Below are positions 1 through 64,000 of a DNA stretch of 64,000 bases, one piece after another. Origin of the DNA: Chryseobacterium candidae (lineage in GTDB: Bacteria > Bacteroidota > Bacteroidia > Flavobacteriales > Weeksellaceae); the NCBI RefSeq assembly GCF_004916905.1, contig NZ_SDLV01000025.1:186001-250000 (forward strand). The letters run 5' to 3'. A program made the position numbers and the translations under genes. The notes below the pieces were generated by a model. The model had not been told where the DNA came from. It searched no databases and saw nothing but the letters and a program-made list of their open reading frames with translations. Every line of letters begins with the position of its first letter. The stretch's first letter is position 1.

Positions 1-1056
1 ACGAAGCATAAGTGTTTTTGTTTCAGTATCTAAAACACTCTGAAACGTTTTAATACTGTCATTATTCAGGATTACTTTCGTCCGGCTTGGAGAAATGACT
101 AATAGCTTTTTCCAGCCGACAGAATCACTGTTTGGTATTTCCTGGTTGTTTATTATAAATTTATCAACAATATACGCACCTTCCATTGGAACAGCCGGAG
201 GCGTATAGAACAGTGCTGATGAAGAACTCAATATAAAAAAAGCTACTACACACCATTTGAGTCCAGTAACTGTAATACCCTTCCATTTTTTGTCGAATAT
301 TCTTTTTTGAAAGCGTAATTGCGATGGCTGTTGCAATACAAAAAAACGATATAAAGCCATTGCATCGCCGCCTACAATAAAAAGACAAAGCCAAACAATA
401 TGACTGGAAAATATTTTAACCGGCACATCATAAAAAAAATTCAACAGAGCTACATTGATCATCACCGTCATGGAAAAAAGCGCACCAAAAGTCTTGGTTC
501 TCCTGAAAAGAAGCAAAAGTCCACCAATAACTTCTAACAATCCGGAAACAAATGTATAACCAGTGGAAGCTCCCATCATAGTCCATACCATTCCCATTGG
601 CGACATATCTCCTACTCTTTCTTCCAGCCTGCCAATTGTGTTGGCAGGAAACTGTCCGTCGTGAAGTTTTGCAAAGCCATACGAAAGCATTATCATAGCT
701 ACATAATAACGTGCTACTACTACCGTAAACCAATGTAAGTCTTTAAATGTCCGCTGTTTTTTGTCTGCGAAAAGTATAATGAGTGCAGCCACTACCGCTA
801 AGCCAATATTTACAAGCACTACCCAATAATCTAATGTAGTATCGCCGCTACCAGTCATTGTAATATATTCTACCTGCTTTTGCTGAAAAACATTTTTACA
901 CAACCACAAGACACCACTCTTATGTATTCCCTCTAAAGGTGAAAACTGGGATGTAAAGATAAAAAGATACACATAAGAAATAATCCACAGATGCATGAAA
1001 CGTAACGCAGCATTGCGCTTTTTTTGATTGGGAAAACTGATCGATTTTGTATCCAT
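1..1056 (-). CDS. DoxX-like multi-pass membrane protein, C-terminus cut by window edge
   Basis: An open frame runs from ATG at 1056 to the left edge, so 352 residues are visible and the C-terminus is missing. The visible part has several hydrophobic segments. These include one around residues 80-97 and the DoxX-like stretch YGFAKLHDGQFP followed by GLLEVIGGLLLLFRRTKTFG (about residues 125-190). That pattern is typical of DoxX/quinol-oxidase-like membrane proteins. After the last membrane segment (about residue 275) a soluble tail begins, starting near YTPPAVPMEGAY. The DUF2625 gene lies 24 nt upstream on the same strand, so the two may be co-transcribed. The exact function is unknown; an HTTM-like or growth-factor-like membrane protein is an alternative. 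Confidence 0.7.
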   Translation of the reverse strand, partial: MDTKSISFPNQKKRNAALRFMHLWIISYVYLFIFTSQFSPLEGIHKSGVLWLCKNVFQQKQVEYITMTGSGDTTLDYWVVLVNIGLAVVAALIILFADKKQRTFKDLHWFTVVVARYYVAMIMLSYGFAKLHDGQFPANTIGRLEERVGDMSPMGMVWTMMGASTGYTFVSGLLEVIGGLLLLFRRTKTFGALFSMTVMINVALLNFFYDVPVKIFSSHIVWLCLFIVGGDAMALYRFFVLQQPSQLRFQKRIFDKKWKGITVTGLKWCVVAFFILSSSSALFYTPPAVPMEGAYIVDKFIINNQEIPNSDSVGWKKLLVISPSRTKVILNNDSIKTFQSVLDTETKTLMLR

Positions 1057-1080
1057 ATTAATAATATTTATTTAAGGCAT

Positions 1081-1830
1081 TTATTTTTCTGCATCCAATG
1101 CAAGCTTCTTTCTAAATTCAAGAGTTAGCTTGTAGCTTTCTTCAATTGGAACTTCCTTTTTTGATACTTTATTAATATCCTTGCCTTGTTCCGTCCATAA
1201 GTAAGGAAAAAAGTTGAATACCTGGTCGCCTTTAAGTTTTGCTACCTCACTTTTCCAATTTGTCCATCTGTATCCTTTATAGAACTGATCAAGATTTTTA
1301 TTAAAGCAAAAATTCAAAAATTCAGTGTAAGTAAGGTCAAGAGGTTCATATTCCAAATTATCAGGAGCCAAATAATAAACTTTTCCTAAATCGCTGCCCA
1401 ACCCACCACCATTAAGAATAAATATACCTCCAATTGCATCGTCAGCAATTAAAAGATATGGTATTGGCTGCCCATAATCTTCAAATGTTTTTCCTCTATT
1501 CCATTCTGGCAATGACCTGCTTAGCTTATCACTTCCTGAGCCAAGAATCCTTATCCATCCATTATCAACCAAAAGTCCCCCTGTCATATAAACAATTGAA
1601 CCCATTGGAGATTTAGTGGTAACTTGAGTTTTATATAAGGCATCCTTTGCCTTGTTTGTATCCACAGGCAATATTTCCACTTTATTTTTTGCTGAGTCTA
1701 TCCATTCTTTTACAAGAATCCAGCCTGGATCTTTATCGTTTATTAATTCATCAATAGAGCGCATTTTTGTTTGTCCATAAGTTGTTAATGAGAATAAGGA
1801 TATTATAATAATCGTCAAATATCTTGTCAT
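1081..1830 (-). CDS. Secreted DUF2625 family protein
   Basis: The 249-residue protein begins with a clear signal peptide (MTRYLTIIIISLFSLTTYGQ). The mature part has the DUF2625 signature: an ELINDKDPGW motif near residue 28, then SPMGSIVYMTGGLLVDNGWI at about 75-94, and a region around ADDAIGGIFILNGG. The function of DUF2625 is not established. The protein is probably periplasmic or outer-membrane associated. It sits 24 nt upstream of the truncated DoxX-like gene on the same strand. Length matches the family. Confidence 0.75.
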   Translation of the reverse strand: MTRYLTIIIISLFSLTTYGQTKMRSIDELINDKDPGWILVKEWIDSAKNKVEILPVDTNKAKDALYKTQVTTKSPMGSIVYMTGGLLVDNGWIRILGSGSDKLSRSLPEWNRGKTFEDYGQPIPYLLIADDAIGGIFILNGGGLGSDLGKVYYLAPDNLEYEPLDLTYTEFLNFCFNKNLDQFYKGYRWTNWKSEVAKLKGDQVFNFFPYLWTEQGKDINKVSKKEVPIEESYKLTLEFRKKLALDAEK

Positions 1831-1879
1831 GCTTTATAGTTTTCTAAAAATATAATTAACTGTATACAGTGCTGCATCA

Positions 1880-2872
1880 TTATTTTATCTCAATTTTGTT
1901 GTAAGCAATCCATCGTTTTAAATTACCCACCATTCTTTTTAAATGATCTTCATTCAGGAAAATATTGGTCCAATATTCAAATCTGTCGCACTGGATACTG
2001 ATATAATAGTTCATAATGGCCAGACAAGCGAAAGACAAAAACTTTTTTTCTTCGGGAGTAATTTTAGTTACAGTCTCATAACCTCTTATAAAGCTGTCTG
2101 CTTTTACCTGATACTCTTGTTCGTTCAGATGGGTTGTAAATAACTGAAATAGAAAGTAAGAAATATCAAAGCATAAATAACCGTTACCACAAAAATCAAA
2201 GTCAAAAAATGTGATTTCTTTTTCATCATCAATGTGCAAATTGTCGAACCAGACGTCAAGATGAACCACTCCATATCTCATTTTCTGTTTTTCTTCATTT
2301 TCCATTTTTAGCGTTAAAAAATCAGAGAGACTTTCTAAAAATTCAATTTCGCTGGTATTTTTATTATAGAATTTTTTTGTTCTTATAACAGGATTCTTAA
2401 GCAGGTTTTCAGCGTTGTAAGACATTCTCATCAGCTTGATATTTTCTGTTGATTGATGAACTTTTGCTAAAGCTTGTCCAATCAGAAAGCTTGTTTCGGG
2501 TGAAAATTTTGCTGTTTTTATGCCTTTAGCATATGAAAATAAAACGCCAAATCTGATTCCTTCCGGAGCTTCAATTTTCTGGATAAATTTATTTGATTGA
2601 TCAGCTATGGGAAAAGCAATTTGTCGGTCTGCCTCTTTCAGATGATTGAGAAGTCTTAATTCTTCTTCAATTTCTAATGGAGTTCGCCAATGATGGGTGT
2701 ACACTCTAAAAACGTATTTGTTTTCACCATCATGAACGATGTATAAGTGGTTCATCGCAAGCCGAAATATATTGCATTCCGTTTTGTCAGTTAATCCATA
2801 TTTTTCTTGAATAAGTTGACCAATTTCATAAGGTGAAAGTGTGCTGTTTATTGTCGTAAACTTCTCTGTCAT
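1880..2872 (-). CDS. APH-family phosphotransferase (homoserine-kinase/SrkA-like)
   Basis: This 330-residue protein has the aminoglycoside/choline kinase fold. An N-terminal lobe carries KYVFRVYTHH (nucleotide-binding lysine or equivalent, about residues 51-60). The catalytic loop is GVVHLDVWFDNLHID (about 200-215), with the Brenner-type HxDxxxxN residues, and the metal-binding aspartate is in FFDFDFCG (about 222-229). Substrates in this superfamily include aminoglycosides, homoserine, choline and protein side chains, and the sequence alone does not separate these. No resistance island surrounds it, so a housekeeping or metabolic kinase is more likely than a resistance enzyme. Confidence 0.7.
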   Translation of the reverse strand: MTEKFTTINSTLSPYEIGQLIQEKYGLTDKTECNIFRLAMNHLYIVHDGENKYVFRVYTHHWRTPLEIEEELRLLNHLKEADRQIAFPIADQSNKFIQKIEAPEGIRFGVLFSYAKGIKTAKFSPETSFLIGQALAKVHQSTENIKLMRMSYNAENLLKNPVIRTKKFYNKNTSEIEFLESLSDFLTLKMENEEKQKMRYGVVHLDVWFDNLHIDDEKEITFFDFDFCGNGYLCFDISYFLFQLFTTHLNEQEYQVKADSFIRGYETVTKITPEEKKFLSFACLAIMNYYISIQCDRFEYWTNIFLNEDHLKRMVGNLKRWIAYNKIEIK

Positions 2873-2997
2873 TTAATTCTCGTTCGTTTCTGGTTATAAC
2901 TGGTTATAAAGTGATGCAATTTCGTTAACGTTTTTTTGGATTGGATTACAGATTTTTTTTTCAAATCCAAGATTTGTTGATTTTAATATAGTGTCTT

Positions 2998-3087
2998 TTA
3001 GTATTTATATCTTTCATAGTTCTGGGCAAGCAATGAAGAAGTTGCAGAAGTGAAAATTAAAAGTAAGAGTAAATACTTTTTTATCAT
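2998..3087 (-). pseudogene. Signal-peptide-only ORF (29 residues), probable remnant of a secreted protein
   Basis: A frame of 29 codons starts at ATG 3087 and encodes MIKKYLLLLLIFTSAT plus SSLLAQNYERYKY. It is a textbook signal peptide with a signal peptidase site after LLAQ or LA, followed by only eight residues and TAA. No open continuation is seen downstream in the same frame beyond about a dozen codons. This is either the 5' end of a decayed secreted-protein gene or a very small secreted peptide. Decay is the simpler reading. Confidence 0.4.
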
Positions 3088-3185
3088 GGCATTGGGGCTA
3101 AATATCAGTTAAGACTCAAATTTACGGATTGTGTTGATATAAAGTTTGTAATGATGCTAATGTTTTTTTATTTTATCCAATAAAA

Positions 3186-3211
3186 GCTCCAAAATCCGAA
3201 GATTTTGGAGC
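3186..3211 (-). terminator. Intrinsic terminator of the BspA-like gene
   Basis: A perfect 11-bp stem (GCTCCAAAATC / GATTTTGGAGC) with a CGAA tetraloop is followed on the minus strand by a TTTTATT tract. It lies about 33 nt beyond the stop codon of the T9SS surface protein. Confidence 0.85.
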
Positions 3212-3243
3212 AGAGTTAAATAGCTAACTTTTCGGCTGTTCTA

Positions 3244-4737
3244 CTATTGCTTGGTGATTTTATTGAAAAAAGTATCACCTTTAAAGATATAGTCTCCTGA
3301 AGGATATTCAGTCAGATCGATGGTATTTTTCCCTTTTCTAAACAATATATTTTTAATGAGGTTACCGTTATTATCATATAAATAAATATTTTCATCTGCT
3401 GAGGATTCCACGTTGATCACTCCTGTCGTTGGATTAGGATAAGCGGAAGTTTTCGTTTTTGGGGAAGCTTCTCTTGTTGACAGATAACAACCTGAAATAT
3501 AGGAATCTCCAATAATATTAAACCCTTTGTTGATCAGCTGTGCTCTGGCCAGCATAGCTTGCGGTGTAGAATAAACCAATCCTGTTGCATCTATAGTTCC
3601 GGACGTAATTGTTGAGTTCGCCCAGGTAGGATTATTATTCAGAGCGATGAGAAAGTTACTGTAATTCGTACATGATAAACCTGCATTTTTAAATCCGAAA
3701 TAGATTGTATTCCAGCTGAAGTTTTGAAGCTTGATATTCCACGAAAAAATATCCTGGTCAAAATGTAAAGCACCCGCAAACATATTAAATCCGGCGAAAT
3801 AATCAACCTTACTTACATCCCAGTTTCCTATGGGCTGATTGAACGATACTGCATTTTCAAACATATGCTCAAAATCTGTCACTTTACCTGTATTCCAGTT
3901 ATCAAGAGGCTGATTAAATGCTGTCGCATTATAGAATGTATAGCGGAAATTAGTTGCATTTTCTGTATTCCATGAATTTAATGGCTGGTTAAAAGCTGTG
4001 GCATCTGCAAACATGGAGGAGAAATCAGTTCCGGATATTGTATTCCAGGCAGAAATATCCTGATTGAAAGAAGATGCAGAAGAAAACATGCTGCTGAAAT
4101 TGGTTACTTTTGCTGTATCCCAGTTTCCGATATTCTGATTAAACAGTGTCGCTCCGCTGAACATACCGCTCATGTCCGTAATACGGAATGGATTCCAGTA
4201 AGAAAATGAAGTATGGCCTGTCAAAGATGAACAGTTAAGGAACATTTGTGATAAACTGGTTATTTGTGTCAAATCAGGAGTATCTGCAGCCGTTACATTA
4301 AGATTGGGACAGTTGGCGAATGCTCTGTCGAATTGCTGAAGCCATGTTGTATTTCCCCACTGGCTGAGTTCTATGAGTTCCTGATTTCCACCAGGAGGCA
4401 TGATGTCGGTATTGGCCCTGAACCCGTAAAATAATCCGTTACCGCCGGATACTTTTAATTCGTAAGTGGCCTGCAGAGGATCTGGATGGAATGATGGCCC
4501 AAAATATATAAGTAAAGGCTCATTGCTGCTAGAGGTTACATAATCAAACATCCCGTTATGCTCAGGATATCCTACTTCTTGCCAGTAAATGGTGTAATCG
4601 GTTCCTGTGCCGCCGAATTTTATTGAATGATCAATGATGCCGTTTGCATTGGGTTTCCAGATGGTAGTAAATTCATTCTGCGCATAGGAAATGCAAAATA
4701 AAAGGAGAAAAATGATTATTAGTTGTTTTTTACACAT
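3244..4737 (-). CDS. BspA-like (DUF285 repeat) surface protein with T9SS C-terminal domain
   Basis: The 497-residue protein has a signal peptide (residues 1-19, ending ISYAQ). Its central region (about 110-370) carries repeated units of the form FNQ-x-x-x-x-WDT-x-x-x-T-x-FSSMF, the DUF285/BspA-type leucine-rich-like repeat (LFNQNIGNWDTAKVTNFSSM and relatives). The C-terminal 75 residues start with YPNPTTGVINVES and end in a beta-rich IDLTEYPSGDYIFKG stretch. That is a type A sorting domain for the type IX secretion system. The protein is therefore probably secreted to, or anchored on, the cell surface. BspA-like proteins often bind host or matrix proteins, but the ligand here is unknown. A terminator follows directly. 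Confidence 0.85.
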   Translation of the reverse strand: MCKKQLIIIFLLLFCISYAQNEFTTIWKPNANGIIDHSIKFGGTGTDYTIYWQEVGYPEHNGMFDYVTSSSNEPLLIYFGPSFHPDPLQATYELKVSGGNGLFYGFRANTDIMPPGGNQELIELSQWGNTTWLQQFDRAFANCPNLNVTAADTPDLTQITSLSQMFLNCSSLTGHTSFSYWNPFRITDMSGMFSGATLFNQNIGNWDTAKVTNFSSMFSSASSFNQDISAWNTISGTDFSSMFADATAFNQPLNSWNTENATNFRYTFYNATAFNQPLDNWNTGKVTDFEHMFENAVSFNQPIGNWDVSKVDYFAGFNMFAGALHFDQDIFSWNIKLQNFSWNTIYFGFKNAGLSCTNYSNFLIALNNNPTWANSTITSGTIDATGLVYSTPQAMLARAQLINKGFNIIGDSYISGCYLSTREASPKTKTSAYPNPTTGVINVESSADENIYLYDNNGNLIKNILFRKGKNTIDLTEYPSGDYIFKGDTFFNKITKQ

Positions 4738-5259
4738 AATTTAAAAAAGTTGTTTTAAGGTTAAAATTGGGTTGGGTAAGACAATTAATTTCCCGGGATT
4801 CTTTATCTTATCTCTTATACAAAAGTACTGGCGCACAGCGACAAAACTCGTCGTATTATAATTTAATAGCCTTTTTTTTAGTTTTTTTTGATGAAAATTT
4901 TTCTATAAAAACATGGGTGAAATAAGACCAATGCAAGAGCTATAACAAATAATAACCGTGTAAAAAAATGCAGCCGTCATTGAAATAACAACTGCAGAAA
5001 AATAAGGGTTTTATATAGTGATTTTCACACCGTTGGAAATCGTAATGCCGGGAAGCGGACTTAGGAATTTTAACTGAGGGTTTTGAAATCTTACTTCACA
5101 ATTAGATCATTAATCTATAGATATTTATAGACAATTCGTAAGGATGTAATTTTTAAAACCCTGGAATGTGTTGAAATTCAGGTGCTAAAAAGTACCTTTT
5201 GTTTTGTTATGTGAATTATTTTTATATTTAGTGAAAACTAAAGACCAAAAAAACTCTTT
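4738..5259. other. Gene-free stretch between divergent genes
   Basis: No convincing coding frame is present. On the minus strand, TACTTTTG (complement at 4820-4827) matches the Bacteroidota -7 element and would serve the BspA-like gene, although I see no TTG at the usual distance. On the plus strand TATATTTA near 5229 is a one-off match upstream of the 5260 gene. The rest is AT-rich and without recognisable structure. Confidence 0.4.
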
Positions 5260-5649
5260 ATGGACAAAATATTTTTTTTATTTTCTTTTTTTTCATTCTT
5301 TTTGGTAATAAATGCTCAGAATTTTAAGTGTAAATCTGCACATATCGGAAAATTTCAAATAGATAATGGCGAGTATGGAATTACAGTTATTGAAAGAAAT
5401 AGCAAAATCCAGACTGAAACAAACACAAAAATGGGTTATAAGGCAAGGTATGATGTCACTTGGATTGATGATTGTCATTACGAATTAAAAAACAGAAAAG
5501 TAATACAAGGCAAAATCCTGGAGGGAAGCACTCCTGATGATGTACTGAGAGCTGAAATATTAAAAGTTATAAACAATAAGGTTTTCTTAAAACTAAGTTC
5601 TAATTTTTCTGATGAAATAATGGAATGTGAAATGGTTAAGATAAAATAA
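5260..5649 (+). CDS. Small secreted protein of unknown function
   Basis: The 129-residue protein has a signal peptide (MDKIFFLFSFFSFFLVINAQ). The mature part contains three cysteines: FKCKSAH near residue 24, DDCHYEL near 72 and a C-terminal MECEMVKIK. The order GKFQ, then RNSKIQTE, then YDVTWIDDCHYEL, then ILKV resembles a widespread uncharacterised Bacteroidota lipoprotein/secreted family of about 130 residues. No function can be assigned. It stands alone, convergent with the bacteriocin-like gene. Confidence 0.65.
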   Translation: MDKIFFLFSFFSFFLVINAQNFKCKSAHIGKFQIDNGEYGITVIERNSKIQTETNTKMGYKARYDVTWIDDCHYELKNRKVIQGKILEGSTPDDVLRAEILKVINNKVFLKLSSNFSDEIMECEMVKIK

Positions 5650-5709
5650 TTATGAAAATGGTAAGCATTCCGGATTTTGTTTCGATATTTTAAATTTTCA
5701 CATAAAAAA

Positions 5710-5734
5710 GAGACTGCTTTTTTAAGGCAGTCTC
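5710..5734 (-). terminator. Terminator of the bacteriocin-like gene
   Basis: GAGACTGC and GCAGTCTC form a perfect 8-bp stem. It is followed on the minus strand by six T residues (complement of 5704-5709). It lies 24 nt beyond the stop of the bacteriocin-like peptide gene and may act in both directions between the convergent genes. Confidence 0.8.
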
Positions 5735-5758
5735 GTGATTTTAATGTCATGCTTACTG

Positions 5759-6043
5759 TTAGCAAGTAGAACCGCACTCAAGTAATTTGATGTGAACTAC
5801 ACCATTCACAACACATTGTGTCTGGCATAAAGCATTAGTAACAACAGTGCTTACACCGCCCACTGCTCCACCTACTGTAGATCCAACGCCGGAAACTACT
5901 CCACCAACGATAGTACCTACACCGCCTACTACTCCGCCCACTACTCCTCCTATTCCACCTAGAAGTCCGCCGATTGGATCCAGTAATCCATTACCTGAAA
6001 TAGCTTTTAATTCGTTTCTGTCTAATTTTTTTAAGTTTTTCAT
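5759..6043 (-). CDS. Bacteriocin-like peptide with GG-type leader, glycine zipper and Cys-rich tail
   Basis: A 94-residue peptide. Its N-terminus MKNLKKLDRNELKAISGNG is the leader-like sequence seen in Bacteroidota bacteriocin-like and RiPP precursors, where LKxISGG normally ends the leader; here GN replaces GG. The middle (about 20-65) is almost entirely Gly, Val, Ile, Ala and Ser in GG-x-V-GG repeats, a glycine zipper that could form a membrane helix. The tail holds four cysteines in the pattern C-x3-C, then 14 residues, then C-x3-C (CQTQC, then CGSTC at the terminus), suggesting two disulfides or modification. No ABC exporter, peptidase, immunity or modification gene is adjacent, so it is an orphan. 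The repeats are also visible in the DNA. Confidence 0.7.
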   Translation of the reverse strand: MKNLKKLDRNELKAISGNGLLDPIGGLLGGIGGVVGGVVGGVGTIVGGVVSGVGSTVGGAVGGVSTVVTNALCQTQCVVNGVVHIKLLECGSTC

Positions 6044-6445
6044 AACTATAATTTTTTATATGATTATTACATCACTAATATATGAATAATTATTTATTGA
6101 TTGAAAATTAATTTAAGTAAATTAATTATATGTTATTATTGTTTAATATTTTATTAATATGAATATATTTTTATCAAAATATTAATTTCGATTATATGTG
6201 ATTGATTTTCTAAAAGTTAAAAATAATAATTCAATTTGGGGAATTTTGAGTTATTATTTTTATACTAAATATCATTTATTATTATCTATTTTTTGATTGG
6301 TTTTAAATTTTAAATATTTATCTGTAGATAGACCTTCAGTAAGATAAAAACTCATCTTTGAAGCATTTAAATTGATTCATTCTGGAAAAAAGATAAGAGT
6401 AGAATAAAATTCATGTTCTTCTTGTAGTAAAAACCGTTCTGTTTA
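6044..6445. other. AT-rich gene-free stretch
   Basis: About 400 bases, strikingly AT-rich, upstream of both the bacteriocin-like gene (minus) and the XRE regulator (plus). I see no coding frame, no TAnnTTTG element for the minus-strand gene, and no strong hairpin. The regulator promoter begins at its right end. Confidence 0.4.
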
Positions 6446-6475
6446 TTGATAACGGAATCAAATTTTGTATTTTTG
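6446..6475 (+). promoter_or_regulatory. Bacteroidota-type promoter of the XRE/S24 regulator
   Basis: TTG at 6446-6448 and TATTTTTG at 6468-6475 match the -33/-7 consensus (TTG, TAnnTTTG) with a 19-nt spacer. Transcription would start about 6482, leaving only about 10 nt of leader before the ATG at 6493. Confidence 0.7.
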
Positions 6476-6499
6476 CTGACATACTTATATCAATGTCAG
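6476..6499 (+). promoter_or_regulatory. Inverted repeat over the start codon of the XRE regulator (probable autoregulatory operator)
   Basis: CTGACAT at 6476-6482 and ATGTCAG at 6493-6499 are perfect inverted repeats 10 nt apart. The right arm contains the ATG of the regulator. The repeat covers the expected transcription start, so it could be bound by the XRE protein itself or form a hairpin hiding the start codon. Confidence 0.55.
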
Positions 6500-7281
6500 T
6501 TTTTTCAAATAATATACGCTTTTTAAGAGCCAGGAGGAAGCTCTCCCAACAAAATGTAGCCGATGAATTATTGATTTCAAGAGTTCGGTATTCAAAATAT
6601 GAAAACGGAATTTCTGAACCTCCTATCGAACTGCTGGTGAAAATCTCAAAATATTTCCATGTAAGTATTGATCTTATGCTGTCTGTAGATATTGAGAAAT
6701 ATCCGATAGATGAAATGCTAAAGCTTCCGGATAACAGAATTGTTCTTCCGGTAGCGGTAGATAATCAAGGAAATGATACCATAGAAATTATTCCCCAGAA
6801 GGCTTCAATGGGTTATCTGGAAGGTTATAGTGATATCGAATATATAGAAAGTCTTCAGCGTATTGCTCTTCCTTTTCTTACCAATGGAAAATACAGAGCT
6901 TTTCCTGCGGATGGGGATTCTATGCCGCCGTTCAGAAACGGATCTTATATTGTCGGAAAATACGTGGAGGGAATCAATGAACTAAAAGAAGGTAAAACCT
7001 ATGTTTTTGTCACCTTAAATGACGGGATTACCTATAAACGTTTTAAAGAAAGGAAAGAAAATGCGATCTGCGTAAGTGCTGATAATTCATTTTATGAACC
7101 TTATGATATTCCTTTTGAAGAGGTAGTGGAAATCTGGCAGTATGCTTCAGGAATTTTCCCTGAAGATTTTGAGCCGGGTGATTATGAAAGCTACAATTTT
7201 AAAGAGATGTTCCGTGAACTGAGACAGGACATCAGGGATCTTGACAAAAAGGTTTCAGGCCGTCGCCGTAAGCAATCCTAA
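6493..7281 (+). CDS. XRE-family repressor with S24/LexA-like peptidase domain
   Basis: The 262-residue protein has an N-terminal helix-turn-helix (residues 5-60; QQNVADELLISRVRYSKYE). A linker and an S24 peptidase domain follow (about 128-220). The catalytic dyad appears intact: Ser143 in GDSM and Lys182 in TYKRF. In relatives the self-cleavage site is an Ala-Gly bond just before a GYLxGY motif. Here the sequence is KASMGYLEGY, so the scissile residue would be Met106-Gly107. The tail is basic (SGRRRKQS). It probably acts as a stress-responsive repressor. The inverted repeat over its start codon suggests autoregulation. It is convergent with the hybrid kinase, and no phage genes are nearby. 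Confidence 0.8.
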   Translation: MSVFSNNIRFLRARRKLSQQNVADELLISRVRYSKYENGISEPPIELLVKISKYFHVSIDLMLSVDIEKYPIDEMLKLPDNRIVLPVAVDNQGNDTIEIIPQKASMGYLEGYSDIEYIESLQRIALPFLTNGKYRAFPADGDSMPPFRNGSYIVGKYVEGINELKEGKTYVFVTLNDGITYKRFKERKENAICVSADNSFYEPYDIPFEEVVEIWQYASGIFPEDFEPGDYESYNFKEMFRELRQDIRDLDKKVSGRRRKQS

Positions 7282-7300
7282 TATTTACAATATTTATTAA

Positions 7301-7330
7301 CATACTCCTGGTTTTTACACCGGGAGTATG
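7301..7330. terminator. Hairpin between convergent regulator and kinase genes
   Basis: CATACTCCTGG and CCGGGAGTATG pair with one G-T wobble around an 8-nt loop, 19 nt after the regulator stop. T-tracts are short on both sides, so termination is likely but not certain. Confidence 0.6.
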
Positions 7331-7345
7331 TTTAAACTCTCTGGT

Positions 7346-7464
7346 TTAAAGGGATTCAATAGCGTCATAACTTTTCGGAGTCAGGATTACTTCGTTTCCT
7401 TCATTTGGTAATTTGTGTTCAATCGTTTTAGAATCAGTTTGTCGTCTTAGACTACTATAATCAA
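7346..7464 (-). pseudogene. Startless open frame, possible remnant C-terminus
   Basis: Just beyond the kinase stop, an open frame of about 39 codons reads VDYSSLRRQTDSK, then TIEHKLPNEGNEV, then ILTPKSYDAIESL and stops. Its composition looks like real protein. It has no start codon and overlaps the last codons of the kinase in another frame. It may be the tail of a lost gene, or chance. Confidence 0.25.
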
Positions 7465-10400
7465 CTTAATTTTAGATTTCTAAATAATTGTAATCCTGTT
7501 GTTATTTCCCGGATCATTTCTTTTTCCATGACACTAAAATCCATGTTGGGCTCTGCTTTATTCTCCCAGCTGGCAGTAAGTTCTGTAAGTTTTACCAACC
7601 CTGCTGTTCCTGCTGTTCCTTTGAGTTTGTGAAGAATCAATTTCAGATTGGTACTGTCTTTTTCAGCGGTGCTTTTTTTAATGTTTTCTTCAGCCTGAGT
7701 AAGTTGTTCTATTACAAGATCTAAAAATACTTTTCTGAAGTCTTCATCATCATCACCTATTTGTTTATTCAGAAGATTTATATCCAGATAATTTTCTTTA
7801 TTTGAGGGAAGATTATTTTCATTAGGAATGTACTTCTTCAGCATTTCCAGCAGATCATTTTGTCTTAAAGGCTTAGGAAGGAAGTCATTCATCCCGGAAT
7901 CCAGGCATTTTTCTTTTTCACCCAGTACATTTCCTGCAGTAACGCCAATAATCGGAACATGGGAATATTCCGGGAGTAAACGGATTTTTTTGGTTGCTTC
8001 AATACCATCCATTACCGGCATCTGAACATCCATTAAAATAATATTGAATATTTTTTCTTTACACTGCCGAACTGCCTGTAGTCCATCCGTGGCTTCCGTA
8101 AGCAGAGCATCGGGAATGAGTGAGCGCATCATTTTATGATTAAGAACCATGTTCACCGGGTTGTCATCTACAAGTAAGACCTGTGGCGACTGCATCAGTA
8201 TGGAGGTTGCGGCTTCCGGCTGTGCGTTGTTGGTTATTTCTTTTTCAGTATTTTTTACAGCACGTCTCAATGTTTTGTAAAGCTCTTCGGACTTGATAGG
8301 CTTCAGCAGGAAGTAAGAATTGTTTTCCTGACGGAAAGAATTGATAACATCGTGTTCCTCAGAAGACGTATGAAGAATAATCAGAGGAGATGATTCATTC
8401 TGTTCCTCAAATAGTTCTTTGATTTTTTCTATGGTTTCCAACCCGGAAATAACAGGCATATGATAATCCATCAGAATAACATCAAAACGTTCTCCTGCCA
8501 GCAATATCTGAAGTGCTTCCATTCCGTTGGCAGCAAGCCTGGAATCTATATTTTTATAGGCAAGCATGTGCTGAATAATAATCCTGTTGGTTTCATTATC
8601 ATCTACAATAAGGACCTTGTTTATATTCAGCTCTTCATCTTCATGGCTGTAGCACATTTCATAGGGAACCTCTATATCAAAATAGAAAACAGAACCTTCC
8701 TGAAGTTCGCTCACCAGTGATAAACTGCTTCCCATGTATTTCAGAATATTATTGGAAATGGTAAGTCCGAGACCTGTTCCTCCATACCTTTTGCTGATAG
8801 AGCTGTTTTCCTGAGTAAAGGCATTGAAAATATGCTGTTGTTTTTCTTTAGGAATACCAATTCCGGTATCTCTTACTGAAAATCTGAGTGTGATATTTTT
8901 GTTGTCTAAATTCAGTTTTTCTACTTTAAGTTCTATTTCTCCCTGTTCTGTAAATTTCACTGCATTGCCAAGAAGGTTGATCAAAATTTGCTTCAGCCTT
9001 GATTCATCCAGCCAGATGGTTTCAGGAAGTCCCTGTTCTATATTCAGCAGTAATTCTATATTTTTTTTCTGTGACTGGTAAAGGATAACATTAATTACCT
9101 GACCTACCATATCATAAATATTGGACTTTTCAACGATGAGATCCATTTTTCCGGATTCTACTTTGGAAAAATCAAGGATATCGTTGATAATACTCAATAA
9201 ATTTTCTCCTGATTCATTGATGTAATTAAGATATTGAGTCTGTATCTCGTTTAACGGAGTTTTTAAAAGGAGGTCGGAAAAACCGATCACACCGTTCAGT
9301 GGAGTTCGGATTTCATGGCTCATATTGGCCAGGAATTCAGATTTTGCTTTGCTGGCAATATCTGCCATTTTCTTGGCATTTTTCAGTTCTCTGTTGATTT
9401 TTACAGATCCTGTAATATTTTGTGCAGAAACAATAATTCCCCCGATAACATTATTGGAAAGATACCATGGGGTGACTTCTACGCTGTAATGCTGAATAAT
9501 TCCCTTGCCTGGAACCTCTATTGCCATGTCTTCATTCTTGTAAGCTTTTCCCGCCAGTGCATTCTGATATATTTTTAATCTTTCATCTGGTACATTGGGA
9601 GAAATTTTAAACATGTTTTCACCAATAAGCCTGATGTCGTTCATCTGGAACTCTTCTTTCCAGCTCCTGCTTACAGAAACATAATTAAGATCTTTGTCAA
9701 ACATCGCAACTGTAGAAGGTACATATGTAACAAAAGACTGCAGCATAGCCTCTTTTTTGGCCAGCTCAAGGTAGATTTTTTTGAATGTATCAATATTCTG
9801 AATGATTCCGTAGACTCTGGTGCATACTCCGTTTTCAAATTCAGGTATACCTTTTACTCTTACCCAAATCATCACGCCGCCATTCTGTACAAGCTGTAAT
9901 TCTTCATCGTAGGGTACACCTTCTTTTATAGCTCTTTCCAATAAGAATTCCAGCCTTTCCCGGCTTTTTTCACTGTAAAAGCCCAGTGCATTTTCAAAAT
10001 CCGGCTTAAAATTTTTATCTATTTTATGGATTTCTCTTGTAGACTGCGACCAGGTTACGGTATTATTTTTCAGATTCACTTCCCATCCTCCCACCTGGGC
10101 AACAGCACTTGTCTGTTCCAGCATCTTTTTGGTATGAACCAAATCTTTTTCCAAAGTCACTCTTTCTGTAACATTCAGTGCGGTGCTTACAACGTTAGGG
10201 TTTCCTTCTTTATTAATTTCAACAAGATTGTGGTACATCCAGATCATTTCTTCACCTTCTTTGGTTTTCAGGATCATGGTTCCGGAATCTTCATGATTTT
10301 TGTTGATCCGTTCGAGATATTGCTCAAGAAGAGGCCAGTTTTTTTGGGGAACAAGATCTTTTAAATTCAATCCTTCTACTTCTTCGGCAGAATATTGCAG

Positions 10401-11360
10401 GATTTCTCTCCCTTTTTCGTTGACAGCAATGATATTACCTTCCATATCATGCATACTCATCAATCCTATGGCATTTTCAAAGAAGTTTCTGAAGCGGCGC
10501 TCAGAGCTTTCCAGTTTAAGTTTTTCTTCAATGCGTTGGGTGATATTGATTCCGAAACAAAAAATCTCTGAATGGTTTTGATTGAGCTTTAAATACCATT
10601 CAATAATGATAGTTTGATTACCATCTATATTGGTTGTAGTAGTAAAAGTTACTTCTTCATCCGTATTGGGTAGGTTTTCGGAAAGTAATTGAAGTTGAGA
10701 ATTATGATTTCCTATCAGGTCCAGGAAATTCTGATTGAGAATCTTACCTTTATCTCTTTGAAAAGTATTTTCAAAAGCCGGGTTAGCCTCTTTCAGTAAG
10801 AAGTCTTTATTCAGAACACAGATCAGGTTATTGGAAATAGTAAAGGTCTGCTGAAAATACTCCGCCTGGATATTTTTTCTTTTTCCCAAAAGGACTTTTG
10901 TAATGGCCTCTCCTATTTTTTTCAGCGTTGAAACCTGATCGTCTGTAATTGTTTTAGGTTTATAATCAATCACACAGATTGTCCCTAATACGAATCCTTC
11001 ATCATCAATCAGAGGTACTCCTGCATAAAACCGGATTTCGCTTTCAAGAATAATTGGATTATCAGAAGATCTTTCATCTGACAAGGTATCATTGATGACT
11101 ACGATGTCCCCACTTGCAATAGAATACTGGCATAAAGTGCTTTTCCTGTCTACAAGATCCATAGCAAGTCCCACACAGCTTTGAATGGTCTGGGTTTCGC
11201 TTTCCATCATGGAAATAAGCGCTGCAGGACAGCCTGTCACCATGCATGCTGTTTCTGCAAAAATGTCTAACTGGGGATCTTTTTCAAGATTTAAAAGATT
11301 AAAATACTCCAGTTTCTTCATTCTCTCTTCTTCATTTGCAGGAATTGGATACTTCTTCAT
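7461..11360 (-). CDS. Hybrid sensor histidine kinase (GAF-PAS4-HisKA-HATPase-REC-REC-Hpt)
   Basis: A 1299-residue cytoplasmic phosphorelay protein with no membrane segment. Domains in order: GAF (about 15-155), four PAS-type modules (about 165-275, 285-400, 412-525, 535-655), HisKA with His682 in MSHEIRTPL, and HATPase (about 780-900) with the N-box at Asn799 and DTGIGIP and GGTGLGL motifs. Then come two receivers with phospho-acceptors Asp965 (VILMDYHMP) and Asp1111 (NIILMDVQMP) and conserved lysines Lys1020 and Lys1163, and an Hpt domain with His1244 (LILHKLKGTAG). All phosphotransfer residues are present, so a full internal relay is possible. There is no DNA-binding output domain and no partner gene next to it. 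The signal is probably sensed inside the cell. Confidence 0.93.
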   Translation of the reverse strand: MKKYPIPANEEERMKKLEYFNLLNLEKDPQLDIFAETACMVTGCPAALISMMESETQTIQSCVGLAMDLVDRKSTLCQYSIASGDIVVINDTLSDERSSDNPIILESEIRFYAGVPLIDDEGFVLGTICVIDYKPKTITDDQVSTLKKIGEAITKVLLGKRKNIQAEYFQQTFTISNNLICVLNKDFLLKEANPAFENTFQRDKGKILNQNFLDLIGNHNSQLQLLSENLPNTDEEVTFTTTTNIDGNQTIIIEWYLKLNQNHSEIFCFGINITQRIEEKLKLESSERRFRNFFENAIGLMSMHDMEGNIIAVNEKGREILQYSAEEVEGLNLKDLVPQKNWPLLEQYLERINKNHEDSGTMILKTKEGEEMIWMYHNLVEINKEGNPNVVSTALNVTERVTLEKDLVHTKKMLEQTSAVAQVGGWEVNLKNNTVTWSQSTREIHKIDKNFKPDFENALGFYSEKSRERLEFLLERAIKEGVPYDEELQLVQNGGVMIWVRVKGIPEFENGVCTRVYGIIQNIDTFKKIYLELAKKEAMLQSFVTYVPSTVAMFDKDLNYVSVSRSWKEEFQMNDIRLIGENMFKISPNVPDERLKIYQNALAGKAYKNEDMAIEVPGKGIIQHYSVEVTPWYLSNNVIGGIIVSAQNITGSVKINRELKNAKKMADIASKAKSEFLANMSHEIRTPLNGVIGFSDLLLKTPLNEIQTQYLNYINESGENLLSIINDILDFSKVESGKMDLIVEKSNIYDMVGQVINVILYQSQKKNIELLLNIEQGLPETIWLDESRLKQILINLLGNAVKFTEQGEIELKVEKLNLDNKNITLRFSVRDTGIGIPKEKQQHIFNAFTQENSSISKRYGGTGLGLTISNNILKYMGSSLSLVSELQEGSVFYFDIEVPYEMCYSHEDEELNINKVLIVDDNETNRIIIQHMLAYKNIDSRLAANGMEALQILLAGERFDVILMDYHMPVISGLETIEKIKELFEEQNESSPLIILHTSSEEHDVINSFRQENNSYFLLKPIKSEELYKTLRRAVKNTEKEITNNAQPEAATSILMQSPQVLLVDDNPVNMVLNHKMMRSLIPDALLTEATDGLQAVRQCKEKIFNIILMDVQMPVMDGIEATKKIRLLPEYSHVPIIGVTAGNVLGEKEKCLDSGMNDFLPKPLRQNDLLEMLKKYIPNENNLPSNKENYLDINLLNKQIGDDDEDFRKVFLDLVIEQLTQAEENIKKSTAEKDSTNLKLILHKLKGTAGTAGLVKLTELTASWENKAEPNMDFSVMEKEMIREITTGLQLFRNLKLS

Positions 11361-11766
11361 ATTTTATATCAACAATTAGAGATTTTTCTTTTTTCATTAT
11401 TAAAAAATGAAAATCAAGGCATTAAGGTTAATATTTTAAATGATTTAAAGTTATTTAAAACATTATTTTAATAAGTAAACCAAAGTACGAAATAATTTTG
11501 TATTCTATTACAGTAAATGTGTTAATAAAGCTATATAAATATTTATTTCAGATTAATTGAGAGAAATATTACATTTTAAAAGAAATAATACGCATTATGA
11601 AAATGAAAAAGTACCATGCGTAAAGTATGGTACTTAATGGATGAACCGGGATCAATATAAGTATTGATTATGTATTTTCTTAAGGTCTGACGATTGGTGG
11701 TTTAGAAAAAGTCCATTCCCGAAAATTCGGAAATGGACTCACCACTTATCATCATCCAAATCACAA
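11361..11766. other. Gene-free stretch upstream of the hybrid kinase
   Basis: No coding frame is supported. A perfect 9-bp hairpin (AAGTACCAT / ATGGTACTT, 9-nt loop) lies at 11609-11635, of unknown role. The ferritin operon terminator is at 11710-11739. On the plus strand TAATTTTG near 11491 resembles a -7 element but faces no gene. Confidence 0.4.
11710..11739 (-). terminator. Strong terminator of the ferritin-like operon
   Basis: AGTCCATTCCCGAA and TTCGGAAATGGACT form a 14-bp stem (one wobble) around AA. A run of T follows on the minus strand (complement of 11705-11709). It lies 27 nt beyond the ferritin-like stop. Confidence 0.9.
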
Positions 11767-12582
11767 CTAAACTATGAACAGTGAGGCAATAGTTTGTGCA
11801 TCGCTGCCACTTAAGATTTCGTCATAAGCTGCAGAACCTGCTGCTGCACCAAAAAGAGCGCCTGTATTGTAACCAGCCTGATTGGTATTGTCTTCTCCGG
11901 CATAAACAGGATTGGTAGCTGAAGGCATATTTCCTCCGTTTGCAAGTTCAATCCATCCTTTGTTGGCTCTCATTCTTCTTACCTGTGAGGCATGCCTTGC
12001 TTCAACGGAGTGAATCTGCAATGCTGCCTGAAGTACCACTTTGTTGGACATTACATTTCCGGCCTGTCCTTTATAAGCCCTTACTCCGGTATCTTCAAAG
12101 GCCTGAGCAAGGATAAGAAATTGGTTATAATCTGTAAAAGGCATGAAATTTCCGCCGGCTGTAAAATCAAAAGTAGGTTTATTTCCGGGAGTTGTTCCTA
12201 AAGAAGTCAGTGTGCTTTTCAGAAAGCTTACGTGAGCGGATTCATGTTTTGAAATCTGCATGAAAACGGTTCTGTCTCCATTGGGGATCAGTCCGGGGGT
12301 TGACAATCCTATGCTGTAGTATTCATTTTCGAGATATTCCAGTACCAATGCCAGTTGTAAAGCATCTGTAAGGGTACTTTTTAAAGCAGCACCTGTTAAT
12401 GCCGTTTTTGTAGTTTCTGCTTTGGCAGGAGTAGCCATCATCGCCCCCAATCCAAGAGGTATTGCTGCTGTAGCTGCTTTTTTTCCGAATAAAGAAATAT
12501 TCGTAATGGTTTCCAGTCTTGAAGCTTCTGTAGTGAAAAATTTATCATCAGAAAGCTTATCCAGTAATCTAAGAATATTCAT
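11767..12582 (-). CDS. Ferritin-like domain protein (Rds1/PF13668 type)
   Basis: The 271-residue protein has a four-helix ferritin-like core (about 70-205). It shows the paired metal-ligand style motifs LVLEYLENEYYS, ISKHESAHVSFL, AQAFEDTGVRAYKG and HSVEARHASQVRRMR. A hydrophobic stretch (AAIPLGLGAMMATPAKA, about 37-55) upstream of the core could be a membrane anchor or export signal. Relatives are linked to desiccation and oxidative stress. It starts 23 nt after the other ferritin-like gene on the same strand, with the fasciclin gene further upstream, so the three form a unit close to the ECF sigma factor. Confidence 0.8.
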   Translation of the reverse strand: MNILRLLDKLSDDKFFTTEASRLETITNISLFGKKAATAAIPLGLGAMMATPAKAETTKTALTGAALKSTLTDALQLALVLEYLENEYYSIGLSTPGLIPNGDRTVFMQISKHESAHVSFLKSTLTSLGTTPGNKPTFDFTAGGNFMPFTDYNQFLILAQAFEDTGVRAYKGQAGNVMSNKVVLQAALQIHSVEARHASQVRRMRANKGWIELANGGNMPSATNPVYAGEDNTNQAGYNTGALFGAAAGSAAYDEILSGSDAQTIASLFIV

Positions 12583-12605
12583 AATGTGAGTTTTAAGGTG
12601 AATGA

Positions 12606-13316
12606 TTAGTTGATTCCTCTTTCTTTCCAGGTAAAAGGTGTTTTGATAAACGCTCCGGCAGCCATTACAATATCTTTCGGCTCTTTGGCAAGGTCAAGTC
12701 CATTGGCATCTATCACATCATCTCCTGAAAAATCTGCTGATCCGGGATTAATTAGATTCCGGATGGCAGAGGCATGTCTGGCTTCCACGGAAACTATCTT
12801 ACCGGCAATCACAAGGTAAGCGGGATTGGAAATATATTTCCCTGCTCCATTGTAAGCTGCAACACCGGTATCTTCTAATGCTTTGGCTGTTGCTAGTACT
12901 GAGTTCCGATCATTAAAATTCACATTCGGATACTGGAATTCAAGTTTAGGAAGCACATGATCTGTGGCACCGCTGATTGCAACTTTGAAGAAATCACGGT
13001 GAATAACTTCGTGGTGATAAAGATCTGTAAAAACCTCTTTTTCAATACTGGAAATTCCCGTATAAAAATTGTTGACCACTTTCGTATAAAAATCTGCTTC
13101 CAACTGTTCCAAAGCATAGGCATAATTAAGTACACCTACATCTCCTGTTCCAAGATCGTACTTGGATTCTTCTATAATCTGGAAGTCATCATCATCATTA
13201 CATCCAATGATGGTAAGACCTGCGATGGCTAATCCTACTCCACCTAATTTTAAAAAGTTTCTTCTACTGGTATCAAGGGTAGCGCCCTGATTAGAAACCT
13301 GAATTGTTTTTTTCAT
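12606..13316 (-). CDS. Ferritin-like lipoprotein with Tat-type signal
   Basis: I choose the ATG at 13316 (MKKTIQVSNQGATLD); an ATG at 13343 in frame would add nine residues. A twin-arginine signal (SRRNFLKLGGVGLAIAG) is followed by a lipobox-like TIIGC and an acidic DDDD stretch, so the product is probably a Tat-exported lipoprotein. The core repeats the ferritin-like motif set of its neighbour: YALEQLEADFYTKV, YHHEVIHRDFF, AKALEDTGVAAYNG and VSVEARHASAIRN. The helical core with two E-x2-H style pairs suggests di-metal binding. Length is 236 residues. It lies between the fasciclin gene and the second ferritin-like gene. Confidence 0.8.
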   Translation of the reverse strand: MKKTIQVSNQGATLDTSRRNFLKLGGVGLAIAGLTIIGCNDDDDFQIIEESKYDLGTGDVGVLNYAYALEQLEADFYTKVVNNFYTGISSIEKEVFTDLYHHEVIHRDFFKVAISGATDHVLPKLEFQYPNVNFNDRNSVLATAKALEDTGVAAYNGAGKYISNPAYLVIAGKIVSVEARHASAIRNLINPGSADFSGDDVIDANGLDLAKEPKDIVMAAGAFIKTPFTWKERGIN

Positions 13317-13354
13317 ATTATTAATTTTTAGTGTTGGACACATAAGAGGAAGAA

Positions 13355-13379
13355 AAACAGCATAATGGATATGCTGTTT
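13355..13379 (-). terminator. Hairpin between fasciclin and ferritin-like genes (attenuating terminator)
   Basis: AAACAGCATA and TATGCTGTTT form a perfect 10-bp stem with a 5-nt loop, followed on the minus strand by a T-rich TTTTTCTT. It lies inside the presumed operon, so it may reduce read-through into the ferritin-like genes rather than end the transcript. Confidence 0.65.
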
Positions 13380-13395
13380 GAAATCTTAGAATTTA

Positions 13396-13965
13396 TTATG
13401 GCATCAATACCGTGTCTATTACATGAATTACCCCATTAGATTGGTTCACATCGGCAATTGTTACTTTCGCGCTGTTTCCTTTTGCATCTTTTATGTAAAG
13501 ATCTTTACCTTTTGTCCAGAATGTAAGGTCTTCACCCTGCACTGTTTTCATCATGCTTTTTCCGTTTCCTGATTTTACGGCTGCCCAAATTTCTTTGGCA
13601 CTGTATCTTCCTGGAAGAACATGATAAGTTAAAATAGAGGTAAGCATTTCTTTGTTTTCAGGCTTTACAAGGTTTTCTACTGTTCCTTTCGGAAGCTTTG
13701 CAAAGGCAGCATCTGTGGGAGCCAATACCGTAAAAGGTCCTGCACCTTGTAATGTTTCTACCAGGCCGGCAGCTTTTACCGCAGCTACAAGGGTTTTGTG
13801 ATCCTTGGAGTTGACAGCGTTTTCAATAATGTTTTTGGAAGGATACATAGGAGCTCCTCCTACCATTACTGTTTTTTCTTTCATCGTTTGTGCAGTTACC
13901 TTTCCGCTGAAAGCAAATGATAATGCTACCATTGCTAAAACTGTGATTTTTGAATGTGTGTTCAT
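13396..13965 (-). CDS. Secreted fasciclin (FAS1) domain protein
   Basis: The 189-residue protein has a signal peptide (ending SGKVTAQ, about residue 26) and one FAS1 domain (about 50-188). The two conserved FAS1 boxes are present: GPFTVLAPTDAAFAKLPKG and DVNQSNGVIHVIDTVLMP, with the YHV motif between them. FAS1 proteins act outside the cytoplasm in adhesion, but in bacteria many occur in sigma/anti-sigma stress loci. It is the first gene of the fasciclin-ferritin-ferritin unit. Its upstream region shares a TCGTAAATGA motif with msrB. Confidence 0.85.
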   Translation of the reverse strand: MNTHSKITVLAMVALSFAFSGKVTAQTMKEKTVMVGGAPMYPSKNIIENAVNSKDHKTLVAAVKAAGLVETLQGAGPFTVLAPTDAAFAKLPKGTVENLVKPENKEMLTSILTYHVLPGRYSAKEIWAAVKSGNGKSMMKTVQGEDLTFWTKGKDLYIKDAKGNSAKVTIADVNQSNGVIHVIDTVLMP

Positions 13966-14009
13966 TGTGTTGATTTTTTAATTAATTGTATTTAATTGTG
14001 CTTTTAATG

Positions 14010-14019
14010 TCATTTACGA
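14010..14019 (-). promoter_or_regulatory. Shared TCGTAAATGA motif upstream of the fasciclin-ferritin unit
   Basis: On the minus strand TCGTAAATGACATTAA lies about 45 nt before the fasciclin start. The same 16-mer with two changes lies about 30 nt before msrB. CGTA resembles ECF -10 elements, and an ECF sigma gene is adjacent, so this may be its promoter. Confidence 0.4.
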
Positions 14020-14082
14020 GTTAGGTTTTATTTTAGATTTAAAAAAAATAAAATTTATTTTAAATCATTGATTTGTAGTGTT

Positions 14083-14598
14083 TTATTTTTTATCCGGAAC
14101 AAATTCAAGACAGATCGAATTCATGCAGAAACGTTTTCCTGTAGGTTTCGGACCATCATCAAAAACATGACCAAGGTGAGAATCACATCTTCCACATCGT
14201 ACTTCGGTACGCTCCATGTGATAAGAGGTGTCTTTTCTGTACTTCACGCTGTTTTTATGGATGGGCTGATAAAAAGAAGGCCAGCCACAGGTGGTGGCAA
14301 ACTTAGAGGTTGAAATAAAAAGAGAATTTCCACATACAGCACAATAGTAAGTGCCTTTTTCATCAAATTCATAATATTTCCCTGTAAAAGCAGTTTCTGT
14401 GGCACCTTCTCTTGCAACCTGATAGAGCTCTGGTTTTAAAATCTTTTTCCATTCGCTATTGCTTACTTTCAGAATATTTTCTGAGGTGTGAGAATAATAG
14501 GGATTTTTAGCTTTGAAAAGTGTGCTTTGTGCTTTATAACCTTCTAAACATAAGGCAAGGCAAAAAGCAAGTATTGTTTTTGAAACGAACGTTTTCAT
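14083..14598 (-). CDS. msrB: Peptide methionine (R)-S-oxide reductase, exported
   Basis: The 171-residue protein carries the complete MsrB domain after an N-terminal signal peptide (to about residue 23). Zinc is held by two CxxC pairs, CAVCGNS and CGRCDSH. The catalytic cysteine is in RFCMNSICLEFVP near the C-terminus, and GWPSFYQP and HLGHVFDDGP are family motifs. It reduces methionine-R-sulfoxide in proteins. The signal peptide suggests repair of envelope proteins. It is divergent from the ECF sigma gene and shares the TCGTAAATGA motif with the fasciclin unit, consistent with an oxidative-stress regulon. Confidence 0.93.
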   Translation of the reverse strand: MKTFVSKTILAFCLALCLEGYKAQSTLFKAKNPYYSHTSENILKVSNSEWKKILKPELYQVAREGATETAFTGKYYEFDEKGTYYCAVCGNSLFISTSKFATTCGWPSFYQPIHKNSVKYRKDTSYHMERTEVRCGRCDSHLGHVFDDGPKPTGKRFCMNSICLEFVPDKK

Positions 14599-14627
14599 AT
14601 TGATTTTTTTTAATTATTTTCTTAAAA

Positions 14628-14637
14628 TCATTTACGA
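14628..14637 (-). promoter_or_regulatory. Shared TCGTAAATGA motif upstream of msrB
   Basis: The minus strand reads TCGTAAATGATTTTAA, 30 nt before the msrB ATG. It matches the fasciclin upstream motif at 14 of 16 positions. Confidence 0.4.
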
Positions 14638-14660
14638 AATAAAAGTTTACTGAGATTTTG

Positions 14661-14690
14661 TTGGGAATTTATTTTATTTTATTACATTTG
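14661..14690 (+). promoter_or_regulatory. Consensus promoter overlapping the apparent start of the ECF sigma gene
   Basis: TTG at 14661-14663 and TACATTTG at 14683-14690 match TTG-N19-TAnnTTTG exactly. Transcription would begin near 14697, downstream of both TTG start candidates (14658 and 14688). Confidence 0.6.
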
Positions 14691-15257
14691 GATAGAAAAA
14701 TAAAAGCTATTAAAACAACCTATTCTGAAGAGCAACTTATCGTTTTACTAAAAGAAAAAAACGAAAATGGTTTTCATTATCTATATGACCACTATTCCGG
14801 TGCGCTGTATGGGATTATTCTTCGAATCGTTCAGTCTAAAGAATACACCGAAGAAGTTATTCAGGATGTTTTTGTTAAAATATGGAACTCTATCCATCAG
14901 TATGATACTTCCAAAGGCAGATTTTACACTTGGATGATTAATATAGCACGGAATACCGCCATCGATTATTTAAAATCGAAAGCTTTCCAAAATGAACTTA
15001 AAAACCAATCACTTCCGGATTTCGTATATAATACTGCAGAGCTTTCAACCACTAATAATTCTTCCGATTATATTGGATTTAATAATGTGCTTGAAGGTCT
15101 GGAGGCAGACAAGCAAGAGCTTATAGACCTTGCTTATTATCAGGGATATACCCAAAACGAAATATCCGAGAAACTGAAGATACCGCTGGGAACGGTAAAA
15201 ACAAAAATGAGAAATGCACTGATGAAATTAAAAGATTTGCTAAAAGATTATCAATAA
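14688..15257 (+). CDS. ECF-type RNA polymerase sigma factor
   Basis: About 190 residues with sigma region 2 (YDHYSGALYGIILRIV through EEVIQDVFVKIW and YTWMINIARNTAIDYLK). Region 4 follows (YTQNEISEKLKIPLGTVKTK), the ECF helix-turn-helix. No ATG precedes the conserved part. Candidate starts are TTG at 14658 or 14688, but a consensus promoter covers both. A start further in, perhaps the ATT at 14709 (giving MKTTYSEEQLIVLLK), fits the promoter better. The anti-sigma gene follows after 1 nt, so the two are translationally coupled. The likely targets are the fasciclin/ferritin unit and msrB. Confidence 0.88.
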   Translation: MDRKIKAIKTTYSEEQLIVLLKEKNENGFHYLYDHYSGALYGIILRIVQSKEYTEEVIQDVFVKIWNSIHQYDTSKGRFYTWMINIARNTAIDYLKSKAFQNELKNQSLPDFVYNTAELSTTNNSSDYIGFNNVLEGLEADKQELIDLAYYQGYTQNEISEKLKIPLGTVKTKMRNALMKLKDLLKDYQ

Positions 15258-15258
15258 A

Positions 15259-16083
15259 TTGAACACTAAAGAATACATATCATCCGGAATTATAGAATCT
15301 TATATTCTAGGCCATGCTTCTCCTGAAGAAGCAGGGATTTTGGAGTGTGTGATGAAGAATAATGCTGAAGTAAAAACAGCTTTTGAAGAAGCACAAAAAA
15401 CGTTGGAAGATCTGGCGACAGCTCAGGCTGTAACACCTCCAAGTGATTTGAAATCAAAGATCTGGAATAAAATTCAGCAGGAACAGACTGTTGAAGAATT
15501 GTCTCCTTCCCTTCCTGCAGATCTCCCTGAAGCAAAAGGACGGACAGAAAATAATACAGACATAAAGGGGTATCAGAAAAATACGCCTTGGAAAACATAT
15601 GCTATAGCGGCATCAGTATTATTCCTGGTAAGTGTTGGAGGAAATCTATTCTGGATGAATACTCAATCTGCCAATCAAAAAGAAATGGCTTTAATGATAG
15701 CAGATAAAAAGCAGCAGGATCAGGCTATGGAAAAAATGAACCGGAAGATTGATATGTTTTCCAATCCAGATATGCAGATGGTTATGCTGAAAGGGGTAGA
15801 AAAACATGCTGAGGCCAAAGCAATGGTTTTCTGGGATAAAAAAACAAAAGAAGTTTATCTGAATGCGGAAAAACTTCCTAAAGCCCCAGAAGGAATGCAG
15901 TATCAGCTTTGGGCAATAGAGGATGGAAAACCGGTAAATGCAGGAATGTACACCGAAGATAAAGACAGCAGGACTGCTTTGGCTAGTATTCCTAATGCAC
16001 AGGCTTTTGCCATTACACTTGAAAAAGCTGGTGGAAGTAGTGTTCCTACTATGGAAAATATGTTTGTAATGGGGAAAATTTAA
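15259..16083 (+). CDS. RskA-type anti-sigma factor
   Basis: The 274-residue protein starts with TTG at 15259, one base after the sigma stop. An N-terminal cytoplasmic region (1-85; SGIIESYILGHASPEEAGI) resembles anti-sigma domains. A single membrane segment follows (about 113-131, TYAIAASVLFLVSVGGNLFW). The periplasmic part is an RskA C-terminal domain (about 160-270), with KAMVFWDKKTKEVYLNAEKL, YQLWAIEDGKPVNAGMY and FAITLEKAGGS. It should hold the ECF sigma at the membrane until an envelope signal releases it. I see no zinc-binding HxxxCxxC in the N-terminal region, so the ZAS motif is absent. Confidence 0.88.
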   Translation: MNTKEYISSGIIESYILGHASPEEAGILECVMKNNAEVKTAFEEAQKTLEDLATAQAVTPPSDLKSKIWNKIQQEQTVEELSPSLPADLPEAKGRTENNTDIKGYQKNTPWKTYAIAASVLFLVSVGGNLFWMNTQSANQKEMALMIADKKQQDQAMEKMNRKIDMFSNPDMQMVMLKGVEKHAEAKAMVFWDKKTKEVYLNAEKLPKAPEGMQYQLWAIEDGKPVNAGMYTEDKDSRTALASIPNAQAFAITLEKAGGSSVPTMENMFVMGKI

Positions 16084-16104
16084 ACCCGTTTACACAAAAA
16101 AACA

Positions 16105-16127
16105 AGGCGGACACAATCAATCCGCCT
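16105..16127 (-). terminator. Terminator of the alkaline phosphatase gene
   Basis: AGGCGGA and TCCGCCT form a perfect 7-bp GC-rich stem with a 9-nt loop, followed on the minus strand by TTGTTTTTTT. It lies about 40 nt beyond the phosphatase stop and 21 nt beyond the anti-sigma stop, so it may also stop plus-strand transcripts. Confidence 0.8.
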
Positions 16128-16167
16128 CGTATCTCCCAAATAATTAAATATGAAAAAATATGAATGT

Positions 16168-17562
16168 CTATACCAGACAGGCCTTCAGCATCAGATCGTG
16201 AAGGTCTGTATTTTTAATAAACGGCTGTAAAAGTTCGTTTCCTGGACCATACGCAGCTACTTCCACATAATCTCCGGAATGATCCATGCTGATCCATCCT
16301 ACAGAATTCCTGCTTTTTTGAATTTCTGAATATAATTTAAAAGGCAGTTTCTTATAATTATAAAGTCCTTCTTCTTTTTCAAGACCATTGTAGAAGCTTA
16401 ACATATGCCTGGCTTCATCGTCATTCAGAGTAATCCTGTTGCTCTCATAGATCCAGTCTTTAATGTCTTTTACCGAATAGTCTTTGTGAATCTTGTTCAG
16501 AATATATTCATTGGTGTATTGGTAATCTGAAATGCTGTTAAAATTCTTGGTTGCATCTGTTCCGTAAATCGTTCCCGGATTGGCATTTCCATGGTCTGTA
16601 GTGATGATGACTAAAGTATTTCCGTCTTTTTCAGCAAAATCCATAACTGTTTTTACTGCTTCATCAAATGCCAGCTGATCATGGATGAGCGCTGCCACAT
16701 CATTGGCATGGGCAGACCAGTCTACTTTTCCGGCTTCTACCTGAAGGACAAAACCTTCGGGATGGTCTTTCATCTGATTGATGGCTGTGTGGGCCATTTC
16801 AGCAAGAGTTGGCGTATTTTTATACTCCTGAAGATTCGCTCTGTCAATACTATATGGTAATGCTCCTGTACTGAAAATGCCTAATAATTTCTCTCCTTTT
16901 TTGATTTCTTTCAGATCATTTTGTGTTTTCAGAATCCGGTATCCTTTTTTGCTGTAAACAGAATAGAGGTCTTTTTTATCGTCTCTTTTTGCAGGGTTGA
17001 AAAATTCGTCTCCACCTCCTAACAGCACATCGAATTCCAGCTCTGCATACATTTCTGCAATTTGAGGTTCAGCATTTCTTTGGGAAGAATTTACACAGAA
17101 TCCTGCGGGAGTAGCATGAGTAATGGTTACCGTAGTTACACAGCCGGCTTTCTTTCCTGCTTTTTTATATTGCTGCCATATGGGAAGGTGTTTCTCTCCG
17201 TTAGCTCCCATATTCAACGTCCCGTTTTTAACTCTGATTCCGCCTCCAAAAGCAGAACTTGCCGCTGCAGAATCTGTAACAATAGAACTTGCTGAAGCGG
17301 TGTCCATCAAAGCACGGGTTACTTTTTGGTCATGATACAGATTAAGCCAGTTACTACCCTTTCCTAAAATATTCCGTGAGTACAGATCTGCCATTGAAAG
17401 TGTTCCGAGGCTCATCCCATCACTTACCATAAAGATGATATTCTTCGCTTTTCCTTTATGACGAAGTTCGGTATTCTTCCCGAAGCTCCAGAGATCAGAT
17501 GGTGATAAGGTCAATAACCCTGAAAGCAGTGCAGATCCTTTTAGAAATTTTCTTCTGTCCAT
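16168..17562 (-). CDS. Alkaline phosphatase, Tat-exported
   Basis: The 464-residue protein begins with MDRRKFLKGSALLSGLLTLS, a twin-arginine signal. The PhoA-superfamily active site is visible: Asp48 in MVSDGM, the nucleophile Ser98 in IVTDSAAAS, and the late metal site TTDHGNANPG (about 314-323) with a further DHSGDYVEVAAYG near the C-terminus. It hydrolyses phosphomonoesters in the periplasm and needs two zinc ions and one magnesium. The gene lies downstream of the COG0523 GTPase, and a Zur-like palindrome sits in its upstream region. That suggests control by zinc in place of, or besides, phosphate. Confidence 0.9.
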   Translation of the reverse strand: MDRRKFLKGSALLSGLLTLSPSDLWSFGKNTELRHKGKAKNIIFMVSDGMSLGTLSMADLYSRNILGKGSNWLNLYHDQKVTRALMDTASASSIVTDSAAASSAFGGGIRVKNGTLNMGANGEKHLPIWQQYKKAGKKAGCVTTVTITHATPAGFCVNSSQRNAEPQIAEMYAELEFDVLLGGGDEFFNPAKRDDKKDLYSVYSKKGYRILKTQNDLKEIKKGEKLLGIFSTGALPYSIDRANLQEYKNTPTLAEMAHTAINQMKDHPEGFVLQVEAGKVDWSAHANDVAALIHDQLAFDEAVKTVMDFAEKDGNTLVIITTDHGNANPGTIYGTDATKNFNSISDYQYTNEYILNKIHKDYSVKDIKDWIYESNRITLNDDEARHMLSFYNGLEKEEGLYNYKKLPFKLYSEIQKSRNSVGWISMDHSGDYVEVAAYGPGNELLQPFIKNTDLHDLMLKACLV

Positions 17563-17592
17563 ATTGTTTTTGAAATAGTGCTGAAAGTTATC

Positions 17593-17622
17593 GTATTTAA
17601 ATTTTTATCGTAACATTGTCGC
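17593..17622 (-). promoter_or_regulatory. Zur-box-like operator region upstream of alkaline phosphatase
   Basis: GTAACATTGTCGC at 17610-17622 differs from the Zur box at 19212-19224 at two positions. It adjoins a 17-bp block, GATAAAAATTTAAATAC (minus strand, 17593-17609), that is identical to the spacer between the two boxes upstream of zur (19234-19250). Confidence 0.5.
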
Positions 17623-17640
17623 ATTAATTGAAAGTTAATT

Positions 17641-18843
17641 TTAAATGTTCTTTGGAAACGGATCTTCAAAACTTTGTTTTTTGTCAAATAGTTCCTGTTC
17701 CCTTTCATTAATAAGACAATGTTGAAGGTCTGATAACATTTGATCTTTATCCAGATTCTGTCCGATAAAAACCAGTTCATTGATTCTGTCGCCCCAGTTT
17801 TTATCCCATCTGCTTTCTATAAATTTTTGATTATCTACAAATGAAGAATACTGCACCCTGTGATTCATAGGCATACTACTCCACCAAACTCCTGCTTTTT
17901 CCAGTCTGAAAGAACCGCCTGCCTGGGAAAAATTTAAAGCATCATCAGGTCTTGAGGCCAGCCAGAACAAACCTTTAGCTCTGATGGCTTCTTCAGGATA
18001 ATGATGATTCAGGTATTCCCAAAGTCTCATAGGATGGAAAGGCTTTTTATCTCTGAAAACCAATGAGCTTATCCCATACTCTTCAGTTTCCGTGGTGTGA
18101 TGATCGGATTGTAATTCTTTTTGCCAGCCTGCAGATGACTGTGCCCTTTCGAAATCAAAAAGCTTTGTATTTAAAATCTTTTGAGGATCAATTTTTCCAA
18201 ATTCTGAATGGAGAAGAACAGCCTCCGGATTCAGTTTCTTTATGGCTGCTGTTAAAAAACCAAGGGTTTCAGTATTTATAAGATCTGTTTTGTTTAAGAT
18301 AATCACGTTGGCAAATTCAATCTGGTCGGTCAGAAGATTGACAATCGTTCTGTAATCGCCTTCCATATCAGTAAGATCACGATCCAGTAACATTTCATTA
18401 GAGCCAAAATCATTCATGAAATTGAAACAATCAACCACTGTCACCATTGTATCCACATAACTGAAACGGGACAGATCTATTCCACTCTCTTCATCAATAT
18501 AAGTGAATGTTTGGGCAACAGGAATCGGTTCACTGATTCCCGTACTTTCGATAAGGAGATAATCAAAACGGTTTTCATTCGCCAAACGTTCTACTTCTAC
18601 CATAAGATCTTCACGAAGTGTACAGCAGATGCATCCGTTACTCATTTCTACTAATTTTTCTTCTGTTCTGGAAAGGGTATTTTGGTTTTCAACAAGCCTT
18701 GCATCAATATTAATTTCGCTCATATCATTCACTATGACTGCTACTTTTAAGCCTTGTTTATTGTGAAGAATATGATTCAGTAATGTTGTCTTTCCAGCTC
18801 CCAGAAAGCCGCTGAGTACCGTTACAGGAAGTTTCTTAGTCAT
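17641..18843 (-). CDS. COG0523 (CobW/ZNG-type) GTPase, zinc-responsive metallochaperone
   Basis: The 400-residue protein has the P-loop GFLGAGKTT (12-20). The CxCC metal motif is at Cys71-x-Cys73-Cys74 (GCICCTLRED), with ESTGISEP and NKTDL switch motifs. A CobW C-terminal domain (about 245-395) follows after a small acidic/His segment (SDHHTTETEE). COG0523 proteins with CxCC deliver zinc or other metals to client enzymes, often under Zur control. The MerC-like gene lies 4 nt upstream on the same strand, and both sit behind the paired Zur boxes. Confidence 0.9.
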   Translation of the reverse strand: MTKKLPVTVLSGFLGAGKTTLLNHILHNKQGLKVAVIVNDMSEINIDARLVENQNTLSRTEEKLVEMSNGCICCTLREDLMVEVERLANENRFDYLLIESTGISEPIPVAQTFTYIDEESGIDLSRFSYVDTMVTVVDCFNFMNDFGSNEMLLDRDLTDMEGDYRTIVNLLTDQIEFANVIILNKTDLINTETLGFLTAAIKKLNPEAVLLHSEFGKIDPQKILNTKLFDFERAQSSAGWQKELQSDHHTTETEEYGISSLVFRDKKPFHPMRLWEYLNHHYPEEAIRAKGLFWLASRPDDALNFSQAGGSFRLEKAGVWWSSMPMNHRVQYSSFVDNQKFIESRWDKNWGDRINELVFIGQNLDKDQMLSDLQHCLINEREQELFDKKQSFEDPFPKNI

Positions 18844-18847
18844 GATT

Positions 18848-19186
18848 TTAATGTTTATGATTTTTAAAATTGATCAGATGGCCAGTAATCAAACCGGCAG
18901 CTCCCATATAGATCAGAGGAAGATGTACTTCAAACAGAAAATCTGCCAGTATAGAAATAAAAATAAGAGCCAGTGATACCCAGAATAGAAACTTCAGCCA
19001 TTGCTTTTCTATTTTCTTCGTTATTCTGAAAACTACAACAGCTCCAATGAAAAGGAAAACCAGATCAATATAAGGGTTATGTGATATTCCCAAGGGGACA
19101 ATCAGTAATAATGGAAAGACGATACAATGAATCAGGCATAAAACAGCAGCGGAGATTCCTACAGCATCAAGAATTTTTGATTTCAT
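18848..19186 (-). CDS. MerC-like four-helix membrane protein
   Basis: I choose ATG 19186 (MKSKILDAVGISAAVLCLIH, 112 residues). A longer frame from 19255 would run through the operator. The protein has four hydrophobic segments and a CLIHC motif near residues 18-22, as in MerC-domain proteins, plus a basic His-containing tail (NFKNHKH). MerC proteins are known for mercury uptake. In this setting, directly behind Zur boxes and before the COG0523 gene, import of zinc is a reasonable guess. It is not proven by the sequence. Confidence 0.75.
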   Translation of the reverse strand: MKSKILDAVGISAAVLCLIHCIVFPLLLIVPLGISHNPYIDLVFLFIGAVVVFRITKKIEKQWLKFLFWVSLALIFISILADFLFEVHLPLIYMGAAGLITGHLINFKNHKH

Positions 19187-19211
19187 AATAGTATGGATTA
19201 ATTTTCTTATC

Positions 19212-19224
19212 GTAACTTTGTTGC
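19212..19224. promoter_or_regulatory. Zur box 1
   Basis: GTAACTTTGTTGC, a palindrome with 5-bp arms (one mismatch) and a TTT centre. It abuts the -7 element of the MerC-COG0523 promoter. The second copy begins exactly 40 bp away. Confidence 0.65.
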
Positions 19225-19255
19225 AAAAGTAAAGATAAAAATTTAAATACCGCAA
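19224..19255 (-). promoter_or_regulatory. Promoter of the MerC-COG0523 operon between the Zur boxes
   Basis: On the minus strand TTG (complement of 19253-19255) and TACTTTTG (complement of 19224-19231) are separated by 21 nt, matching the Bacteroidota consensus. Both elements overlap or adjoin the palindromic boxes, so repressor binding would block transcription. Confidence 0.65.
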
Positions 19256-19264
19256 CTTTGTTGC
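19252..19264. promoter_or_regulatory. Zur box 2
   Basis: GCAACTTTGTTGC is a perfect palindrome (GCAAC/GTTGC) with a TTT centre, ending 7 nt before the zur ATG. It covers the -33 TTG of the divergent operon. Confidence 0.7.
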
Positions 19265-19271
19265 ATTAAAA

Positions 19272-19661
19272 ATGAAACAAGTCAGAAATACTCACGCCAA
19301 AACTGAAATTTTAAACCTGATTAATGGTTCAGAGGTAGCCCTTACCCACTCTGATATTCAGAAGAAACTGGGAGATCTGTGCAATAGAGTAACCATTTAC
19401 AGAGTTCTGGAAAGGCTTGAAAACGAAGGTGCTATACATAAGATCGTCAATATTGACGGTGTGGTGAATTTTGCAAAATGCAGTGGGAAATGTACCCATG
19501 AACAACATTTTCACAATCATGTTCATTTTAACTGTAAGGAATGTCATTCCGTTACGTGTATTGAAAATGCTATTCCGGAAATCAGTTTGCCGGAACATTT
19601 TATTGCACAGGAATATAATTTAATTATCAGCGGGATATGCCCTAAATGTGCTGATCTTTAA
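19272..19661 (+). CDS. zur: Fur-family zinc uptake regulator
   Basis: The 129-residue protein is a Fur-family repressor. A winged helix comes first (about 20-75; NRVTIYRVLERLENEGAIHK). The metal-binding half contains HEQHFHNHVHFNCKECHSVTC, and the structural zinc site is formed by CKEC and the C-terminal CPKC. The His-rich HxHFHNHVH pattern and the gene neighbours (MerC-like, COG0523 GTPase, Zn-dependent phosphatase) favour Zur over Fur or PerR. It is divergent from the MerC operon, and its own start is 7 nt from Zur box 2, so it is probably autoregulated. Confidence 0.85.
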   Translation: MKQVRNTHAKTEILNLINGSEVALTHSDIQKKLGDLCNRVTIYRVLERLENEGAIHKIVNIDGVVNFAKCSGKCTHEQHFHNHVHFNCKECHSVTCIENAIPEISLPEHFIAQEYNLIISGICPKCADL

Positions 19662-19722
19662 AAGTAAAAAGACAGAAAAGCGAATATGCTGATCTGCCTT
19701 TTTTATGGAAATAGAAATTCTT

Positions 19723-20208
19723 TTATAAAGAAGAAATATAGACTTCTATTTTGGTTCCATCATAATTGAAGGTTCCGTCAGAATTCTTTTTACCCAATAC
19801 CCATTTCATATCTACAGGTACTGCCCATGCAGATCCTAATGAAAATCCGTTAACAGATCTGATTTCGTTTCCGTTTCCCGTGGTAACAGCTGAATGAAAG
19901 AATGTCTTATCAATAAGTCTGTAAAAACCAATGGCTTTTCCTGCCGGAATGGGTGTATATCCATCCCATTTTTTTCCCGCCGGATAATTGAATAAGGTTA
20001 ACCATTTCTGTCCTGCCGATTCTGCAAGCTGGGTAGGGCTTATCCTGGCGCCACGCATATACAATGCATAGGCTACCACATCATGACATACTCCACTGTT
20101 GTATTTCGAAATGTTCTCTTCACCTGAGAGAACAGCATGAGCAACGGGTGCTCTTTCAGATAGGGATAGCTGAGCCTTCCTGGCTCCTTCCGGTGTTATA
20201 AATGACAT
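19723..20208 (-). CDS. Unrecognised 161-residue protein with papain-like Cys/His spacing
   Basis: No family is recognised with confidence and there is no signal peptide. The segment NSGVCHDVVAYALYMRGA places Cys41 at the start of a predicted helix. DKTFFHSAVTTG places His105 on a predicted strand, followed by a polar NG (Asn120). This layout is reminiscent of NlpC/P60-like or other papain-fold hydrolases, including small amidase effectors. No immunity or secretion gene lies adjacent. It could equally be a non-enzymatic protein. Confidence 0.5.
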   Translation of the reverse strand: MSFITPEGARKAQLSLSERAPVAHAVLSGEENISKYNSGVCHDVVAYALYMRGARISPTQLAESAGQKWLTLFNYPAGKKWDGYTPIPAGKAIGFYRLIDKTFFHSAVTTGNGNEIRSVNGFSLGSAWAVPVDMKWVLGKKNSDGTFNYDGTKIEVYISSL

Positions 20209-20280
20209 ATTATACTATTTTGTTTGGTGAAGTAAAGGTAGGGCTTTAAAATTTAATCACCGATGTTGGAAAATATTTCA

Positions 20281-20345
20281 AGTTTGGGCTAAAGCCCTTT
20301 TTATAGCAAATAATACATTAAGTGGGTTAAAACCCGCCTCCATTG
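20281..20345. repeat. Degenerate copy of the nested inverted-repeat element
   Basis: GGGCTAAAGCCC near 20286-20297 and AGTGGGTTAAAACCCGCCTC at 20321-20340 resemble the terminal repeats of the larger element at 20436-20573. The interior is shortened. The pair is read as a decayed copy. Confidence 0.5.
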
Positions 20346-20435
20346 ATATATAAATTCATTTGAAAGATTATCGTTAACAATTGATTAAAAAGAAAAAAAG
20401 ATAAGCAATAAAATATCTAAGGAGTTATTATATTC

Positions 20436-20573
20436 AATAGGAACGGGCTTTAGCCCGTTTTAATAATATGCATAAAATCCTATGGCTTCAGCCAAAACTT
20501 AATAGTTGTAAAGTTTTGGTTGAAGCCTTTAATATGGAAATAACAAACAAGCGGACTAAAGCCCGCTCCTATT
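20436..20573. repeat. 138-bp nested inverted-repeat element (MITE/REP-like)
   Basis: The ends are 25-nt inverted repeats differing at 3 positions: left arm 20436-20460, with core CGGGCTTTAGCCCG, and right arm 20549-20573. Inside lies a second inverted repeat, with 17-nt arms at 20484-20500 and 20511-20527 (16 of 17 match) and a 10-nt loop. No coding capacity. It fills most of the 386-nt gap between two minus-strand genes. Confidence 0.75.
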
Positions 20574-20594
20574 GATCAAAATGATAAAAATTTT

Positions 20595-21803
20595 CTAACA
20601 ATAATACATGCATTCATAGCTGAAAAGTTTCCCATCTTTAAAAGTAAAAATAAAAATCCCTGCATCTCCATTCTGAATATGATATTCGTGTGGAGAAGAA
20701 ATCCAGCGTGTTGAAAGCAGATCACCAAAATGGTTAACAAAATCCTTTTCATTATAGTTGGAGTCCATATGTTCATTTCCCAGAACTACAGCTTCACCAT
20801 TTTTGAAGGACATTTTGTAAATACTTCCGGAAACTTTTCCTTTATATTCTTCAAAGGCTACAATCATATCAGATGTTCTGTAAAAATATTGAGGTTCCCA
20901 GCCGCATTCAGGGGTATCCGGAATGTCTTTAACCTTCTGCATCTCCAGCTTTTTCATCTGTGTCTCTGTGATTTTTCCATCAAAAAGTTCAGAATTCTTC
21001 CATAAGAAATGCATATTCAGGTCTTTTAGCTTTTTCTCATAAGCTTCTGTTCCGGTTTTTTTTGCAAATTGATCTGCCAGAAGAAGTTCAAAATCAATAT
21101 CTATTTTTGTATTTTCTATCCCTGAATAAGATTCTTTCCAGTAAAGCAATGCCTGTTTAAGGTTTTTATCTTCAAGCCATGCAATTTCACGTAACCTTCC
21201 CACCTGAGCCAGTTCTTTTTCCTTATTTTTACCTTTCACTGCAAGATAATCTTTCAGAATTTTGTCGTAGGTAAGTTCATTACCCAGATATTTCATTTGA
21301 ATATATTCAGGATTTTCATGAAAATGGTCACCAATATAGATCCAGCCATCCTCATATAAAGGAACATAATCTATACAGACAAGTTCATTTAGAGCTGCTC
21401 TTCTTACCGGGATGCTTTCTGTGGTAGGGCCTTTTCGTACACGCAGTTCAGATACCTGTATATAAAAATGCGGACATTGATATCCCTCTTTTCCTCTATA
21501 AAAATACTGAGCAGGTTCACCAGCTGATTTTTCCCCACGCATAGACTTTTGTAATGGCTGGCGGTCAATAAAACCAATATCACCGTTGCTTACCTGTACT
21601 TTATATTGCGTTTGGGTAGAATCCAGAACGTAAACCGGAGCTTCAGTAGAAAATATTCCTAAAAGATCTTTATTTTTTCCACTTTCACGAAAGAGATGTC
21701 CCCATTCAGAAGTATAAACAGGTCGTTGGCCGGGGTTTTGTGCCATGGTATTGTAAAAGCAGCACTGAATCATGCCGGCTGCCAGTAGTATCTTATTCAA
21801 CAT
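20595..21803 (-). CDS. Secreted protein with SH3-like domains, function unknown
   Basis: The 402-residue protein has a signal peptide (to MAQ, about residue 22). Two SH3b-like stretches follow. One is at about 35-85 (APVYVLDSTQTQYKVQVSNG, then IGFIDRQPL). The other is at about 112-175, where SELRVRKGPTTESIPVRRA is the typical SH3b opening (V-R-x-GP-x-x) and DGWIYIGD follows. The second half (about 180-402) is a helical then beta region unlike anything I recognise. SH3b domains often bind peptidoglycan peptides or protein ligands, so an envelope role is likely. Confidence 0.6.
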   Translation of the reverse strand: MLNKILLAAGMIQCCFYNTMAQNPGQRPVYTSEWGHLFRESGKNKDLLGIFSTEAPVYVLDSTQTQYKVQVSNGDIGFIDRQPLQKSMRGEKSAGEPAQYFYRGKEGYQCPHFYIQVSELRVRKGPTTESIPVRRAALNELVCIDYVPLYEDGWIYIGDHFHENPEYIQMKYLGNELTYDKILKDYLAVKGKNKEKELAQVGRLREIAWLEDKNLKQALLYWKESYSGIENTKIDIDFELLLADQFAKKTGTEAYEKKLKDLNMHFLWKNSELFDGKITETQMKKLEMQKVKDIPDTPECGWEPQYFYRTSDMIVAFEEYKGKVSGSIYKMSFKNGEAVVLGNEHMDSNYNEKDFVNHFGDLLSTRWISSPHEYHIQNGDAGIFIFTFKDGKLFSYECMYYC

Positions 21804-21961
21804 ATTGTAATTGGTATCCGTAAAAGCTTTAATATCTTTTGCAGATAGGTTTATAATGACTTCTATGGTTATTCCTTCAAAAATAATGAAAATTGAGGGT
21901 TTGTCCTAAAGTTGTTGTTATTCAGAATGGGTATAAATTCCATCCTATTCATCTGTTTTCA

Positions 21962-22000
21962 TTGGGTAGCGAAAATAAAAATACTATTTTTATCGCCCAA
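21962..22000. other. Hairpin in the leader of the 22018 gene
   Basis: TTGGG(TA)GCGA and CGCCCAA with long AATAAAAATA / TATTTTTAT arms form an imperfect stem with bulges and a 2-nt loop. It ends 17 nt before the start codon. Its role is unclear: a translational or transcriptional control structure is possible. Confidence 0.35.
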
Positions 22001-22017
22001 AAAAGTAAAGATTAATT

Positions 22018-22509
22018 ATGCCGACTGATGCTTCTCTCAAGCTGATTCCGATGACAACTTTCGTGCTGGAGTATTATTCACATGAAGGATATGCCGATCT
22101 TCAGATTTTGAATCTGATGAATAATTATGCCAATTTCTTAAAGAAGCGTTTGACTCTTGGAATGTTTGTCCCTGTAGACCGTAAAGGAAATATCCTGAAA
22201 GAACCTAAAAATTATACGGCATGGAAATCTCTTGACCATAATGATGGGAAAAGAACGGACGTTGCAGGTTTTGAAGAATATGCTGAATACCAGAAGGCTG
22301 AACAGAATTGTATGTTTGAAGGCTTTAAGGTAGATTATAATGGATATTCCAAAGTAAGAATCATTGCTTCATACGACTCTTCTATTGAATTGTCTTTTAA
22401 TAAAAATGACCTCCTTCCTACAGGATTCAATGATGTAGAATCACTGACTGTTTTTGATGATATCTTTTTAACATCCAGTGCTTTAAAAGCGATTGGGATA
22501 AAATGGTAA
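22018..22509 (+). CDS. Conserved hypothetical protein, 163 residues
   Basis: No family is recognised. The protein is soluble and has no signal peptide. It begins MPTDASLKLIPMTTFVLEYY; the second Met (residue 12) is another possible start. It contains NYANFLKKRLTLGMFVPVDRKG and a C-terminal segment SLTVFDDIFLTSSALKAIG. Codon use resembles the neighbours, and a terminator follows, so it is likely a real monocistronic gene. Confidence 0.6.
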   Translation: MPTDASLKLIPMTTFVLEYYSHEGYADLQILNLMNNYANFLKKRLTLGMFVPVDRKGNILKEPKNYTAWKSLDHNDGKRTDVAGFEEYAEYQKAEQNCMFEGFKVDYNGYSKVRIIASYDSSIELSFNKNDLLPTGFNDVESLTVFDDIFLTSSALKAIGIKW

Positions 22510-22525
22510 AATATTATATAATGAA

Positions 22526-22557
22526 AACCACTTATCAGAGCTGATAAAGGTTTTTTT
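22526..22557 (+). terminator. Terminator after the 163-residue hypothetical gene
   Basis: AACCACTTATCAG pairs imperfectly with CTGATAAAGGTT around AG and is followed by seven T. It begins 17 nt after the stop codon. Confidence 0.75.
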
Positions 22558-22561
22558 AATG

Positions 22562-23023
22562 TTATTGATTTTTTAATATATTTTCAAGTTCTGTTATAAA
22601 ATCTTTCTGTGCAGTATTGATCCGTTTTTGTGCTTCTTCTGAAGAAAACCATTCCCATTGATCTACTTCCGGAACTTCTATTATTTTACCCGATTTGGGT
22701 GGCCATTCTAATGAAAAGGTATTGCTGTAAAGGTCAGAAGTCTCAATATCTCTTTCTAAAGCCCAGGCATAAACGGTTTTTCCGCCTTTTTGTTGAACAG
22801 GTGATAATCCGATGAATTTTCCTTCTATTGTTTTACCCGTTTCTTCCTTAAATTCCTTTAATGCATGCTCCAACGGATCTTCATCAGGAAGAAACTCTCC
22901 TTTAGGAATAGACCATGCCCCAAGATCTTTATTTCGCCAGAAAGGACCGCCGGGATGAACCAGAAAGTAATACAGACTGTATTTTTCTTTTTTAAACAGC
23001 AAAATCCCGGCACTCGTTTTCAT
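22562..23023 (-). CDS. NUDIX hydrolase
   Basis: The 153-residue protein contains a full NUDIX box from Gly42 (GEFLPDE) through Glu48 to KEFKEETG (56-63). The arginine of the consensus REUxEE is replaced by Lys56. The N-terminus SAGILLFKKEKYSLYYFLVH and the GGPFWRNKDLGAWSIPKGE motif match the AP4A/NTP pyrophosphohydrolase-like subgroup. It probably cleaves a nucleoside diphosphate linked to another moiety. The substrate is not predictable. Confidence 0.88.
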   Translation of the reverse strand: MKTSAGILLFKKEKYSLYYFLVHPGGPFWRNKDLGAWSIPKGEFLPDEDPLEHALKEFKEETGKTIEGKFIGLSPVQQKGGKTVYAWALERDIETSDLYSNTFSLEWPPKSGKIIEVPEVDQWEWFSSEEAQKRINTAQKDFITELENILKNQ

Positions 23024-23074
23024 AAGCTTAAAGGTTTGATTATTAAAGGTATGAAAAATAGATAAACCCGATGA

Positions 23075-23929
23075 TCAATAAGATGAACCTTTCTTTTTAA
23101 ACTCAGAAGGTGACGTTTGCTTGTATGCTTTGAATATTTTATTGAAGTGGCTGGCATCATTGAAACCCAGCCTGTCTGCAATTTCACTGATGTTATAATG
23201 GCTTTGCAGTAAAAGCTTTTCAGCAGTTTTTATTTTATGCTGCATAATATGCTGTTGTATGGAAAATCCAGTCTGTTTTTTGATGTGAATGCTAATATAG
23301 TTCGGGGAAAGCATAAATTCTCTGGCCAGATTTTCAATTTTCATTTTATCATTATCCAAAGCATTCACATTGATATAATACAGGATTTTCTCAATTCTGC
23401 TCACACTATGAGTGATCCAGCTATTTGTTGTAGCATTTTGTATTGTATTTCGGATAAGAATAGTAATAATACTGCAAAAGAGGTCAGTAGTAATCTCTTT
23501 GGTATAGGTGTTTTTGTGACTGAACTCATACAGAAGAATCCTGGCAAGTTGTAACAGATGGGTCCTGTCTGTTTTACTTTTAATGACCGATTCATACACA
23601 AAAGAATGATCTTCCATGAGGAGCTGTACAACTTTCTGAAGTTCATTTTTCTTAGCAGACAGCAGGTTTTCCCAGATATACTGTTCTGTAAATTTTATAT
23701 AAATGAATTTTGTTTTGCTTTTAATTGAAAATTCATGGCCATCACTTGGTCTGAGAAGAAAAACATCTCCCTTTTTATAAGAAAAAGTAATGTTGTTGAG
23801 ATGATGAAATCCTTTTCCACTTTCTATAATGATCAGTTCATAAAAATTATGATTGTGATATTCAACGTCCCAGCTTTCCTTTTCAATGCTGAAAACATTA
23901 AAAGAGTTGAAATTAACGATTCGTTTCAT
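23075..23929 (-). CDS. AraC-family transcriptional regulator
   Basis: I choose ATG 23929 (MKRIVNFNSFNVFSIEKESW, 284 residues). The longer frame from 24037 would overlap the divergent deacetylase gene and lacks conserved sequence. An N-terminal cupin-type domain (about 10-90; HNHNFYELIIIESGKGFHH) is followed by two helix-turn-helices (about 185-280; NLAREFMLSPNYISIHIKKQ and ISEIADRLGFNDASHFNKIF). The cupin suggests sugar or small-molecule sensing. The divergent polysaccharide deacetylase gene is its most likely target. Confidence 0.88.
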   Translation of the reverse strand: MKRIVNFNSFNVFSIEKESWDVEYHNHNFYELIIIESGKGFHHLNNITFSYKKGDVFLLRPSDGHEFSIKSKTKFIYIKFTEQYIWENLLSAKKNELQKVVQLLMEDHSFVYESVIKSKTDRTHLLQLARILLYEFSHKNTYTKEITTDLFCSIITILIRNTIQNATTNSWITHSVSRIEKILYYINVNALDNDKMKIENLAREFMLSPNYISIHIKKQTGFSIQQHIMQHKIKTAEKLLLQSHYNISEIADRLGFNDASHFNKIFKAYKQTSPSEFKKKGSSY

Positions 23930-24019
23930 AGCAGAATGGATTTTTACAAATTTACCATTAATTTTTACAATATATACTGATGGATTATTGATGAATTTTG
24001 CCTTATCAATACATTCAAA

Positions 24020-25003
24020 ATGAAACATATAAAACAATCAGTATTGCTGCTTGCATCCACAATTGTTCTGATGTCCTTTTCTGATCATCATGATAGGGAC
24101 ACAACAGAAAAAAAGCAACTGCATGAAAAACAGACTCTGGCAAAAAAATACTGGCCGAATGGAGCTCAATTGGTTATTTCCATTTCTATGCAGTTTGAAA
24201 CCGGCGGACAGCCGGAAGGCGCAGAAAGCCCTTTTAGTGGAACACCGTTACCAAAAGGACAGCCGGATCTTCCTGCAGAAAGCTGGTACCGTTACGGAGG
24301 AAATGAAGGCATTTACCGGATGCTGGATTTATGGAAAAAATATGACATTAAAGTTACTTCTCATGTGGTAGGAACTGCTGCTGAAAAGTATCCTGAAGTT
24401 GCTAAAGCTATTGCACACGGAGGCCATGAAATTGCAGCTCATGGTTTTACCTGGGATAACCAGTGGAATAAAAATTATGCTGACGAACTGAATTTCGTAA
24501 AGAAAGGTGTAGATGTTGTGGAAAAGATCACAGGACAGAAAGCTGTTGGCTATAACGCTAACTGGCTGAGAAGAAGCCCGAATACCCTTAAAGTATTACA
24601 GGATCTTGGTTTTCTGTATCATATTGATGATTTAAGCCATGATGAACCTTTCATTACCAAAGTAAAAGGAAAGAACTTTGTAGTCATTCCTTATACGCTT
24701 CGCAACAATGATATTGTCAATATTGAAGGCAAACACTGGAGTCCCGATCAGTTTTTGGCCCAGCTGAAATTTGAATTTGACCGTCTGTATGAAGAAGGAG
24801 CTTCAAAGAGAAGAATGATGAGCATCAGTTTTCATGACAGAATAGGCGGAACACCTGCAATGGTGCACGCAATAGAGGAATTTATTCAGTATACCCAACA
24901 AAAACAGGGAGTCGTTTTTATGAGAAAAGATGACATCGCTAAAATGGTGATGAACGATCCAGATACTCCGGTTGATAACAGCGAAGAAAAGTTTAATAAG
25001 TAA
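24020..25003 (+). CDS. Polysaccharide deacetylase (NodB-domain) family protein, exported
   Basis: The 327-residue protein has a possible signal peptide (MKHIKQSVLLLASTIVLMSF). A NodB/polysaccharide deacetylase-like fold spans about 50-300, with features of the PuuE/allantoinase-like branch: SMQFETGGQPEG, YGGNEGIYRMLDLWKKYDIK, HGGHEIAAHGFTW and ISFHDRIGG. The His pair in HEIAAHG (metal-ligand H-x3-H type) and the late SFHDR are expected catalytic or metal residues. The substrate is uncertain: glycan, or a cyclic amide as in PuuE. It is divergent from an AraC regulator and followed directly by an inverted-repeat element. Confidence 0.8.
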   Translation: MKHIKQSVLLLASTIVLMSFSDHHDRDTTEKKQLHEKQTLAKKYWPNGAQLVISISMQFETGGQPEGAESPFSGTPLPKGQPDLPAESWYRYGGNEGIYRMLDLWKKYDIKVTSHVVGTAAEKYPEVAKAIAHGGHEIAAHGFTWDNQWNKNYADELNFVKKGVDVVEKITGQKAVGYNANWLRRSPNTLKVLQDLGFLYHIDDLSHDEPFITKVKGKNFVVIPYTLRNNDIVNIEGKHWSPDQFLAQLKFEFDRLYEEGASKRRMMSISFHDRIGGTPAMVHAIEEFIQYTQQKQGVVFMRKDDIAKMVMNDPDTPVDNSEEKFNK

Positions 25004-25122
25004 GGAAGCGGGAGGCTGGAAGAAGGAAGTTATTGAAGTCTGTAAAAGCAAATTAGAGAATGATTGAAAAACACAGTAAAAGTGAATCACAACAGATCTA
25101 TACCTTCCAGCTTCCCGCTTCC
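25004..25122. repeat. 119-bp inverted-repeat element immediately after the deacetylase stop
   Basis: The left arm GGAAGCGGGAGGCTGGAAG (25004-25022) and right arm at 25104-25122 are inverted repeats with one mismatch in 19. The element starts on the base after TAA and has no coding capacity. It fills nearly all of the gap to the DoxX gene. Confidence 0.7.
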
Positions 25123-25139
25123 ATCCTAAAAATACCACT

Positions 25140-25529
25140 ATGAATACTACAAAAACAGCCTATTTTTTCCTTCGTGTATCGATGGGAATCAACTTTTTGG
25201 GACACGGATTGGCCCGTCTCGTAAAACTACAGGATTTTGCATCAGGAATGATGAAAGGTTTTGAAACAAGCTGGCTTCCACAGCCATTGGTTCATCTTTT
25301 TGGTGTTGTTCTCCCCTTTCTCGAATTTACAATCGGTCTTCTGTTGATAATGGGTTTTAAAACCCGTATTGCCGCCATTGCCGGAGCTTCTCTGATTATT
25401 TTGTTACTTTTTGGAAGCAGTACCGTTGAAAACTGGGAAGCAATGGGTATTCAGATGATCTATGCAGGTTTGTTCTATATTCTGATCAGCAGAATTGATG
25501 ATAACTACCTGGCTTTGGACAGGAAATGA
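25140..25529 (+). CDS. DoxX family membrane protein
   Basis: The 129-residue protein has four hydrophobic segments and the DoxX layout. LRVSMGINFLGHGLARLVKL comes first, then PLVHLFGVVLPFLEFTIGLLLI, then TRIAAIAGASLIILLL and a final IQMIYAGLFYIL. DoxX-like proteins are small inner-membrane proteins linked to redox and thiol stress; the biochemical role here is unknown. It may be co-transcribed with the deacetylase through the repeat element. Confidence 0.8.
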   Translation: MNTTKTAYFFLRVSMGINFLGHGLARLVKLQDFASGMMKGFETSWLPQPLVHLFGVVLPFLEFTIGLLLIMGFKTRIAAIAGASLIILLLFGSSTVENWEAMGIQMIYAGLFYILISRIDDNYLALDRK

Positions 25530-25764
25530 TAAAAAGCAAAAAGTTTGGACAGCTGGGGAAATAAAGGAAGTAAAATAATATGGATTATTCGAATGCTTTT
25601 ACCTTTACTTTCCTGGCTTTTTTCATGATCTGAGATTATGTTACAACTTCCATTGATTAAGTTACTTTGTTTTTAGAGTTATGCCCGAATTTTGTATCAG
25701 AAATAAAAGCAGCTGAAAGTATTGAGTTTATTTTCAGTAAAATAGATAACCTTCAAAATAAAAA

Positions 25765-26700
25765 ATGATGCAAACTATATTAGGAGCCAATGGACAGATT
25801 GGAGAAGAACTTGCAAGAGAGCTGAAAAGGAATTATACATCAGATATTCGTATTGTCAGCAGAAATGCTAAAAAAGTAAATGATACGGATACTGTTTTCT
25901 CAGCAGATTTATCAGACAGAGAAAAAGCCATAGAAGCCGTTAAAGGAAGTGAGATTGCTTACTTCACCCTTGGACTTCCCATGGATACCGGTTTATGGGA
26001 AAAACAGTTTTTGACCATCATGAAAAATGTTATTGATGCCTGCAAAATCAACGGTACTAAGCTGGTATTCTTTGACAACACGTATATGTATCCTCAAAAT
26101 AATGAAGTTTTAACGGAACAAACGGTGTTTGCTCCTGTAGGACGAAAAGGAATGGTAAGAAAAAAGATGGCAGATATGCTTTTAAAAGAGATGAAGGCAG
26201 AAACAATAAAAGCTGTCATCTGCAGGGCTCCTGAATTTTATGGACCGGGAAAAACTCAGAGTATTACGAATAGCCTTATTTTCAATGCTATTAAAGAAAA
26301 CAAAAAGCTAAAAGTTCCTTTAAGAGATGATAAACTTCGAAGCCTGATCTGGACTCCCGATGCAAGCCGCGCCACTGCTTTAATCGGAAATACTCCGGAG
26401 GCTTATGGGCAGACATGGCATTTACCGGTAGATAATCCATTAACTTATAAGGAATTTATTGCGCTGGCTTCAGAGATTTATGGGAAAGAATTTAAATATT
26501 CGGTTATTCCAAAGCTAGCCTTTTCAATTGGATCCTTATTCAATAAAAATGCAAAAGAATTGCAGGAGCTGATTCCCAGATATCAATATGATAACCTGTT
26601 TGATGATTCAAAATTCAGAAAGAGATTCCCGGAATTTAATGTAACTACTTACAGAAAAGGAATTGAGCAGATCAAAAAAGAACAGCAATCTGCAAAATAA
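25765..26700 (+). CDS. NAD(P)-binding Rossmann-fold (NmrA/epimerase-like) protein
   Basis: The 311-residue protein opens with ILGANGQIGEELARELKRNY, a Rossmann glycine motif of the form GxNGxIG. An acidic end of strand two region follows, then the extended-SDR pattern: FFDNTYMYPQ, ICRAPEFYGPGKTQ and TWHLPVDNPLTYKEF. The usual YxxxK is replaced by a GMVRKKMADMLL context, so it belongs to atypical SDRs such as NmrA-like or epimerase-like proteins. Possible roles are quinone/flavin reductase-type activity or redox sensing. It lies upstream of an AraC regulator and DJ-1 gene on the same strand. Confidence 0.78.
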   Translation: MMQTILGANGQIGEELARELKRNYTSDIRIVSRNAKKVNDTDTVFSADLSDREKAIEAVKGSEIAYFTLGLPMDTGLWEKQFLTIMKNVIDACKINGTKLVFFDNTYMYPQNNEVLTEQTVFAPVGRKGMVRKKMADMLLKEMKAETIKAVICRAPEFYGPGKTQSITNSLIFNAIKENKKLKVPLRDDKLRSLIWTPDASRATALIGNTPEAYGQTWHLPVDNPLTYKEFIALASEIYGKEFKYSVIPKLAFSIGSLFNKNAKELQELIPRYQYDNLFDDSKFRKRFPEFNVTTYRKGIEQIKKEQQSAK

Positions 26701-26861
26701 TCCTGTTAAAATAAGTATCTTAGAAACACCATTACCATAACCGAATGGCAAAACATGGAGGCCGATATGAGATTCTTCACTACATTCCAGAACTTCGTTT
26801 GCAGACTTTCAGTCTGTGTTCAGAATAACATACTTACTATATGGTATAAAAAAGAAATAAA

Positions 26862-27770
26862 ATGAAAACACCCGAAAAAGTAACCTCCATCACAGCACTC
26901 CACAATTACCTGAAGCTGAAAAGACCTTCCAATCCTTTGATCAGCGTATTTGATTTTAATGAAGTGAATGTAGATCCGCAAACTATTTTGAGTGCTGTAA
27001 CCACGGATTTTTATGTGGTTTCCATTAAAAAAGATTGTGCAGGAAAATGTAAATACGGCCAGCATTATTATGATTTTGAAGATGGAATCATGTATTTTAT
27101 TGCTCCCCATCAGGTGTTGCAGTTTGAAGACATTCTGCTTTCCGAGGTAAGAGGAAGTGTGCTGGTTATTCATCCTGATTTTTTGCAGGGATATCCATTA
27201 GCCTCTGTAATAAAGGAATATGGTTATTTTTCGTATTCTGCTAACGAAGCTTTGTATCTTTCGGAAAAAGAAGAAAAATCGGTAACGGACATCCTTGATA
27301 ACATCAGCAAGGAGATAGAAGCCAATATGGATGGTTTCACCCAGGATCTGCTGGTTTCCAATATTGATTTACTGTTAAAATACTGTGACAGATTTTACAA
27401 CCGCCAGTTTTTAACCCGGAAAAAAGTGAATCACGATCTTTTGACCCGGCTCGAGAATATACTGGATGATTATTTTAAAAATGAAAAACTGCTGATCGAT
27501 GGGATTCCTACTGTACAATTTGTGGCAGCTCAAATGAATATCAGTCCCAATTATCTGAGTGATATGCTAAGAGTTCACACAGGACAGACAACACAGCAGC
27601 ATATTCAGAACAGAGTGATTGAAAAGGCTAAAGAACTGCTTTCTACAACCACTTTATCTGTTTCTGAAATTGCCTATAATTTAGGATTTGAACACCCACA
27701 GTCTTTTCACCGTTTATTTAAAAACCAAACCACTGTTTCACCGTTAGAATTCAGAAAATCTTTTAATTAA
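26862..27770 (+). CDS. AraC-family transcriptional regulator
   Basis: The 302-residue protein has an N-terminal ligand domain (about 1-170) and a C-terminal AraC domain (about 205-300). The two helix-turn-helices read VQFVAAQMNISPNYLSDMLR and VSEIAYNLGFEHPQSFHRLF. A DJ-1/PfpI-type gene follows after 4 nt, so they are an operon. Such pairs in Bacteroidota usually respond to reactive small molecules, which is inference. The DNA upstream (26770-26825) contains a fragment resembling the GAGATTCTTCACT-type intergenic repeat. Confidence 0.88.
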   Translation: MKTPEKVTSITALHNYLKLKRPSNPLISVFDFNEVNVDPQTILSAVTTDFYVVSIKKDCAGKCKYGQHYYDFEDGIMYFIAPHQVLQFEDILLSEVRGSVLVIHPDFLQGYPLASVIKEYGYFSYSANEALYLSEKEEKSVTDILDNISKEIEANMDGFTQDLLVSNIDLLLKYCDRFYNRQFLTRKKVNHDLLTRLENILDDYFKNEKLLIDGIPTVQFVAAQMNISPNYLSDMLRVHTGQTTQQHIQNRVIEKAKELLSTTTLSVSEIAYNLGFEHPQSFHRLFKNQTTVSPLEFRKSFN

Positions 27771-27774
27771 TAGT

Positions 27775-28467
27775 ATGATGATGAAAAAAATATTGATAAT
27801 CGTAACGAATGTAGATCAGTATGCCAGCGGTAACTTTAAAACAGGATTATGGCTGAGTGAGCTTACCCATATTTACCATGCAGCAAAGGAGAAAGGATGG
27901 CAGATTACCATAGCTTCTCCCAAAGGCGGAAATACTCCCATTGATCCTGAAAGTCTGAAACCTCTTGTACTGGATGAAATTTCAAAAAGGCATTACGAAA
28001 ATCCGGATTTTATAAACGAATTAACGCGTACAAAAAGTCTTAATGAGGTAAAAAATGAATCTTTCGACTGCATTTATCTGGCGGGTGGACATGGAACGAT
28101 GTATGATTTCCCTGATAATACTACTTTACAGACTATGCTCAGAGAACAGTACGAAAATAATAAAATAGCCGCTGCGATCTGCCATGGAGTCGGCGGATTG
28201 CTGAATGTAAAACTTTCCAATGGAGAGTATATGATTAAAGGTAAAAATATCACCGGATTTGACTGGTTTGAAGAAACTTTGGCAAGAAGGAAAAATGAAG
28301 TCCAATTTAATCTTGAAGCGGCCCTTAAAGAAAGGGGTATACATTATAAAAAAGCTTTTATTCCAATGACTTCCAATGTTGTGGTTGACGGACAATTAAT
28401 TACAGGACAAAATCCTTTCAGCTCCAAAGAAATGGCAAAAGTAGTCGTCCGCGAGCTTGAAAAATAA
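27775..28467 (+). CDS. DJ-1/PfpI family protein (Hsp31-like glyoxalase/deglycase)
   Basis: The 230-residue protein has the DJ-1 nucleophile elbow AAAICHGVGG with Cys136-His137, and Glu29 in WLSELTH, as in class I glutamine amidotransferase-like Hsp31 proteins. ITIASPKGGNTPIDPESL and YLAGGHGTMYDF are further family motifs. Such proteins detoxify methylglyoxal or act as holdases. It is co-transcribed with the AraC gene just upstream. Confidence 0.88.
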   Translation: MMMKKILIIVTNVDQYASGNFKTGLWLSELTHIYHAAKEKGWQITIASPKGGNTPIDPESLKPLVLDEISKRHYENPDFINELTRTKSLNEVKNESFDCIYLAGGHGTMYDFPDNTTLQTMLREQYENNKIAAAICHGVGGLLNVKLSNGEYMIKGKNITGFDWFEETLARRKNEVQFNLEAALKERGIHYKKAFIPMTSNVVVDGQLITGQNPFSSKEMAKVVVRELEK

Positions 28468-28517
28468 AAACGGGGAATGATATAATGTATTTATATATGG
28501 TTTAAAAAAAATAAAAA

Positions 28518-28636
28518 AACGCAAAGTTTTAATGGTTTCAGATTTTTACTAAAAATGAGTAATAATTGTCAATAAACTGCATCATTAATATCTCCAGATG
28601 CCTCAAAATAAAGTAAAACATTAAAATCTTTGCGTT
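28518..28636. repeat. 119-bp element bounded by AACGCAAAG inverted repeats
   Basis: AACGCAAAGTTTTAATG begins at 28518, and the complement of AACGCAAAGATTTTAATG ends at 28636. No coding capacity. It fills the gap between the DJ-1 gene and the end of the sulfur locus. Confidence 0.5.
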
Positions 28637-28679
28637 AAAAAAAACACGTTTTTTACGAAGCTTGATTATAATCGGTTTA

Positions 28680-30197
28680 TTATGATAAAATTGATTTTGT
28701 TATCGTAATAAGGCTCATCAGGATCACTACTATTCCTACCACAACAAACATTTTCTTTGTTGGAAGTTTTGCCGTAAGCATTGCAGAAAACGGAGCAGTA
28801 AAAACACCACCCAGCAAAAGCCCCAAAACAATATTCCAGTGATGGATTCCTATTGTGAAGATGAATGTAATGGCACTGGTTACCGTCAATAAAAACTTGG
28901 CAACGGTAGAACTTCCTACTACATAACGGGGAATCCTTCCCTCTTTGATCAGTGTACCGGTTACCAATGGTCCCCATCCGCCACCTGCAAAAGAATCTAT
29001 AAAACCACCCGCCAGTCCCAATACTCTGAGATTGGTTCTTCTTTTGGATTTACCCTGTCCTGACTTTTTATCTTTGAATGCGTTTCTTAAAATATTAATA
29101 CCAAGATACAAGGTGTAGCAGGCAATAACAGGTTTTACAATATGAGCATAATGTTCACCGTAATGAGACAGTGTTAAAGCACCTACTACAGAGCCTACAA
29201 TAGCCAGCGGGAACAGCACCCATACCATTTTCTTATTGACATTTCCCAGTTTGTAATGACTGAAGCTTCCGGCGGCAGTAGTAAAAGACTCTGCAGAATG
29301 AATGCTTGCACTTACCACAGGTGGCGGAACATTCAGCAATAAAAGAATTGTGGTACAGATTACACCATATCCCATTCCCATGGATCCGGCCACAATTTCT
29401 GCCATAAAACCTGCAAAAAGCATCCAGTAAAAGATATGGCCGTCCTTATTCAGAAAATACTGAATATCATCTGCAAGATCAAATTGGTACACCAAAAGTC
29501 CAAATAACCCCAAAAGAAGTAAAACTCCAATAATGGCAAGATAAATATTAGCTTTTCTCTGGGCTGTTTTGGTAATATTGATTAGCTTTTCAATTTCCAT
29601 ATCAGGTTTTGAAGAAACCTTTCCATCAGACAGGTATTCTGTAGTAATTTTGTTGAGTTCTTTCACCTTATAATTGAAATCGCCTGTCAGTTGATGACGG
29701 ATATGCTGCATATTGTCCAACACATGATCCATCTCGTCAGGAATCACTTCGGTAAAGGTTTCTCTTAATCTTTTAGCGATGGTTGGAGATTTTCCATTGG
29801 TAGAAATGGCTATTTTAAGGCTTCCTTTTTTAACAATGGATCCTAAATAAAAGTCACAAAGATCAGGTTTATCGGCAACATTCACCAATATACTTTTTTT
29901 CTGGGCTTTTTCTCTGATTTCCCCAGCCAGCTCAATATCATTTACCGCAATAATGGCAAGATCTGTATCATTAAAATCATCATCATCATAGGCTCTTTCA
30001 TGAAGGGTTATATTGGAAAACTGATTTTGCAAGGTTCTGACCTCAGGGATAATCTCTTTCGCTACCAGTTTGATAGAAGTTTCCGGTGAATTACCCAAAA
30101 CAGATTCCAGTTTTTCAAGGGCAACCTTGCCACCGCCAATGATCAGCAGTGAAAGGTTTTCAAGTTTTAAAAATATGGGATATAAAGAATTGCTCAT
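28680..30197 (-). CDS. Fusion of Met8-type siroheme synthase domain and TauE/SafE permease
   Basis: The 505-residue protein starts with a precorrin-2 dehydrogenase/sirohydrochlorin ferrochelatase-like domain (about 1-200). That part shows LLIIGGGKVALEKLE (NAD-binding, 17-31), LVNVADKPDLCDFYLGSIVKKG and ISTNGKSPTIAKRLRE. From about residue 215 it becomes a multi-span TauE/SafE permease (PF01925), with MLFAGFMAEIVAGSMGMGYG, VSASIHSAESFTTAAGSFSH and LAGGFIDSFAGGGWGPLVTG. The first half would finish siroheme for the sulfite reductase, and the second would move sulfite, sulfonate or a related anion. Joining the two functions in one chain fits the end of a sulfate-assimilation locus. It lies 5 nt after the TonB receptor gene. 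Confidence 0.9.
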   Translation of the reverse strand: MSNSLYPIFLKLENLSLLIIGGGKVALEKLESVLGNSPETSIKLVAKEIIPEVRTLQNQFSNITLHERAYDDDDFNDTDLAIIAVNDIELAGEIREKAQKKSILVNVADKPDLCDFYLGSIVKKGSLKIAISTNGKSPTIAKRLRETFTEVIPDEMDHVLDNMQHIRHQLTGDFNYKVKELNKITTEYLSDGKVSSKPDMEIEKLINITKTAQRKANIYLAIIGVLLLLGLFGLLVYQFDLADDIQYFLNKDGHIFYWMLFAGFMAEIVAGSMGMGYGVICTTILLLLNVPPPVVSASIHSAESFTTAAGSFSHYKLGNVNKKMVWVLFPLAIVGSVVGALTLSHYGEHYAHIVKPVIACYTLYLGINILRNAFKDKKSGQGKSKRRTNLRVLGLAGGFIDSFAGGGWGPLVTGTLIKEGRIPRYVVGSSTVAKFLLTVTSAITFIFTIGIHHWNIVLGLLLGGVFTAPFSAMLTAKLPTKKMFVVVGIVVILMSLITITKSILS

Positions 30198-30202
30198 CCT
30201 GA

Positions 30203-33079
30203 TTACAGTTTTAAGTCATAAGTAAAAGCGAGATAATACAGTCCTCCGATTTCAGGACCTGCGGCATACTGAAAATAACGGCGGTTCAGTAAATTGGTAG
30301 CTCCAATCTTAATATTCGCATGAATTTCAGGCAGTTTCCATGTTGCCTGGGCATCAATGGTGTAATAAGCCGGAATTGCTCCCGATGCCAAAGGACTTTC
30401 CCACATAAATCCACTCTGCCATCTTGCGACAAGCGTAAATCCTATATTTTTAACAATTTCTCTGTTTCCTACACTTACATTCACCATCCATTTCGGAGTG
30501 TTGAAAGCAGTGATAAACAGATCTGAAGTATTACTGGAAGCCAGATCATTATAAGAAACATTGGTATTGATATTATAATTTCCTGTAATATTATAACGAA
30601 TCCCTAAAGATGTTCCATAGCTTTTGTAGGTACTATTGCTGTTCGTATAAACCCTATATCTGTCCTGCTTGCTTCTATCGAGCATCGCAAGAACAGCAGT
30701 ATTGCTTCCTACCTGGCTGTTTTTTGGAACCGCCACTTCTACCTGCCCAAGGAATCCTTCATAAATGTTATAATAGAAATCCCAGTCCAGCACCAGTTTA
30801 TTATTGAAAAAAGTAGACTTATACCCTACTTCAAATGAATTGATCTTTTCCGGCTGTAACTTCTGCAGATTGGCTGCCGTTAAAAGTTGTTTGTTATCCT
30901 GAGCTGCCTGAGCCTGGGTTTTTCCTGCATCTACATCTGCATTCACAGCTGAGGTGAATTTATCAATGGAAGCCAGCGTATAGGAATTTTCCAGATAACC
31001 TAATCCGTCATTTACTTTTGAAAGACCTCCCACTCTTCTTACATTTCCGTTGTTGACGAATGAAAGTGCTTCAAATAACGAAGGAAAACGATATCCGTTT
31101 TGAAAAGAAGCTCTGAAGTTATGCTGCTTTACAGGAGAATAGACCACACTTATTCTTGGATTCAGTTTAGCTTCAAATTCCGGGTTTCTGTCGATCCGTA
31201 AAGCGGCATTGATTTTTAATTTATCATCAAAGAAAAGTCTGGTAATTTGTGCAAAAGCTCCATATTTCTGATAAATAACATCTTTCCCGAAGGTACCGTT
31301 GGCTAAAGGAATATTTCTTTCATTGACCGGACGATTGAAATCAACAAAATTATTTCCATCCGGAGTAATGCTGTACAAACGGTAGTCTACACCGGCAATA
31401 AGGTTGAAAATTTTCATAAACCTGCTGAAATCGTAGGTAAGTTCCCCCTGATAAAAACGGGATTTCTGTTCAAGTTTTGCTCCTCCTGTTGCCGGAGCTC
31501 CAGCTACTCCTCCATTGGCTGAATCCCAGTTATTAATTCCGATGATGGTATTTTTTAATTGCTCAAAGGCTGCCGTTCCCGGTACAACTCTGTTTTTATC
31601 TGCTTGCTGACGGGCCAGGATAAATGCATCGTTAAGATTCGCACCTGCATTCAGATTATTCTGAAGAGCGGTCTGAAATATATTTTTCCAGTTGGTATTA
31701 GAAAGATTCGTCAGATCAAGATTATCTGCCAAAGGTTTCAGGTTATAAGAATCTCCTGTATTTTCTATGGATACATAAGCTCTGAAGGTCAGTTCTTTTC
31801 CTGTCAGTTCTACTTTATGATTCTGAACCGTGGCATTTTGCAAACGGATTTTATTTCCTCTCTGGAAAGTTCCATCCAGTAAGCCATAGCGGTACACATA
31901 AGAAGTTCTCCACTGATCTCCGAAACGGTAATATAATCCTGCGTCAAACTTGATATTTTTCACATCAGGACTCACCAGATCTTTCTCCAGATATCCTGTC
32001 CTCGAAACGTTGAATGTAGTAGGTTTCCCATTGTAATCCACTTTTACGGCTACACGATTATTTCTTTCATCACCGTATTTATTCCAAAGGTCTTCTGCCG
32101 GATTATTGGCGAGTGCAAAATTGGGATTGGCAGTGACTAATGATGCCGGATTCTGATCGGTCTGATTATTGGAAATCCAATCTGTTCCGCTGAAATAGGA
32201 AGCATTCACCTTAACGGCTAAGTTTTTATTAATCACTTTTGCAAAACGCATGGCACTTTCTCCCAGAGAACTTATTTTATGGTTCACATTGTCTACATGA
32301 TTCACTCCGCCACGGAAATAAACACTTATTCCTTCAGACGTAAACGGATCTTTGGTCTGTAAGCTTGCCAGTCCGTTGATGGCATTCATTCCGTACAACG
32401 CTGAAGCCGCTCCCGGAGTGACTTCCATCGACTGGATATCCAGTTCCGTAGGTCCTATTGCATTTCCCAATGGTACACCCAACGTTGCCGACTGTACATC
32501 TACCCCGTCCACCAGCTGCATAAACCTGAAATTATTAGGCGAATTGAAACCTCTCGAATTAGGAATCTTTAAAGTAAGACTTGAGGTTAAAAGCTGTAAC
32601 CCCTTTACATTTTCCAATGTCTCATAGAATGAGGCTGCCGGACTTTCCCTGATGGTTTTGATATCAATTTTTTCAATGGCTATAGGTGATCTTAATATCT
32701 TTTCCGGAACTCTGGATGCAGAGATCACTACGTCATCAATAATGGTATTCTGAGGGTTAAGTCCTACTGTTATTTTATTGGAAGGTGAAAGTATTTCAAC
32801 GGTTTGACCTGTGAATCCATCTTTCTGAATTATCACCCGGAAGGGAATGGTAACTCTTGTTCTGAGCTTAAAGTTACCTGCCTGATCCGTTAATGCGGTA
32901 TCCTGCGTGTTTTCGATCTGTACTTTTACAGAATCGAGACCTTTGTGTGTACCTGTATTTTTGATGCTTCCGCTAAGCTCTATGAGTTGCTGCTGTGCTT
33001 CCGCCAGGTTAAAAAATAGAAATGTAAATGCGATAATGCCTGCTTTAGGTAGAAAATTTCCCTGCTTTTTGTTTTTCAT
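30203..33079 (-). CDS. TonB-dependent outer-membrane receptor
   Basis: The 958-residue protein has a signal peptide (to AEAQQ, about residue 29). A carboxypeptidase-regulatory-like domain (about 35-110; GSIKNTGTHKGLDSVKVQIE) precedes the plug (about 125-235), which contains VVISASRVPEKILRSPIAIE and ALYGMNAINGLASLQTKDP. A large beta-barrel runs to the C-terminus. It lacks a SusD partner, so it is a stand-alone receptor. The substrate is unknown. Its place between cysI and the Met8-TauE fusion, with a Cys-codon leader ORF upstream, suggests uptake of a sulfur source. Confidence 0.9.
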   Translation of the reverse strand: MKNKKQGNFLPKAGIIAFTFLFFNLAEAQQQLIELSGSIKNTGTHKGLDSVKVQIENTQDTALTDQAGNFKLRTRVTIPFRVIIQKDGFTGQTVEILSPSNKITVGLNPQNTIIDDVVISASRVPEKILRSPIAIEKIDIKTIRESPAASFYETLENVKGLQLLTSSLTLKIPNSRGFNSPNNFRFMQLVDGVDVQSATLGVPLGNAIGPTELDIQSMEVTPGAASALYGMNAINGLASLQTKDPFTSEGISVYFRGGVNHVDNVNHKISSLGESAMRFAKVINKNLAVKVNASYFSGTDWISNNQTDQNPASLVTANPNFALANNPAEDLWNKYGDERNNRVAVKVDYNGKPTTFNVSRTGYLEKDLVSPDVKNIKFDAGLYYRFGDQWRTSYVYRYGLLDGTFQRGNKIRLQNATVQNHKVELTGKELTFRAYVSIENTGDSYNLKPLADNLDLTNLSNTNWKNIFQTALQNNLNAGANLNDAFILARQQADKNRVVPGTAAFEQLKNTIIGINNWDSANGGVAGAPATGGAKLEQKSRFYQGELTYDFSRFMKIFNLIAGVDYRLYSITPDGNNFVDFNRPVNERNIPLANGTFGKDVIYQKYGAFAQITRLFFDDKLKINAALRIDRNPEFEAKLNPRISVVYSPVKQHNFRASFQNGYRFPSLFEALSFVNNGNVRRVGGLSKVNDGLGYLENSYTLASIDKFTSAVNADVDAGKTQAQAAQDNKQLLTAANLQKLQPEKINSFEVGYKSTFFNNKLVLDWDFYYNIYEGFLGQVEVAVPKNSQVGSNTAVLAMLDRSKQDRYRVYTNSNSTYKSYGTSLGIRYNITGNYNINTNVSYNDLASSNTSDLFITAFNTPKWMVNVSVGNREIVKNIGFTLVARWQSGFMWESPLASGAIPAYYTIDAQATWKLPEIHANIKIGATNLLNRRYFQYAAGPEIGGLYYLAFTYDLKL

Positions 33080-33180
33080 TTTTTCTTCATTTTTTAGGTT
33101 GAGAATGAAGCTGTCTGAATTTTTACTTCTATGATGAAAGTCTTATATGCTGTATAATATTATCATTGAAGGGCTTAGAA

Positions 33181-33233
33181 TTCCTCCTTTGGAGGGGTGG
33201 TGAAAATTCAAAGAATTTTTGACGGGGTGGTTT
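33181..33233 (+). repeat. GGAGGGGTGG / GACGGGGTGGTT intergenic repeat, copy 1
   Basis: The sequence begins TTCCTCCTTTGGAGGGGTGG, continues through an AAATTC-rich centre and ends GAATTTTTGACGGGGTGGTT. A close copy in the same orientation lies at 60281-60334. It is non-coding, with a small CCTCC/GGAGG hairpin. Confidence 0.75.
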
Positions 33234-33252
33234 AAGCCATTAATATTATTGC

Positions 33253-33285
33253 TGAGGTTGCTTCACCTTCGGTTCGCAATGACAG
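33253..33285 (-). repeat. TGTCATTGCGAA-type intergenic palindromic repeat
   Basis: The minus strand reads CTGTCATTGCGAACCGAAGG followed by TGAAGCAACCTCA. This resembles the TCATTGCGAGGAACGAAGCAATC repeat class found between genes in many bacteria. It is 19 nt from the other repeat. Confidence 0.55.
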
Positions 33286-33351
33286 TCCGGTAAAGTTTCA
33301 TAATAATTTAAAAAAACTTCAAACAGCTTAGATTGTATTGTTATTTAAGAA

Positions 33352-33369
33352 TCAACAACACATACACAT
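33352..33369 (-). CDS. Five-codon Cys leader peptide (MCMCC), candidate cysteine-responsive attenuator
   Basis: On the minus strand ATG TGT ATG TGT TGT TGA begins at 33369 and encodes Met-Cys-Met-Cys-Cys. AGGGAG (complement of 33374-33379) lies 4 nt upstream, an unusually good Shine-Dalgarno for this genome. The ORF sits 70 nt after the cysI stop and about 270 nt before the TonB receptor, both in the same orientation. Three Cys codons and two Met codons in five, inside a sulfur locus, suggest translation-dependent sensing of Cys or Met. I do not see a clear terminator immediately downstream, so the mechanism is open. Confidence 0.5.
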   Translation of the reverse strand: MCMCC

Positions 33370-33439
33370 TCGTCTCCCTGAATGAAGAGGTTGAGTTTTT
33401 TTGTTTTTTTTCAGATCATAATGAAAAGTAGCCATATAA

Positions 33440-35116
33440 TTAATTTAAAGTGTGTAAGTAACGGTATGAAAAATCGCCAAATGTTTCTTCTGCCAGCCTT
33501 TTCTGTACATATATTCCGAAAAGTTCATCCAGAGTGGTAAGAATTTCTTCTTCATTAATATTTTCTTTAAATTTTGTGTTCAGTCTCATTCCTAATCGGT
33601 CTCCTCCGATGTGAAGGTTATATTTCCCATAAGCTGTCCCAACAAATCCGATTTCAGCATTTGGGGATCTTCCGCAGCCATTAGGACAGCCGGTCATACG
33701 GATGGTAATATCTTCTTCCAACAGACCATATTTTTCAAGAATAGGTTCTATTTTCGTGACCAAAGAAGGCAGATAACGCTGAGCTTCCGCTAAAGCCAGT
33801 GAACAGGTATTCAGGGCAACACATGCAACAGAATTTTTACGTAAGGCACTTGCGTTGTTGGTATGTTCTGAAATTCCGTGTTCTTCTAAAATGTTTTCAA
33901 TTTCGGGCTTATCTTTTTCATCAATGTCAGCCAGGATAAGATTCTGGTTACAGGTAAAACGGAAATTGGCTTTACCCGTCTGTGCGATTTTTAACAAACC
34001 TGATTTTAAAGGATATTCTGCTGTATTAAGGATTCTTCCGTGCTCTACAAATACGGTGTAAAACCATTTTCCTTCATGATTCTGAATCCAGCCGTAGCGG
34101 TCTTTTCTTTGTGTAAAATTAAATTCTCTGGCAGGTTCAAAGCTGAAGCCTGTTCTTTTTTCTACTTCAGCCCTATACTGGTCGATACCCAATTTATCAA
34201 TTGTGTATTTTAATCTTGATAATTTTCGGTCGCTTCTGTTTCCAAAATCCCTTTGTACTGTGATGATTTCATAGACAGCTTTCAATACTTTTTCTTCGGT
34301 ATCTACAAATCCAAGGATGGATGCAAGACGTGCGTAGGTAGCTTCATTTCCGTGAGTTGCTCCTAATCCTCCTCCGGCAGCGATATTGTACCCTACAATT
34401 TTATCATTTTCGATAATCGCAATTAAGGCAATATCATTGATGAATACATCCACATCATTATTGGGCGGAACAGCAATTCCTATTTTCAGTTTTCTAGGAA
34501 GATATCTGTCCTGATACAGAGGATCTTCCTCTGCTTTACGGTCTACCAGAAGTTCATCATCAATCCAGATGTCATAATAAGATTTCGTTTTAGGAAGGCA
34601 CATTTCACTGATTTTTCCAGCCAGTTCGTAAGCTTCCTGCTGTAAAGGTGATTCAGAAGGATTCGCTGTACAGGTTACATTTCTGTTGACATCTCCACAA
34701 GCCGCAATCGAATCCAGATGCTGAAGATTGAAGCTCTGAATAGTAGGTCTTAAATGAGACTTTAATATTCCATGCAGCTGAATGGTTTGTCTTGTGGTTA
34801 CTTTTATAGTTCCTGTGGAATGATCTTCAGCGGTTTCATTCAATCCTACCCATTGTTGCGGAGTTAAAAAACCACCGGGAAGCCTAAGCCTGATCATGTA
34901 AGAATACAGCCATTCCAGTTTTTTAGAGACACGCTCTTCCCTGCGGTCTCTGTCGTCCTGTTGGTACATTCCATGAAATTTGATCAGCGTCTGGTCATCT
35001 TCCCTTATGGCTCCGGTAAATTGATCAGCAAGGCTTTCTTTTAAAGTTCCTCTGAGCCCGTTGCTGTTGGTCTTAATCCTTTCTACCGGTGAAAGGTTTT
35101 CTTTATCGTTGTTCAT
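33440..35116 (-). CDS. cysI: Assimilatory sulfite reductase, hemoprotein subunit
   Basis: The 558-residue protein reduces sulfite to sulfide by six electrons using siroheme coupled to a 4Fe-4S cluster. Cluster and siroheme ligands are Cys432, Cys438 (CVALNTCSLA), Cys477 and Cys481 (TGCPNGCGRS). Both ferredoxin-like repeats and the siroheme-contact KVTTRQTIQLHG (about 105-116) are present. Length matches CysI. It works with the flavoprotein subunit encoded 33 nt upstream, taking electrons from NADPH. It is the last of the core cys genes before the repeat-rich gap. Confidence 0.95.
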   Translation of the reverse strand: MNNDKENLSPVERIKTNSNGLRGTLKESLADQFTGAIREDDQTLIKFHGMYQQDDRDRREERVSKKLEWLYSYMIRLRLPGGFLTPQQWVGLNETAEDHSTGTIKVTTRQTIQLHGILKSHLRPTIQSFNLQHLDSIAACGDVNRNVTCTANPSESPLQQEAYELAGKISEMCLPKTKSYYDIWIDDELLVDRKAEEDPLYQDRYLPRKLKIGIAVPPNNDVDVFINDIALIAIIENDKIVGYNIAAGGGLGATHGNEATYARLASILGFVDTEEKVLKAVYEIITVQRDFGNRSDRKLSRLKYTIDKLGIDQYRAEVEKRTGFSFEPAREFNFTQRKDRYGWIQNHEGKWFYTVFVEHGRILNTAEYPLKSGLLKIAQTGKANFRFTCNQNLILADIDEKDKPEIENILEEHGISEHTNNASALRKNSVACVALNTCSLALAEAQRYLPSLVTKIEPILEKYGLLEEDITIRMTGCPNGCGRSPNAEIGFVGTAYGKYNLHIGGDRLGMRLNTKFKENINEEEILTTLDELFGIYVQKRLAEETFGDFSYRYLHTLN

Positions 35117-35149
35117 AACTTGTTTCCTTTAATTTTTTGAGTACTTCTT

Positions 35150-36868
35150 TTAATACACATCTTTAGCATATCTGCCACTCAGCTCCATTTCTTCCAGATA
35201 GTTAACAGCCTCTTCTTTGCTGCGTTTTCCTTCATTCTGAATAATCGTGAGTAGGGTTTGTTCCACATCATAAGCCATGGGTTCTTTGGCTCCGCATATG
35301 TATACGGATGCTCCGCCTTCCAGCCAGTAAAATACTTCCTGAGCTTTTTGTTCCAACCTGTGCTGAACGTACACTTTTTCATGGGTATCTCTGGAAAAAG
35401 CAAGATCTAAATGCGTTAAGCTGCCTGTTTTAAGAAAATCCTGAAGCTCAGTCTGATAAAGAAAATCCGAAACAAAATTTCTGTCCCCGAAAAACAACCA
35501 GTTTTTTCCTCCTGCGCCTGTAGCATCACGTTCCCAAAGGAATGATCTGAAAGGTGCAATACCTGTTCCCGGGCCAATCATAATGATATCTTTATCCGCT
35601 TCCGGCAGTTTGAAATGTCCAGCCTCCTGAATATAAAATTCCACTTCTTCTCCTTCTTTGAATTCACTCAGAAAACCACTGCATAATCCGTTATGTTTCC
35701 GATGGTCAATAAAGAACTCCGATTTGGCAACCGTAATATGAATTTCTGTGTCACCATGAGCTTCCGGAGAAGAAGAAACCGAGTAAAGACGTGGTGCCTG
35801 AGCGGTTAATATCTGTATGATTTCTTCAAACTCATCGGCATTTTTCACCGGATAAATCCTAAGCAGATCAAGAAGGCTTAATCTGACTTCCGGAATGGAA
35901 TGTCCCGTTATTTTTGCATATTGAGCCACTACAGATTTAAGCAAATAGCTGATGTTAAGATTTTTATGTAACAATTCTTCAACTGAAGCTGTAACCTTAG
36001 ATGTTTCTATCTGTTTCCGAGGATCAATTCCTGTCAGCGTAATAATTGCGTCCACTATTTCTTTAGAATTGAAAGGGATTACTCCCAGAGCGGCACCAGG
36101 CTGATAACTAAGTGCTTCTTCTGTTTCAATTTCTATATGATAGGTTTCTTTTGCAGACGTAATATCATTGAGATTGATGATGGCTGAAACTTTTCCCTGA
36201 TATTTCTTTCTTCCGCTAGAAACCTTAGGTGTCGTGATGATTTTTGGACTTTGACCAGCATTTTTATGAACCGTTTCAAATACATGTTCTATCCAGTGAG
36301 AAGCTTCTTGCTCGTAATCGATATCACATTTCTTTAATGGAATGATACGCTGAGCACCCAATATTTCAAAACGTGAATCTACATCTTCTCCTGTTTTGCA
36401 GAACTGGGGATAGCTGCTGTCTCCCAAGGCGAGTACTCCATATTTAAGTCCGCTAAGATTAATTTCATTTTCATAAATATAATCGTAGAACTTTTTGGCA
36501 AGGGCTGGTGGTTCACCTTCTCCCTGAGTGCTGATGACTACGAAAAAGAACTCTTCTTTTGCCAGATCTTTGGGCTTGTATTGGGAAAGGTCAGCCAGTT
36601 TCACCTGAAGTCCTTTTTTCTTAACGATACCTGCCAGTGTGGTAGCCAGTTTTTTGCTGTTTCCGGTTTCTGTTCCGTAAGCGAGTGTTATTTTCTTTAC
36701 AGCATTCTGTGCAATAGTATTCGTTTGCTGTGGTGGTAAAACGGCTGTGAGTGCTGACACTCCGGCAATACCTGCCAGATATCCGCTTGCCCATATAGCT
36801 TCATCTCGGGAAAGGTCTCCGGAGATTTGTTTTAATACATTTAATTTAGTTTCAGACAGCATATTCAA
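35150..36868 (-). CDS. cysJ: Sulfite reductase flavoprotein subunit (FMN/FAD, NADPH)
   Basis: The 572-residue protein has a flavodoxin domain (about 60-200; LAYGTETGNSKKLATTLA), an FAD domain (about 220-425; PRLYSVSSSPEAHGDTEIH) and an NADP domain (about 430-572; MIGPGTGIAPFRSFLWER). The C-terminal YAKDVY matches CysJ and related diflavin reductases. Electrons pass NADPH to FAD to FMN to CysI. The start overlaps the end of cobA by 17 nt (or 11 nt if the Met at codon 3 is used), so translation is coupled. Confidence 0.95.
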   Translation of the reverse strand: MNMLSETKLNVLKQISGDLSRDEAIWASGYLAGIAGVSALTAVLPPQQTNTIAQNAVKKITLAYGTETGNSKKLATTLAGIVKKKGLQVKLADLSQYKPKDLAKEEFFFVVISTQGEGEPPALAKKFYDYIYENEINLSGLKYGVLALGDSSYPQFCKTGEDVDSRFEILGAQRIIPLKKCDIDYEQEASHWIEHVFETVHKNAGQSPKIITTPKVSSGRKKYQGKVSAIINLNDITSAKETYHIEIETEEALSYQPGAALGVIPFNSKEIVDAIITLTGIDPRKQIETSKVTASVEELLHKNLNISYLLKSVVAQYAKITGHSIPEVRLSLLDLLRIYPVKNADEFEEIIQILTAQAPRLYSVSSSPEAHGDTEIHITVAKSEFFIDHRKHNGLCSGFLSEFKEGEEVEFYIQEAGHFKLPEADKDIIMIGPGTGIAPFRSFLWERDATGAGGKNWLFFGDRNFVSDFLYQTELQDFLKTGSLTHLDLAFSRDTHEKVYVQHRLEQKAQEVFYWLEGGASVYICGAKEPMAYDVEQTLLTIIQNEGKRSKEEAVNYLEEMELSGRYAKDVY

Positions 36869-37697
36869 AGAAATTTTGAGTTGTTGGGATTAAACTTCCG
36901 TTTTCCACTGATTTGAAGTAAAGGCCTTCCTGTTCTGCATTTTCAAGCCATGAAAATTCTTCATGCAGATTAACAATTTTACCAACCACCACCAATGAAG
37001 GTGAAGCAAAGTTTTTGTCTCCGAATTTTTCATTAAAATCATCAAATGATGAAGTGTATACCTTTTGATAAGGTGTTGTAGCCTGTTCAATGACTGCAAT
37101 TTTTTTATCACTTGAAATCCCTAGCTGTATAAGCTTTTCGACAAGAGGAGTAAGATTTCCTTTAGACATGTAGAAAACAAGGGTATCATTGGTCAAAGCA
37201 AGCTCTTTCCAGTATTCTTCACTTACGATTTCCGATTTATAATAGGTCAGAAAACGAACGGATGTAGAGTACCCTCTTGCCGTTAAAGGCATCCCTGCAA
37301 ATGCAGCTGCTCCTAACGCCGCTGTAATTCCCGGAATAATTTCGTAGGGAATATGATTTTCTTTTAAAGCCTGTAACTCATCAAGAATATTGGAAAATAT
37401 GGAAACATCTCCCCCTTTGAGTCTTACAATGGTTTTATTCTGAAGAGCATATTCCACCATCAAAGTATTGATATGAGACTGAGGGGTGGAAGCATTTTTA
37501 CTGCATTCTTTTCCTACATAAATGATTTCTGTGTTTTTATTAACGTAGGTTTCCAGAATCTCGGGGCTTACAAGGCGGTCACATAAAACGACATCAGCTT
37601 CTGCGATTGCTTTTACTGCTTTTACGGTGATCAGTTCAGGGTTGCCGGGTCCTGCACCGATAAGGTAAACCTTTGGTGATTTTATATTTGTTTTCAT
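36852..37697 (-). CDS. cobA: Uroporphyrinogen-III C-methyltransferase
   Basis: The 281-residue protein is a SUMT of the tetrapyrrole methylase fold: YLIGAGPGNPELITVKAVKA (12-31), the VRLKGGDVSIFSN loop, and IPGITAALGAAAFAGMPLT. It adds two methyl groups from SAM to uroporphyrinogen III, giving precorrin-2, the first step of siroheme synthesis for CysI. The Met8-TauE fusion further down the locus would complete the pathway. About 35 residues at the C-terminus extend beyond the usual SUMT core, and this gene overlaps cysJ. Confidence 0.93.
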   Translation of the reverse strand: MKTNIKSPKVYLIGAGPGNPELITVKAVKAIAEADVVLCDRLVSPEILETYVNKNTEIIYVGKECSKNASTPQSHINTLMVEYALQNKTIVRLKGGDVSIFSNILDELQALKENHIPYEIIPGITAALGAAAFAGMPLTARGYSTSVRFLTYYKSEIVSEEYWKELALTNDTLVFYMSKGNLTPLVEKLIQLGISSDKKIAVIEQATTPYQKVYTSSFDDFNEKFGDKNFASPSLVVVGKIVNLHEEFSWLENAEQEGLYFKSVENGSLIPTTQNFFEYAV

Positions 37698-37720
37698 TGA
37701 AGTAGTTGTTAATTAAGGGT

Positions 37721-38632
37721 TTAAAAGAGTCCCTCTACCGACAGATATCTTTCTCCGGTATCGTAATTGATGGTAAGGATTTTAGCGTTAGGCGGTATTT
37801 GCGGTAAATGTTTGGCGATGGCTGCTAAAGAGGCTCCAGTAGAAACTCCGACAAAAAGACCTTCTTTTTTAGCTGCCTTAAGCGCGTATTCATAAGCTTC
37901 TTCTTTGCCTACTGTAATTACTCCATCTAAAAGGGTAATATCCAGGATAGAAGGTACAAAGCCTGCTCCCAATCCCTGTAATGGATGTGGCGCGGGGCTT
38001 CCTCCGCTTAAAACAGGTGATAATTCCGGTTCTACGGCGAAAACTTTTACGTTTGGATATTTTTCTTTAACCACTTTTGCAATTCCGGTGATATGTCCTC
38101 CGGTTCCTACTCCGGTAATGATATAATCCAAGCCGTCCGGGAAGTCTTTTAGAATTTCCTGAGCGGTGGTTTCTACATGTACTTTTACATTAGCAGGATT
38201 ATCAAACTGTCTTGGAATCCATGAATTGGGGGTTTCTTCAGCCAGCTCATTAGCTTTTTCAATAGCACCTTTCATCCCTTTTTCTCTTGGAGTCAATACG
38301 AATTGTGCACCGTAAGCTTCCATGATTTTGCGGCGTTCTATACTCATGCTTTCCGGCATGACAAGAATGAGTTTGTATCCTTTTACAGCAGCTACCAAAG
38401 CAAGACCTATTCCCGTATTTCCGCTTGTAGGTTCTATAATGACGCTGTCCTTATTTAATAATCCTTTAGCTTCAGCATCTTCAATCATTGCTAGTCCAAT
38501 TCTGTCTTTAATGCTTCCGCCCGGATTGCTTTTTTCAAGTTTGATCCAGATTTCATGATCTGAACTGAAGAGTTTATTAATTTTCACGACGGGTGTATTT
38601 CCGATCGTTTCTAATGCATTCTGAAACTTCAT
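37721..38632 (-). CDS. cysK: Cysteine synthase (O-acetylserine sulfhydrylase)
   Basis: The 303-residue PLP enzyme makes cysteine from O-acetylserine and sulfide. PLP lysine is Lys42 in [11 protein letters not shown]. The substrate loop is PTSGNTGIG (about 68-76) and the phosphate-binding loop is GTGGHITG (about 176-183). Length fits CysK/CysM; I prefer CysK because it is directly downstream of the serine acetyltransferase. A CysM-type role cannot be excluded. It lies 19 nt after cysE. Confidence 0.93.
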
Positions 38633-38651
38633 ATCTATCTATTTTTATTTT

Positions 38652-39482
38652 TTAAATTACAAAGGTTAAAGATTCCGGTAAAGAACTATTATCCTTTATT
38701 TTTATTTCACTTTTATGGTAGACCAGAGAATTGGCGGGAACATCCTGTGTTACCCAGACATTTCCTCCTATGATACTTTCTCTGCCTATGGTGGTTTCGC
38801 CTCCCAGAATGGTAGCTCCCGAATAGATAATCACATCATCTTCAATATTGGGATGTCTTTTCTGATGGGCTTTTTCTTTGGAAACATTCAATGCTCCGAG
38901 GGTAACGCCCTGATAGATTTTGACATTGTTTCCGATAACCGTTGTTTCTCCGATCACGATTCCTGTTCCGTGATCAATGAAAAAAGACTTTCCGATGGTG
39001 GCTCCCGGATGTATATCAATTCCGGTTTTACTGTGGGCATATTCTGAAATAACCCGTGGTAAAATTTTCACTTCCTGAATCCAGAGCTGATGCGAAATAC
39101 GGTAGACATACGTGGCAAAAAAGCCGGGATATGCCAGGTATACTTCTTCCAGAGAATCGGCGGCAGGATCAAATTCCAAAATAGATTTTGCATCCAACAC
39201 CAGCTGATCATACAGTTCCGGCAACGCCTCAAAAAACTTACCGACCTGTTTTTCAGTAAGGATTTTATCTCCTGTAACAATATTAATCAGATCATAAAGT
39301 GTTTTCTGAATGGCTTCAAAATTTTTTTTCAGCTGATCTTCAGTATTGTCACTCTGAGGAAGGAAAAGTGTTTCATACAAATCCTTTACCCATTTTTTTG
39401 TCTTTATTTTATCAAAGAATCCATGAATATTATTTTGTTTGGTCTGATGAATTCTTTGAATTAATTGATCGGAAATTGCCAT
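38652..39482 (-). CDS. cysE: Serine O-acetyltransferase
   Basis: The 276-residue protein has an N-terminal helical domain (about 1-145) and a left-handed beta-helix of hexapeptide repeats (about 155-260). The SAT signature reads GIDIHPGATIGKSFFIDHGT, GIVIGETTVIGNNVKIYQGV and AHQKRHPNIEDDV. It makes O-acetylserine from serine and acetyl-CoA for CysK. The C-terminal tail ends PESLTFVI; an Ile terminus is what cysteine synthase binds in the SAT-CysK complex. Only 5 nt separate it from cysN. Confidence 0.93.
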   Translation of the reverse strand: MAISDQLIQRIHQTKQNNIHGFFDKIKTKKWVKDLYETLFLPQSDNTEDQLKKNFEAIQKTLYDLINIVTGDKILTEKQVGKFFEALPELYDQLVLDAKSILEFDPAADSLEEVYLAYPGFFATYVYRISHQLWIQEVKILPRVISEYAHSKTGIDIHPGATIGKSFFIDHGTGIVIGETTVIGNNVKIYQGVTLGALNVSKEKAHQKRHPNIEDDVIIYSGATILGGETTIGRESIIGGNVWVTQDVPANSLVYHKSEIKIKDNSSLPESLTFVI

Positions 39483-39487
39483 TTTTT

Positions 39488-40726
39488 CTATTGAATTATA
39501 CAGGCTGCTACCGTTGAATTGGACGTTTCATCCACCAAAATGGCAGAGCCTGTTGTTTTATTATTAGTAAAACTGTCATAGACCAAAGGCTGTGCCGTTC
39601 GGAGGGTAACTTTCACAATTTCATTCAGTTTAATTTCGCCATCGGTCTGTTCCCGGACAAGAGTATTGACATTGATCTTGTAATCTACCTCTTTTACAAC
39701 TGCTTTTACAAGTCTGCTGTTCTGCTGCAAAAGGTATTTATTCCCCGGCTGCAGAGGTTTCTGATCTAGCCAGCATAAAAGAATTTCAAAGTCTTTTTCC
39801 ACAGAGGGAAAATGTTCTTCCGTAGTAAAAATATCTCCGCGGCTGACATCTACATCATGAGCGAGATGGATAACGGCAGGCTGACCTTCAAAAGCTTCTT
39901 CTTTTTCAATCCCATTGATCTCAATTTTGGTGATTTCAGTGGTCAGATCTGCAGGAAGAATACGAATTTTGTCTCCTTTTGTGAACTTTCCGCTTAAAAT
40001 TTGTCCGGCATAGCCTCTGTAATCATGGAGTTCTTCAGTCTGAGGACGAATTACATACTGAACCTGGAAACGGCTTCCGTTATTTTTTTCTTCGTGCAGC
40101 TTTACTTCTTCAAGATATTCGAGAAGGGAATTTCCTTCATACCAGTCTGTTCTGGAAGATTTTGAAACAATATTGTCTCCTTTCAATGCTGATATCGGGA
40201 AGTAGCTTACCTCATTTAATCCCAGATTTTCTGCAATTTTTGCATATTCAGATTTTATATTTTCAAAAACTTCTTCGGAATAATCTACCATATCCATTTT
40301 GTTGATGGCTACAGCTACTTTTTTCAGTTGTAATAAAGAGGCGATGATAGAGTGTCTTCTGGTCTGCTCAATCACACCCTTTCTTGCGTCAATCAGAATA
40401 ACCATCAAATCAGAGTTGGATGCTCCGGTGATCATATTACGGGTATATTGCACGTGTCCTGGAGCATCTGCAATGATAAATTTTCTTTTTGCGGTTGAAA
40501 AATAGCGGTAAGCAACATCAATCGTAATTCCCTGTTCTCTTTCAGCACGAAGACCATCCGTTAAAAGGGCGAGGTCTACTCCGTCTTCATTTTTATTTTT
40601 GGAATGTTTTTCAAGGACTTCCAACTGGTCCTGCAAAATACTTTTGCTATCGTAAAGCAGTCTGCCAATAAGGGTACTTTTACCGTCATCTACGCTTCCT
40701 GCTGTTATAAATCTTAATATATCCAT
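39488..40726 (-). CDS. cysN: Sulfate adenylyltransferase, GTPase subunit 1
   Basis: The 412-residue protein is an EF-Tu-like GTPase: P-loop GSVDDGKSTLIGRLL (10-24), DAPGHVQYTRNM and NKMDMVD, then two beta-barrel domains. It drives APS formation with CysD. It is not fused to an APS kinase (CysC), and no separate cysC is in the locus, which fits the APS-reducing CysH. A 94-nt gap with an AT-rich inverted repeat separates it from cysD. Confidence 0.95.
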   Translation of the reverse strand: MDILRFITAGSVDDGKSTLIGRLLYDSKSILQDQLEVLEKHSKNKNEDGVDLALLTDGLRAEREQGITIDVAYRYFSTAKRKFIIADAPGHVQYTRNMITGASNSDLMVILIDARKGVIEQTRRHSIIASLLQLKKVAVAINKMDMVDYSEEVFENIKSEYAKIAENLGLNEVSYFPISALKGDNIVSKSSRTDWYEGNSLLEYLEEVKLHEEKNNGSRFQVQYVIRPQTEELHDYRGYAGQILSGKFTKGDKIRILPADLTTEITKIEINGIEKEEAFEGQPAVIHLAHDVDVSRGDIFTTEEHFPSVEKDFEILLCWLDQKPLQPGNKYLLQQNSRLVKAVVKEVDYKINVNTLVREQTDGEIKLNEIVKVTLRTAQPLVYDSFTNNKTTGSAILVDETSNSTVAACIIQ

Positions 40727-40739
40727 CCGATTGTAATTA

Positions 40740-40820
40740 TAAATGATAAGTGATAAATTATGAATGATAATTGATAAAAATGCTTTGTGTAATCATTAGT
40801 CAATTATCTTTTATCATTGA
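40740..40820. repeat. AT-rich inverted repeat between cysD and cysN
   Basis: AATGATAATTGATAAA near 40763-40778 pairs with CAATTATCTTTTATCATT at 40801-40818, and a further AATGATAAGTGATAAA copy lies just before it. The structure could be a leftover repeat or a processing site in the operon. Confidence 0.4.
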
Positions 40821-41729
40821 TTAAAAATAGCCTCCTTTTTTTCGGTCTTCCATGGCGGCTTCTGTTACCCTGTCATCAATTCTGGTTTCCCCACGTTCTG
40901 AAATTCTGGTGGCTACAATTTCTTCGATAACAGCATCTATTGTTACAGCATTGGATTCTACAGCTGCAGTGCACGTCATATCTCCTACGGTACGGTAACG
41001 GATTTTCTTTGTGGTGATAATATCCTCTGGTTCTAGCACAACGTGGGAAGAATTGGCCAGCCACTGGCCGTTAAAGTCGATCACTTCTCTTTCATGCGAA
41101 AAATAGATGGAAGGCAGTGCAATTTTTTCTCTTCGGATATAGTTCCAGATATCAAGCTCTGTCCAGTTGCTGATTGGGAAAACTCTTACATTTTCTCCTT
41201 TATGGATCTTTCCGTTGAAAATATTCCAAAGCTCAGGACGCTGAAGTTTAGGATCCCACTGTCCGAATTCATCACGAACGGAGAAGATTCTTTCTTTAGC
41301 TCTTGCCTTTTCCTCATCTCTTCTGGCGCCTCCTATACAGGCATCGAATTCAAATTCTTCAATCGTATCAAGAAGTGTATAGGTTTGCAGCCAGTTTCTG
41401 CTTGGGAATTTACCTTTAGCCTCAGTCAGTTTTTTACTTTTTATGGTGTCTTCCACTTTTCTGACTACCAGATCTACATCTAACTGTTTTACCAGCTGAT
41501 CACGAAAATCCAGTACCTCCTGAAAGTTATGCCCGGTGTCTACATGAACAAATGTAAAAGGGATTTTCCCGTGGAAGAAAGCCTTTCTTGCCAGATGAGC
41601 CAGTACAATGCTGTCTTTTCCTCCGCTGAATAGTAAAGCAGGACGTTCAAACTGACCCGCAACTTCTCTTAATATATAAATAGATTCGGCTTCCAGCTGA
41701 TCTAAATAGTTTAACTGATGTATTGACAT
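40821..41729 (-). CDS. cysD: Sulfate adenylyltransferase subunit 2
   Basis: I choose ATG 41729 (MSIHQLNYLDQLEAESIYIL, 302 residues); the longer frame from 41792 would overlap the end of cysH. The PP-loop LLFSGGKDSIVLAHLARKA (about 32-50), GGARRDEEKARAKERIFS and FPISNWTELDIWNYIRREKI motifs are all present. It adenylates sulfate to APS with CysN. It starts 11 nt after the cysH stop. Confidence 0.95.
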   Translation of the reverse strand: MSIHQLNYLDQLEAESIYILREVAGQFERPALLFSGGKDSIVLAHLARKAFFHGKIPFTFVHVDTGHNFQEVLDFRDQLVKQLDVDLVVRKVEDTIKSKKLTEAKGKFPSRNWLQTYTLLDTIEEFEFDACIGGARRDEEKARAKERIFSVRDEFGQWDPKLQRPELWNIFNGKIHKGENVRVFPISNWTELDIWNYIRREKIALPSIYFSHEREVIDFNGQWLANSSHVVLEPEDIITTKKIRYRTVGDMTCTAAVESNAVTIDAVIEEIVATRISERGETRIDDRVTEAAMEDRKKGGYF

Positions 41730-41740
41730 TTTTTTCTTTT

Positions 41741-42454
41741 TTATTGATGAATATGCAGACCGCATTCTTTTTTGTTGGCATCTTCCCACCACCAGCGGCC
41801 GGCTCTGAAATCTTCCCCTTCTTTGATGGCTCTGGTACAGGGTTCACATCCTATGCTTACAAAACCCTTTTTATGGAGGTGATTGTAAGGTAAGTGATGA
41901 TCTTTTACGTATGCTGTCACCTGTTCTGTGGTCCAGTGAAGAATGGGATGAAATTTTATGATCTTATTATCCGGATCCCATTCCAGCTGCGGCATGTTCT
42001 TTCGGTTGGGAGAATGTTCGGATCTCAAACCTGTAATCCATACTTTATAGCCTTCCAGTGCTTTTTTTAAAGGGTGAACCTTTCGGATAGTACAGCATGC
42101 TTTCCTCTTTTCTACAGATTGGTAGAACGAATCAGGGCCATTTTCTGTAACAAATTCTCTGAGCTCTTCCGTATCCGGATAATAGGCTTTGATGTTCTTT
42201 TTAAAGAAAGCCTTCGTAGATGTCCAGGTTTCATAGGTCTGCTCAAAGAGTCTTCCTGTATCCAAAGTGAAGATTTCAATATTTAAATCTTTTATCAGAT
42301 GAGTGATGACCTGATCTTCATAACTGAAACTGGTTGAAAAGATCACTTTTCCCGGGAATCTTTCAGTCAGTATTTGCAGCCCATTAGTTTGAAAAGAAGC
42401 TTCAGAAGCCTCTTTTACAAGATTTTCGAATTCATTTTTCAGACTGTTTTCCAT
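41741..42454 (-). CDS. cysH: Adenylyl-sulfate reductase (thioredoxin-dependent, 4Fe-4S type)
   Basis: The 237-residue protein has the PAPS/APS reductase fold, with STSFSYEDQVITHLI near residue 40. The cluster cysteines are Cys120-Cys121 (KACCTIRKVHPL) and Cys203/Cys206 (IGCEPCTRA), which mark the iron-sulfur APS reductases. The catalytic cysteine is Cys231 in KECGLHIHQ. No APS kinase gene is in the locus, so APS is the probable substrate. It is the first gene of the long cys operon and is preceded by a consensus promoter overlapped by a palindrome. Confidence 0.95.
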   Translation of the reverse strand: MENSLKNEFENLVKEASEASFQTNGLQILTERFPGKVIFSTSFSYEDQVITHLIKDLNIEIFTLDTGRLFEQTYETWTSTKAFFKKNIKAYYPDTEELREFVTENGPDSFYQSVEKRKACCTIRKVHPLKKALEGYKVWITGLRSEHSPNRKNMPQLEWDPDNKIIKFHPILHWTTEQVTAYVKDHHLPYNHLHKKGFVSIGCEPCTRAIKEGEDFRAGRWWWEDANKKECGLHIHQ

Positions 42455-42477
42455 TTTGAATTGAGATTTAAGTCTTG

Positions 42478-42510
42478 CAAATATATATAAAATTCTATAA
42501 CTCCTATCAA
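42478..42510 (-). promoter_or_regulatory. Promoter of the cysH operon
   Basis: The minus strand reads TTG (complement of 42508-42510), 22 nt, then TATATTTG (complement of 42478-42485), a full match to TAnnTTTG. Transcription would start about 15-20 nt before the cysH ATG. Confidence 0.65.
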
Positions 42511-42523
42511 AATAGTAGAATTT
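42490..42523. promoter_or_regulatory. Palindromic operator over the cysH promoter, candidate Rrf2 site
   Basis: AAATTCTA (42490-42497) and TAGAATTT (42516-42523) are perfect inverted arms 18 nt apart, with CTAT/ATAG inside. The repeat spans the spacer and the -33 element, so a bound repressor would block the promoter. The Rrf2 gene next door is the obvious candidate. Confidence 0.5.
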
Positions 42524-42537
42524 AAATGTAAAAAATT

Positions 42538-42954
42538 TTATTTTTCATTGATAAACTTTGTCAGAGTGGCTTCCATCATACTTTTTCTGGTTTTTTCACG
42601 AACGATGATTAATTCTTTTCTCAGATAGCAGATTGCTTCATCAACACAATCATCGCATGGTTCGTAAAAATTTAAAGATACACAAGGCGTAAGTGCAATG
42701 GGTCCGTCAAAAATACGGTAAATATCTGCTAATGAGACCTCATCTGGTGATTTTAAAAGATAATACCCTCCTATTTTACCCTGCTTGCTGTTGACAAGTT
42801 TGGCTCTTTTAAGTTCAAGAAGGATTTGTTCCAGAAATTTCTTGGGAATGTTCTCGTCCTGTGCAATAATGGAAGTTGGCAGAAAGCCCTGGTTATAATT
42901 CCTTGCTAATCTGACCATTGCTTTAAGCGCATATTTGCAACGTTTCGACATCAT
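42538..42954 (-). CDS. Rrf2-family regulator, probable repressor of the cys locus
   Basis: The 138-residue protein has the Rrf2 winged helix (about 1-75; CKYALKAMVRLARNYNQGF, then IPKKFLEQILLELKRAKLV and KIGGYYLLKSP). A central cysteine group is CVSLNFYEPCDDC-x6-C (about 91-109). It may bind a metal or Fe-S cluster, or act as a redox/cysteine sensor as in IscR- or CymR-like members. It is 83 nt upstream of cysH on the same strand, with the palindrome in between. The role as cys regulator is inferred from position. Confidence 0.85.
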   Translation of the reverse strand: MMSKRCKYALKAMVRLARNYNQGFLPTSIIAQDENIPKKFLEQILLELKRAKLVNSKQGKIGGYYLLKSPDEVSLADIYRIFDGPIALTPCVSLNFYEPCDDCVDEAICYLRKELIIVREKTRKSMMEATLTKFINEK

Positions 42955-43210
42955 AATTTCTGCAAGTTATGATAAATTATTGTATAAATGAAATGTTTTT
43001 ATAGCTGAAGAGTTTGTATTTTAACACAAAAGTCACAAAAGATTTTAAAACACTTAAATTGATTTTAAGTAACAGATAAATTGCTGAGAAGTTCACTAAA
43101 GCTTAAAAAAATCTTTGATTTTTTATTGCCTGAGATTATTTTAGTCTAAAAATATGCACAAGCATTTGTGTAAATCTGTGAAATCTGGGGGAAAAAAGTA
43201 CTCAGTAAGT
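42955..43210. other. Intergenic stretch with decayed repeat fragments
   Basis: Segments such as TTAACACAAAAGTCACAAAA (about 43020) and AAATCTGTGAAATCTGGGGG (about 43174) look like worn copies of non-coding repeats. No coding frame is supported. Confidence 0.3.
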
Positions 43211-43705
43211 TCACTTTTTTTGCAATATAAAGTAAGCCAGTTCTCTGTCTTCTCGCGCAAGGTTTTCAATTCTGCCGAAACCGCTTTTCAGCAGTACTTT
43301 CTGAGATCCGACATTATCAAGATCGGTTACGGCAACGATATCTTTCTTATGATTTAATGAAGAGCAATAGTCAATAAGTGCTTTACATACTTCTGTCCCG
43401 AATCCTTTACCCCGGTAATTTTCGCCTAAGGTATATCCTATTTCTATCTGTTCTGGATTGTCTAGGAAGATTCTTGCCAGGCACATTCCTACAAAATCCT
43501 GATTCTGAGCATTAAATATTCCCCATCTGCTGAATGAGCTTTCCTTGTAACTGCCCAATGCTTTGTCAAACATTTCTTTATACTCTTCAGGAGTTTTGTA
43601 AGGAAGATATCGGGTAACGTTTTCATTTTCAAAAAGAGTAGAGAATAAAGGAAATTCTTCAGATGTAAATTCACGGATGATAATCCTGTCGTTTTTATAC
43701 TGCAT
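43211..43705 (-). CDS. GNAT family N-acetyltransferase
   Basis: I choose ATG 43705 (MQYKNDRIIIREFTSEEFPL, 164 residues). The RimJ/RimL-like GNAT pattern is clear: IEIGYTLGENYRGKGFGTEV (acetyl-CoA binding GxGxG variant at RGKGFGTE), then VAVTDLDNVGSQKVLLKSGF. It would transfer acetyl from acetyl-CoA to an amine, possibly a protein N-terminus. It is a single gene behind the M43 protease terminator. Confidence 0.85.
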   Translation of the reverse strand: MQYKNDRIIIREFTSEEFPLFSTLFENENVTRYLPYKTPEEYKEMFDKALGSYKESSFSRWGIFNAQNQDFVGMCLARIFLDNPEQIEIGYTLGENYRGKGFGTEVCKALIDYCSSLNHKKDIVAVTDLDNVGSQKVLLKSGFGRIENLAREDRELAYFILQKK

Positions 43706-43770
43706 TGAAATGTAATTACAGAATAAAAATACGTAAATAAATGAAGAATTGCTCATAAACAGGATAAAAA

Positions 43771-43795
43771 ATTGGGCTTACAAATTAAGCCCAAT
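43771..43795 (-). terminator. Terminator of the M43 protease gene
   Basis: ATTGGGCTTA and TAAGCCCAAT form a perfect 10-bp stem with loop CAAAT, followed on the minus strand by TTTTT. It lies 22 nt after the protease stop. Confidence 0.88.
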
Positions 43796-43816
43796 CAACT
43801 GCATATGAATACTGAA

Positions 43817-45958
43817 CTATTTTTTAATGAATTTCTGGGAAGATTTCCCTAAAGAAGTTTCAATATCAATTAAATAAGTTCCGCTCTGGCAGTTTTTAAG
43901 ATCAACTTTATGGCCAGTAACCGGAGCATTAATCTTTCTTCCTGACAAATCATAAACAGTAACTGATTTAATTTCTCCTTTTGTTTTAATATTCAATACA
44001 TCAGAAACCGGATTTGGATAGATAGATGTTTCTGAGTTTGTTGTATCAACGTCTGCAGTGGATAATAGTGTACAAGGTGTTGTAATACTGCCATATGGTT
44101 GTGTATTATATCTAAACTCAGTTACAGAATAACCGGAACCATTGGCCCCAACAATCAGTTTGAAATAGCCGTTAATATTGTAGCCTTCGAATTGGTTTCT
44201 AAAACCAACATAGGCTGTTTTACCAGACCAGGTAGTATATGTAGGAGTGTACACGTCAAGTTGTCCGGGAGTACCAATTGGGTAACCTATATTATTTGCA
44301 TTAGTTATAGTGGTGCAGGCTGGAATTAAACTGATATTTCTTGTTCCTGTTTCACATACTAATCCTTTCCAATAAGTTTCCAATTTTAATTGATTTGCGC
44401 CATAGTACCAAGCGCCATATCCTGCATCATCACTAAGCTCCGGGTTAATGATAAAATATTTCCATGGAGCTCCGGAGTTGGTTGTTACGGTTGTTGCTAT
44501 TGGGTTGGCATAGCTTTCCAGAGGAGTTCCTGTAACTATTTTATAAGGATCTTTATAAGAAAAAGTTAATGCTAAAGCTGTCGTTGACCCTAGTGAAGTT
44601 GTGCCTCCTGTTATAGCTGGATTCAGGAATGTAATTGATGAATTCAGGACCTGACTTTTGGGATGACTGGTTGCAGCACCATTTATGGTAAGTGTAGCAG
44701 TTGTTGGGCTTGTAACTACTATCGCTGCTGTTAGTCCTGCTGGTAATGAAGACGTGAAATGTGTTCCTGCTGTAAGAGTTGTTCCATTGGGTACGGCAAA
44801 TGTTGCTGAATTTAGTGTAATTGTTGATGTAGGAGCAGAGGCTACTGTTCCATCTAATGACACCCTACCGCTATTGTCTAAGTTCTCTGTAAATGTACTG
44901 TTGCTAAGCGTTAGCCTAGGTGGCGTATTAGCAACTCCGGTTGCTGCTAAGTTGGCAGGCTTCCATAAATTTATTCTTGAAGGATGGTTTAATGCTGCCA
45001 GCATTCTGTTAACCTGTCCATTGGTAAACATTTTATAACAACCGGCAGAACCATTGTATCCCATATAGTTTTCAATATTTACTTTTTGGCCAAGACAATT
45101 GTTACCCGCTGTACATCCTAATCCTGAAGACATATTTTCTACAGGAGTGTCTGCAACTCCATCCCCATCATTACCTGGATTTGAAGTTGAACAAAGAACA
45201 TTGAACGTGTGTTGAAGATTAAGCCAATGCCCAAATTCGTGAGTGAATGTATCAGAAAATTCGTTTGAAGATACTGTTCCTGCAGCATTAAATATATAAC
45301 GTCCATTATAAACAACTCTGGCTGTATTTACTGAACTCATGTATGAATCCGGATACCAGGCAACTCCTGATTGATATAAATCCTTATTAGCATATAGGTC
45401 ATTTTGGATATACACATTCATATACTTTGTATTATCCCAAGCATCGGTGCCAATTTCTGCATCATATCCGCCTCCATTGCCATATCCGCCTTTGAAAGGG
45501 TGAAATACTACTCCACTTGTTGCTTTTCCGGTTGGATCAATTTTAGCTAATCGAAATTCAATGCTTAAAGCTCCTCTGATAGATTGGAAGTCAGGATCTA
45601 CAGTGTTTGAATCAGCGTTAATTCCATTGAAATTTAAGTTGATTTGTTCCAGTAAGTCAACTACTTTTTTGTAATTTACTTTTACATTACTTTGAGATTC
45701 TCCATACACATGAAAAACCACAGGGATGATGTAGGTTGGATTGCTGATCCTATTATTCAATGAATTTTTGTTTGATCCCATTTTTTTTATGAAATCTTGA
45801 GTGTATTTTTCAAATTTTTCATATTCAGCCTTAGATTCAGGATGCAGTTCAAAATGTTTTTTCATCATTTCATCTGCTTTACACTCATGAGGTCTGTTTT
45901 CTTGAGCAAAACCTATTATTGGAAATAGGGACATAATTAATAATGATTTAAATTTCAT
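43817..45958 (-). CDS. M43 (pappalysin-type) zinc metalloprotease with T9SS C-terminal domain
   Basis: The 713-residue protein has a signal peptide (to GFAQ, residue 19), a propeptide-like region, and an M43 catalytic domain (about 70-335). The zinc site is HEFGHWLNLQH: His240, Glu241, His244, His250. A downstream CTAGNNCLGQ and NYMGY segment holds the Met-turn. A beta-rich region (about 345-470; TFTENLDNSGRVSLDGTVAS) and a Cys-containing domain (about 475-635) follow. The T9SS sorting domain (about 645-713) starts YPNPVSDVLNIKTKG and ends SSQKFIKK. M43 members cleave collagen-like or matrix proteins, which fits the hydroxyproline genes next to it. Confidence 0.92.
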   Translation of the reverse strand: MKFKSLLIMSLFPIIGFAQENRPHECKADEMMKKHFELHPESKAEYEKFEKYTQDFIKKMGSNKNSLNNRISNPTYIIPVVFHVYGESQSNVKVNYKKVVDLLEQINLNFNGINADSNTVDPDFQSIRGALSIEFRLAKIDPTGKATSGVVFHPFKGGYGNGGGYDAEIGTDAWDNTKYMNVYIQNDLYANKDLYQSGVAWYPDSYMSSVNTARVVYNGRYIFNAAGTVSSNEFSDTFTHEFGHWLNLQHTFNVLCSTSNPGNDGDGVADTPVENMSSGLGCTAGNNCLGQKVNIENYMGYNGSAGCYKMFTNGQVNRMLAALNHPSRINLWKPANLAATGVANTPPRLTLSNSTFTENLDNSGRVSLDGTVASAPTSTITLNSATFAVPNGTTLTAGTHFTSSLPAGLTAAIVVTSPTTATLTINGAATSHPKSQVLNSSITFLNPAITGGTTSLGSTTALALTFSYKDPYKIVTGTPLESYANPIATTVTTNSGAPWKYFIINPELSDDAGYGAWYYGANQLKLETYWKGLVCETGTRNISLIPACTTITNANNIGYPIGTPGQLDVYTPTYTTWSGKTAYVGFRNQFEGYNINGYFKLIVGANGSGYSVTEFRYNTQPYGSITTPCTLLSTADVDTTNSETSIYPNPVSDVLNIKTKGEIKSVTVYDLSGRKINAPVTGHKVDLKNCQSGTYLIDIETSLGKSSQKFIKK

Positions 45959-46044
45959 GGTTTTTTGGATTTGTGTGTTAATAAATTATTTGAATAATCA
46001 AATTGTTTTGGACTTAAAAATGTTTTGATTGTCTCTATATAGTC

Positions 46045-46248
46045 TTAGTTTTTAAAAGTTATATCATTAATAAGATGTTTTGTAAGAAATATTTCTAATT
46101 TTTTAGTGCTTTCAGATACAGCTTTGGAATTTGTTTGGGATGGCTCCAATGGTTCTGATTTTTTGCTTTCACAGGGATAGCAAAATAAGAACCCGATAAA
46201 AAATGCAATCTTCATAATAGGATGCATTGTAAGAGTTAGTGTTTTCAT
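46045..46248 (-). CDS. Small hypothetical lipoprotein-like peptide
   Basis: 67 codons, or 56 from the Met at codon 12 (MKIAFFIGFLFCYPCESKKS). A hydrophobic stretch ends at FCYPC, so Cys may be lipidated or disulfide-bonded; the rest is polar (EPLEPSQTNSKAVSES). No family is recognised. It lies between the hydroxyproline operon and the M43 protease on the same strand. It could be an orphan small exported protein, or chance. Confidence 0.4.
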   Translation of the reverse strand: MKTLTLTMHPIMKIAFFIGFLFCYPCESKKSEPLEPSQTNSKAVSESTKKLEIFLTKHLINDITFKN

Positions 46249-46280
46249 AAATAATAATTTTGTGTGTTATGTGATGTTTT

Positions 46281-47546
46281 TTAACTAAATCTTTCAGGGT
46301 TGAATATCTTTATCTCAACCGTTGGCTTTTGGTCATTGGCAAGCTCTGAAACTGTTTTCCCGAAAATAGGCCCGAGACTTAACCCCATCATTCCACCGCC
46401 TCCCGCAATAATCAGATTGTTCAATTTGGAAGATTGTCCTAAGTAAGGAAGTCCGTCCGGGGCACAGGGTCTGTATCCAAACCAGATTTCAGATTCTTTG
46501 GGTATTTTAACCTGGAAATCCGGCAAATAGCCAGGAATAGACCTAACGATTCCTTCTACTCTTCTCATATTAATTTTATCCTGGTGTGAAGCCAGTTCCA
46601 TAGTTCCGCCAAAGCGGATCTGCCCGTTCATAGGGGTAACTGCAACTCTCGCTTCAAGTAATAAGGCAGCATGTTCCAAGGTATTGAGTGGGTTTTCTGG
46701 CTTGTGCATGAATGAATATCCTTTCCCAGGCATTAATTGAATTTTAATACCTGCTTTTTGAGCAAGTTCAGGTAAGAATGAACCTCCCGTCATGATAAAC
46801 CTGTCTGCGGTAAACTGCTTATCATTGGCAATGACAGCCTTAATATGGTTTCCAAAAGTTTCAAAACCTGTTACTTTGTGAAGGGGATGAAAAATTACGC
46901 CATTATTTTTAAGATAAGAGATCATTTGTTTCATCAGTTTCATGGGATTCATATGCCCGTCACATTTATAATTGACGCCTCCGATAACATCCAATCGGGT
47001 ATTGGGTTCGAGCTTCTGAATTCCCTTTTTATCCAGAATATCAACGGGTAAACCCATCTTAATTGCTTTATGAGCCAATTCTGTCTCCTCTTCTGCAACT
47101 TTCTCTGTTTTATAAAGCATTAAAATGCCATTTTGATGAAGTTCAAAATCAAATTCATCTTTTTGTGCAATCTCATTATAAAGTCTGCTGCTTGCCAGGT
47201 TAAGATCCCTGATGGCAGCTGCAGAATGATCAACATGTTTCTGGTTGGAATGTTTCAGAAACTTCAATCCCCAGGATATCAGGTTGGCATTGAGTGAGGG
47301 CTTTACATAAAACGGACTTTTACTATCAAACATCCATCGTATTCCCTGTGCAACAACTCCCGGAGCTGCCAATGGTGTAAAATGACTGGGTACAATCATT
47401 CCTGCATTGCCATAAGAACAGTTGTCGGTAAGGTCATTCTGTTCCAGAATCTCCACCTGCCAGCCTTTTTGTAAAAGATAATAAGCTGAACTTAATCCTG
47501 CTATTCCTGCACCGATAATAAGTGCTTTTCCTTTATTTTGTGTCAT
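46281..47546 (-). CDS. D-hydroxyproline dehydrogenase (FAD-dependent D-amino-acid dehydrogenase type)
   Basis: I choose ATG 47546 (MTQNKGKALIIGAGIAGLSS, 421 residues); the frame from 47579 would overlap the epimerase. The FAD-binding GAGIAGLSSAYYLL motif (about 12-25) opens the DadA-like fold, and YRPCAPDGLPYLGQ and IIAGGGGMMGLSLGP are the C-terminal family motifs. It would oxidise cis-4-hydroxy-D-proline to 1-pyrroline-4-hydroxy-2-carboxylate. The assignment uses the neighbouring epimerase and deaminase. It starts 8 nt after the epimerase stop. Confidence 0.88.
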   Translation of the reverse strand: MTQNKGKALIIGAGIAGLSSAYYLLQKGWQVEILEQNDLTDNCSYGNAGMIVPSHFTPLAAPGVVAQGIRWMFDSKSPFYVKPSLNANLISWGLKFLKHSNQKHVDHSAAAIRDLNLASSRLYNEIAQKDEFDFELHQNGILMLYKTEKVAEEETELAHKAIKMGLPVDILDKKGIQKLEPNTRLDVIGGVNYKCDGHMNPMKLMKQMISYLKNNGVIFHPLHKVTGFETFGNHIKAVIANDKQFTADRFIMTGGSFLPELAQKAGIKIQLMPGKGYSFMHKPENPLNTLEHAALLLEARVAVTPMNGQIRFGGTMELASHQDKINMRRVEGIVRSIPGYLPDFQVKIPKESEIWFGYRPCAPDGLPYLGQSSKLNNLIIAGGGGMMGLSLGPIFGKTVSELANDQKPTVEIKIFNPERFS

Positions 47547-47554
47547 ATACTTAT

Positions 47555-48553
47555 TTACATAACCTGAAATCCCTGCCAATAAGGATCTTCATCATCAATG
47601 ATAATATGATTGTACCCCGTAATTCTTGCCCAGCCTTCTACTGACGGAACAATCGCGGCTCTTCCATCAATAGTTGTGGCTTCTTCAATTCTCCCGATAA
47701 ACTGAGAACCGATATAGCTTTCATGAATAAATTCTTCCCCTTCCTTCAGTTTTCCCTTAGCATACCACTGAGCCATTCTTGCAGATGTTCCTGTACCACA
47801 TGGTGAACGGTCTAAGGCATTTTCGCCTACCAACACCGCATTTCTTCCGCTGGCTTTAGGATCAGTAGGTTTACCTGTCCACTGAATATGACTTAATCCG
47901 GTAATATGTTCTATTTCAGGATGGATGAACTGATATTTTTCATTGAGTAATTTTCTGATAAGTTTTCCATAATGGATGAGCTGGCTGGCCGTAAAATCAG
48001 AAATATCTCTGAAGTTTTCCTGAGGATCTATAATGGCATAGAAGTTCCCGCCATAAGCTACATCGGCTCTTCTTACTCCAAGATCCGGACATTCAACTTC
48101 CAGGTTTTCTGCATATAGGAAAGATTTTACATTGGTCAGTTTTACAGACTTTACTTTTTTTCCTTCCTGTACATAATCTATGAGGATAAGCCCTGCAGGC
48201 GTTTCCAGTCGTAATTTTCCAGGAATTTTGGGAACAACAAGACCTTCTTCAATGGCAATGGTAACCGTTCCGATGGTTCCGTGTCCGCACATGGGAAGAC
48301 ATCCGCTGGTTTCAATATATAAAACCCCGATATCGTTATTTTCATCTACAGGAGGATACAGAATACTTCCGCTCATCATGTCATGACCGCGGGGTTCAAA
48401 CATTAATCCTTTTCTAATCCAGTCGTATTCTTGCATGAAATGCAGCCTGCGTTCCATCATGGAATTCCCTTTTAAAATGGGTGCTCCTCCCGCAATAAGA
48501 CGTACAGGACATCCACAGGTGTGTGAATCTATACAAAAAAATGTTCTGTTCAT
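47555..48553 (-). CDS. 4-hydroxyproline 2-epimerase (proline racemase family)
   Basis: The 332-residue protein has both catalytic cysteines of the epimerase type: Cys89 in PMCGHGTIG and Cys252 in RSPCGTGTSA. Trans-3-hydroxyproline dehydratases usually have Ser or Thr at the first position, so epimerase is favoured. It converts trans-4-hydroxy-L-proline to cis-4-hydroxy-D-proline, the first step of collagen hydroxyproline use. It overlaps the upstream aldehyde dehydrogenase by 4 nt. Confidence 0.92.
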   Translation of the reverse strand: MNRTFFCIDSHTCGCPVRLIAGGAPILKGNSMMERRLHFMQEYDWIRKGLMFEPRGHDMMSGSILYPPVDENNDIGVLYIETSGCLPMCGHGTIGTVTIAIEEGLVVPKIPGKLRLETPAGLILIDYVQEGKKVKSVKLTNVKSFLYAENLEVECPDLGVRRADVAYGGNFYAIIDPQENFRDISDFTASQLIHYGKLIRKLLNEKYQFIHPEIEHITGLSHIQWTGKPTDPKASGRNAVLVGENALDRSPCGTGTSARMAQWYAKGKLKEGEEFIHESYIGSQFIGRIEEATTIDGRAAIVPSVEGWARITGYNHIIIDDEDPYWQGFQVM

Positions 48554-50040
48554 GTGGTCTGTATATTTAATGATTCTGAATTCCTTACTCCATCCACCAT
48601 TCTGCTGATTTGTAATGGGTTGCTATTTTTTAATTCTTCGGGTAGAAATTCATCCGGCCAGTTCTGGAAAGAAATTGGACGAACAAAGCGTTTGACGGCA
48701 TCCGGTCCTACGGAGGTAAAACGGGAATCGGTAGTAGAAGGAAACGGTCCTCCATGCTGCATGCCATACACAACCTCTACTCCTGTAGGCATTCCGTTGA
48801 ATAATAATCTTCCGCATTTATCTTTAAGAAGATTGATCAGTTTACTATTATCACGTACGTCTTCATTGGTAGCTGCAATAGTAATCGTTAATTGTCCTTT
48901 TAACTGTTGAGCAATTTTCCTAAGCTCTTCGTCAGTTTCACATGCTACAACAATACCAAACGGGCCAAAGACTTCTTCACTTAATACCGGATTATTCATG
49001 AAATTACTGGCACTGGTTGTTATCACTGAAGCATTTCCATATGAGCCTTCTGTTTCAGTATGTGCTGATGCAATCAATTCAACATTGGGTTGTGCTATCG
49101 CTGTATTTTTATTTTTCTCGAAGCTTTCAAATATACCTTTATGAAGCATATGGGCAGGAGCAACATTTTGAATTTCCACTTTTAAAGTATTGATAAAACG
49201 GTCAAGTGGCTTCCCTTTCAATGCAATAAACACTCCCGGATTGGTACAAAATTGCCCTACTCCCAGCGTTAAAGAAGCAATATATTCCTTCGCTAATACT
49301 TCTGCTTTGGTTTCAAGCAAGTATTGCAGGGCAAATACAGGATTAATACTTCCCATTTCTGCAAATACCGGAATAGGATTATCACGGCGGTTGGCAATAT
49401 CAAACAAAGCTTTTCCACCATTGAAAGAGCCGGTAAATGCAACAGCCTGGATGTCCGGATGCTGGATCAGATAAGCGCCAATCTCGTAAGATTTCCCTGT
49501 AATATGGCTAAAAATTCCTTCTGGCCATCCAAAAGCTTTAACGGTTGCAGTTATAACATCAGCCATTATCTGTGAAGTCTGTGGATGTGCCGGATGTGCT
49601 TTTATAATGACAGGACAGCCTGCCCCAATTGCACTCGCAGTATCACCACCCGCTGTAGAAAATGCAAAAGGAAAATTACTGGCTCCGAAAACGACTACAG
49701 GTCCAATGCCTACATTGTATTTCCGGAGATCTCCTTTTTGCTTTTCAGGCTGAGAAAGATCAATTCTGGCTTCTGTATAGATTCCGGCAGATACTGCTTT
49801 TGCATAGCTTCTCCATTGTCCCGCAGTTCTGGCCTTTTCACCGGTAAGTCTGGCTAATGGTAATGACGTTTCGGAATGAGCGGCTGTTAAAAGCTCATCC
49901 CCCAAAGCTTCAATCTGATCCGCAACAGCATTCATAAATTCAGCCCTTTCATTGATGGTGGTATTCTTCAGGAACTGAAAGGCTTCAACAGCCAATTGAA
50001 TTCTTCTGTCAATATTTTGTGTTGATGCTTCTTCAATCAT
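48550..50040 (-). CDS. 2,5-dioxovalerate (alpha-ketoglutarate semialdehyde) dehydrogenase
   Basis: The 496-residue aldehyde dehydrogenase has general base Glu228 (FAEMGSINP) and nucleophile Cys265 (GVGQFCTNPG). It has the shape of the ketoglutarate semialdehyde dehydrogenases found in hydroxyproline and sugar-acid pathways: GASNFPFAFSTAGGD and HGGPFPSTTDSRFTSVG. It oxidises the semialdehyde to 2-oxoglutarate, the last step of the pathway. It overlaps both neighbours by 4 nt, so the operon is tightly coupled. Confidence 0.92.
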   Translation of the reverse strand: MIEEASTQNIDRRIQLAVEAFQFLKNTTINERAEFMNAVADQIEALGDELLTAAHSETSLPLARLTGEKARTAGQWRSYAKAVSAGIYTEARIDLSQPEKQKGDLRKYNVGIGPVVVFGASNFPFAFSTAGGDTASAIGAGCPVIIKAHPAHPQTSQIMADVITATVKAFGWPEGIFSHITGKSYEIGAYLIQHPDIQAVAFTGSFNGGKALFDIANRRDNPIPVFAEMGSINPVFALQYLLETKAEVLAKEYIASLTLGVGQFCTNPGVFIALKGKPLDRFINTLKVEIQNVAPAHMLHKGIFESFEKNKNTAIAQPNVELIASAHTETEGSYGNASVITTSASNFMNNPVLSEEVFGPFGIVVACETDEELRKIAQQLKGQLTITIAATNEDVRDNSKLINLLKDKCGRLLFNGMPTGVEVVYGMQHGGPFPSTTDSRFTSVGPDAVKRFVRPISFQNWPDEFLPEELKNSNPLQISRMVDGVRNSESLNIQTT

Positions 50041-50960
50041 AATTGTTTTTCCGGAGTTAATAGTAACGGACGTTTAGCTCTGCCTTCTTCAATAATTTTT
50101 TGAATCTTTTCCGCTTCTTTTCCATGAAGTTCAAGACGTGGCGCTCTCACATAAGGACTGCTTATTCCTTCTGCTGTTGCTGCCAGCTTAATATACTGGA
50201 TTAGTTTAGGGTGAATGTCAAGTTCCAGCAACGGCATAAACCATCTGTAGATGGCTACAGCTTTGTCATATTCGCCTGTTTTAACATAGTTGTACATGGC
50301 CATAGTTTCGTTAGGAAAAGCATCTACAAGACCTGCCACAAGACCGTCTGCTCCAAGCATCAGGGTTTCCAGACAAATCGTATCTACCCCTCCTAGAATT
50401 TTGATTCTTTTTCCAAAGCGGTTAATCATTCTGGTTACATTCGCCAGATCTCTTGTCGATTCTTTAACGGCCTGAATGGTTGGATATTCAATAAGTTCCT
50501 CAAACATTTCAAGGGTAACATATATTCCATAATCTACGGGATTGTTATAGATAAGAATAGGAAGATCTGTAGCAGAAGCAACTGCTTTGAAATATTCAAC
50601 AACTTCATGGCTGTCTGCTTTATAGCGCATCGGAGGAAGAAGCATCAGTCCGTCTGCTCCAAATTCTTTGGCTTTCTGAGCAAAGTTAACTGCATTTTTG
50701 GTTGTATTTTCAGAAAGGTTAAGAATGACAGGAATTCTACCCTGTGTTATCTTTTTCGCATATTTCAGCAGTTCAAATTTTTCTTCTGTTTCCAAAGCGC
50801 TGGCTTCTCCCAATGTTCCAGCGAGGATAATTCCGTGAACGCCAGCTTTAATCTGTGCTTCCGTATTGATGGCAAACATTTCAAAGTCTATCTCACCTTC
50901 TTTTGTAAAAGGCGTTAATACAGCGGGATAAATACCTTCCCAGTTTAGTTTTGTACTCAT
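50037..50960 (-). CDS. 1-pyrroline-4-hydroxy-2-carboxylate deaminase (DapA superfamily)
   Basis: The 307-residue protein has the class I aldolase fold of DHDPS. Schiff-base Lys166 is in TIQAVKESTRD, Tyr138 is in ILIYNNPVDYG, and GTLGEASALETEEK is the substrate loop. Normal DHDPS genes lie in lysine operons; this one is first in a hydroxyproline operon, so deaminase is the better name. It makes the semialdehyde oxidised by the next gene. Confidence 0.88.
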   Translation of the reverse strand: MSTKLNWEGIYPAVLTPFTKEGEIDFEMFAINTEAQIKAGVHGIILAGTLGEASALETEEKFELLKYAKKITQGRIPVILNLSENTTKNAVNFAQKAKEFGADGLMLLPPMRYKADSHEVVEYFKAVASATDLPILIYNNPVDYGIYVTLEMFEELIEYPTIQAVKESTRDLANVTRMINRFGKRIKILGGVDTICLETLMLGADGLVAGLVDAFPNETMAMYNYVKTGEYDKAVAIYRWFMPLLELDIHPKLIQYIKLAATAEGISSPYVRAPRLELHGKEAEKIQKIIEEGRAKRPLLLTPEKQL

Positions 50961-50977
50961 ATCAAATAATATTTATC

Positions 50978-50985
50978 CAAAACTA
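50978..50985 (-). promoter_or_regulatory. -7 element of the hydroxyproline operon
   Basis: The minus strand reads TAGTTTTG, matching TAnnTTTG, about 18 nt before the deaminase start. No TTG is found at the usual distance, so the promoter may need an activator, such as the AraC protein encoded upstream. ACGGT/ACCGT arms flank an AT-rich centre at about 50999-51034. Confidence 0.45.
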
Positions 50986-51052
50986 GCAGAATTTCAAAAC
51001 GGTAAATGTTAATATTTTAATATGTTCTAACCGTATTTTAACATGCCGCTTT

Positions 51053-51934
51053 TTATTGCTCTATTGTAGCCTCTTTATAATGCTTCAGGTATTCTTTAGG
51101 CGAATATTTCATAATGGACTTGAAAACCCTGTTAAAATTGGTAAGGCTATTGAATCCACTATTGAAAGCAACAGAAGAAATGCTGTACATGCTGCTGGCT
51201 GTCAGAAGTTTGCAGGCTCTTTGTACACGAAGCTCATTGAGATATTCAATATAAGTAATGCGGGTACGTTTTTTAAAAGAGCGGCAAAAAGCCTGAGGAG
51301 TCATACAGGCTTCTTTCGCAATAAGGTCGAGGGTAAGTTTATTCTGCGCAAAATTTTTCTTAATAAAATTCTGGGCATCTATAATTCTTTGGTCTGTATC
51401 GGAAATATGATTAGGCAGATTCTTTTCTGAAGATAACGGAATATGCAAATGTCTGTTTTGCATAAGATGATTTAGAATTCTGATAAAATCTATGATCTGA
51501 TCTACTCCTTTAGTCTTTTGTAATGCAGCAATATTTTCTCCAATGCTTTTTGTGAGTTTGGAAGCCACCTGGAAACCTGTTTCTGAATGACTGATGAAGT
51601 TTTTAAGTTCCTCAAATTCCGGTAAGACGAAAAAGGCGGAAATCTTCTTATGAGGATCAAAGAAAATAGAGATGGAATGAACCTTCTGCTTTTCATCTTT
51701 TTCAAAATTACCCCTGAAAACATGGGATTGATTGGCGCCCAGATAGAAAATGTCACCTGCTTCAAAATTAAAAAGATTCTGCTCTATAGCCAATGTTCCA
51801 TGCCCTTTAAGAATCCACATGATCTGTGTTTCTGTATGACGATGGAAATAAGGATAGAAATTAGGCATAATATCTTCCTGTATGCGGATACTTTTGTTAG
51901 TATCGGCAGGAACAGAAAACTGGAGACTCTTCAT
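51053..51934 (-). CDS. AraC-family regulator of the hydroxyproline operon
   Basis: The 293-residue protein has an N-terminal cupin (about 20-110; MPNFYPYFHRHTETQIMWIL, then FEAGDIFYLGANQSHVF) and a C-terminal AraC domain (about 190-290; LDLIAKEACMTPQAFCRSFK and ISSVAFNSGFNSLTNFNRVF). It lies 92 nt upstream of the deaminase gene in the same direction. It probably activates the operon when hydroxyproline or a derivative is present; the ligand is inferred from position. Confidence 0.88.
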   Translation of the reverse strand: MKSLQFSVPADTNKSIRIQEDIMPNFYPYFHRHTETQIMWILKGHGTLAIEQNLFNFEAGDIFYLGANQSHVFRGNFEKDEKQKVHSISIFFDPHKKISAFFVLPEFEELKNFISHSETGFQVASKLTKSIGENIAALQKTKGVDQIIDFIRILNHLMQNRHLHIPLSSEKNLPNHISDTDQRIIDAQNFIKKNFAQNKLTLDLIAKEACMTPQAFCRSFKKRTRITYIEYLNELRVQRACKLLTASSMYSISSVAFNSGFNSLTNFNRVFKSIMKYSPKEYLKHYKEATIEQ

Positions 51935-52122
51935 AATATCAATACTTTATGGGAACACTCTACTCGTTAGGTTAAAATATTGCTGAAGTTAAACAAAATA
52001 TGAACATTGAATATCATATTAAAATCCAAATTTTACAGAATCTTAATTTTTAATGAATAAAGAGTTATAAATAGTACAAAATCGTAACTTTAAATTTTTA
52101 AAATAAAAAGTATTCATAATAT

Positions 52123-53517
52123 ATGTTTTCAGCACAAACTTACCAAGACAGACGGGAAATATTAAAGAAAAGTGTATCTAACGGAATCTTACTATTTCTG
52201 GGAAATATTGAAAATCCTGTGAACTTTGAACATAATCCTTATTATTTCCGTCAGGACAGTACCTATTTATACTATTTCGGAATCCAGGAACCTCGTATCG
52301 CAGCCATTATCGATATTGATGAAAATAAGACCATCGTTTTCGGAGATGAACTGAGTATTGATGACATCGTGTGGATGGGCAGACAGGAAACACTGAAAGA
52401 GAAAAGTTTGAAATCCGGTGTACAGGAAACACAGCCATATGCAGAACTTGCCCGATATATAGTAAAAGCACAGACTTCCGGCAGAAAAGTTCATTACCTT
52501 CCTCCTTATCAGTCTTCCAATAAAATTTTACTGGGAGATCTTCTTGGGATTAAAATAGGAGAATTACAACCTTCTGTAGAAATGATCAGGGCAATTGTAA
52601 AACAGCGTTCCATTAAAGAACCTCAGGAAATTGTACAGATAGAAGAGGCCGTAAATGTATCCAATGAAATGCATTTGCTGGCAATGCGCCTCACTCAACC
52701 CGGGATGAAAGAATATGAAATTGCCAATGCCATCCAATACCTTGCTGCTAATAAAGAATGTCAGATGTCTTATCCTCCTATTGTGACGATCAACGGAGGT
52801 ATTCTGCATAATCATTATCGTCTTAATACAATGAAAGATGGGGATCTTTTCCTGAATGATTCCGGAGCAGAAACAGCGATGGGATATGCAGGTGATCTTA
52901 CCAGAACATTTCCTGTAGGCAAAACTTTTACAACGAAGCAAAAAGATATGTACGAAGTGGTTCTGAATGCTTTTAATCAAGCTCAGAATCTTTTGAAACC
53001 GGGAGTACGATTTAAAGATATTCATCTGAAAGCAGCACAGCATCTGGTAGAAGGTCTTATTGATCTTGGACTGATGAAAGGAAATCCTGAAGATGCTGTA
53101 AAAAACCATGCTCATACGCTGTTCTTTCAGTGCGGACTGGGTCATATGATGGGTCTTGATGTGCATGATATGGAAGACCTCGGAGAACAATATATTGGCT
53201 ATACCGAGGAAGAGCCAAAAGATACCAAAACATTCGGATTGAAATCTTTACGTTTAGGAAAAGCTTTGAAATCCGGTTTTGTAGTTACGGTTGAACCTGG
53301 TATCTATATGATTCCGGAGCTGATTGACATCTGGCAGGCTGAAAACAGGAATGCAGACTTTATTAATTATGATAAAGTAAATGAATACAGGAATTTCGGA
53401 GGAATCCGTGTGGAAGATGATTTCCTGATTACAGATGACAATTACAGACTTTTGGGCAACGGATTAATTAAATCGGTTGAAGACATTGAAAATTACAGAG
53501 CTGAGCATTTAGCTTAA
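52123..53517 (+). CDS. Aminopeptidase P family (Xaa-Pro) metallopeptidase
   Basis: The 464-residue protein has an AMP_N domain (about 1-140) and an M24 domain (about 175-440). Metal ligands are visible in LNDSGAETAMGYAGDLTRTF (two Asp), QCGLGHMMGLDVHD (His), VTVEPGIYM (Glu) and GGIRVEDDFLIT (Glu). It removes an N-terminal residue ahead of proline, the main bottleneck in collagen peptides. There is no signal peptide, so it acts in the cytoplasm. It is followed after 14 nt by DPP-IV on the same strand and is divergent from the hydroxyproline AraC gene. Confidence 0.93.
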   Translation: MFSAQTYQDRREILKKSVSNGILLFLGNIENPVNFEHNPYYFRQDSTYLYYFGIQEPRIAAIIDIDENKTIVFGDELSIDDIVWMGRQETLKEKSLKSGVQETQPYAELARYIVKAQTSGRKVHYLPPYQSSNKILLGDLLGIKIGELQPSVEMIRAIVKQRSIKEPQEIVQIEEAVNVSNEMHLLAMRLTQPGMKEYEIANAIQYLAANKECQMSYPPIVTINGGILHNHYRLNTMKDGDLFLNDSGAETAMGYAGDLTRTFPVGKTFTTKQKDMYEVVLNAFNQAQNLLKPGVRFKDIHLKAAQHLVEGLIDLGLMKGNPEDAVKNHAHTLFFQCGLGHMMGLDVHDMEDLGEQYIGYTEEEPKDTKTFGLKSLRLGKALKSGFVVTVEPGIYMIPELIDIWQAENRNADFINYDKVNEYRNFGGIRVEDDFLITDDNYRLLGNGLIKSVEDIENYRAEHLA

Positions 53518-53531
53518 TCCAAATACTATTT

Positions 53532-55703
53532 ATGAAGAACATAAAAAAACTGACAGCTATTGCATTGTATTTCCTGTGCTTGTCACCATTCGCGGCACAG
53601 AAGACACAATGGACTCCAGATGGCAACGCTTATTATTCATTTACTAAAAAAGGGGTGGAAATTGTTGATCTATTGCATCCCGGAAAAGATCAGATGCTTT
53701 TAAACAGTAGTGAACTGATTCCTGCCGGAAGTTCTGAAGCCTTACAGTTACAGAGTTTTCAGGTAGCTCCTGATGATAAAAGTTTATTGCTTTTTGCCAA
53801 TACAAAGAAAGTATGGAGAGATAATACCCGTGGAGATTACTGGATTTTCGACAAAAATACCAAAAAGCTTACCCAGTTGGGAAAAGGATTACCTGCTTCC
53901 TCACTGATGTTTGCAAAATATTCTCCGGATGGAAAAAAAGTTGCTTATGTATCTAAGCATAATATTTATGTGGAAGATCTTGCCAGCAATCAGCAGACTA
54001 AGATCACTACAGATGGTACAGACGGAATGATTAATGGAACTTTTGACTGGGTATATGAAGAGGAATTCGGAACTCAGGATGGTTTCAGATGGTCGCCGGA
54101 CGGCAGTAAAATTGCTTACTGGAAGCTGGATGCACGTGGTACGAAAAACTTCCTGATGATCAATAATACAGACAGTCTATATTCTTTTACCGTTCCGGTA
54201 GAATATCCAAAGGTGGGAGAAAATCCTTCCGGATGCAGTATCTGGTTTTATGATCTTGCTTCCCAATCTTCAAAGAAAGCCGATATTGCAGGGGATGAAA
54301 AGCAAAACTATATTCCAAGAATGGAATGGGTGCTGGATTCTAAATCCATTATTCTGCAGCAACTGAACAGAAAGCAGAATCAAAGTAAAATTATCGTAGC
54401 AGATGCCAATTCCGGAAGCAGTAAGGTCATTCACACAGAAACCGATGCGGCATGGATTGATATAAAAACCCGATGGAATGACAACGATCCAAAAGGCTGG
54501 GACTGGATTGATAATGGTAAAGAATTTTTATGGCTTTCTGAGAAGGACGGATGGAGACATATTTATAAAATAGATATGAACGGTAAAGAGACATTAATCA
54601 CAAAAGATGCTTACGATGTAATTAAGCCAGAATTCTTTGATGTTAAAAACAACCAGATTTACTTTTTAGCTTCCCCGAATAATGCCACTCAGAAATACCT
54701 GTACAAAGTAAGTATGAAAGGAGGAAAAGCCCAAAAAGTAACCCCTGAATCCTATACAGGCTCTAATACTTATACGATATCACCCAATGGAAAAATTGCC
54801 ATGTTTACCAATAACAGTATCGATGCATTTTCCGCAGATGCAGTAATATCACTTCCGGAACATAAAGAATTGGTTGCTGCCAAGAGGTCTGCAAAAGCAG
54901 ATCCGGCAAAATCTAAAGCTGAATTTTTCCAGGTGACTACAGAGGATGGAGTTACCTTAGACGGATGGGTAGTAAAACCTAAAAATTTTGATCCAAATAA
55001 AAAATACCCAATCGTTTTCTATGTATATGGGGAGCCTGCTCTGCAAACAGTAACAGATGATTTTTATACCGGCTGGAATTGGTTATATACCGGAAATATG
55101 GCTGAAGACGGTTATTTATATGTTTCTCTTGAAAATCGGGGAACACCTTCTCCAAGAGGACGTGAGTGGAGAAAATCTGTCTATCGTAAAATAGGTCAGA
55201 TGAATATCCGTGATCAGGCGATGGGAGCAAAAGCTTTATTTGCAAAATGGCCTTATATTGACACTTCAAGAGTTGCCGTATGGGGCTGGAGCGGTGGAGG
55301 TTCTTCTACCCTCAACCTTTTAGGGCAGTATCCTGATATTTACCAGACAGGAATTGCTATTGCACCCGTTGCCAATCAGCTATTCTATGATAATATTTAT
55401 CAGGAACGTTATATGGGGCTTCCAAAGGAAAACAGAGAAGACTTTGTCAATGGTTCTCCACTGGCTTATGCTAAAAATTTAAAAGGAAACCTTTTACTGG
55501 TTCATGGAACAGGTGATGACAATGTACATTATCAAAATACGGAAGTTTACATCAATGAACTGGTAAAATACAACAAACAATTTCAGCTGATGTCTTATCC
55601 TAACCGTAGCCACGCTATTAATGAAGGTGAAGGAACATCACTGCATCTGGCAACAATGTTTACAAAATACCTGAAAGAACACTGCCCTCCGGGAGCAAAA
55701 TAA
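53532..55703 (+). CDS. Dipeptidyl peptidase IV (S9B) family protease, exported
   Basis: The 723-residue protein has a signal peptide (to FAAQ, residue 23), a DPPIV N-terminal propeller (about 70-450), and an S9 catalytic domain. The triad is Ser587 (GWSGGG), Asp662 (GTGDDNVH) and His694 (RSHAINEGEG). The double-Glu motif DWVYEEEFG (about 172-180), which holds the substrate N-terminus, is diagnostic of DPP-IV. It releases Xaa-Pro dipeptides. With aminopeptidase P and the hydroxyproline operon it would let the cell use proline-rich proteins. Confidence 0.95.
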   Translation: MKNIKKLTAIALYFLCLSPFAAQKTQWTPDGNAYYSFTKKGVEIVDLLHPGKDQMLLNSSELIPAGSSEALQLQSFQVAPDDKSLLLFANTKKVWRDNTRGDYWIFDKNTKKLTQLGKGLPASSLMFAKYSPDGKKVAYVSKHNIYVEDLASNQQTKITTDGTDGMINGTFDWVYEEEFGTQDGFRWSPDGSKIAYWKLDARGTKNFLMINNTDSLYSFTVPVEYPKVGENPSGCSIWFYDLASQSSKKADIAGDEKQNYIPRMEWVLDSKSIILQQLNRKQNQSKIIVADANSGSSKVIHTETDAAWIDIKTRWNDNDPKGWDWIDNGKEFLWLSEKDGWRHIYKIDMNGKETLITKDAYDVIKPEFFDVKNNQIYFLASPNNATQKYLYKVSMKGGKAQKVTPESYTGSNTYTISPNGKIAMFTNNSIDAFSADAVISLPEHKELVAAKRSAKADPAKSKAEFFQVTTEDGVTLDGWVVKPKNFDPNKKYPIVFYVYGEPALQTVTDDFYTGWNWLYTGNMAEDGYLYVSLENRGTPSPRGREWRKSVYRKIGQMNIRDQAMGAKALFAKWPYIDTSRVAVWGWSGGGSSTLNLLGQYPDIYQTGIAIAPVANQLFYDNIYQERYMGLPKENREDFVNGSPLAYAKNLKGNLLLVHGTGDDNVHYQNTEVYINELVKYNKQFQLMSYPNRSHAINEGEGTSLHLATMFTKYLKEHCPPGAK

Positions 55704-55707
55704 AAAT

Positions 55708-55741
55708 ATACAAAAACCTGCATTATTGCAGGTTTTTGTAT
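55708..55741. terminator. Strong bidirectional terminator after DPP-IV
   Basis: ATACAAAAACCTGCA and TGCAGGTTTTTGTAT form a perfect 15-bp stem with a TTAT loop, with T-runs in both directions. It separates DPP-IV from the convergent paralogue pair. Confidence 0.93.
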
Positions 55742-55777
55742 TTAAAGAGTATTTGTTATTAAACCTGGTATTGTAAA

Positions 55778-56767
55778 CTACGATTTAGTAATGATAATAT
55801 AGTAACTTGTGTCACCACCGGTTGGTATATTGAGAAGACACTCATTGTGGGTTAACTGATTGGGTTCTCCGCTTACATATTGAAAGAAAAGTGCTACTTT
55901 TTGATTAGGTACTGTTGTTTGTAATGTATGCGTTAAGATCTGAGCATTTGAAAATGCATAAGATACATTTACTGTATTTCCAAAATTATCCCTGTTGGCG
56001 TTAATAATTCCTCTTGAAACAGTATTGGAAGTATAAATACTGCCGGATGCTGTGGCAAAAACGGTATTTATATTCATCTGTCCGGAAAAACTATAATTTT
56101 GAGTGTTATTATATCTGTTGCAACGAATTGATCCCCAGGCTTCAAAAGTATATACGCCAGGCTCAGGAATTACAATGTATCTGACATTACTTACCGACTG
56201 TCCATTCACTGTTGCTGAAGTATCTGTACCAAAAGTAAATCCTGCGCTATTCCCTTTTAGTCCGGCATCATTAATAATGGGAATATTGATATACTGATTG
56301 GGGTCATATAGCGAAAATCCGCCTGTGTTGTTAGTAGGCGAATACGTGGCAGGATAGTTGGAACGTTGCTGATAATACAAATATTTAACAGTGACTGGCA
56401 TAATTACATTATTTCCAGAGGCATCCACTCCTAATTTATTGAAGGGAGGTGTATAAGCCGGTGATAAAAGCTTAGGTAAATTTTCATGCCTGATATTAAG
56501 TATTGCTGCAGAGTTTACATGTAATAAGGCTGTGGGCATGGAAGTTCCTATATTAATTCCCACATTTCCTGTATTGATTACTTTCATAAGTTCTGAAGCA
56601 GAAGAATTATTAATTTCCAAGGCTTTTGTTGCACTGGTATTGCTTTTAAAAACAACATCAAGAGTGGCAGTCGGCGTAGCTGTATTGAATCCTACATTGC
56701 TGCTTTGAGCAAATAAAAAGAAGGAAACAAATGTAAAGGGTATCAAGAATATTTTGTTCATTACCAT
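55778..56767 (-). CDS. Secreted protein, paralogue B of a tandem pair
   Basis: The 329-residue protein has a signal peptide (to FLFAQ, about residue 20). The N-terminal VGFNTATPTATLDVVFKSN, then TKALEINNSSASELMKVINT and NVGINIGTSMPTALLHV, is an adhesin or tail-fibre-like opening seen in many flavobacterial surface proteins. A long beta-rich part (about 130-329) contains two segments shared with the next gene: FTFGTDTSATVNG and IPEPGVYTFEAWGSIRCN. It ends without a recognisable T9SS tail. Function is unknown; a surface or matrix component is likely. Confidence 0.7.
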   Translation of the reverse strand: MVMNKIFLIPFTFVSFFLFAQSSNVGFNTATPTATLDVVFKSNTSATKALEINNSSASELMKVINTGNVGINIGTSMPTALLHVNSAAILNIRHENLPKLLSPAYTPPFNKLGVDASGNNVIMPVTVKYLYYQQRSNYPATYSPTNNTGGFSLYDPNQYINIPIINDAGLKGNSAGFTFGTDTSATVNGQSVSNVRYIVIPEPGVYTFEAWGSIRCNRYNNTQNYSFSGQMNINTVFATASGSIYTSNTVSRGIINANRDNFGNTVNVSYAFSNAQILTHTLQTTVPNQKVALFFQYVSGEPNQLTHNECLLNIPTGGDTSYYIIITKS

Positions 56768-56778
56768 TTTATTTGCAG

Positions 56779-57708
56779 TTATAACTTAGAAATAATCAAT
56801 GTTGCTTTTTTTTCCAAACCAGCAGCACCTGAAAGAGAACATGCATTTGTGTTGAACTGATCTCCTGTTCCCCAGTTAGTAAATAGTGCAAGTTTCTGAT
56901 TGGCTGTTGTAGTTGCTATAATAGAAAACATACTATTTTGTGAGGGATAATCATATTGTCCAGGACTGCTTAAATTACCAGTACTGTCACGTAGAGGAAA
57001 TATATTGTTGCGTATACTGGTCTGTTCTTTATAAGTAGTATTTCCTGCAGATGCCAGATAAATACTGCTGACTACACCTATAAAATTGTTTCCATTATTA
57101 CTGCCGGATATAGCACCAGTACAATTAATAGAATACTTTAAATTTAGTTTATATACGCCAGGATCAGGAATGGTAATGTAAATTACATTGGTTGCCGGAT
57201 TACTTCCTCCGTAGATTCTGTTAAGCGTTGCAGATGTATCAGTGCCCAATGTTACATTTAGTGAATTACTGTCAATACCGGTTGTCTGGAAAGGCAAACT
57301 GTAGAAAATATTATTATTGTAAAGAGAAAATGCTGAAGTAGTCTGGGTGTTGTCGATCGTAATGTATGAATAAAGCACAGCTGGTACATAGGTACCTACA
57401 TATCCATTGGTATCTACTGCAATAGGTGTTACACCGGATGCTAATTGGGGAAGATTTTCGTAACGGACACTTCCTTTGGTATGTAGCTTCGCAGTAGGGA
57501 TAGGTGCATTTATTCCCACATTCCCATTATCAAGAACTGTCATCATTTCCGTTCCTGTGGAATTGTTTATTTCTAATGCTTTTGTAGTATTGGTATTGCC
57601 TTTTGAGACGATATCCAGTGATGCAGATGGTGATGGCTGATTAATGCCCACCTGGGAATGGCTTAATGCAAAAGTAAGCACAAAAGCCTGTAATAATATT
57701 TTTTTCAT
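56779..57708 (-). CDS. Secreted protein, paralogue A of a tandem pair
   Basis: The 309-residue protein has a signal peptide (to SHSQ, about residue 18) and the same layout as its neighbour: VGINQPSPSASLDIVSKGNT, TKALEINNSTGTEMMTVLDN, VTLGTDTSATLNR and IPDPGVYKLNLKYSINCTG. The two genes are 11 nt apart and clearly arose by duplication, since diverging. Fibre- or coat-like roles are plausible. Confidence 0.7.
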   Translation of the reverse strand: MKKILLQAFVLTFALSHSQVGINQPSPSASLDIVSKGNTNTTKALEINNSTGTEMMTVLDNGNVGINAPIPTAKLHTKGSVRYENLPQLASGVTPIAVDTNGYVGTYVPAVLYSYITIDNTQTTSAFSLYNNNIFYSLPFQTTGIDSNSLNVTLGTDTSATLNRIYGGSNPATNVIYITIPDPGVYKLNLKYSINCTGAISGSNNGNNFIGVVSSIYLASAGNTTYKEQTSIRNNIFPLRDSTGNLSSPGQYDYPSQNSMFSIIATTTANQKLALFTNWGTGDQFNTNACSLSGAAGLEKKATLIISKL

Positions 57709-57974
57709 CGTGTGTTATTTGCTCACAAATCTGCATCAAAAATCAAAACATATCAAATAAATAAATGCAACATAAATACATCACGCATACATCACAAATT
57801 TTGTATTTTAATGTAAGTATTTTGTTTTCAGATGTTTAATTGTTTTTTTTTTACTGCCTCAAAATAATTTTTTTTATTTAATAACTGTTTTCTTTTAATA
57901 TAAAATATATCCTGAAGAATAATTTTAACCTTCTTTTTACCACGGTTCAGAAAAATAAAATCACGTTCAGCAAC
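57709..57974. other. AT-rich upstream region of the secreted paralogue pair
   Basis: No coding frame. It contains several imperfect GATGTATG/CATACATC repeats near 57780 and short T-rich stretches (57840-57900). I see no clean TAnnTTTG for the paralogue pair. Confidence 0.3.
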
Positions 57975-58139
57975 TTACGCCACCGGAATATGGAGATCAA
58001 GAAACATTAAATCTACATGATAAATACTTAAAGGACTGCTGGCATATACTGTATCTCCACATTTTCCTACGAGATTCAGTTCCTGATCTCTGGAGATAAA
58101 GCTTTCCAGTATTACAGCGGCAATAGGTTCATCTTCAAT
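57975..58139 (-). pseudogene. Remnant of a LytTR-type response regulator receiver domain
   Basis: The minus strand encodes IEDEPIAAVILESFISRDQE, then LNLVGKCGDTVYASSPLSIY, then HVDLMFLDLHIPVA and stops. IEDEP is the acidic pocket of a receiver (beta-1) and LMFLDLHIP contains the phospho-acceptor Asp. The frame has no ATG before IEDEP (it continues upstream as ICCLKIWNKTP to about 58190). It ends about 55 codons in, so the rest of the receiver and any output domain are gone. It is a gene remnant. Confidence 0.7.
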
Positions 58140-58398
58140 GGGTGTTTTGTTCCATATTTTTAAACAGCAAATGCCTGATATTTATGAATTTTATTCATTT
58201 CTCTTTAATAAATTAAAACTTACTAAAAGTAAAGATAAACAATACATATGATGAATGAATTTCTTTTAGATTAAAAGATAAGTTACAATAATAGAATCTA
58301 TAGAATAATTCAACAGTTTCAAAAGAAGGTTTTTTGTGATATATTTCATAAATTTACGCTGCTTTATCAATCTGATGATAGCGTAAAATATTTCCAAG

Positions 58399-60246
58399 GT
58401 GAAAATTCACAACAAAAAAAAGTACCTTAGCTTCCTTAAATTTAAAAGAGATTTCCAGAAATACGGACTGGAAAAAGCGCGCAGTTATGAGCTTATCCTG
58501 CATTGGCTGAACAACAGGCTCAGCAGAAATCAGTTTCTTGTTCTTTCCGGAATTCTGGTAGGCTGTACAGCTGGTCTGGCAGGTGTTATTCTGAAAACGC
58601 TGGTACACAATATTCATTATTTCATTACCAATAAAGTTCATTTTGAATATCAGATATTATTTTATATTGTTTTTCCATTTTTGGGAATTGTTCTTACTAC
58701 GATGATCGTTCTGACACTATTTAAAGGTCAGGATCGTAAAGGTATCGGAGCTATTTTATACGAAATTGCACAGAATTCAAGTATTGTGGCATCTGTTAAA
58801 ATGTATTCTCAGGTGATACAAAGTGCGGTTACGGTTGGATTGGGAGGCTCTGCCGGATTAGAAAGTCCTATTGCGGTTACCGGAGCTGCTATTGGTTCCA
58901 ATTATGCACAAACCTATAGACTTAGCTACAAAGAACGTACTTTGTTGCTGGCTGCTGGTGCTACTGCAGGGATTGCATCTGCTTTCAATGCTCCTATTGC
59001 CGGGATTATGTTTGCCTTTGAAATCCTTTTAACAGGCGTGGTCTTCACGGATTTTATTCCTTTGGTTGTTGCTGCAGTCTGTGGAAGTCTTTTGTCGAGG
59101 ATTTTGCTTCAGGAAGACGTGCTTTTCAGGTTTTATACCAGAGATCCGTTTAACTATAAAAATGTTCCGTATTATCTTATTTTAGGAATTGTTACAGGGT
59201 TGTATGCCCGTTATTTTGTCATTATTTCTCAAAAAGTGGAGCATTTTATAAAAGGGCTTCAGCTTTCGAGACTTCGTAAAGCGATGTTTGGGGGAGCTGT
59301 GCTTTCTTTGCTATGTGTTCTTTTTCCTCCTTTATTCGGGGAAGGTTATGAGACTGTAAAGGCCTTTACCAACGGAAACACCTACTCTATTATTGAAAAC
59401 AGTTTTTTCAGATATTTTGAGATCGGAGACTGGACGATTATCATTTTTCTGGTTCTGGTATTACTTTTAAAAGCATTTGCTACTTCATTTACCATATTCA
59501 GCGGCGGAAACGGAGGTAATTTTGCCCCTTCTCTTTTTGCTGGTGGAACTTTGGGGTATCTGTTTGCATTGGTTTGCCAGCATATTGGTTTTACAGATGT
59601 TCCGGTGACCAATCTTGTTTTGGTAGGAATGGCCGGAGCCATGAGCGGTGTTTTATATGCTCCTCTTACCGCAATATTTTTGATTGCTGAATCAAGTTTC
59701 GGATATGACCTGTTTATCCCGCTGATGATTGCTTCCATCATATCTTATCTGATTGCCAAATGGTTCTCCCCGATTTCACCGGAATTAAAATCCTTAGCGG
59801 ATGAAGGAAAGATTTTCACGAATAAACATGATAAAAACCTTCTTTTCGCACTAAGAACGGAAGATTTTATAGATAAATATTCCCAGACCATTAATGAAAA
59901 TGCCTCTGTTAGTCAACTTTTTGAATTGGTAAAGAACGGTAATAAAAATATTTTCGCTGTGGTGGATGAAAACAGAAAACTTAGAGGAGTCCTTACGTTA
60001 GATGATATAAGACCTTATCTTTTTAACAAAGAAATGGAAACATCCCAGACGGTAGCTCAGATGATGAAAGCTCCGCCAGCAATTCTTCACAGAGAAAATA
60101 AACCGTTGGATATCCTTCAGACTTTTGATGATACAGGTGTATGGAATCTGCCCGTTGTGAATAACAATAATGATTTTATTGGTTTTATCTCAAAATCTTC
60201 AATATTAATGAGCTACAGACAGCTTCTGAAAGAATATTCTGATTAA
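58399..60246 (+). CDS. ClC-type chloride channel/transporter with CBS pair
   Basis: The 615-residue protein has a ClC membrane core (about 45-450). The three ion-path motifs are present: GLGGSAGLESP (contains the gating Glu), GGNGGNFAPSLFAGGTLG (the GxFxP motif) and GAMSGVLYAPLTAIF. Two CBS domains follow (about 487-610). It starts with GTG at 58399, with no ATG nearby. It would move Cl- or F- across the membrane, with the CBS pair sensing nucleotides. The 58140-58398 region before it holds no clear promoter. Confidence 0.9.
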   Translation: MKIHNKKKYLSFLKFKRDFQKYGLEKARSYELILHWLNNRLSRNQFLVLSGILVGCTAGLAGVILKTLVHNIHYFITNKVHFEYQILFYIVFPFLGIVLTTMIVLTLFKGQDRKGIGAILYEIAQNSSIVASVKMYSQVIQSAVTVGLGGSAGLESPIAVTGAAIGSNYAQTYRLSYKERTLLLAAGATAGIASAFNAPIAGIMFAFEILLTGVVFTDFIPLVVAAVCGSLLSRILLQEDVLFRFYTRDPFNYKNVPYYLILGIVTGLYARYFVIISQKVEHFIKGLQLSRLRKAMFGGAVLSLLCVLFPPLFGEGYETVKAFTNGNTYSIIENSFFRYFEIGDWTIIIFLVLVLLLKAFATSFTIFSGGNGGNFAPSLFAGGTLGYLFALVCQHIGFTDVPVTNLVLVGMAGAMSGVLYAPLTAIFLIAESSFGYDLFIPLMIASIISYLIAKWFSPISPELKSLADEGKIFTNKHDKNLLFALRTEDFIDKYSQTINENASVSQLFELVKNGNKNIFAVVDENRKLRGVLTLDDIRPYLFNKEMETSQTVAQMMKAPPAILHRENKPLDILQTFDDTGVWNLPVVNNNNDFIGFISKSSILMSYRQLLKEYSD

Positions 60247-60280
60247 TATTAAAGGCAAAAATGACAACCGTAAACCTGAA

Positions 60281-60334
60281 TTCCCATCCTCTGGAGGGGT
60301 GTCAAAAATTCTTTGAATTTTTGACGGGGTGGTT
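60281..60334 (+). repeat. GGAGGGGTG / GACGGGGTGGTT intergenic repeat, copy 2
   Basis: Begins TTCCCATCCTCTGGAGGGGT and ends GAATTTTTGACGGGGTGGTT, matching the copy at 33181-33233 over almost its entire length in the same orientation. Confidence 0.75.
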
Positions 60335-60352
60335 AGCATCGTCAAACGATAA

Positions 60353-60378
60353 AAATCCGTTCAGCAATGAACGGATTT
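60353..60378. terminator. Bidirectional terminator between ClC and aldo/keto reductase
   Basis: AAATCCGTTCA and TGAACGGATTT form a perfect 11-bp stem with loop GCAA, followed on the minus strand by a TTTTT run. Confidence 0.88.
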
Positions 60379-60407
60379 AATTTTAATCTATAATAAAGTT
60401 GAAAAAA

Positions 60408-61352
60408 TTAGCTGCTTGCGTTATTCAACAAAGCCATATCTTCCTGATCAAGAGCAAGTTTCGGAGCATTGAACACGGTCTCCAGCTGAGATGCACTGGT
60501 AGCACTTACAATTGGAGCAGTGATCAATGGATTGGATAGCAGCCATGCCAGAGAAACCGTTCCCTGAGTGGTATTATGTTTTGCACTTACCTGATCCAGC
60601 GCTTTTAATATTTCAAGTCCTTTAGGATTTAAATACTTTCTTACTCCCTCACCTCTTGCACTTTTTGCCAAATCTGCTTCATCACGGTATTTACCTGTTA
60701 AGAAACCTGCTGCCAGAGACCAATAAGGAAATACACTCAAATCAAACTGCTCTGCCAGAGGGGCATAGTTTTGCTCAAAACCTTCTCTTTCCATTAAGTT
60801 GTAATGGGGCTGTAAAGCAACATATTTAGGAAGATTATTCTTTTCAGCAGCTTCAAATGATGCTTTCAAACGTTCCGGTGATAAGTTGGAAGCTGCAATA
60901 TAACGTACTTTTCCTGCTTTAATAATCTCATCATAAGCAGACAGGGTTTCTTCTACCGGAGTGGTATTGTCATCAAAGTGCGTATAATAAAGATCAATAT
61001 GATCCGTCTGAAGTCTTTGCAGCGATTCATCTACAGATTGCAAAATATGCTTTTTGCTGATATCATAGCCATGTTCTTTCGTCTCCGAACCTACTTTGGT
61101 GGCCAAAACGATGTCATTACGGTTTGCTCTGCTTTTCATCCATTTTCCGATGATTTCTTCAGACTGTCCGCCCTTTCCATTCACCCACCATGAATACGTA
61201 TCTGCAGTATCTATAAAGTTGAATCCGGCTTCAGTAAAGCGGTCCAGTATATCAAAAGACTGTTTCTCGTCCAGTGTCCATCCAAAAACATTTCCTCCGA
61301 AATTGATTGGCGCAACCGACAAATCGGTGTTTTTGATTTTTCTTTTTTCCAT
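60408..61352 (-). CDS. Aldo/keto reductase
   Basis: The 314-residue protein has the AKR tetrad Asp48, Tyr53, Lys86 and His125 (FIDTADTYS, LATKVG, LYYTHFDD). The family layout is complete, including the C-terminal NPLITAPIVSATSASQLETV, which is the NADPH-binding loop. It reduces aldehydes or ketones with NADPH; the substrate is unknown. It stands alone. Confidence 0.92.
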   Translation of the reverse strand: MEKRKIKNTDLSVAPINFGGNVFGWTLDEKQSFDILDRFTEAGFNFIDTADTYSWWVNGKGGQSEEIIGKWMKSRANRNDIVLATKVGSETKEHGYDISKKHILQSVDESLQRLQTDHIDLYYTHFDDNTTPVEETLSAYDEIIKAGKVRYIAASNLSPERLKASFEAAEKNNLPKYVALQPHYNLMEREGFEQNYAPLAEQFDLSVFPYWSLAAGFLTGKYRDEADLAKSARGEGVRKYLNPKGLEILKALDQVSAKHNTTQGTVSLAWLLSNPLITAPIVSATSASQLETVFNAPKLALDQEDMALLNNASS

Positions 61353-61685
61353 AAAAATAATTTTACTAAGTGATCCGTAAGGTACGGAATATTAAACCTT
61401 GAAAATATTCAAAATAGCCATTCTCTCTATAGCTATTATAAATGAAAATGCTGATTTTTCCTGGTTTTTTTGGTTATTAAGAGTTTGTTGGAAATTGCAA
61501 AGACGCCAATAAATTAAACGCTAACTGCTTTAAGATGCAAAGGTTTTATCTCCGATAAAATTGAATACTGTTTATTTTATGTCTATTGCAAAAAGTCTTT
61601 GATTTTCTTGCGCCTTAAAGTAAACATTTTTTGCACCATTGCATTTCTCAAAGAAAAAATACATATATTATTAATTTTAAAAAAT
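61353..61685. other. Gene-free stretch with decayed GCAAAG repeat
   Basis: TTGCAAAGACGCC (about 61496-61507), GATGCAAAGGTTTTATC (about 61534) and GTCTTTGATTTTCTTGCGCC (about 61594-61613) look like parts of the AACGCAAAG-type element at 28518-28636. No coding frame. Confidence 0.3.
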
Positions 61686-61712
61686 AAAAACAGCCATTTG
61701 AAAGCTGTTTTT
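61686..61712 (-). terminator. Terminator of the 612-residue gene
   Basis: AAAAACAGC and GCTGTTTTT form a perfect 9-bp stem with a 9-nt loop, followed on the minus strand by TTTTTATTTT. It lies 25 nt after the stop. Confidence 0.88.
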
Positions 61713-61737
61713 ATTATCTATCAATTAAAAAATACGG

Positions 61738-63576
61738 TTATTTTTCAACCTGAGGAATCTCAATAGCGATAAGCTGTAGTTTGTATTCCTGCAATTGCTG
61801 GTTGATCGTAGATAAACCGTTTCTGAAGAATGATGATGCTGTAAAAAGCTCATGATAATATTCTATCCCTTCAAGAACATTTTTCCTGAAAGCATTCCAT
61901 TTTTTTGTCTGCGAATGAGTAATCTCTGCAGTAGAATCGGTGATTTCCTTTCTCAGGTAATCCACATACATTTTCAATTCATTAATGAACATATTCGGAC
62001 GCTGGCTGTCGGAAAGAATATTGGTATTTCCGTAGATATGTTTTACCATTTCCGAAAGAGAAACTTCTTTATCAAAAAAGGCAATATTCGGTCCGGGACA
62101 TATGACAACGCCCTGTTTTTCACCTTTAATTTCGAGGTTCTGCTCCATATATGCGGCGTTTACAAGTCCTACACACAGGCAGACTTTATCAGTAATTTCC
62201 GATTTCTTTTTTTTAAATTCCTTTTCTGTAAGGGTTTCCTTATTGTCGTACAGTTCCTTGAGTTTGATATCCTGGTACTTTCTGGAAGCGGTACAGGTTC
62301 CTTCCGGAGAAAATTCTTTGCTTAATGCCAGAAGTTTTTTGGGACATGAACTTCCATATTTCCCTTTTGCTTCTTTTTCAAAATTTAATCGTTCATTGGA
62401 TGTTCCTTTTACCGTATTGAAAGGCACTCCTAATGGCGAAATATTGCTCAGATAAAAATCCTGTTCTTTTGATTGCAAAAGTAAATTTCGGGTTTCTGTA
62501 TCTACGGATGTTGCTTCGGGTACCAGCAAAAACGGTGAACCCCATCCTACGCTGTCTACATGATAATTCGCCAATAAAAACTCGTGTTCTTCGGCAGTTC
62601 CTACTCCACCCTGAACCGTAATTTTCATTTCTAATGGCTCAGAAACTGTGGGTTTTCCTTTTTGTTCTAAAGCAGCTGTCATTAAGGCATGGGCAGATTG
62701 TATCAGGTCATTTTTTTTCTGCTTGAATTCTTCCATAATAGGCCCGAGAAGCATTCCTTCGGTAGCAAAAGCATGACCGCCACAATTTAATCCGGATTCT
62801 ATTCTGTATTCTGAAACCCACAATCCTTTTTTAGCCAGAAAGTTTCCCTGAATCATTGCAGAACGGAAATCGCTTACTTTCAGGATGATTTTCTTTTTGA
62901 TGTTTCCGTTTTCGTCCGGAAAAAAATCTTCAAATTCTTCCATATAGCTGTATAAGCGGGGATTCATGCCTGCGGAAAGAACCATTGATGATGATAATTT
63001 ACTTTTGGCGAATCCACGCAGTGAAGCATGAGCATCGTTATACATCACTGGAAGCTGTTCATTGTTTTGATAATTGTCTTTATCCACTTTCGTCATGATA
63101 TTGACATCAATACTTCCCGGTTTTAAGTTGGATTCAATGAAGTTTTTGATATTGGAACTCCATTCATCTTTTTGATTGATCAGGTTTTGAAGGCTGTTTT
63201 TTAGATCTGAAGTATTTGGAAGCATGGCTATGAAGTCTTTCAAAGCCTCTTTATTTTTGCTGATCTCGTGTTTGAAAGATTCAAATTTTTCATTCACGAT
63301 ATCATCCACCATATCCAGATAAGCCGTAACTCTTCTGGCTCTGTAATCTTCTGTTTTTGTAGAGATCCCGAAATAGTCAAGATTGAACTTTTTATTGTAA
63401 AAGTTCTTCATTTTTTCCAGGATTTCATCATCAATGATGGAGATCACAGAAGAAATTCCATACTGGGCAACACGAATAGGACTGTCTATTGTGTAAGCCA
63501 GTCCCATTACCGGAATATGGAAATTGTGCAAAGGTTTTTGTGTCATAAAGTTCTGATAAAATTTTTTATTATTCAT
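61738..63576 (-). CDS. Unrecognised 612-residue protein with FMN/TIM-barrel-like motifs
   Basis: I know no name for this family. HIPVMGLAYTIDSPIRVAQ, then YGISSVISIID (20-48), resembles the first strand of nitronate-monooxygenase or IMPDH-like TIM barrels. VQGGVGTAEEHEFL (321-334) and SVGWGSPFLLVPEA (342-355) look like late phosphate-binding loops. SGLNCGGHAFATEG (261-274) is a striking conserved-looking motif with Cys265. The C-terminal third has five more cysteines (411, 428, 466, 468, 493), some spaced as CLC and CP, which may bind metal or Fe-S. A long helical insertion (about 85-150) is unusual. The start could also be Met11 (63546). It is monocistronic with its own terminator. Confidence 0.6.
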   Translation of the reverse strand: MNNKKFYQNFMTQKPLHNFHIPVMGLAYTIDSPIRVAQYGISSVISIIDDEILEKMKNFYNKKFNLDYFGISTKTEDYRARRVTAYLDMVDDIVNEKFESFKHEISKNKEALKDFIAMLPNTSDLKNSLQNLINQKDEWSSNIKNFIESNLKPGSIDVNIMTKVDKDNYQNNEQLPVMYNDAHASLRGFAKSKLSSSMVLSAGMNPRLYSYMEEFEDFFPDENGNIKKKIILKVSDFRSAMIQGNFLAKKGLWVSEYRIESGLNCGGHAFATEGMLLGPIMEEFKQKKNDLIQSAHALMTAALEQKGKPTVSEPLEMKITVQGGVGTAEEHEFLLANYHVDSVGWGSPFLLVPEATSVDTETRNLLLQSKEQDFYLSNISPLGVPFNTVKGTSNERLNFEKEAKGKYGSSCPKKLLALSKEFSPEGTCTASRKYQDIKLKELYDNKETLTEKEFKKKKSEITDKVCLCVGLVNAAYMEQNLEIKGEKQGVVICPGPNIAFFDKEVSLSEMVKHIYGNTNILSDSQRPNMFINELKMYVDYLRKEITDSTAEITHSQTKKWNAFRKNVLEGIEYYHELFTASSFFRNGLSTINQQLQEYKLQLIAIEIPQVEK

Positions 63577-63843
63577 CTAAAAATCCTTTACAACTATTCA
63601 CTGCTTAAAAATATTATTTTAAAATGAATTATGCATTAAATAATATTTTATATTGTGAAAAACATGTCAAATATCATTCTTTTAAATCGATTCCTGTGAA
63701 ATTGTTACTGAGACATCATTAATTGTATGACTACCACATCAGCTATAGATTTTTTTACTACATTTATTAGTTAAACGATAACCATATTTTCCCTCAGAAA
63801 AATTAAAAATGAGATTTTTTCATGTATTATTCTTTTGGTTTTC

Positions 63844-64000
63844 ATGGCTTCAATATTTATTTTTGGCAGTGATTTACTTGTCCAGTTTGAAGCAATGAAA
63901 GTAGATAAACTTGATGGACAATTTGGGTTTTATATTTTTGAAAAAGCAGCCTATACCAGTTTGATATATGCTGTTGTTGGTCTTATTTATGACACATACA
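63844..64000 (+). CDS. Small membrane protein, C-terminus cut by window edge
   Basis: The frame from ATG 63844 encodes MASIFIFGSDLLVQFEAMKV and continues to TSLIYAVVGLIYDTY at the edge. The open frame extends upstream through LRKIKNEIFSCIILLVF, which is hydrophobic and looks coding, but no ATG, GTG or TTG begins it. An ATT (63808) would give MKNEIFSCIILLVF. I see no promoter. Function is unknown. Confidence 0.45.
   Translation, partial: MASIFIFGSDLLVQFEAMKVDKLDGQFGFYIFEKAAYTSLIYAVVGLIYDTY

Follow-up and report, generated by a model that had tools for sequence, protein, structure and literature searches.

A putative cysteine-responsive translational attenuator between cysI and a TonB-dependent receptor gene in Chryseobacterium

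Leader ORFs with Cys codons were predicted in Actinobacteria, where no conserved terminator-capable hairpin was reported (PMC1262725), and ribosome occupancy has been seen on predicted mycobacterial leaders of this kind (PMC4633059). The mycobacterial polycysteine leader ORFs are cysteine-responsive according to Canestrari et al. 2020, as cited in PMC13236596 and PMC9031893. A Cys uORF with an intrinsic terminator, the uORFC-8-2 motif, precedes cysS in Rhodobacterales (PMC8632094). For amino-acid operons of Flavobacterium psychrophilum, the relevant passage of PMC9723704 hints at leader-peptide attenuation and describes regulated transcription elongation. We found no cysteine leader described in Bacteroidota in the open-licence literature, although such an absence is not proof. 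Translational attenuators of the erm and cat type depend on an antibiotic-stalled leader ribosome and a hidden Shine-Dalgarno sequence. The principle of erm/cat-type attenuation is stated in PMC13236596.

Here we describe a leader ORF in a sulfate-assimilation operon of Chryseobacterium, which we propose, with a probability of about 0.8, to be a cysteine-responsive translational attenuator. Like the mycobacterial leaders it is short, carries Cys codons close to its stop and lies upstream of sulfur/cysteine genes, and the cysteine-dependent attenuation predicted here has its counterpart in what others, in the passages cited above, describe as translation attenuation. The mycobacterial leaders are leaderless at the transcript start and have contiguous Cys codons, whereas the Chryseobacterium leader lies directly behind cysI and, since only 4 nt separate the two ORFs, is probably internal to its transcript. 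Its target, unlike theirs, is an outer-membrane receptor, and a covarying sequestering helix was identified in Chryseobacterium where the actinobacterial study had no conserved terminator-type hairpin. With uORFC-8-2 it shares an upstream ORF whose tandem Cys codons lie inside a stem; however, that motif is an alphaproteobacterial transcriptional attenuator with an intrinsic terminator, and the Chryseobacterium leader has no terminator-like site. The likeness to erm and cat is a stalled leader ribosome that, here in a model, would mask one RNA strand and free the start of the next gene, but the signal is predicted to be uncharged tRNA-Cys and the sequestered start region is A/U-rich without an identified Shine-Dalgarno sequence. 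The F. psychrophilum operons belong to the same phylum and have leader peptides before biosynthetic genes, while the passage on them contains no cysteine leader and no receptor target (PMC9723704). The locus probably represents a conserved, intra-operonic translational attenuator in Bacteroidota that responds to cysteine and hides a start region in which no Shine-Dalgarno sequence is evident.

The original prediction was of a five-codon ORF encoding only Met and Cys, preceded by AGGGAG as its Shine-Dalgarno sequence and placed between cysI and a TonB receptor/Met8-TauE pair. ATG TGT ATG TGT TGT TGA is present exactly as reported, at 33369..33352 of the minus strand, and the MCMCC-stop string is unique in the window (the whole 64,000-nt stretch of DNA analysed, both strands scanned). 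Family calls agree with the proposed placement (Table 1). The reading frame of MCMCC, on the other hand, continues upstream without a stop as far as an ATG at 33435, so that the supposed separate ORF is the C-terminal tail of a 27-codon leader with three Cys among its last four sense codons. AGGGAG itself lies within codons, spanning the last base of Ser(TCA), all of Gly(GGG) and the first two bases of Arg(AGA), and in relatives the site reads AGGCAG, AGGCGG, AAGCGG, AGGTGA or AGGGAT. Given this variation there is no conserved Shine-Dalgarno sequence; initiation in Bacteroidota rarely uses one. The open frame and the variable AGGGAG together rule out a free-standing five-codon ORF with its own Shine-Dalgarno sequence. 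The comparative search suggested alongside the prediction did recover a conserved short ORF with Cys codons in relatives, though not the AGGGAG, and we conclude that the idea behind the prediction largely holds while its anatomical details do not. A peptide search found one copy and no second leader in the genome, while the pattern TGYNNNTGYTGYTRR, with 54 matches genome-wide, was too unspecific to be of use. No NCBIfam model, those of Cys-rich leaders included, matched the peptide at E <= 10, and Rfam gave no match in the window or in three relatives.

Table 1. Features of the leader locus and adjacent genes, in 5' to 3' order along the transcript.
Feature	Coordinates	Strand	Basis or remark
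cysI, upstream gene	33440..35116	minus	TIGR02041 756.3 bits (cut-off 756.55); PRK13504 above cut-off
Leader ORF, 27 codons, MATFHYDLKKNKKTQPLHSGRRMCMCC then stop	33352..33435	minus	ATG 4 nt past cysI stop
P1c 5' strand, UCUUCAUU, leader codons	33381..33388	minus	Predicted fold of window RNA
P1a 5' strand, AGG of Leu/Ser-Gly codons	33377..33379	minus	Fold, RNAalifold, compensatory changes
P1b 5' strand, GAAUG, last two Arg-codon bases and Met codon	33367..33371	minus	99.3% of cells paired
Putative sensor core, Met-Cys-Met-Cys-Cys-stop (the reported feature)	33352..33369	minus	Cys codons kept, TGT/TGC exchange
P2 5' strand, GUUGUUG, last two Cys codons and stop	33353..33359	minus	95.9% of cells paired
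P2 3' strand, UAACAAU	33337..33343	minus	Fold, RNAalifold
P3 5' strand, AAGCUGUUUGAA, long-spacer species only	33318..33329	minus	Fold, RNAalifold; G-C to A-U compensation in L104
Variable insert inside P3 loop	33120..33317	minus	Holds dispersed repeat 33203-33229
P3 3' strand, UUCAGACAGCUU	33108..33119	minus	Fold, RNAalifold
P1b 3' strand, CAUUC, noncoding yet conserved	33103..33107	minus	Alignment, RNAalifold
P1a/P1c 3' strand, CCUAAAAAAUGAAGA, receptor translation-start region	33084..33098	minus	Ends 5 nt before ATG
TonB-dependent receptor, 958 aa, putative regulated gene	30203..33079	minus	Pfam Plug and TonB_dep_Rec barrel
Met8 (siroheme N-domain)-TauE fusion	28680..30197	minus	Start 5 nt past receptor stop

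The receptor and Met8-TauE genes are so closely spaced, at 5 nt, that co-regulation by coupling is likely. Searches with the receptor returned weak matches to colicin I receptor structures, and scores against models of haem and B12 receptors were below cut-off. The receptor contains no cysteine and could be made in cysteine shortage.

A receptor match was present in 61 of 118 Chryseobacterium genomes, one of them (G155) a paralogue at 44%, and a Cys leader stood ahead of the TonB receptor in 60/60 sampled genomes with a receptor orthologue. The core motif CGAATGTGYATGTGYTGY occurs in 53/118 of these genomes, as a single copy each and always directly upstream of the receptor; the other seven orthologue loci carry the variants MWMCC, MCVCC, MCMCS, MCTCC (twice) and MCICC and a C. 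soli-type MCC leader. Within the same set the core was found in 0 genomes without the receptor and its reversed control pattern gave 0 matches, and the association between core and receptor is far beyond chance. At almost every Chryseobacterium locus the leader ends in RMCMCC or GIRMCMCCSLIDDA before the stop. The gap between the cysI stop and the leader ATG is 4 nt in 44/60 loci and <=6 nt in 55/60, and nearly all relatives have a cysI-like C-terminus directly upstream of the leader. A scan of named genomes with a downstream TonB receptor yielded 80 loci, and a protein search of 198 family genomes gave convincing peptide scores in the same genus only.

In Chryseobacterium sp. E1 (L112, around locus position 5650-5740) the poly-A run of the leader is one A short, so that the core and the usual ATG are in different frames, which could reflect a sequencing error, a real loss or slippage on the A run. 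The receptor in a record labelled Elizabethkingia miricola (L083) resembles that of Chryseobacterium (85%) and is preceded, upstream of locus position 6001, by a leader ending LGIRMCMCC before the stop, with a spacer of >400 nt and no matched CCUAAA strand; the record may be mislabelled or the locus the product of transfer.

Pairing between the leader RNA and the receptor start region is predicted as well. In helix P1, UUUUAGGN and GAAUG, just 5' of the first Cys codon, pair with CAUUY and NCCUAAAA before the receptor start, and folds of the natural leader-to-receptor RNA gave the same arrangement of P1 and P2, with or without P3, in ~23 species. RNAalifold recovered P1a, P1b, P2 and P3 from the long-spacer alignment, in which 95.7% of cells pair as compared with 31-54% after a slide of one to three columns. 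Two-sided changes are few in this group (2 pairs), its Gly-wobble position does not covary, and the formal covariation is modest and carries little weight alone. The 5' strand of P1a is UUUUAGGN in most relatives, that of P1c has lineage-specific matching changes in its partner strand, and changes in P2 are mostly one-sided. A C-A mismatch in UUCAGG/CCUAAA weakens P1a in the species of the window, where the pairing relies on P1c and P1b. The dispersed repeat in the insert, CACCCCGTCAAAAATTCTTTGAATTTT, has 15 copies in the genome at <=2 mismatches, and the insert is missing in species whose core lies 61-69 nt from the receptor start. P3 would loop out this repeat-bearing insert, so that the attenuator may tolerate repeat insertions.

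For the short-spacer group, the first RNAalifold run recovered only P2 because MAFFT had misplaced the CCUAAA anchor in some rows, and pairing was then scored with anchored arms instead of the MAFFT alignment. Matches between the Gly-wobble base and its partner number 15/20 in this group, compared with 12.0 +/- 1.1 after permutation. Across groups the two bases vary in concert: on the receptor tree GGG/CCC changed to GGA/UCC at least twice independently, in L108 and in the clade of L080, L089 and L090, and in L072 AGU/ACU replaces GGU/ACC, a G-C to A-U change. Cognate leader/start duplexes reached -152 kcal/mol against -130 +/- 6.7 kcal/mol for swapped ones (p = 3e-4, 12 sequence groups), with a mean z of -3.8 against shuffled partners. 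The comparative and thermodynamic evidence argues that leader RNA hides the receptor's start region, as expected of a translational attenuator.

We modelled the effect of a leader ribosome on the receptor start region (-20..+9) in 20 species. The mean cost of opening this region is 8.4 kcal/mol without a ribosome; with a ribosome waiting at Cys1, Cys2 or Cys3 it falls to 3.0, 3.6 or 4.9 kcal/mol, and after the ribosome has passed it is predicted to return to ~7 kcal/mol. Other genes of the window have mean opening costs of 4.8-5.3 kcal/mol. When the leader arm was shuffled the modelled cost was ~2-4 kcal/mol and the ribosome no longer mattered. A ribosome at the control codons thus frees the start region in silico, as in translational attenuation.

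These results suggest the following mechanism. A ribosome that ends cysI would start, by coupling, on the 27-codon leader with its R-M-C-M-C-C-stop end; coupling to the cysI stop 4 nt upstream is the more likely route of leader initiation. With plentiful Cys-tRNA the ribosome would pass the Cys codons and depart, and the freed UUUUAGGN...GAAUG could pair with CAUUY...NCCUAAAA, ~8-18 nt before the receptor start codon, so that P1 would block receptor initiation. When Cys-tRNA is short the ribosome would stall at the Cys codons and cover the 5' strand of P1, leaving the receptor start free, and the receptor would be made, as would Met8-TauE via tight coupling. From the codons and the operon we infer that cysteine is the signal, and its shortage would lead to more receptor. 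Against this, cysI itself has 8 Cys codons, and cysteine shortage could therefore slow ribosomes before they reach the leader.

The search for an intrinsic terminator between leader and receptor found 0 terminator-like sites in the spacer, the distance from core to receptor start codon is only 61-69 nt in several short-spacer species, and the conserved pairing stops at the receptor start region without a U-run. All three findings weigh against transcriptional attenuation. In that reading the leader would govern a termination event, probably Rho-dependent, upstream of or inside the receptor gene; a stall at the Cys codons would prevent it, and P1 would be just one element of the switch. In its favor, blocked receptor translation would by itself entail Rho-dependent loss of the untranslated mRNA, and a Rho mechanism was once put forward for the mycobacterial Cys leaders for want of terminators (PMC1262725). 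Because of the missing terminator-like sites and the short spacers we favor translational attenuation and regard control by termination as unlikely, although it is the strongest of the competing explanations.

We also asked how selection acts on the leader peptide. Cys1 and Cys3 are each conserved in 56/57 distinct sequences and Cys2 in 57/57, and so the conservation check that had been put forward with the original prediction did not overturn it. Among 30 distinct 27-codon leaders pN is 0.000 in the RMCMCC core and pS is 0.43 in its Cys codons, which underwent synonymous change only, whereas the first 20 codons after the start are in near-free drift (pN/pS 0.85). As in known leader-peptide attenuators, the Cys codons are clustered near the end of the ORF and the control codons are conserved while the peptide body drifts; linkage to a sulfate-assimilation gene row ending in cysI-receptor-Met8/TauE also fits such a role. 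The middle Met gives way to I, V, F or T in 4 of 57 distinct sequences, which rules out methionine as a co-signal. The Arg codon before the core Met is CGA in 57/57 distinct sequences although CGA is the rarest Arg codon in the neighbouring genes (4/140), and this invariance points to a constraint at the RNA level.

Strict conservation of RM and CC in most Chryseobacterium might also be expected if a metal or redox signal, and not the supply of Cys-tRNA, made the R-M-C-M-C-C chain itself arrest the ribosome, as thiols could sense metals or oxidants. However, M, I, V, F and T all occur at the middle position, a Cys is replaced by W or S in single sequences, and the leaders of distant families (RRRCCSC, DRCCC, ACCCC, CCCCR) have in common only Cys runs after Arg. 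The P1b RNA strand accounts for the conservation of Arg-Met, given that CGA, a rare codon, is itself invariant, and we consider nascent-chain arrest improbable. That a Cys-codon leader tunes the receptor and the permease to cysteine is, by contrast, strongly supported by comparative sequence analysis (the conserved ORF, selection on its Cys codons and the association with the receptor gene) and by RNA structure, through the predicted pairing and its compensatory changes.

Cys leaders of other design precede receptor orthologues outside the genus. Before the stop these end in DRCCC in Flavihumibacter, in RRRCCSC, RRCCSSR and NRCCSRA in Hymenobacter, in CCCCR in Rufibacter and in ACCCCR, ACCCC and NRCC in further genomes. 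Among the distant loci scanned, this receptor was the only gene found with an intergenic CC-tailed short ORF ahead of it; leaders that overlap a predicted long ORF (L115 and L119 are examples) were filtered out, and in L122 the nearest called long ORF start was that of a different ORF. Receptor orthologues from three Flavobacterium, and from several other genera, have no Cys leader. Start-region pairing extends to some loci of Hymenobacter, Flavihumibacter and the C. soli type and was not seen in Rufibacter and L162, and we do not claim an attenuation mechanism for the distant families. The RNA structure is conserved and the spacer accumulates dispersed repeats, yet it is highly improbable that the ORF just accompanies a structured intergenic element such as an mRNA processing or protein-binding site, without any sensing, when its Cys codons show synonymous changes alone in an otherwise drifting peptide, unrelated Cys-run leaders recur ahead of orthologous receptors in other families, and no other gene in the distant loci scanned has an intergenic CC-tailed short ORF ahead of it.

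We lean toward a broader view of the Cys-codon leaders of Bacteroidota as intra-operonic translational attenuators, which, in an operon already turned on for sulfate assimilation, would form a second, ribosome-read cysteine gate behind cysI and control synthesis of a costly TonB receptor by sequestering an A/U-rich start region, with independently shaped leaders across families. For a phylum without a cysteine leader found in the literature this offers a testable cysteine switch, and regulation of this kind would link an uncharacterised TonB receptor to cysteine/sulfur supply. Attenuation that hides a start without an evident Shine-Dalgarno sequence would bear on start-site choice in Bacteroidota, and the Cys-tailed short ORF may serve as a simple marker for more sulfur transporters in the phylum.

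Two further observations concern related loci. C. soli-type receptors (65% identity; L097 and L098) have another leader family, FMDMCCC... and FSSMCC-stop, which may be an independent design of the same switch. Some receptor orthologues without a Cys leader carry a palindromic element resembling AGTCTACTAAAATAGTAGA. In the window a palindrome-like CTATCAAAATAGTAG lies at 42504-42518, upstream of cysH and next to an Rrf2-family regulator gene (42538-42954) whose score with the CymR model, 70 bits, is below the cut-off of 195. Elements similar to CTATCAAAATAGTAG, for example AGTCTACTAAAATAGTAGA, are found ahead of the receptor orthologues in L106, L107 and L155, and the sequence similarity suggests an Rrf2/CymR-like sulfur regulon in Bacteroidota.
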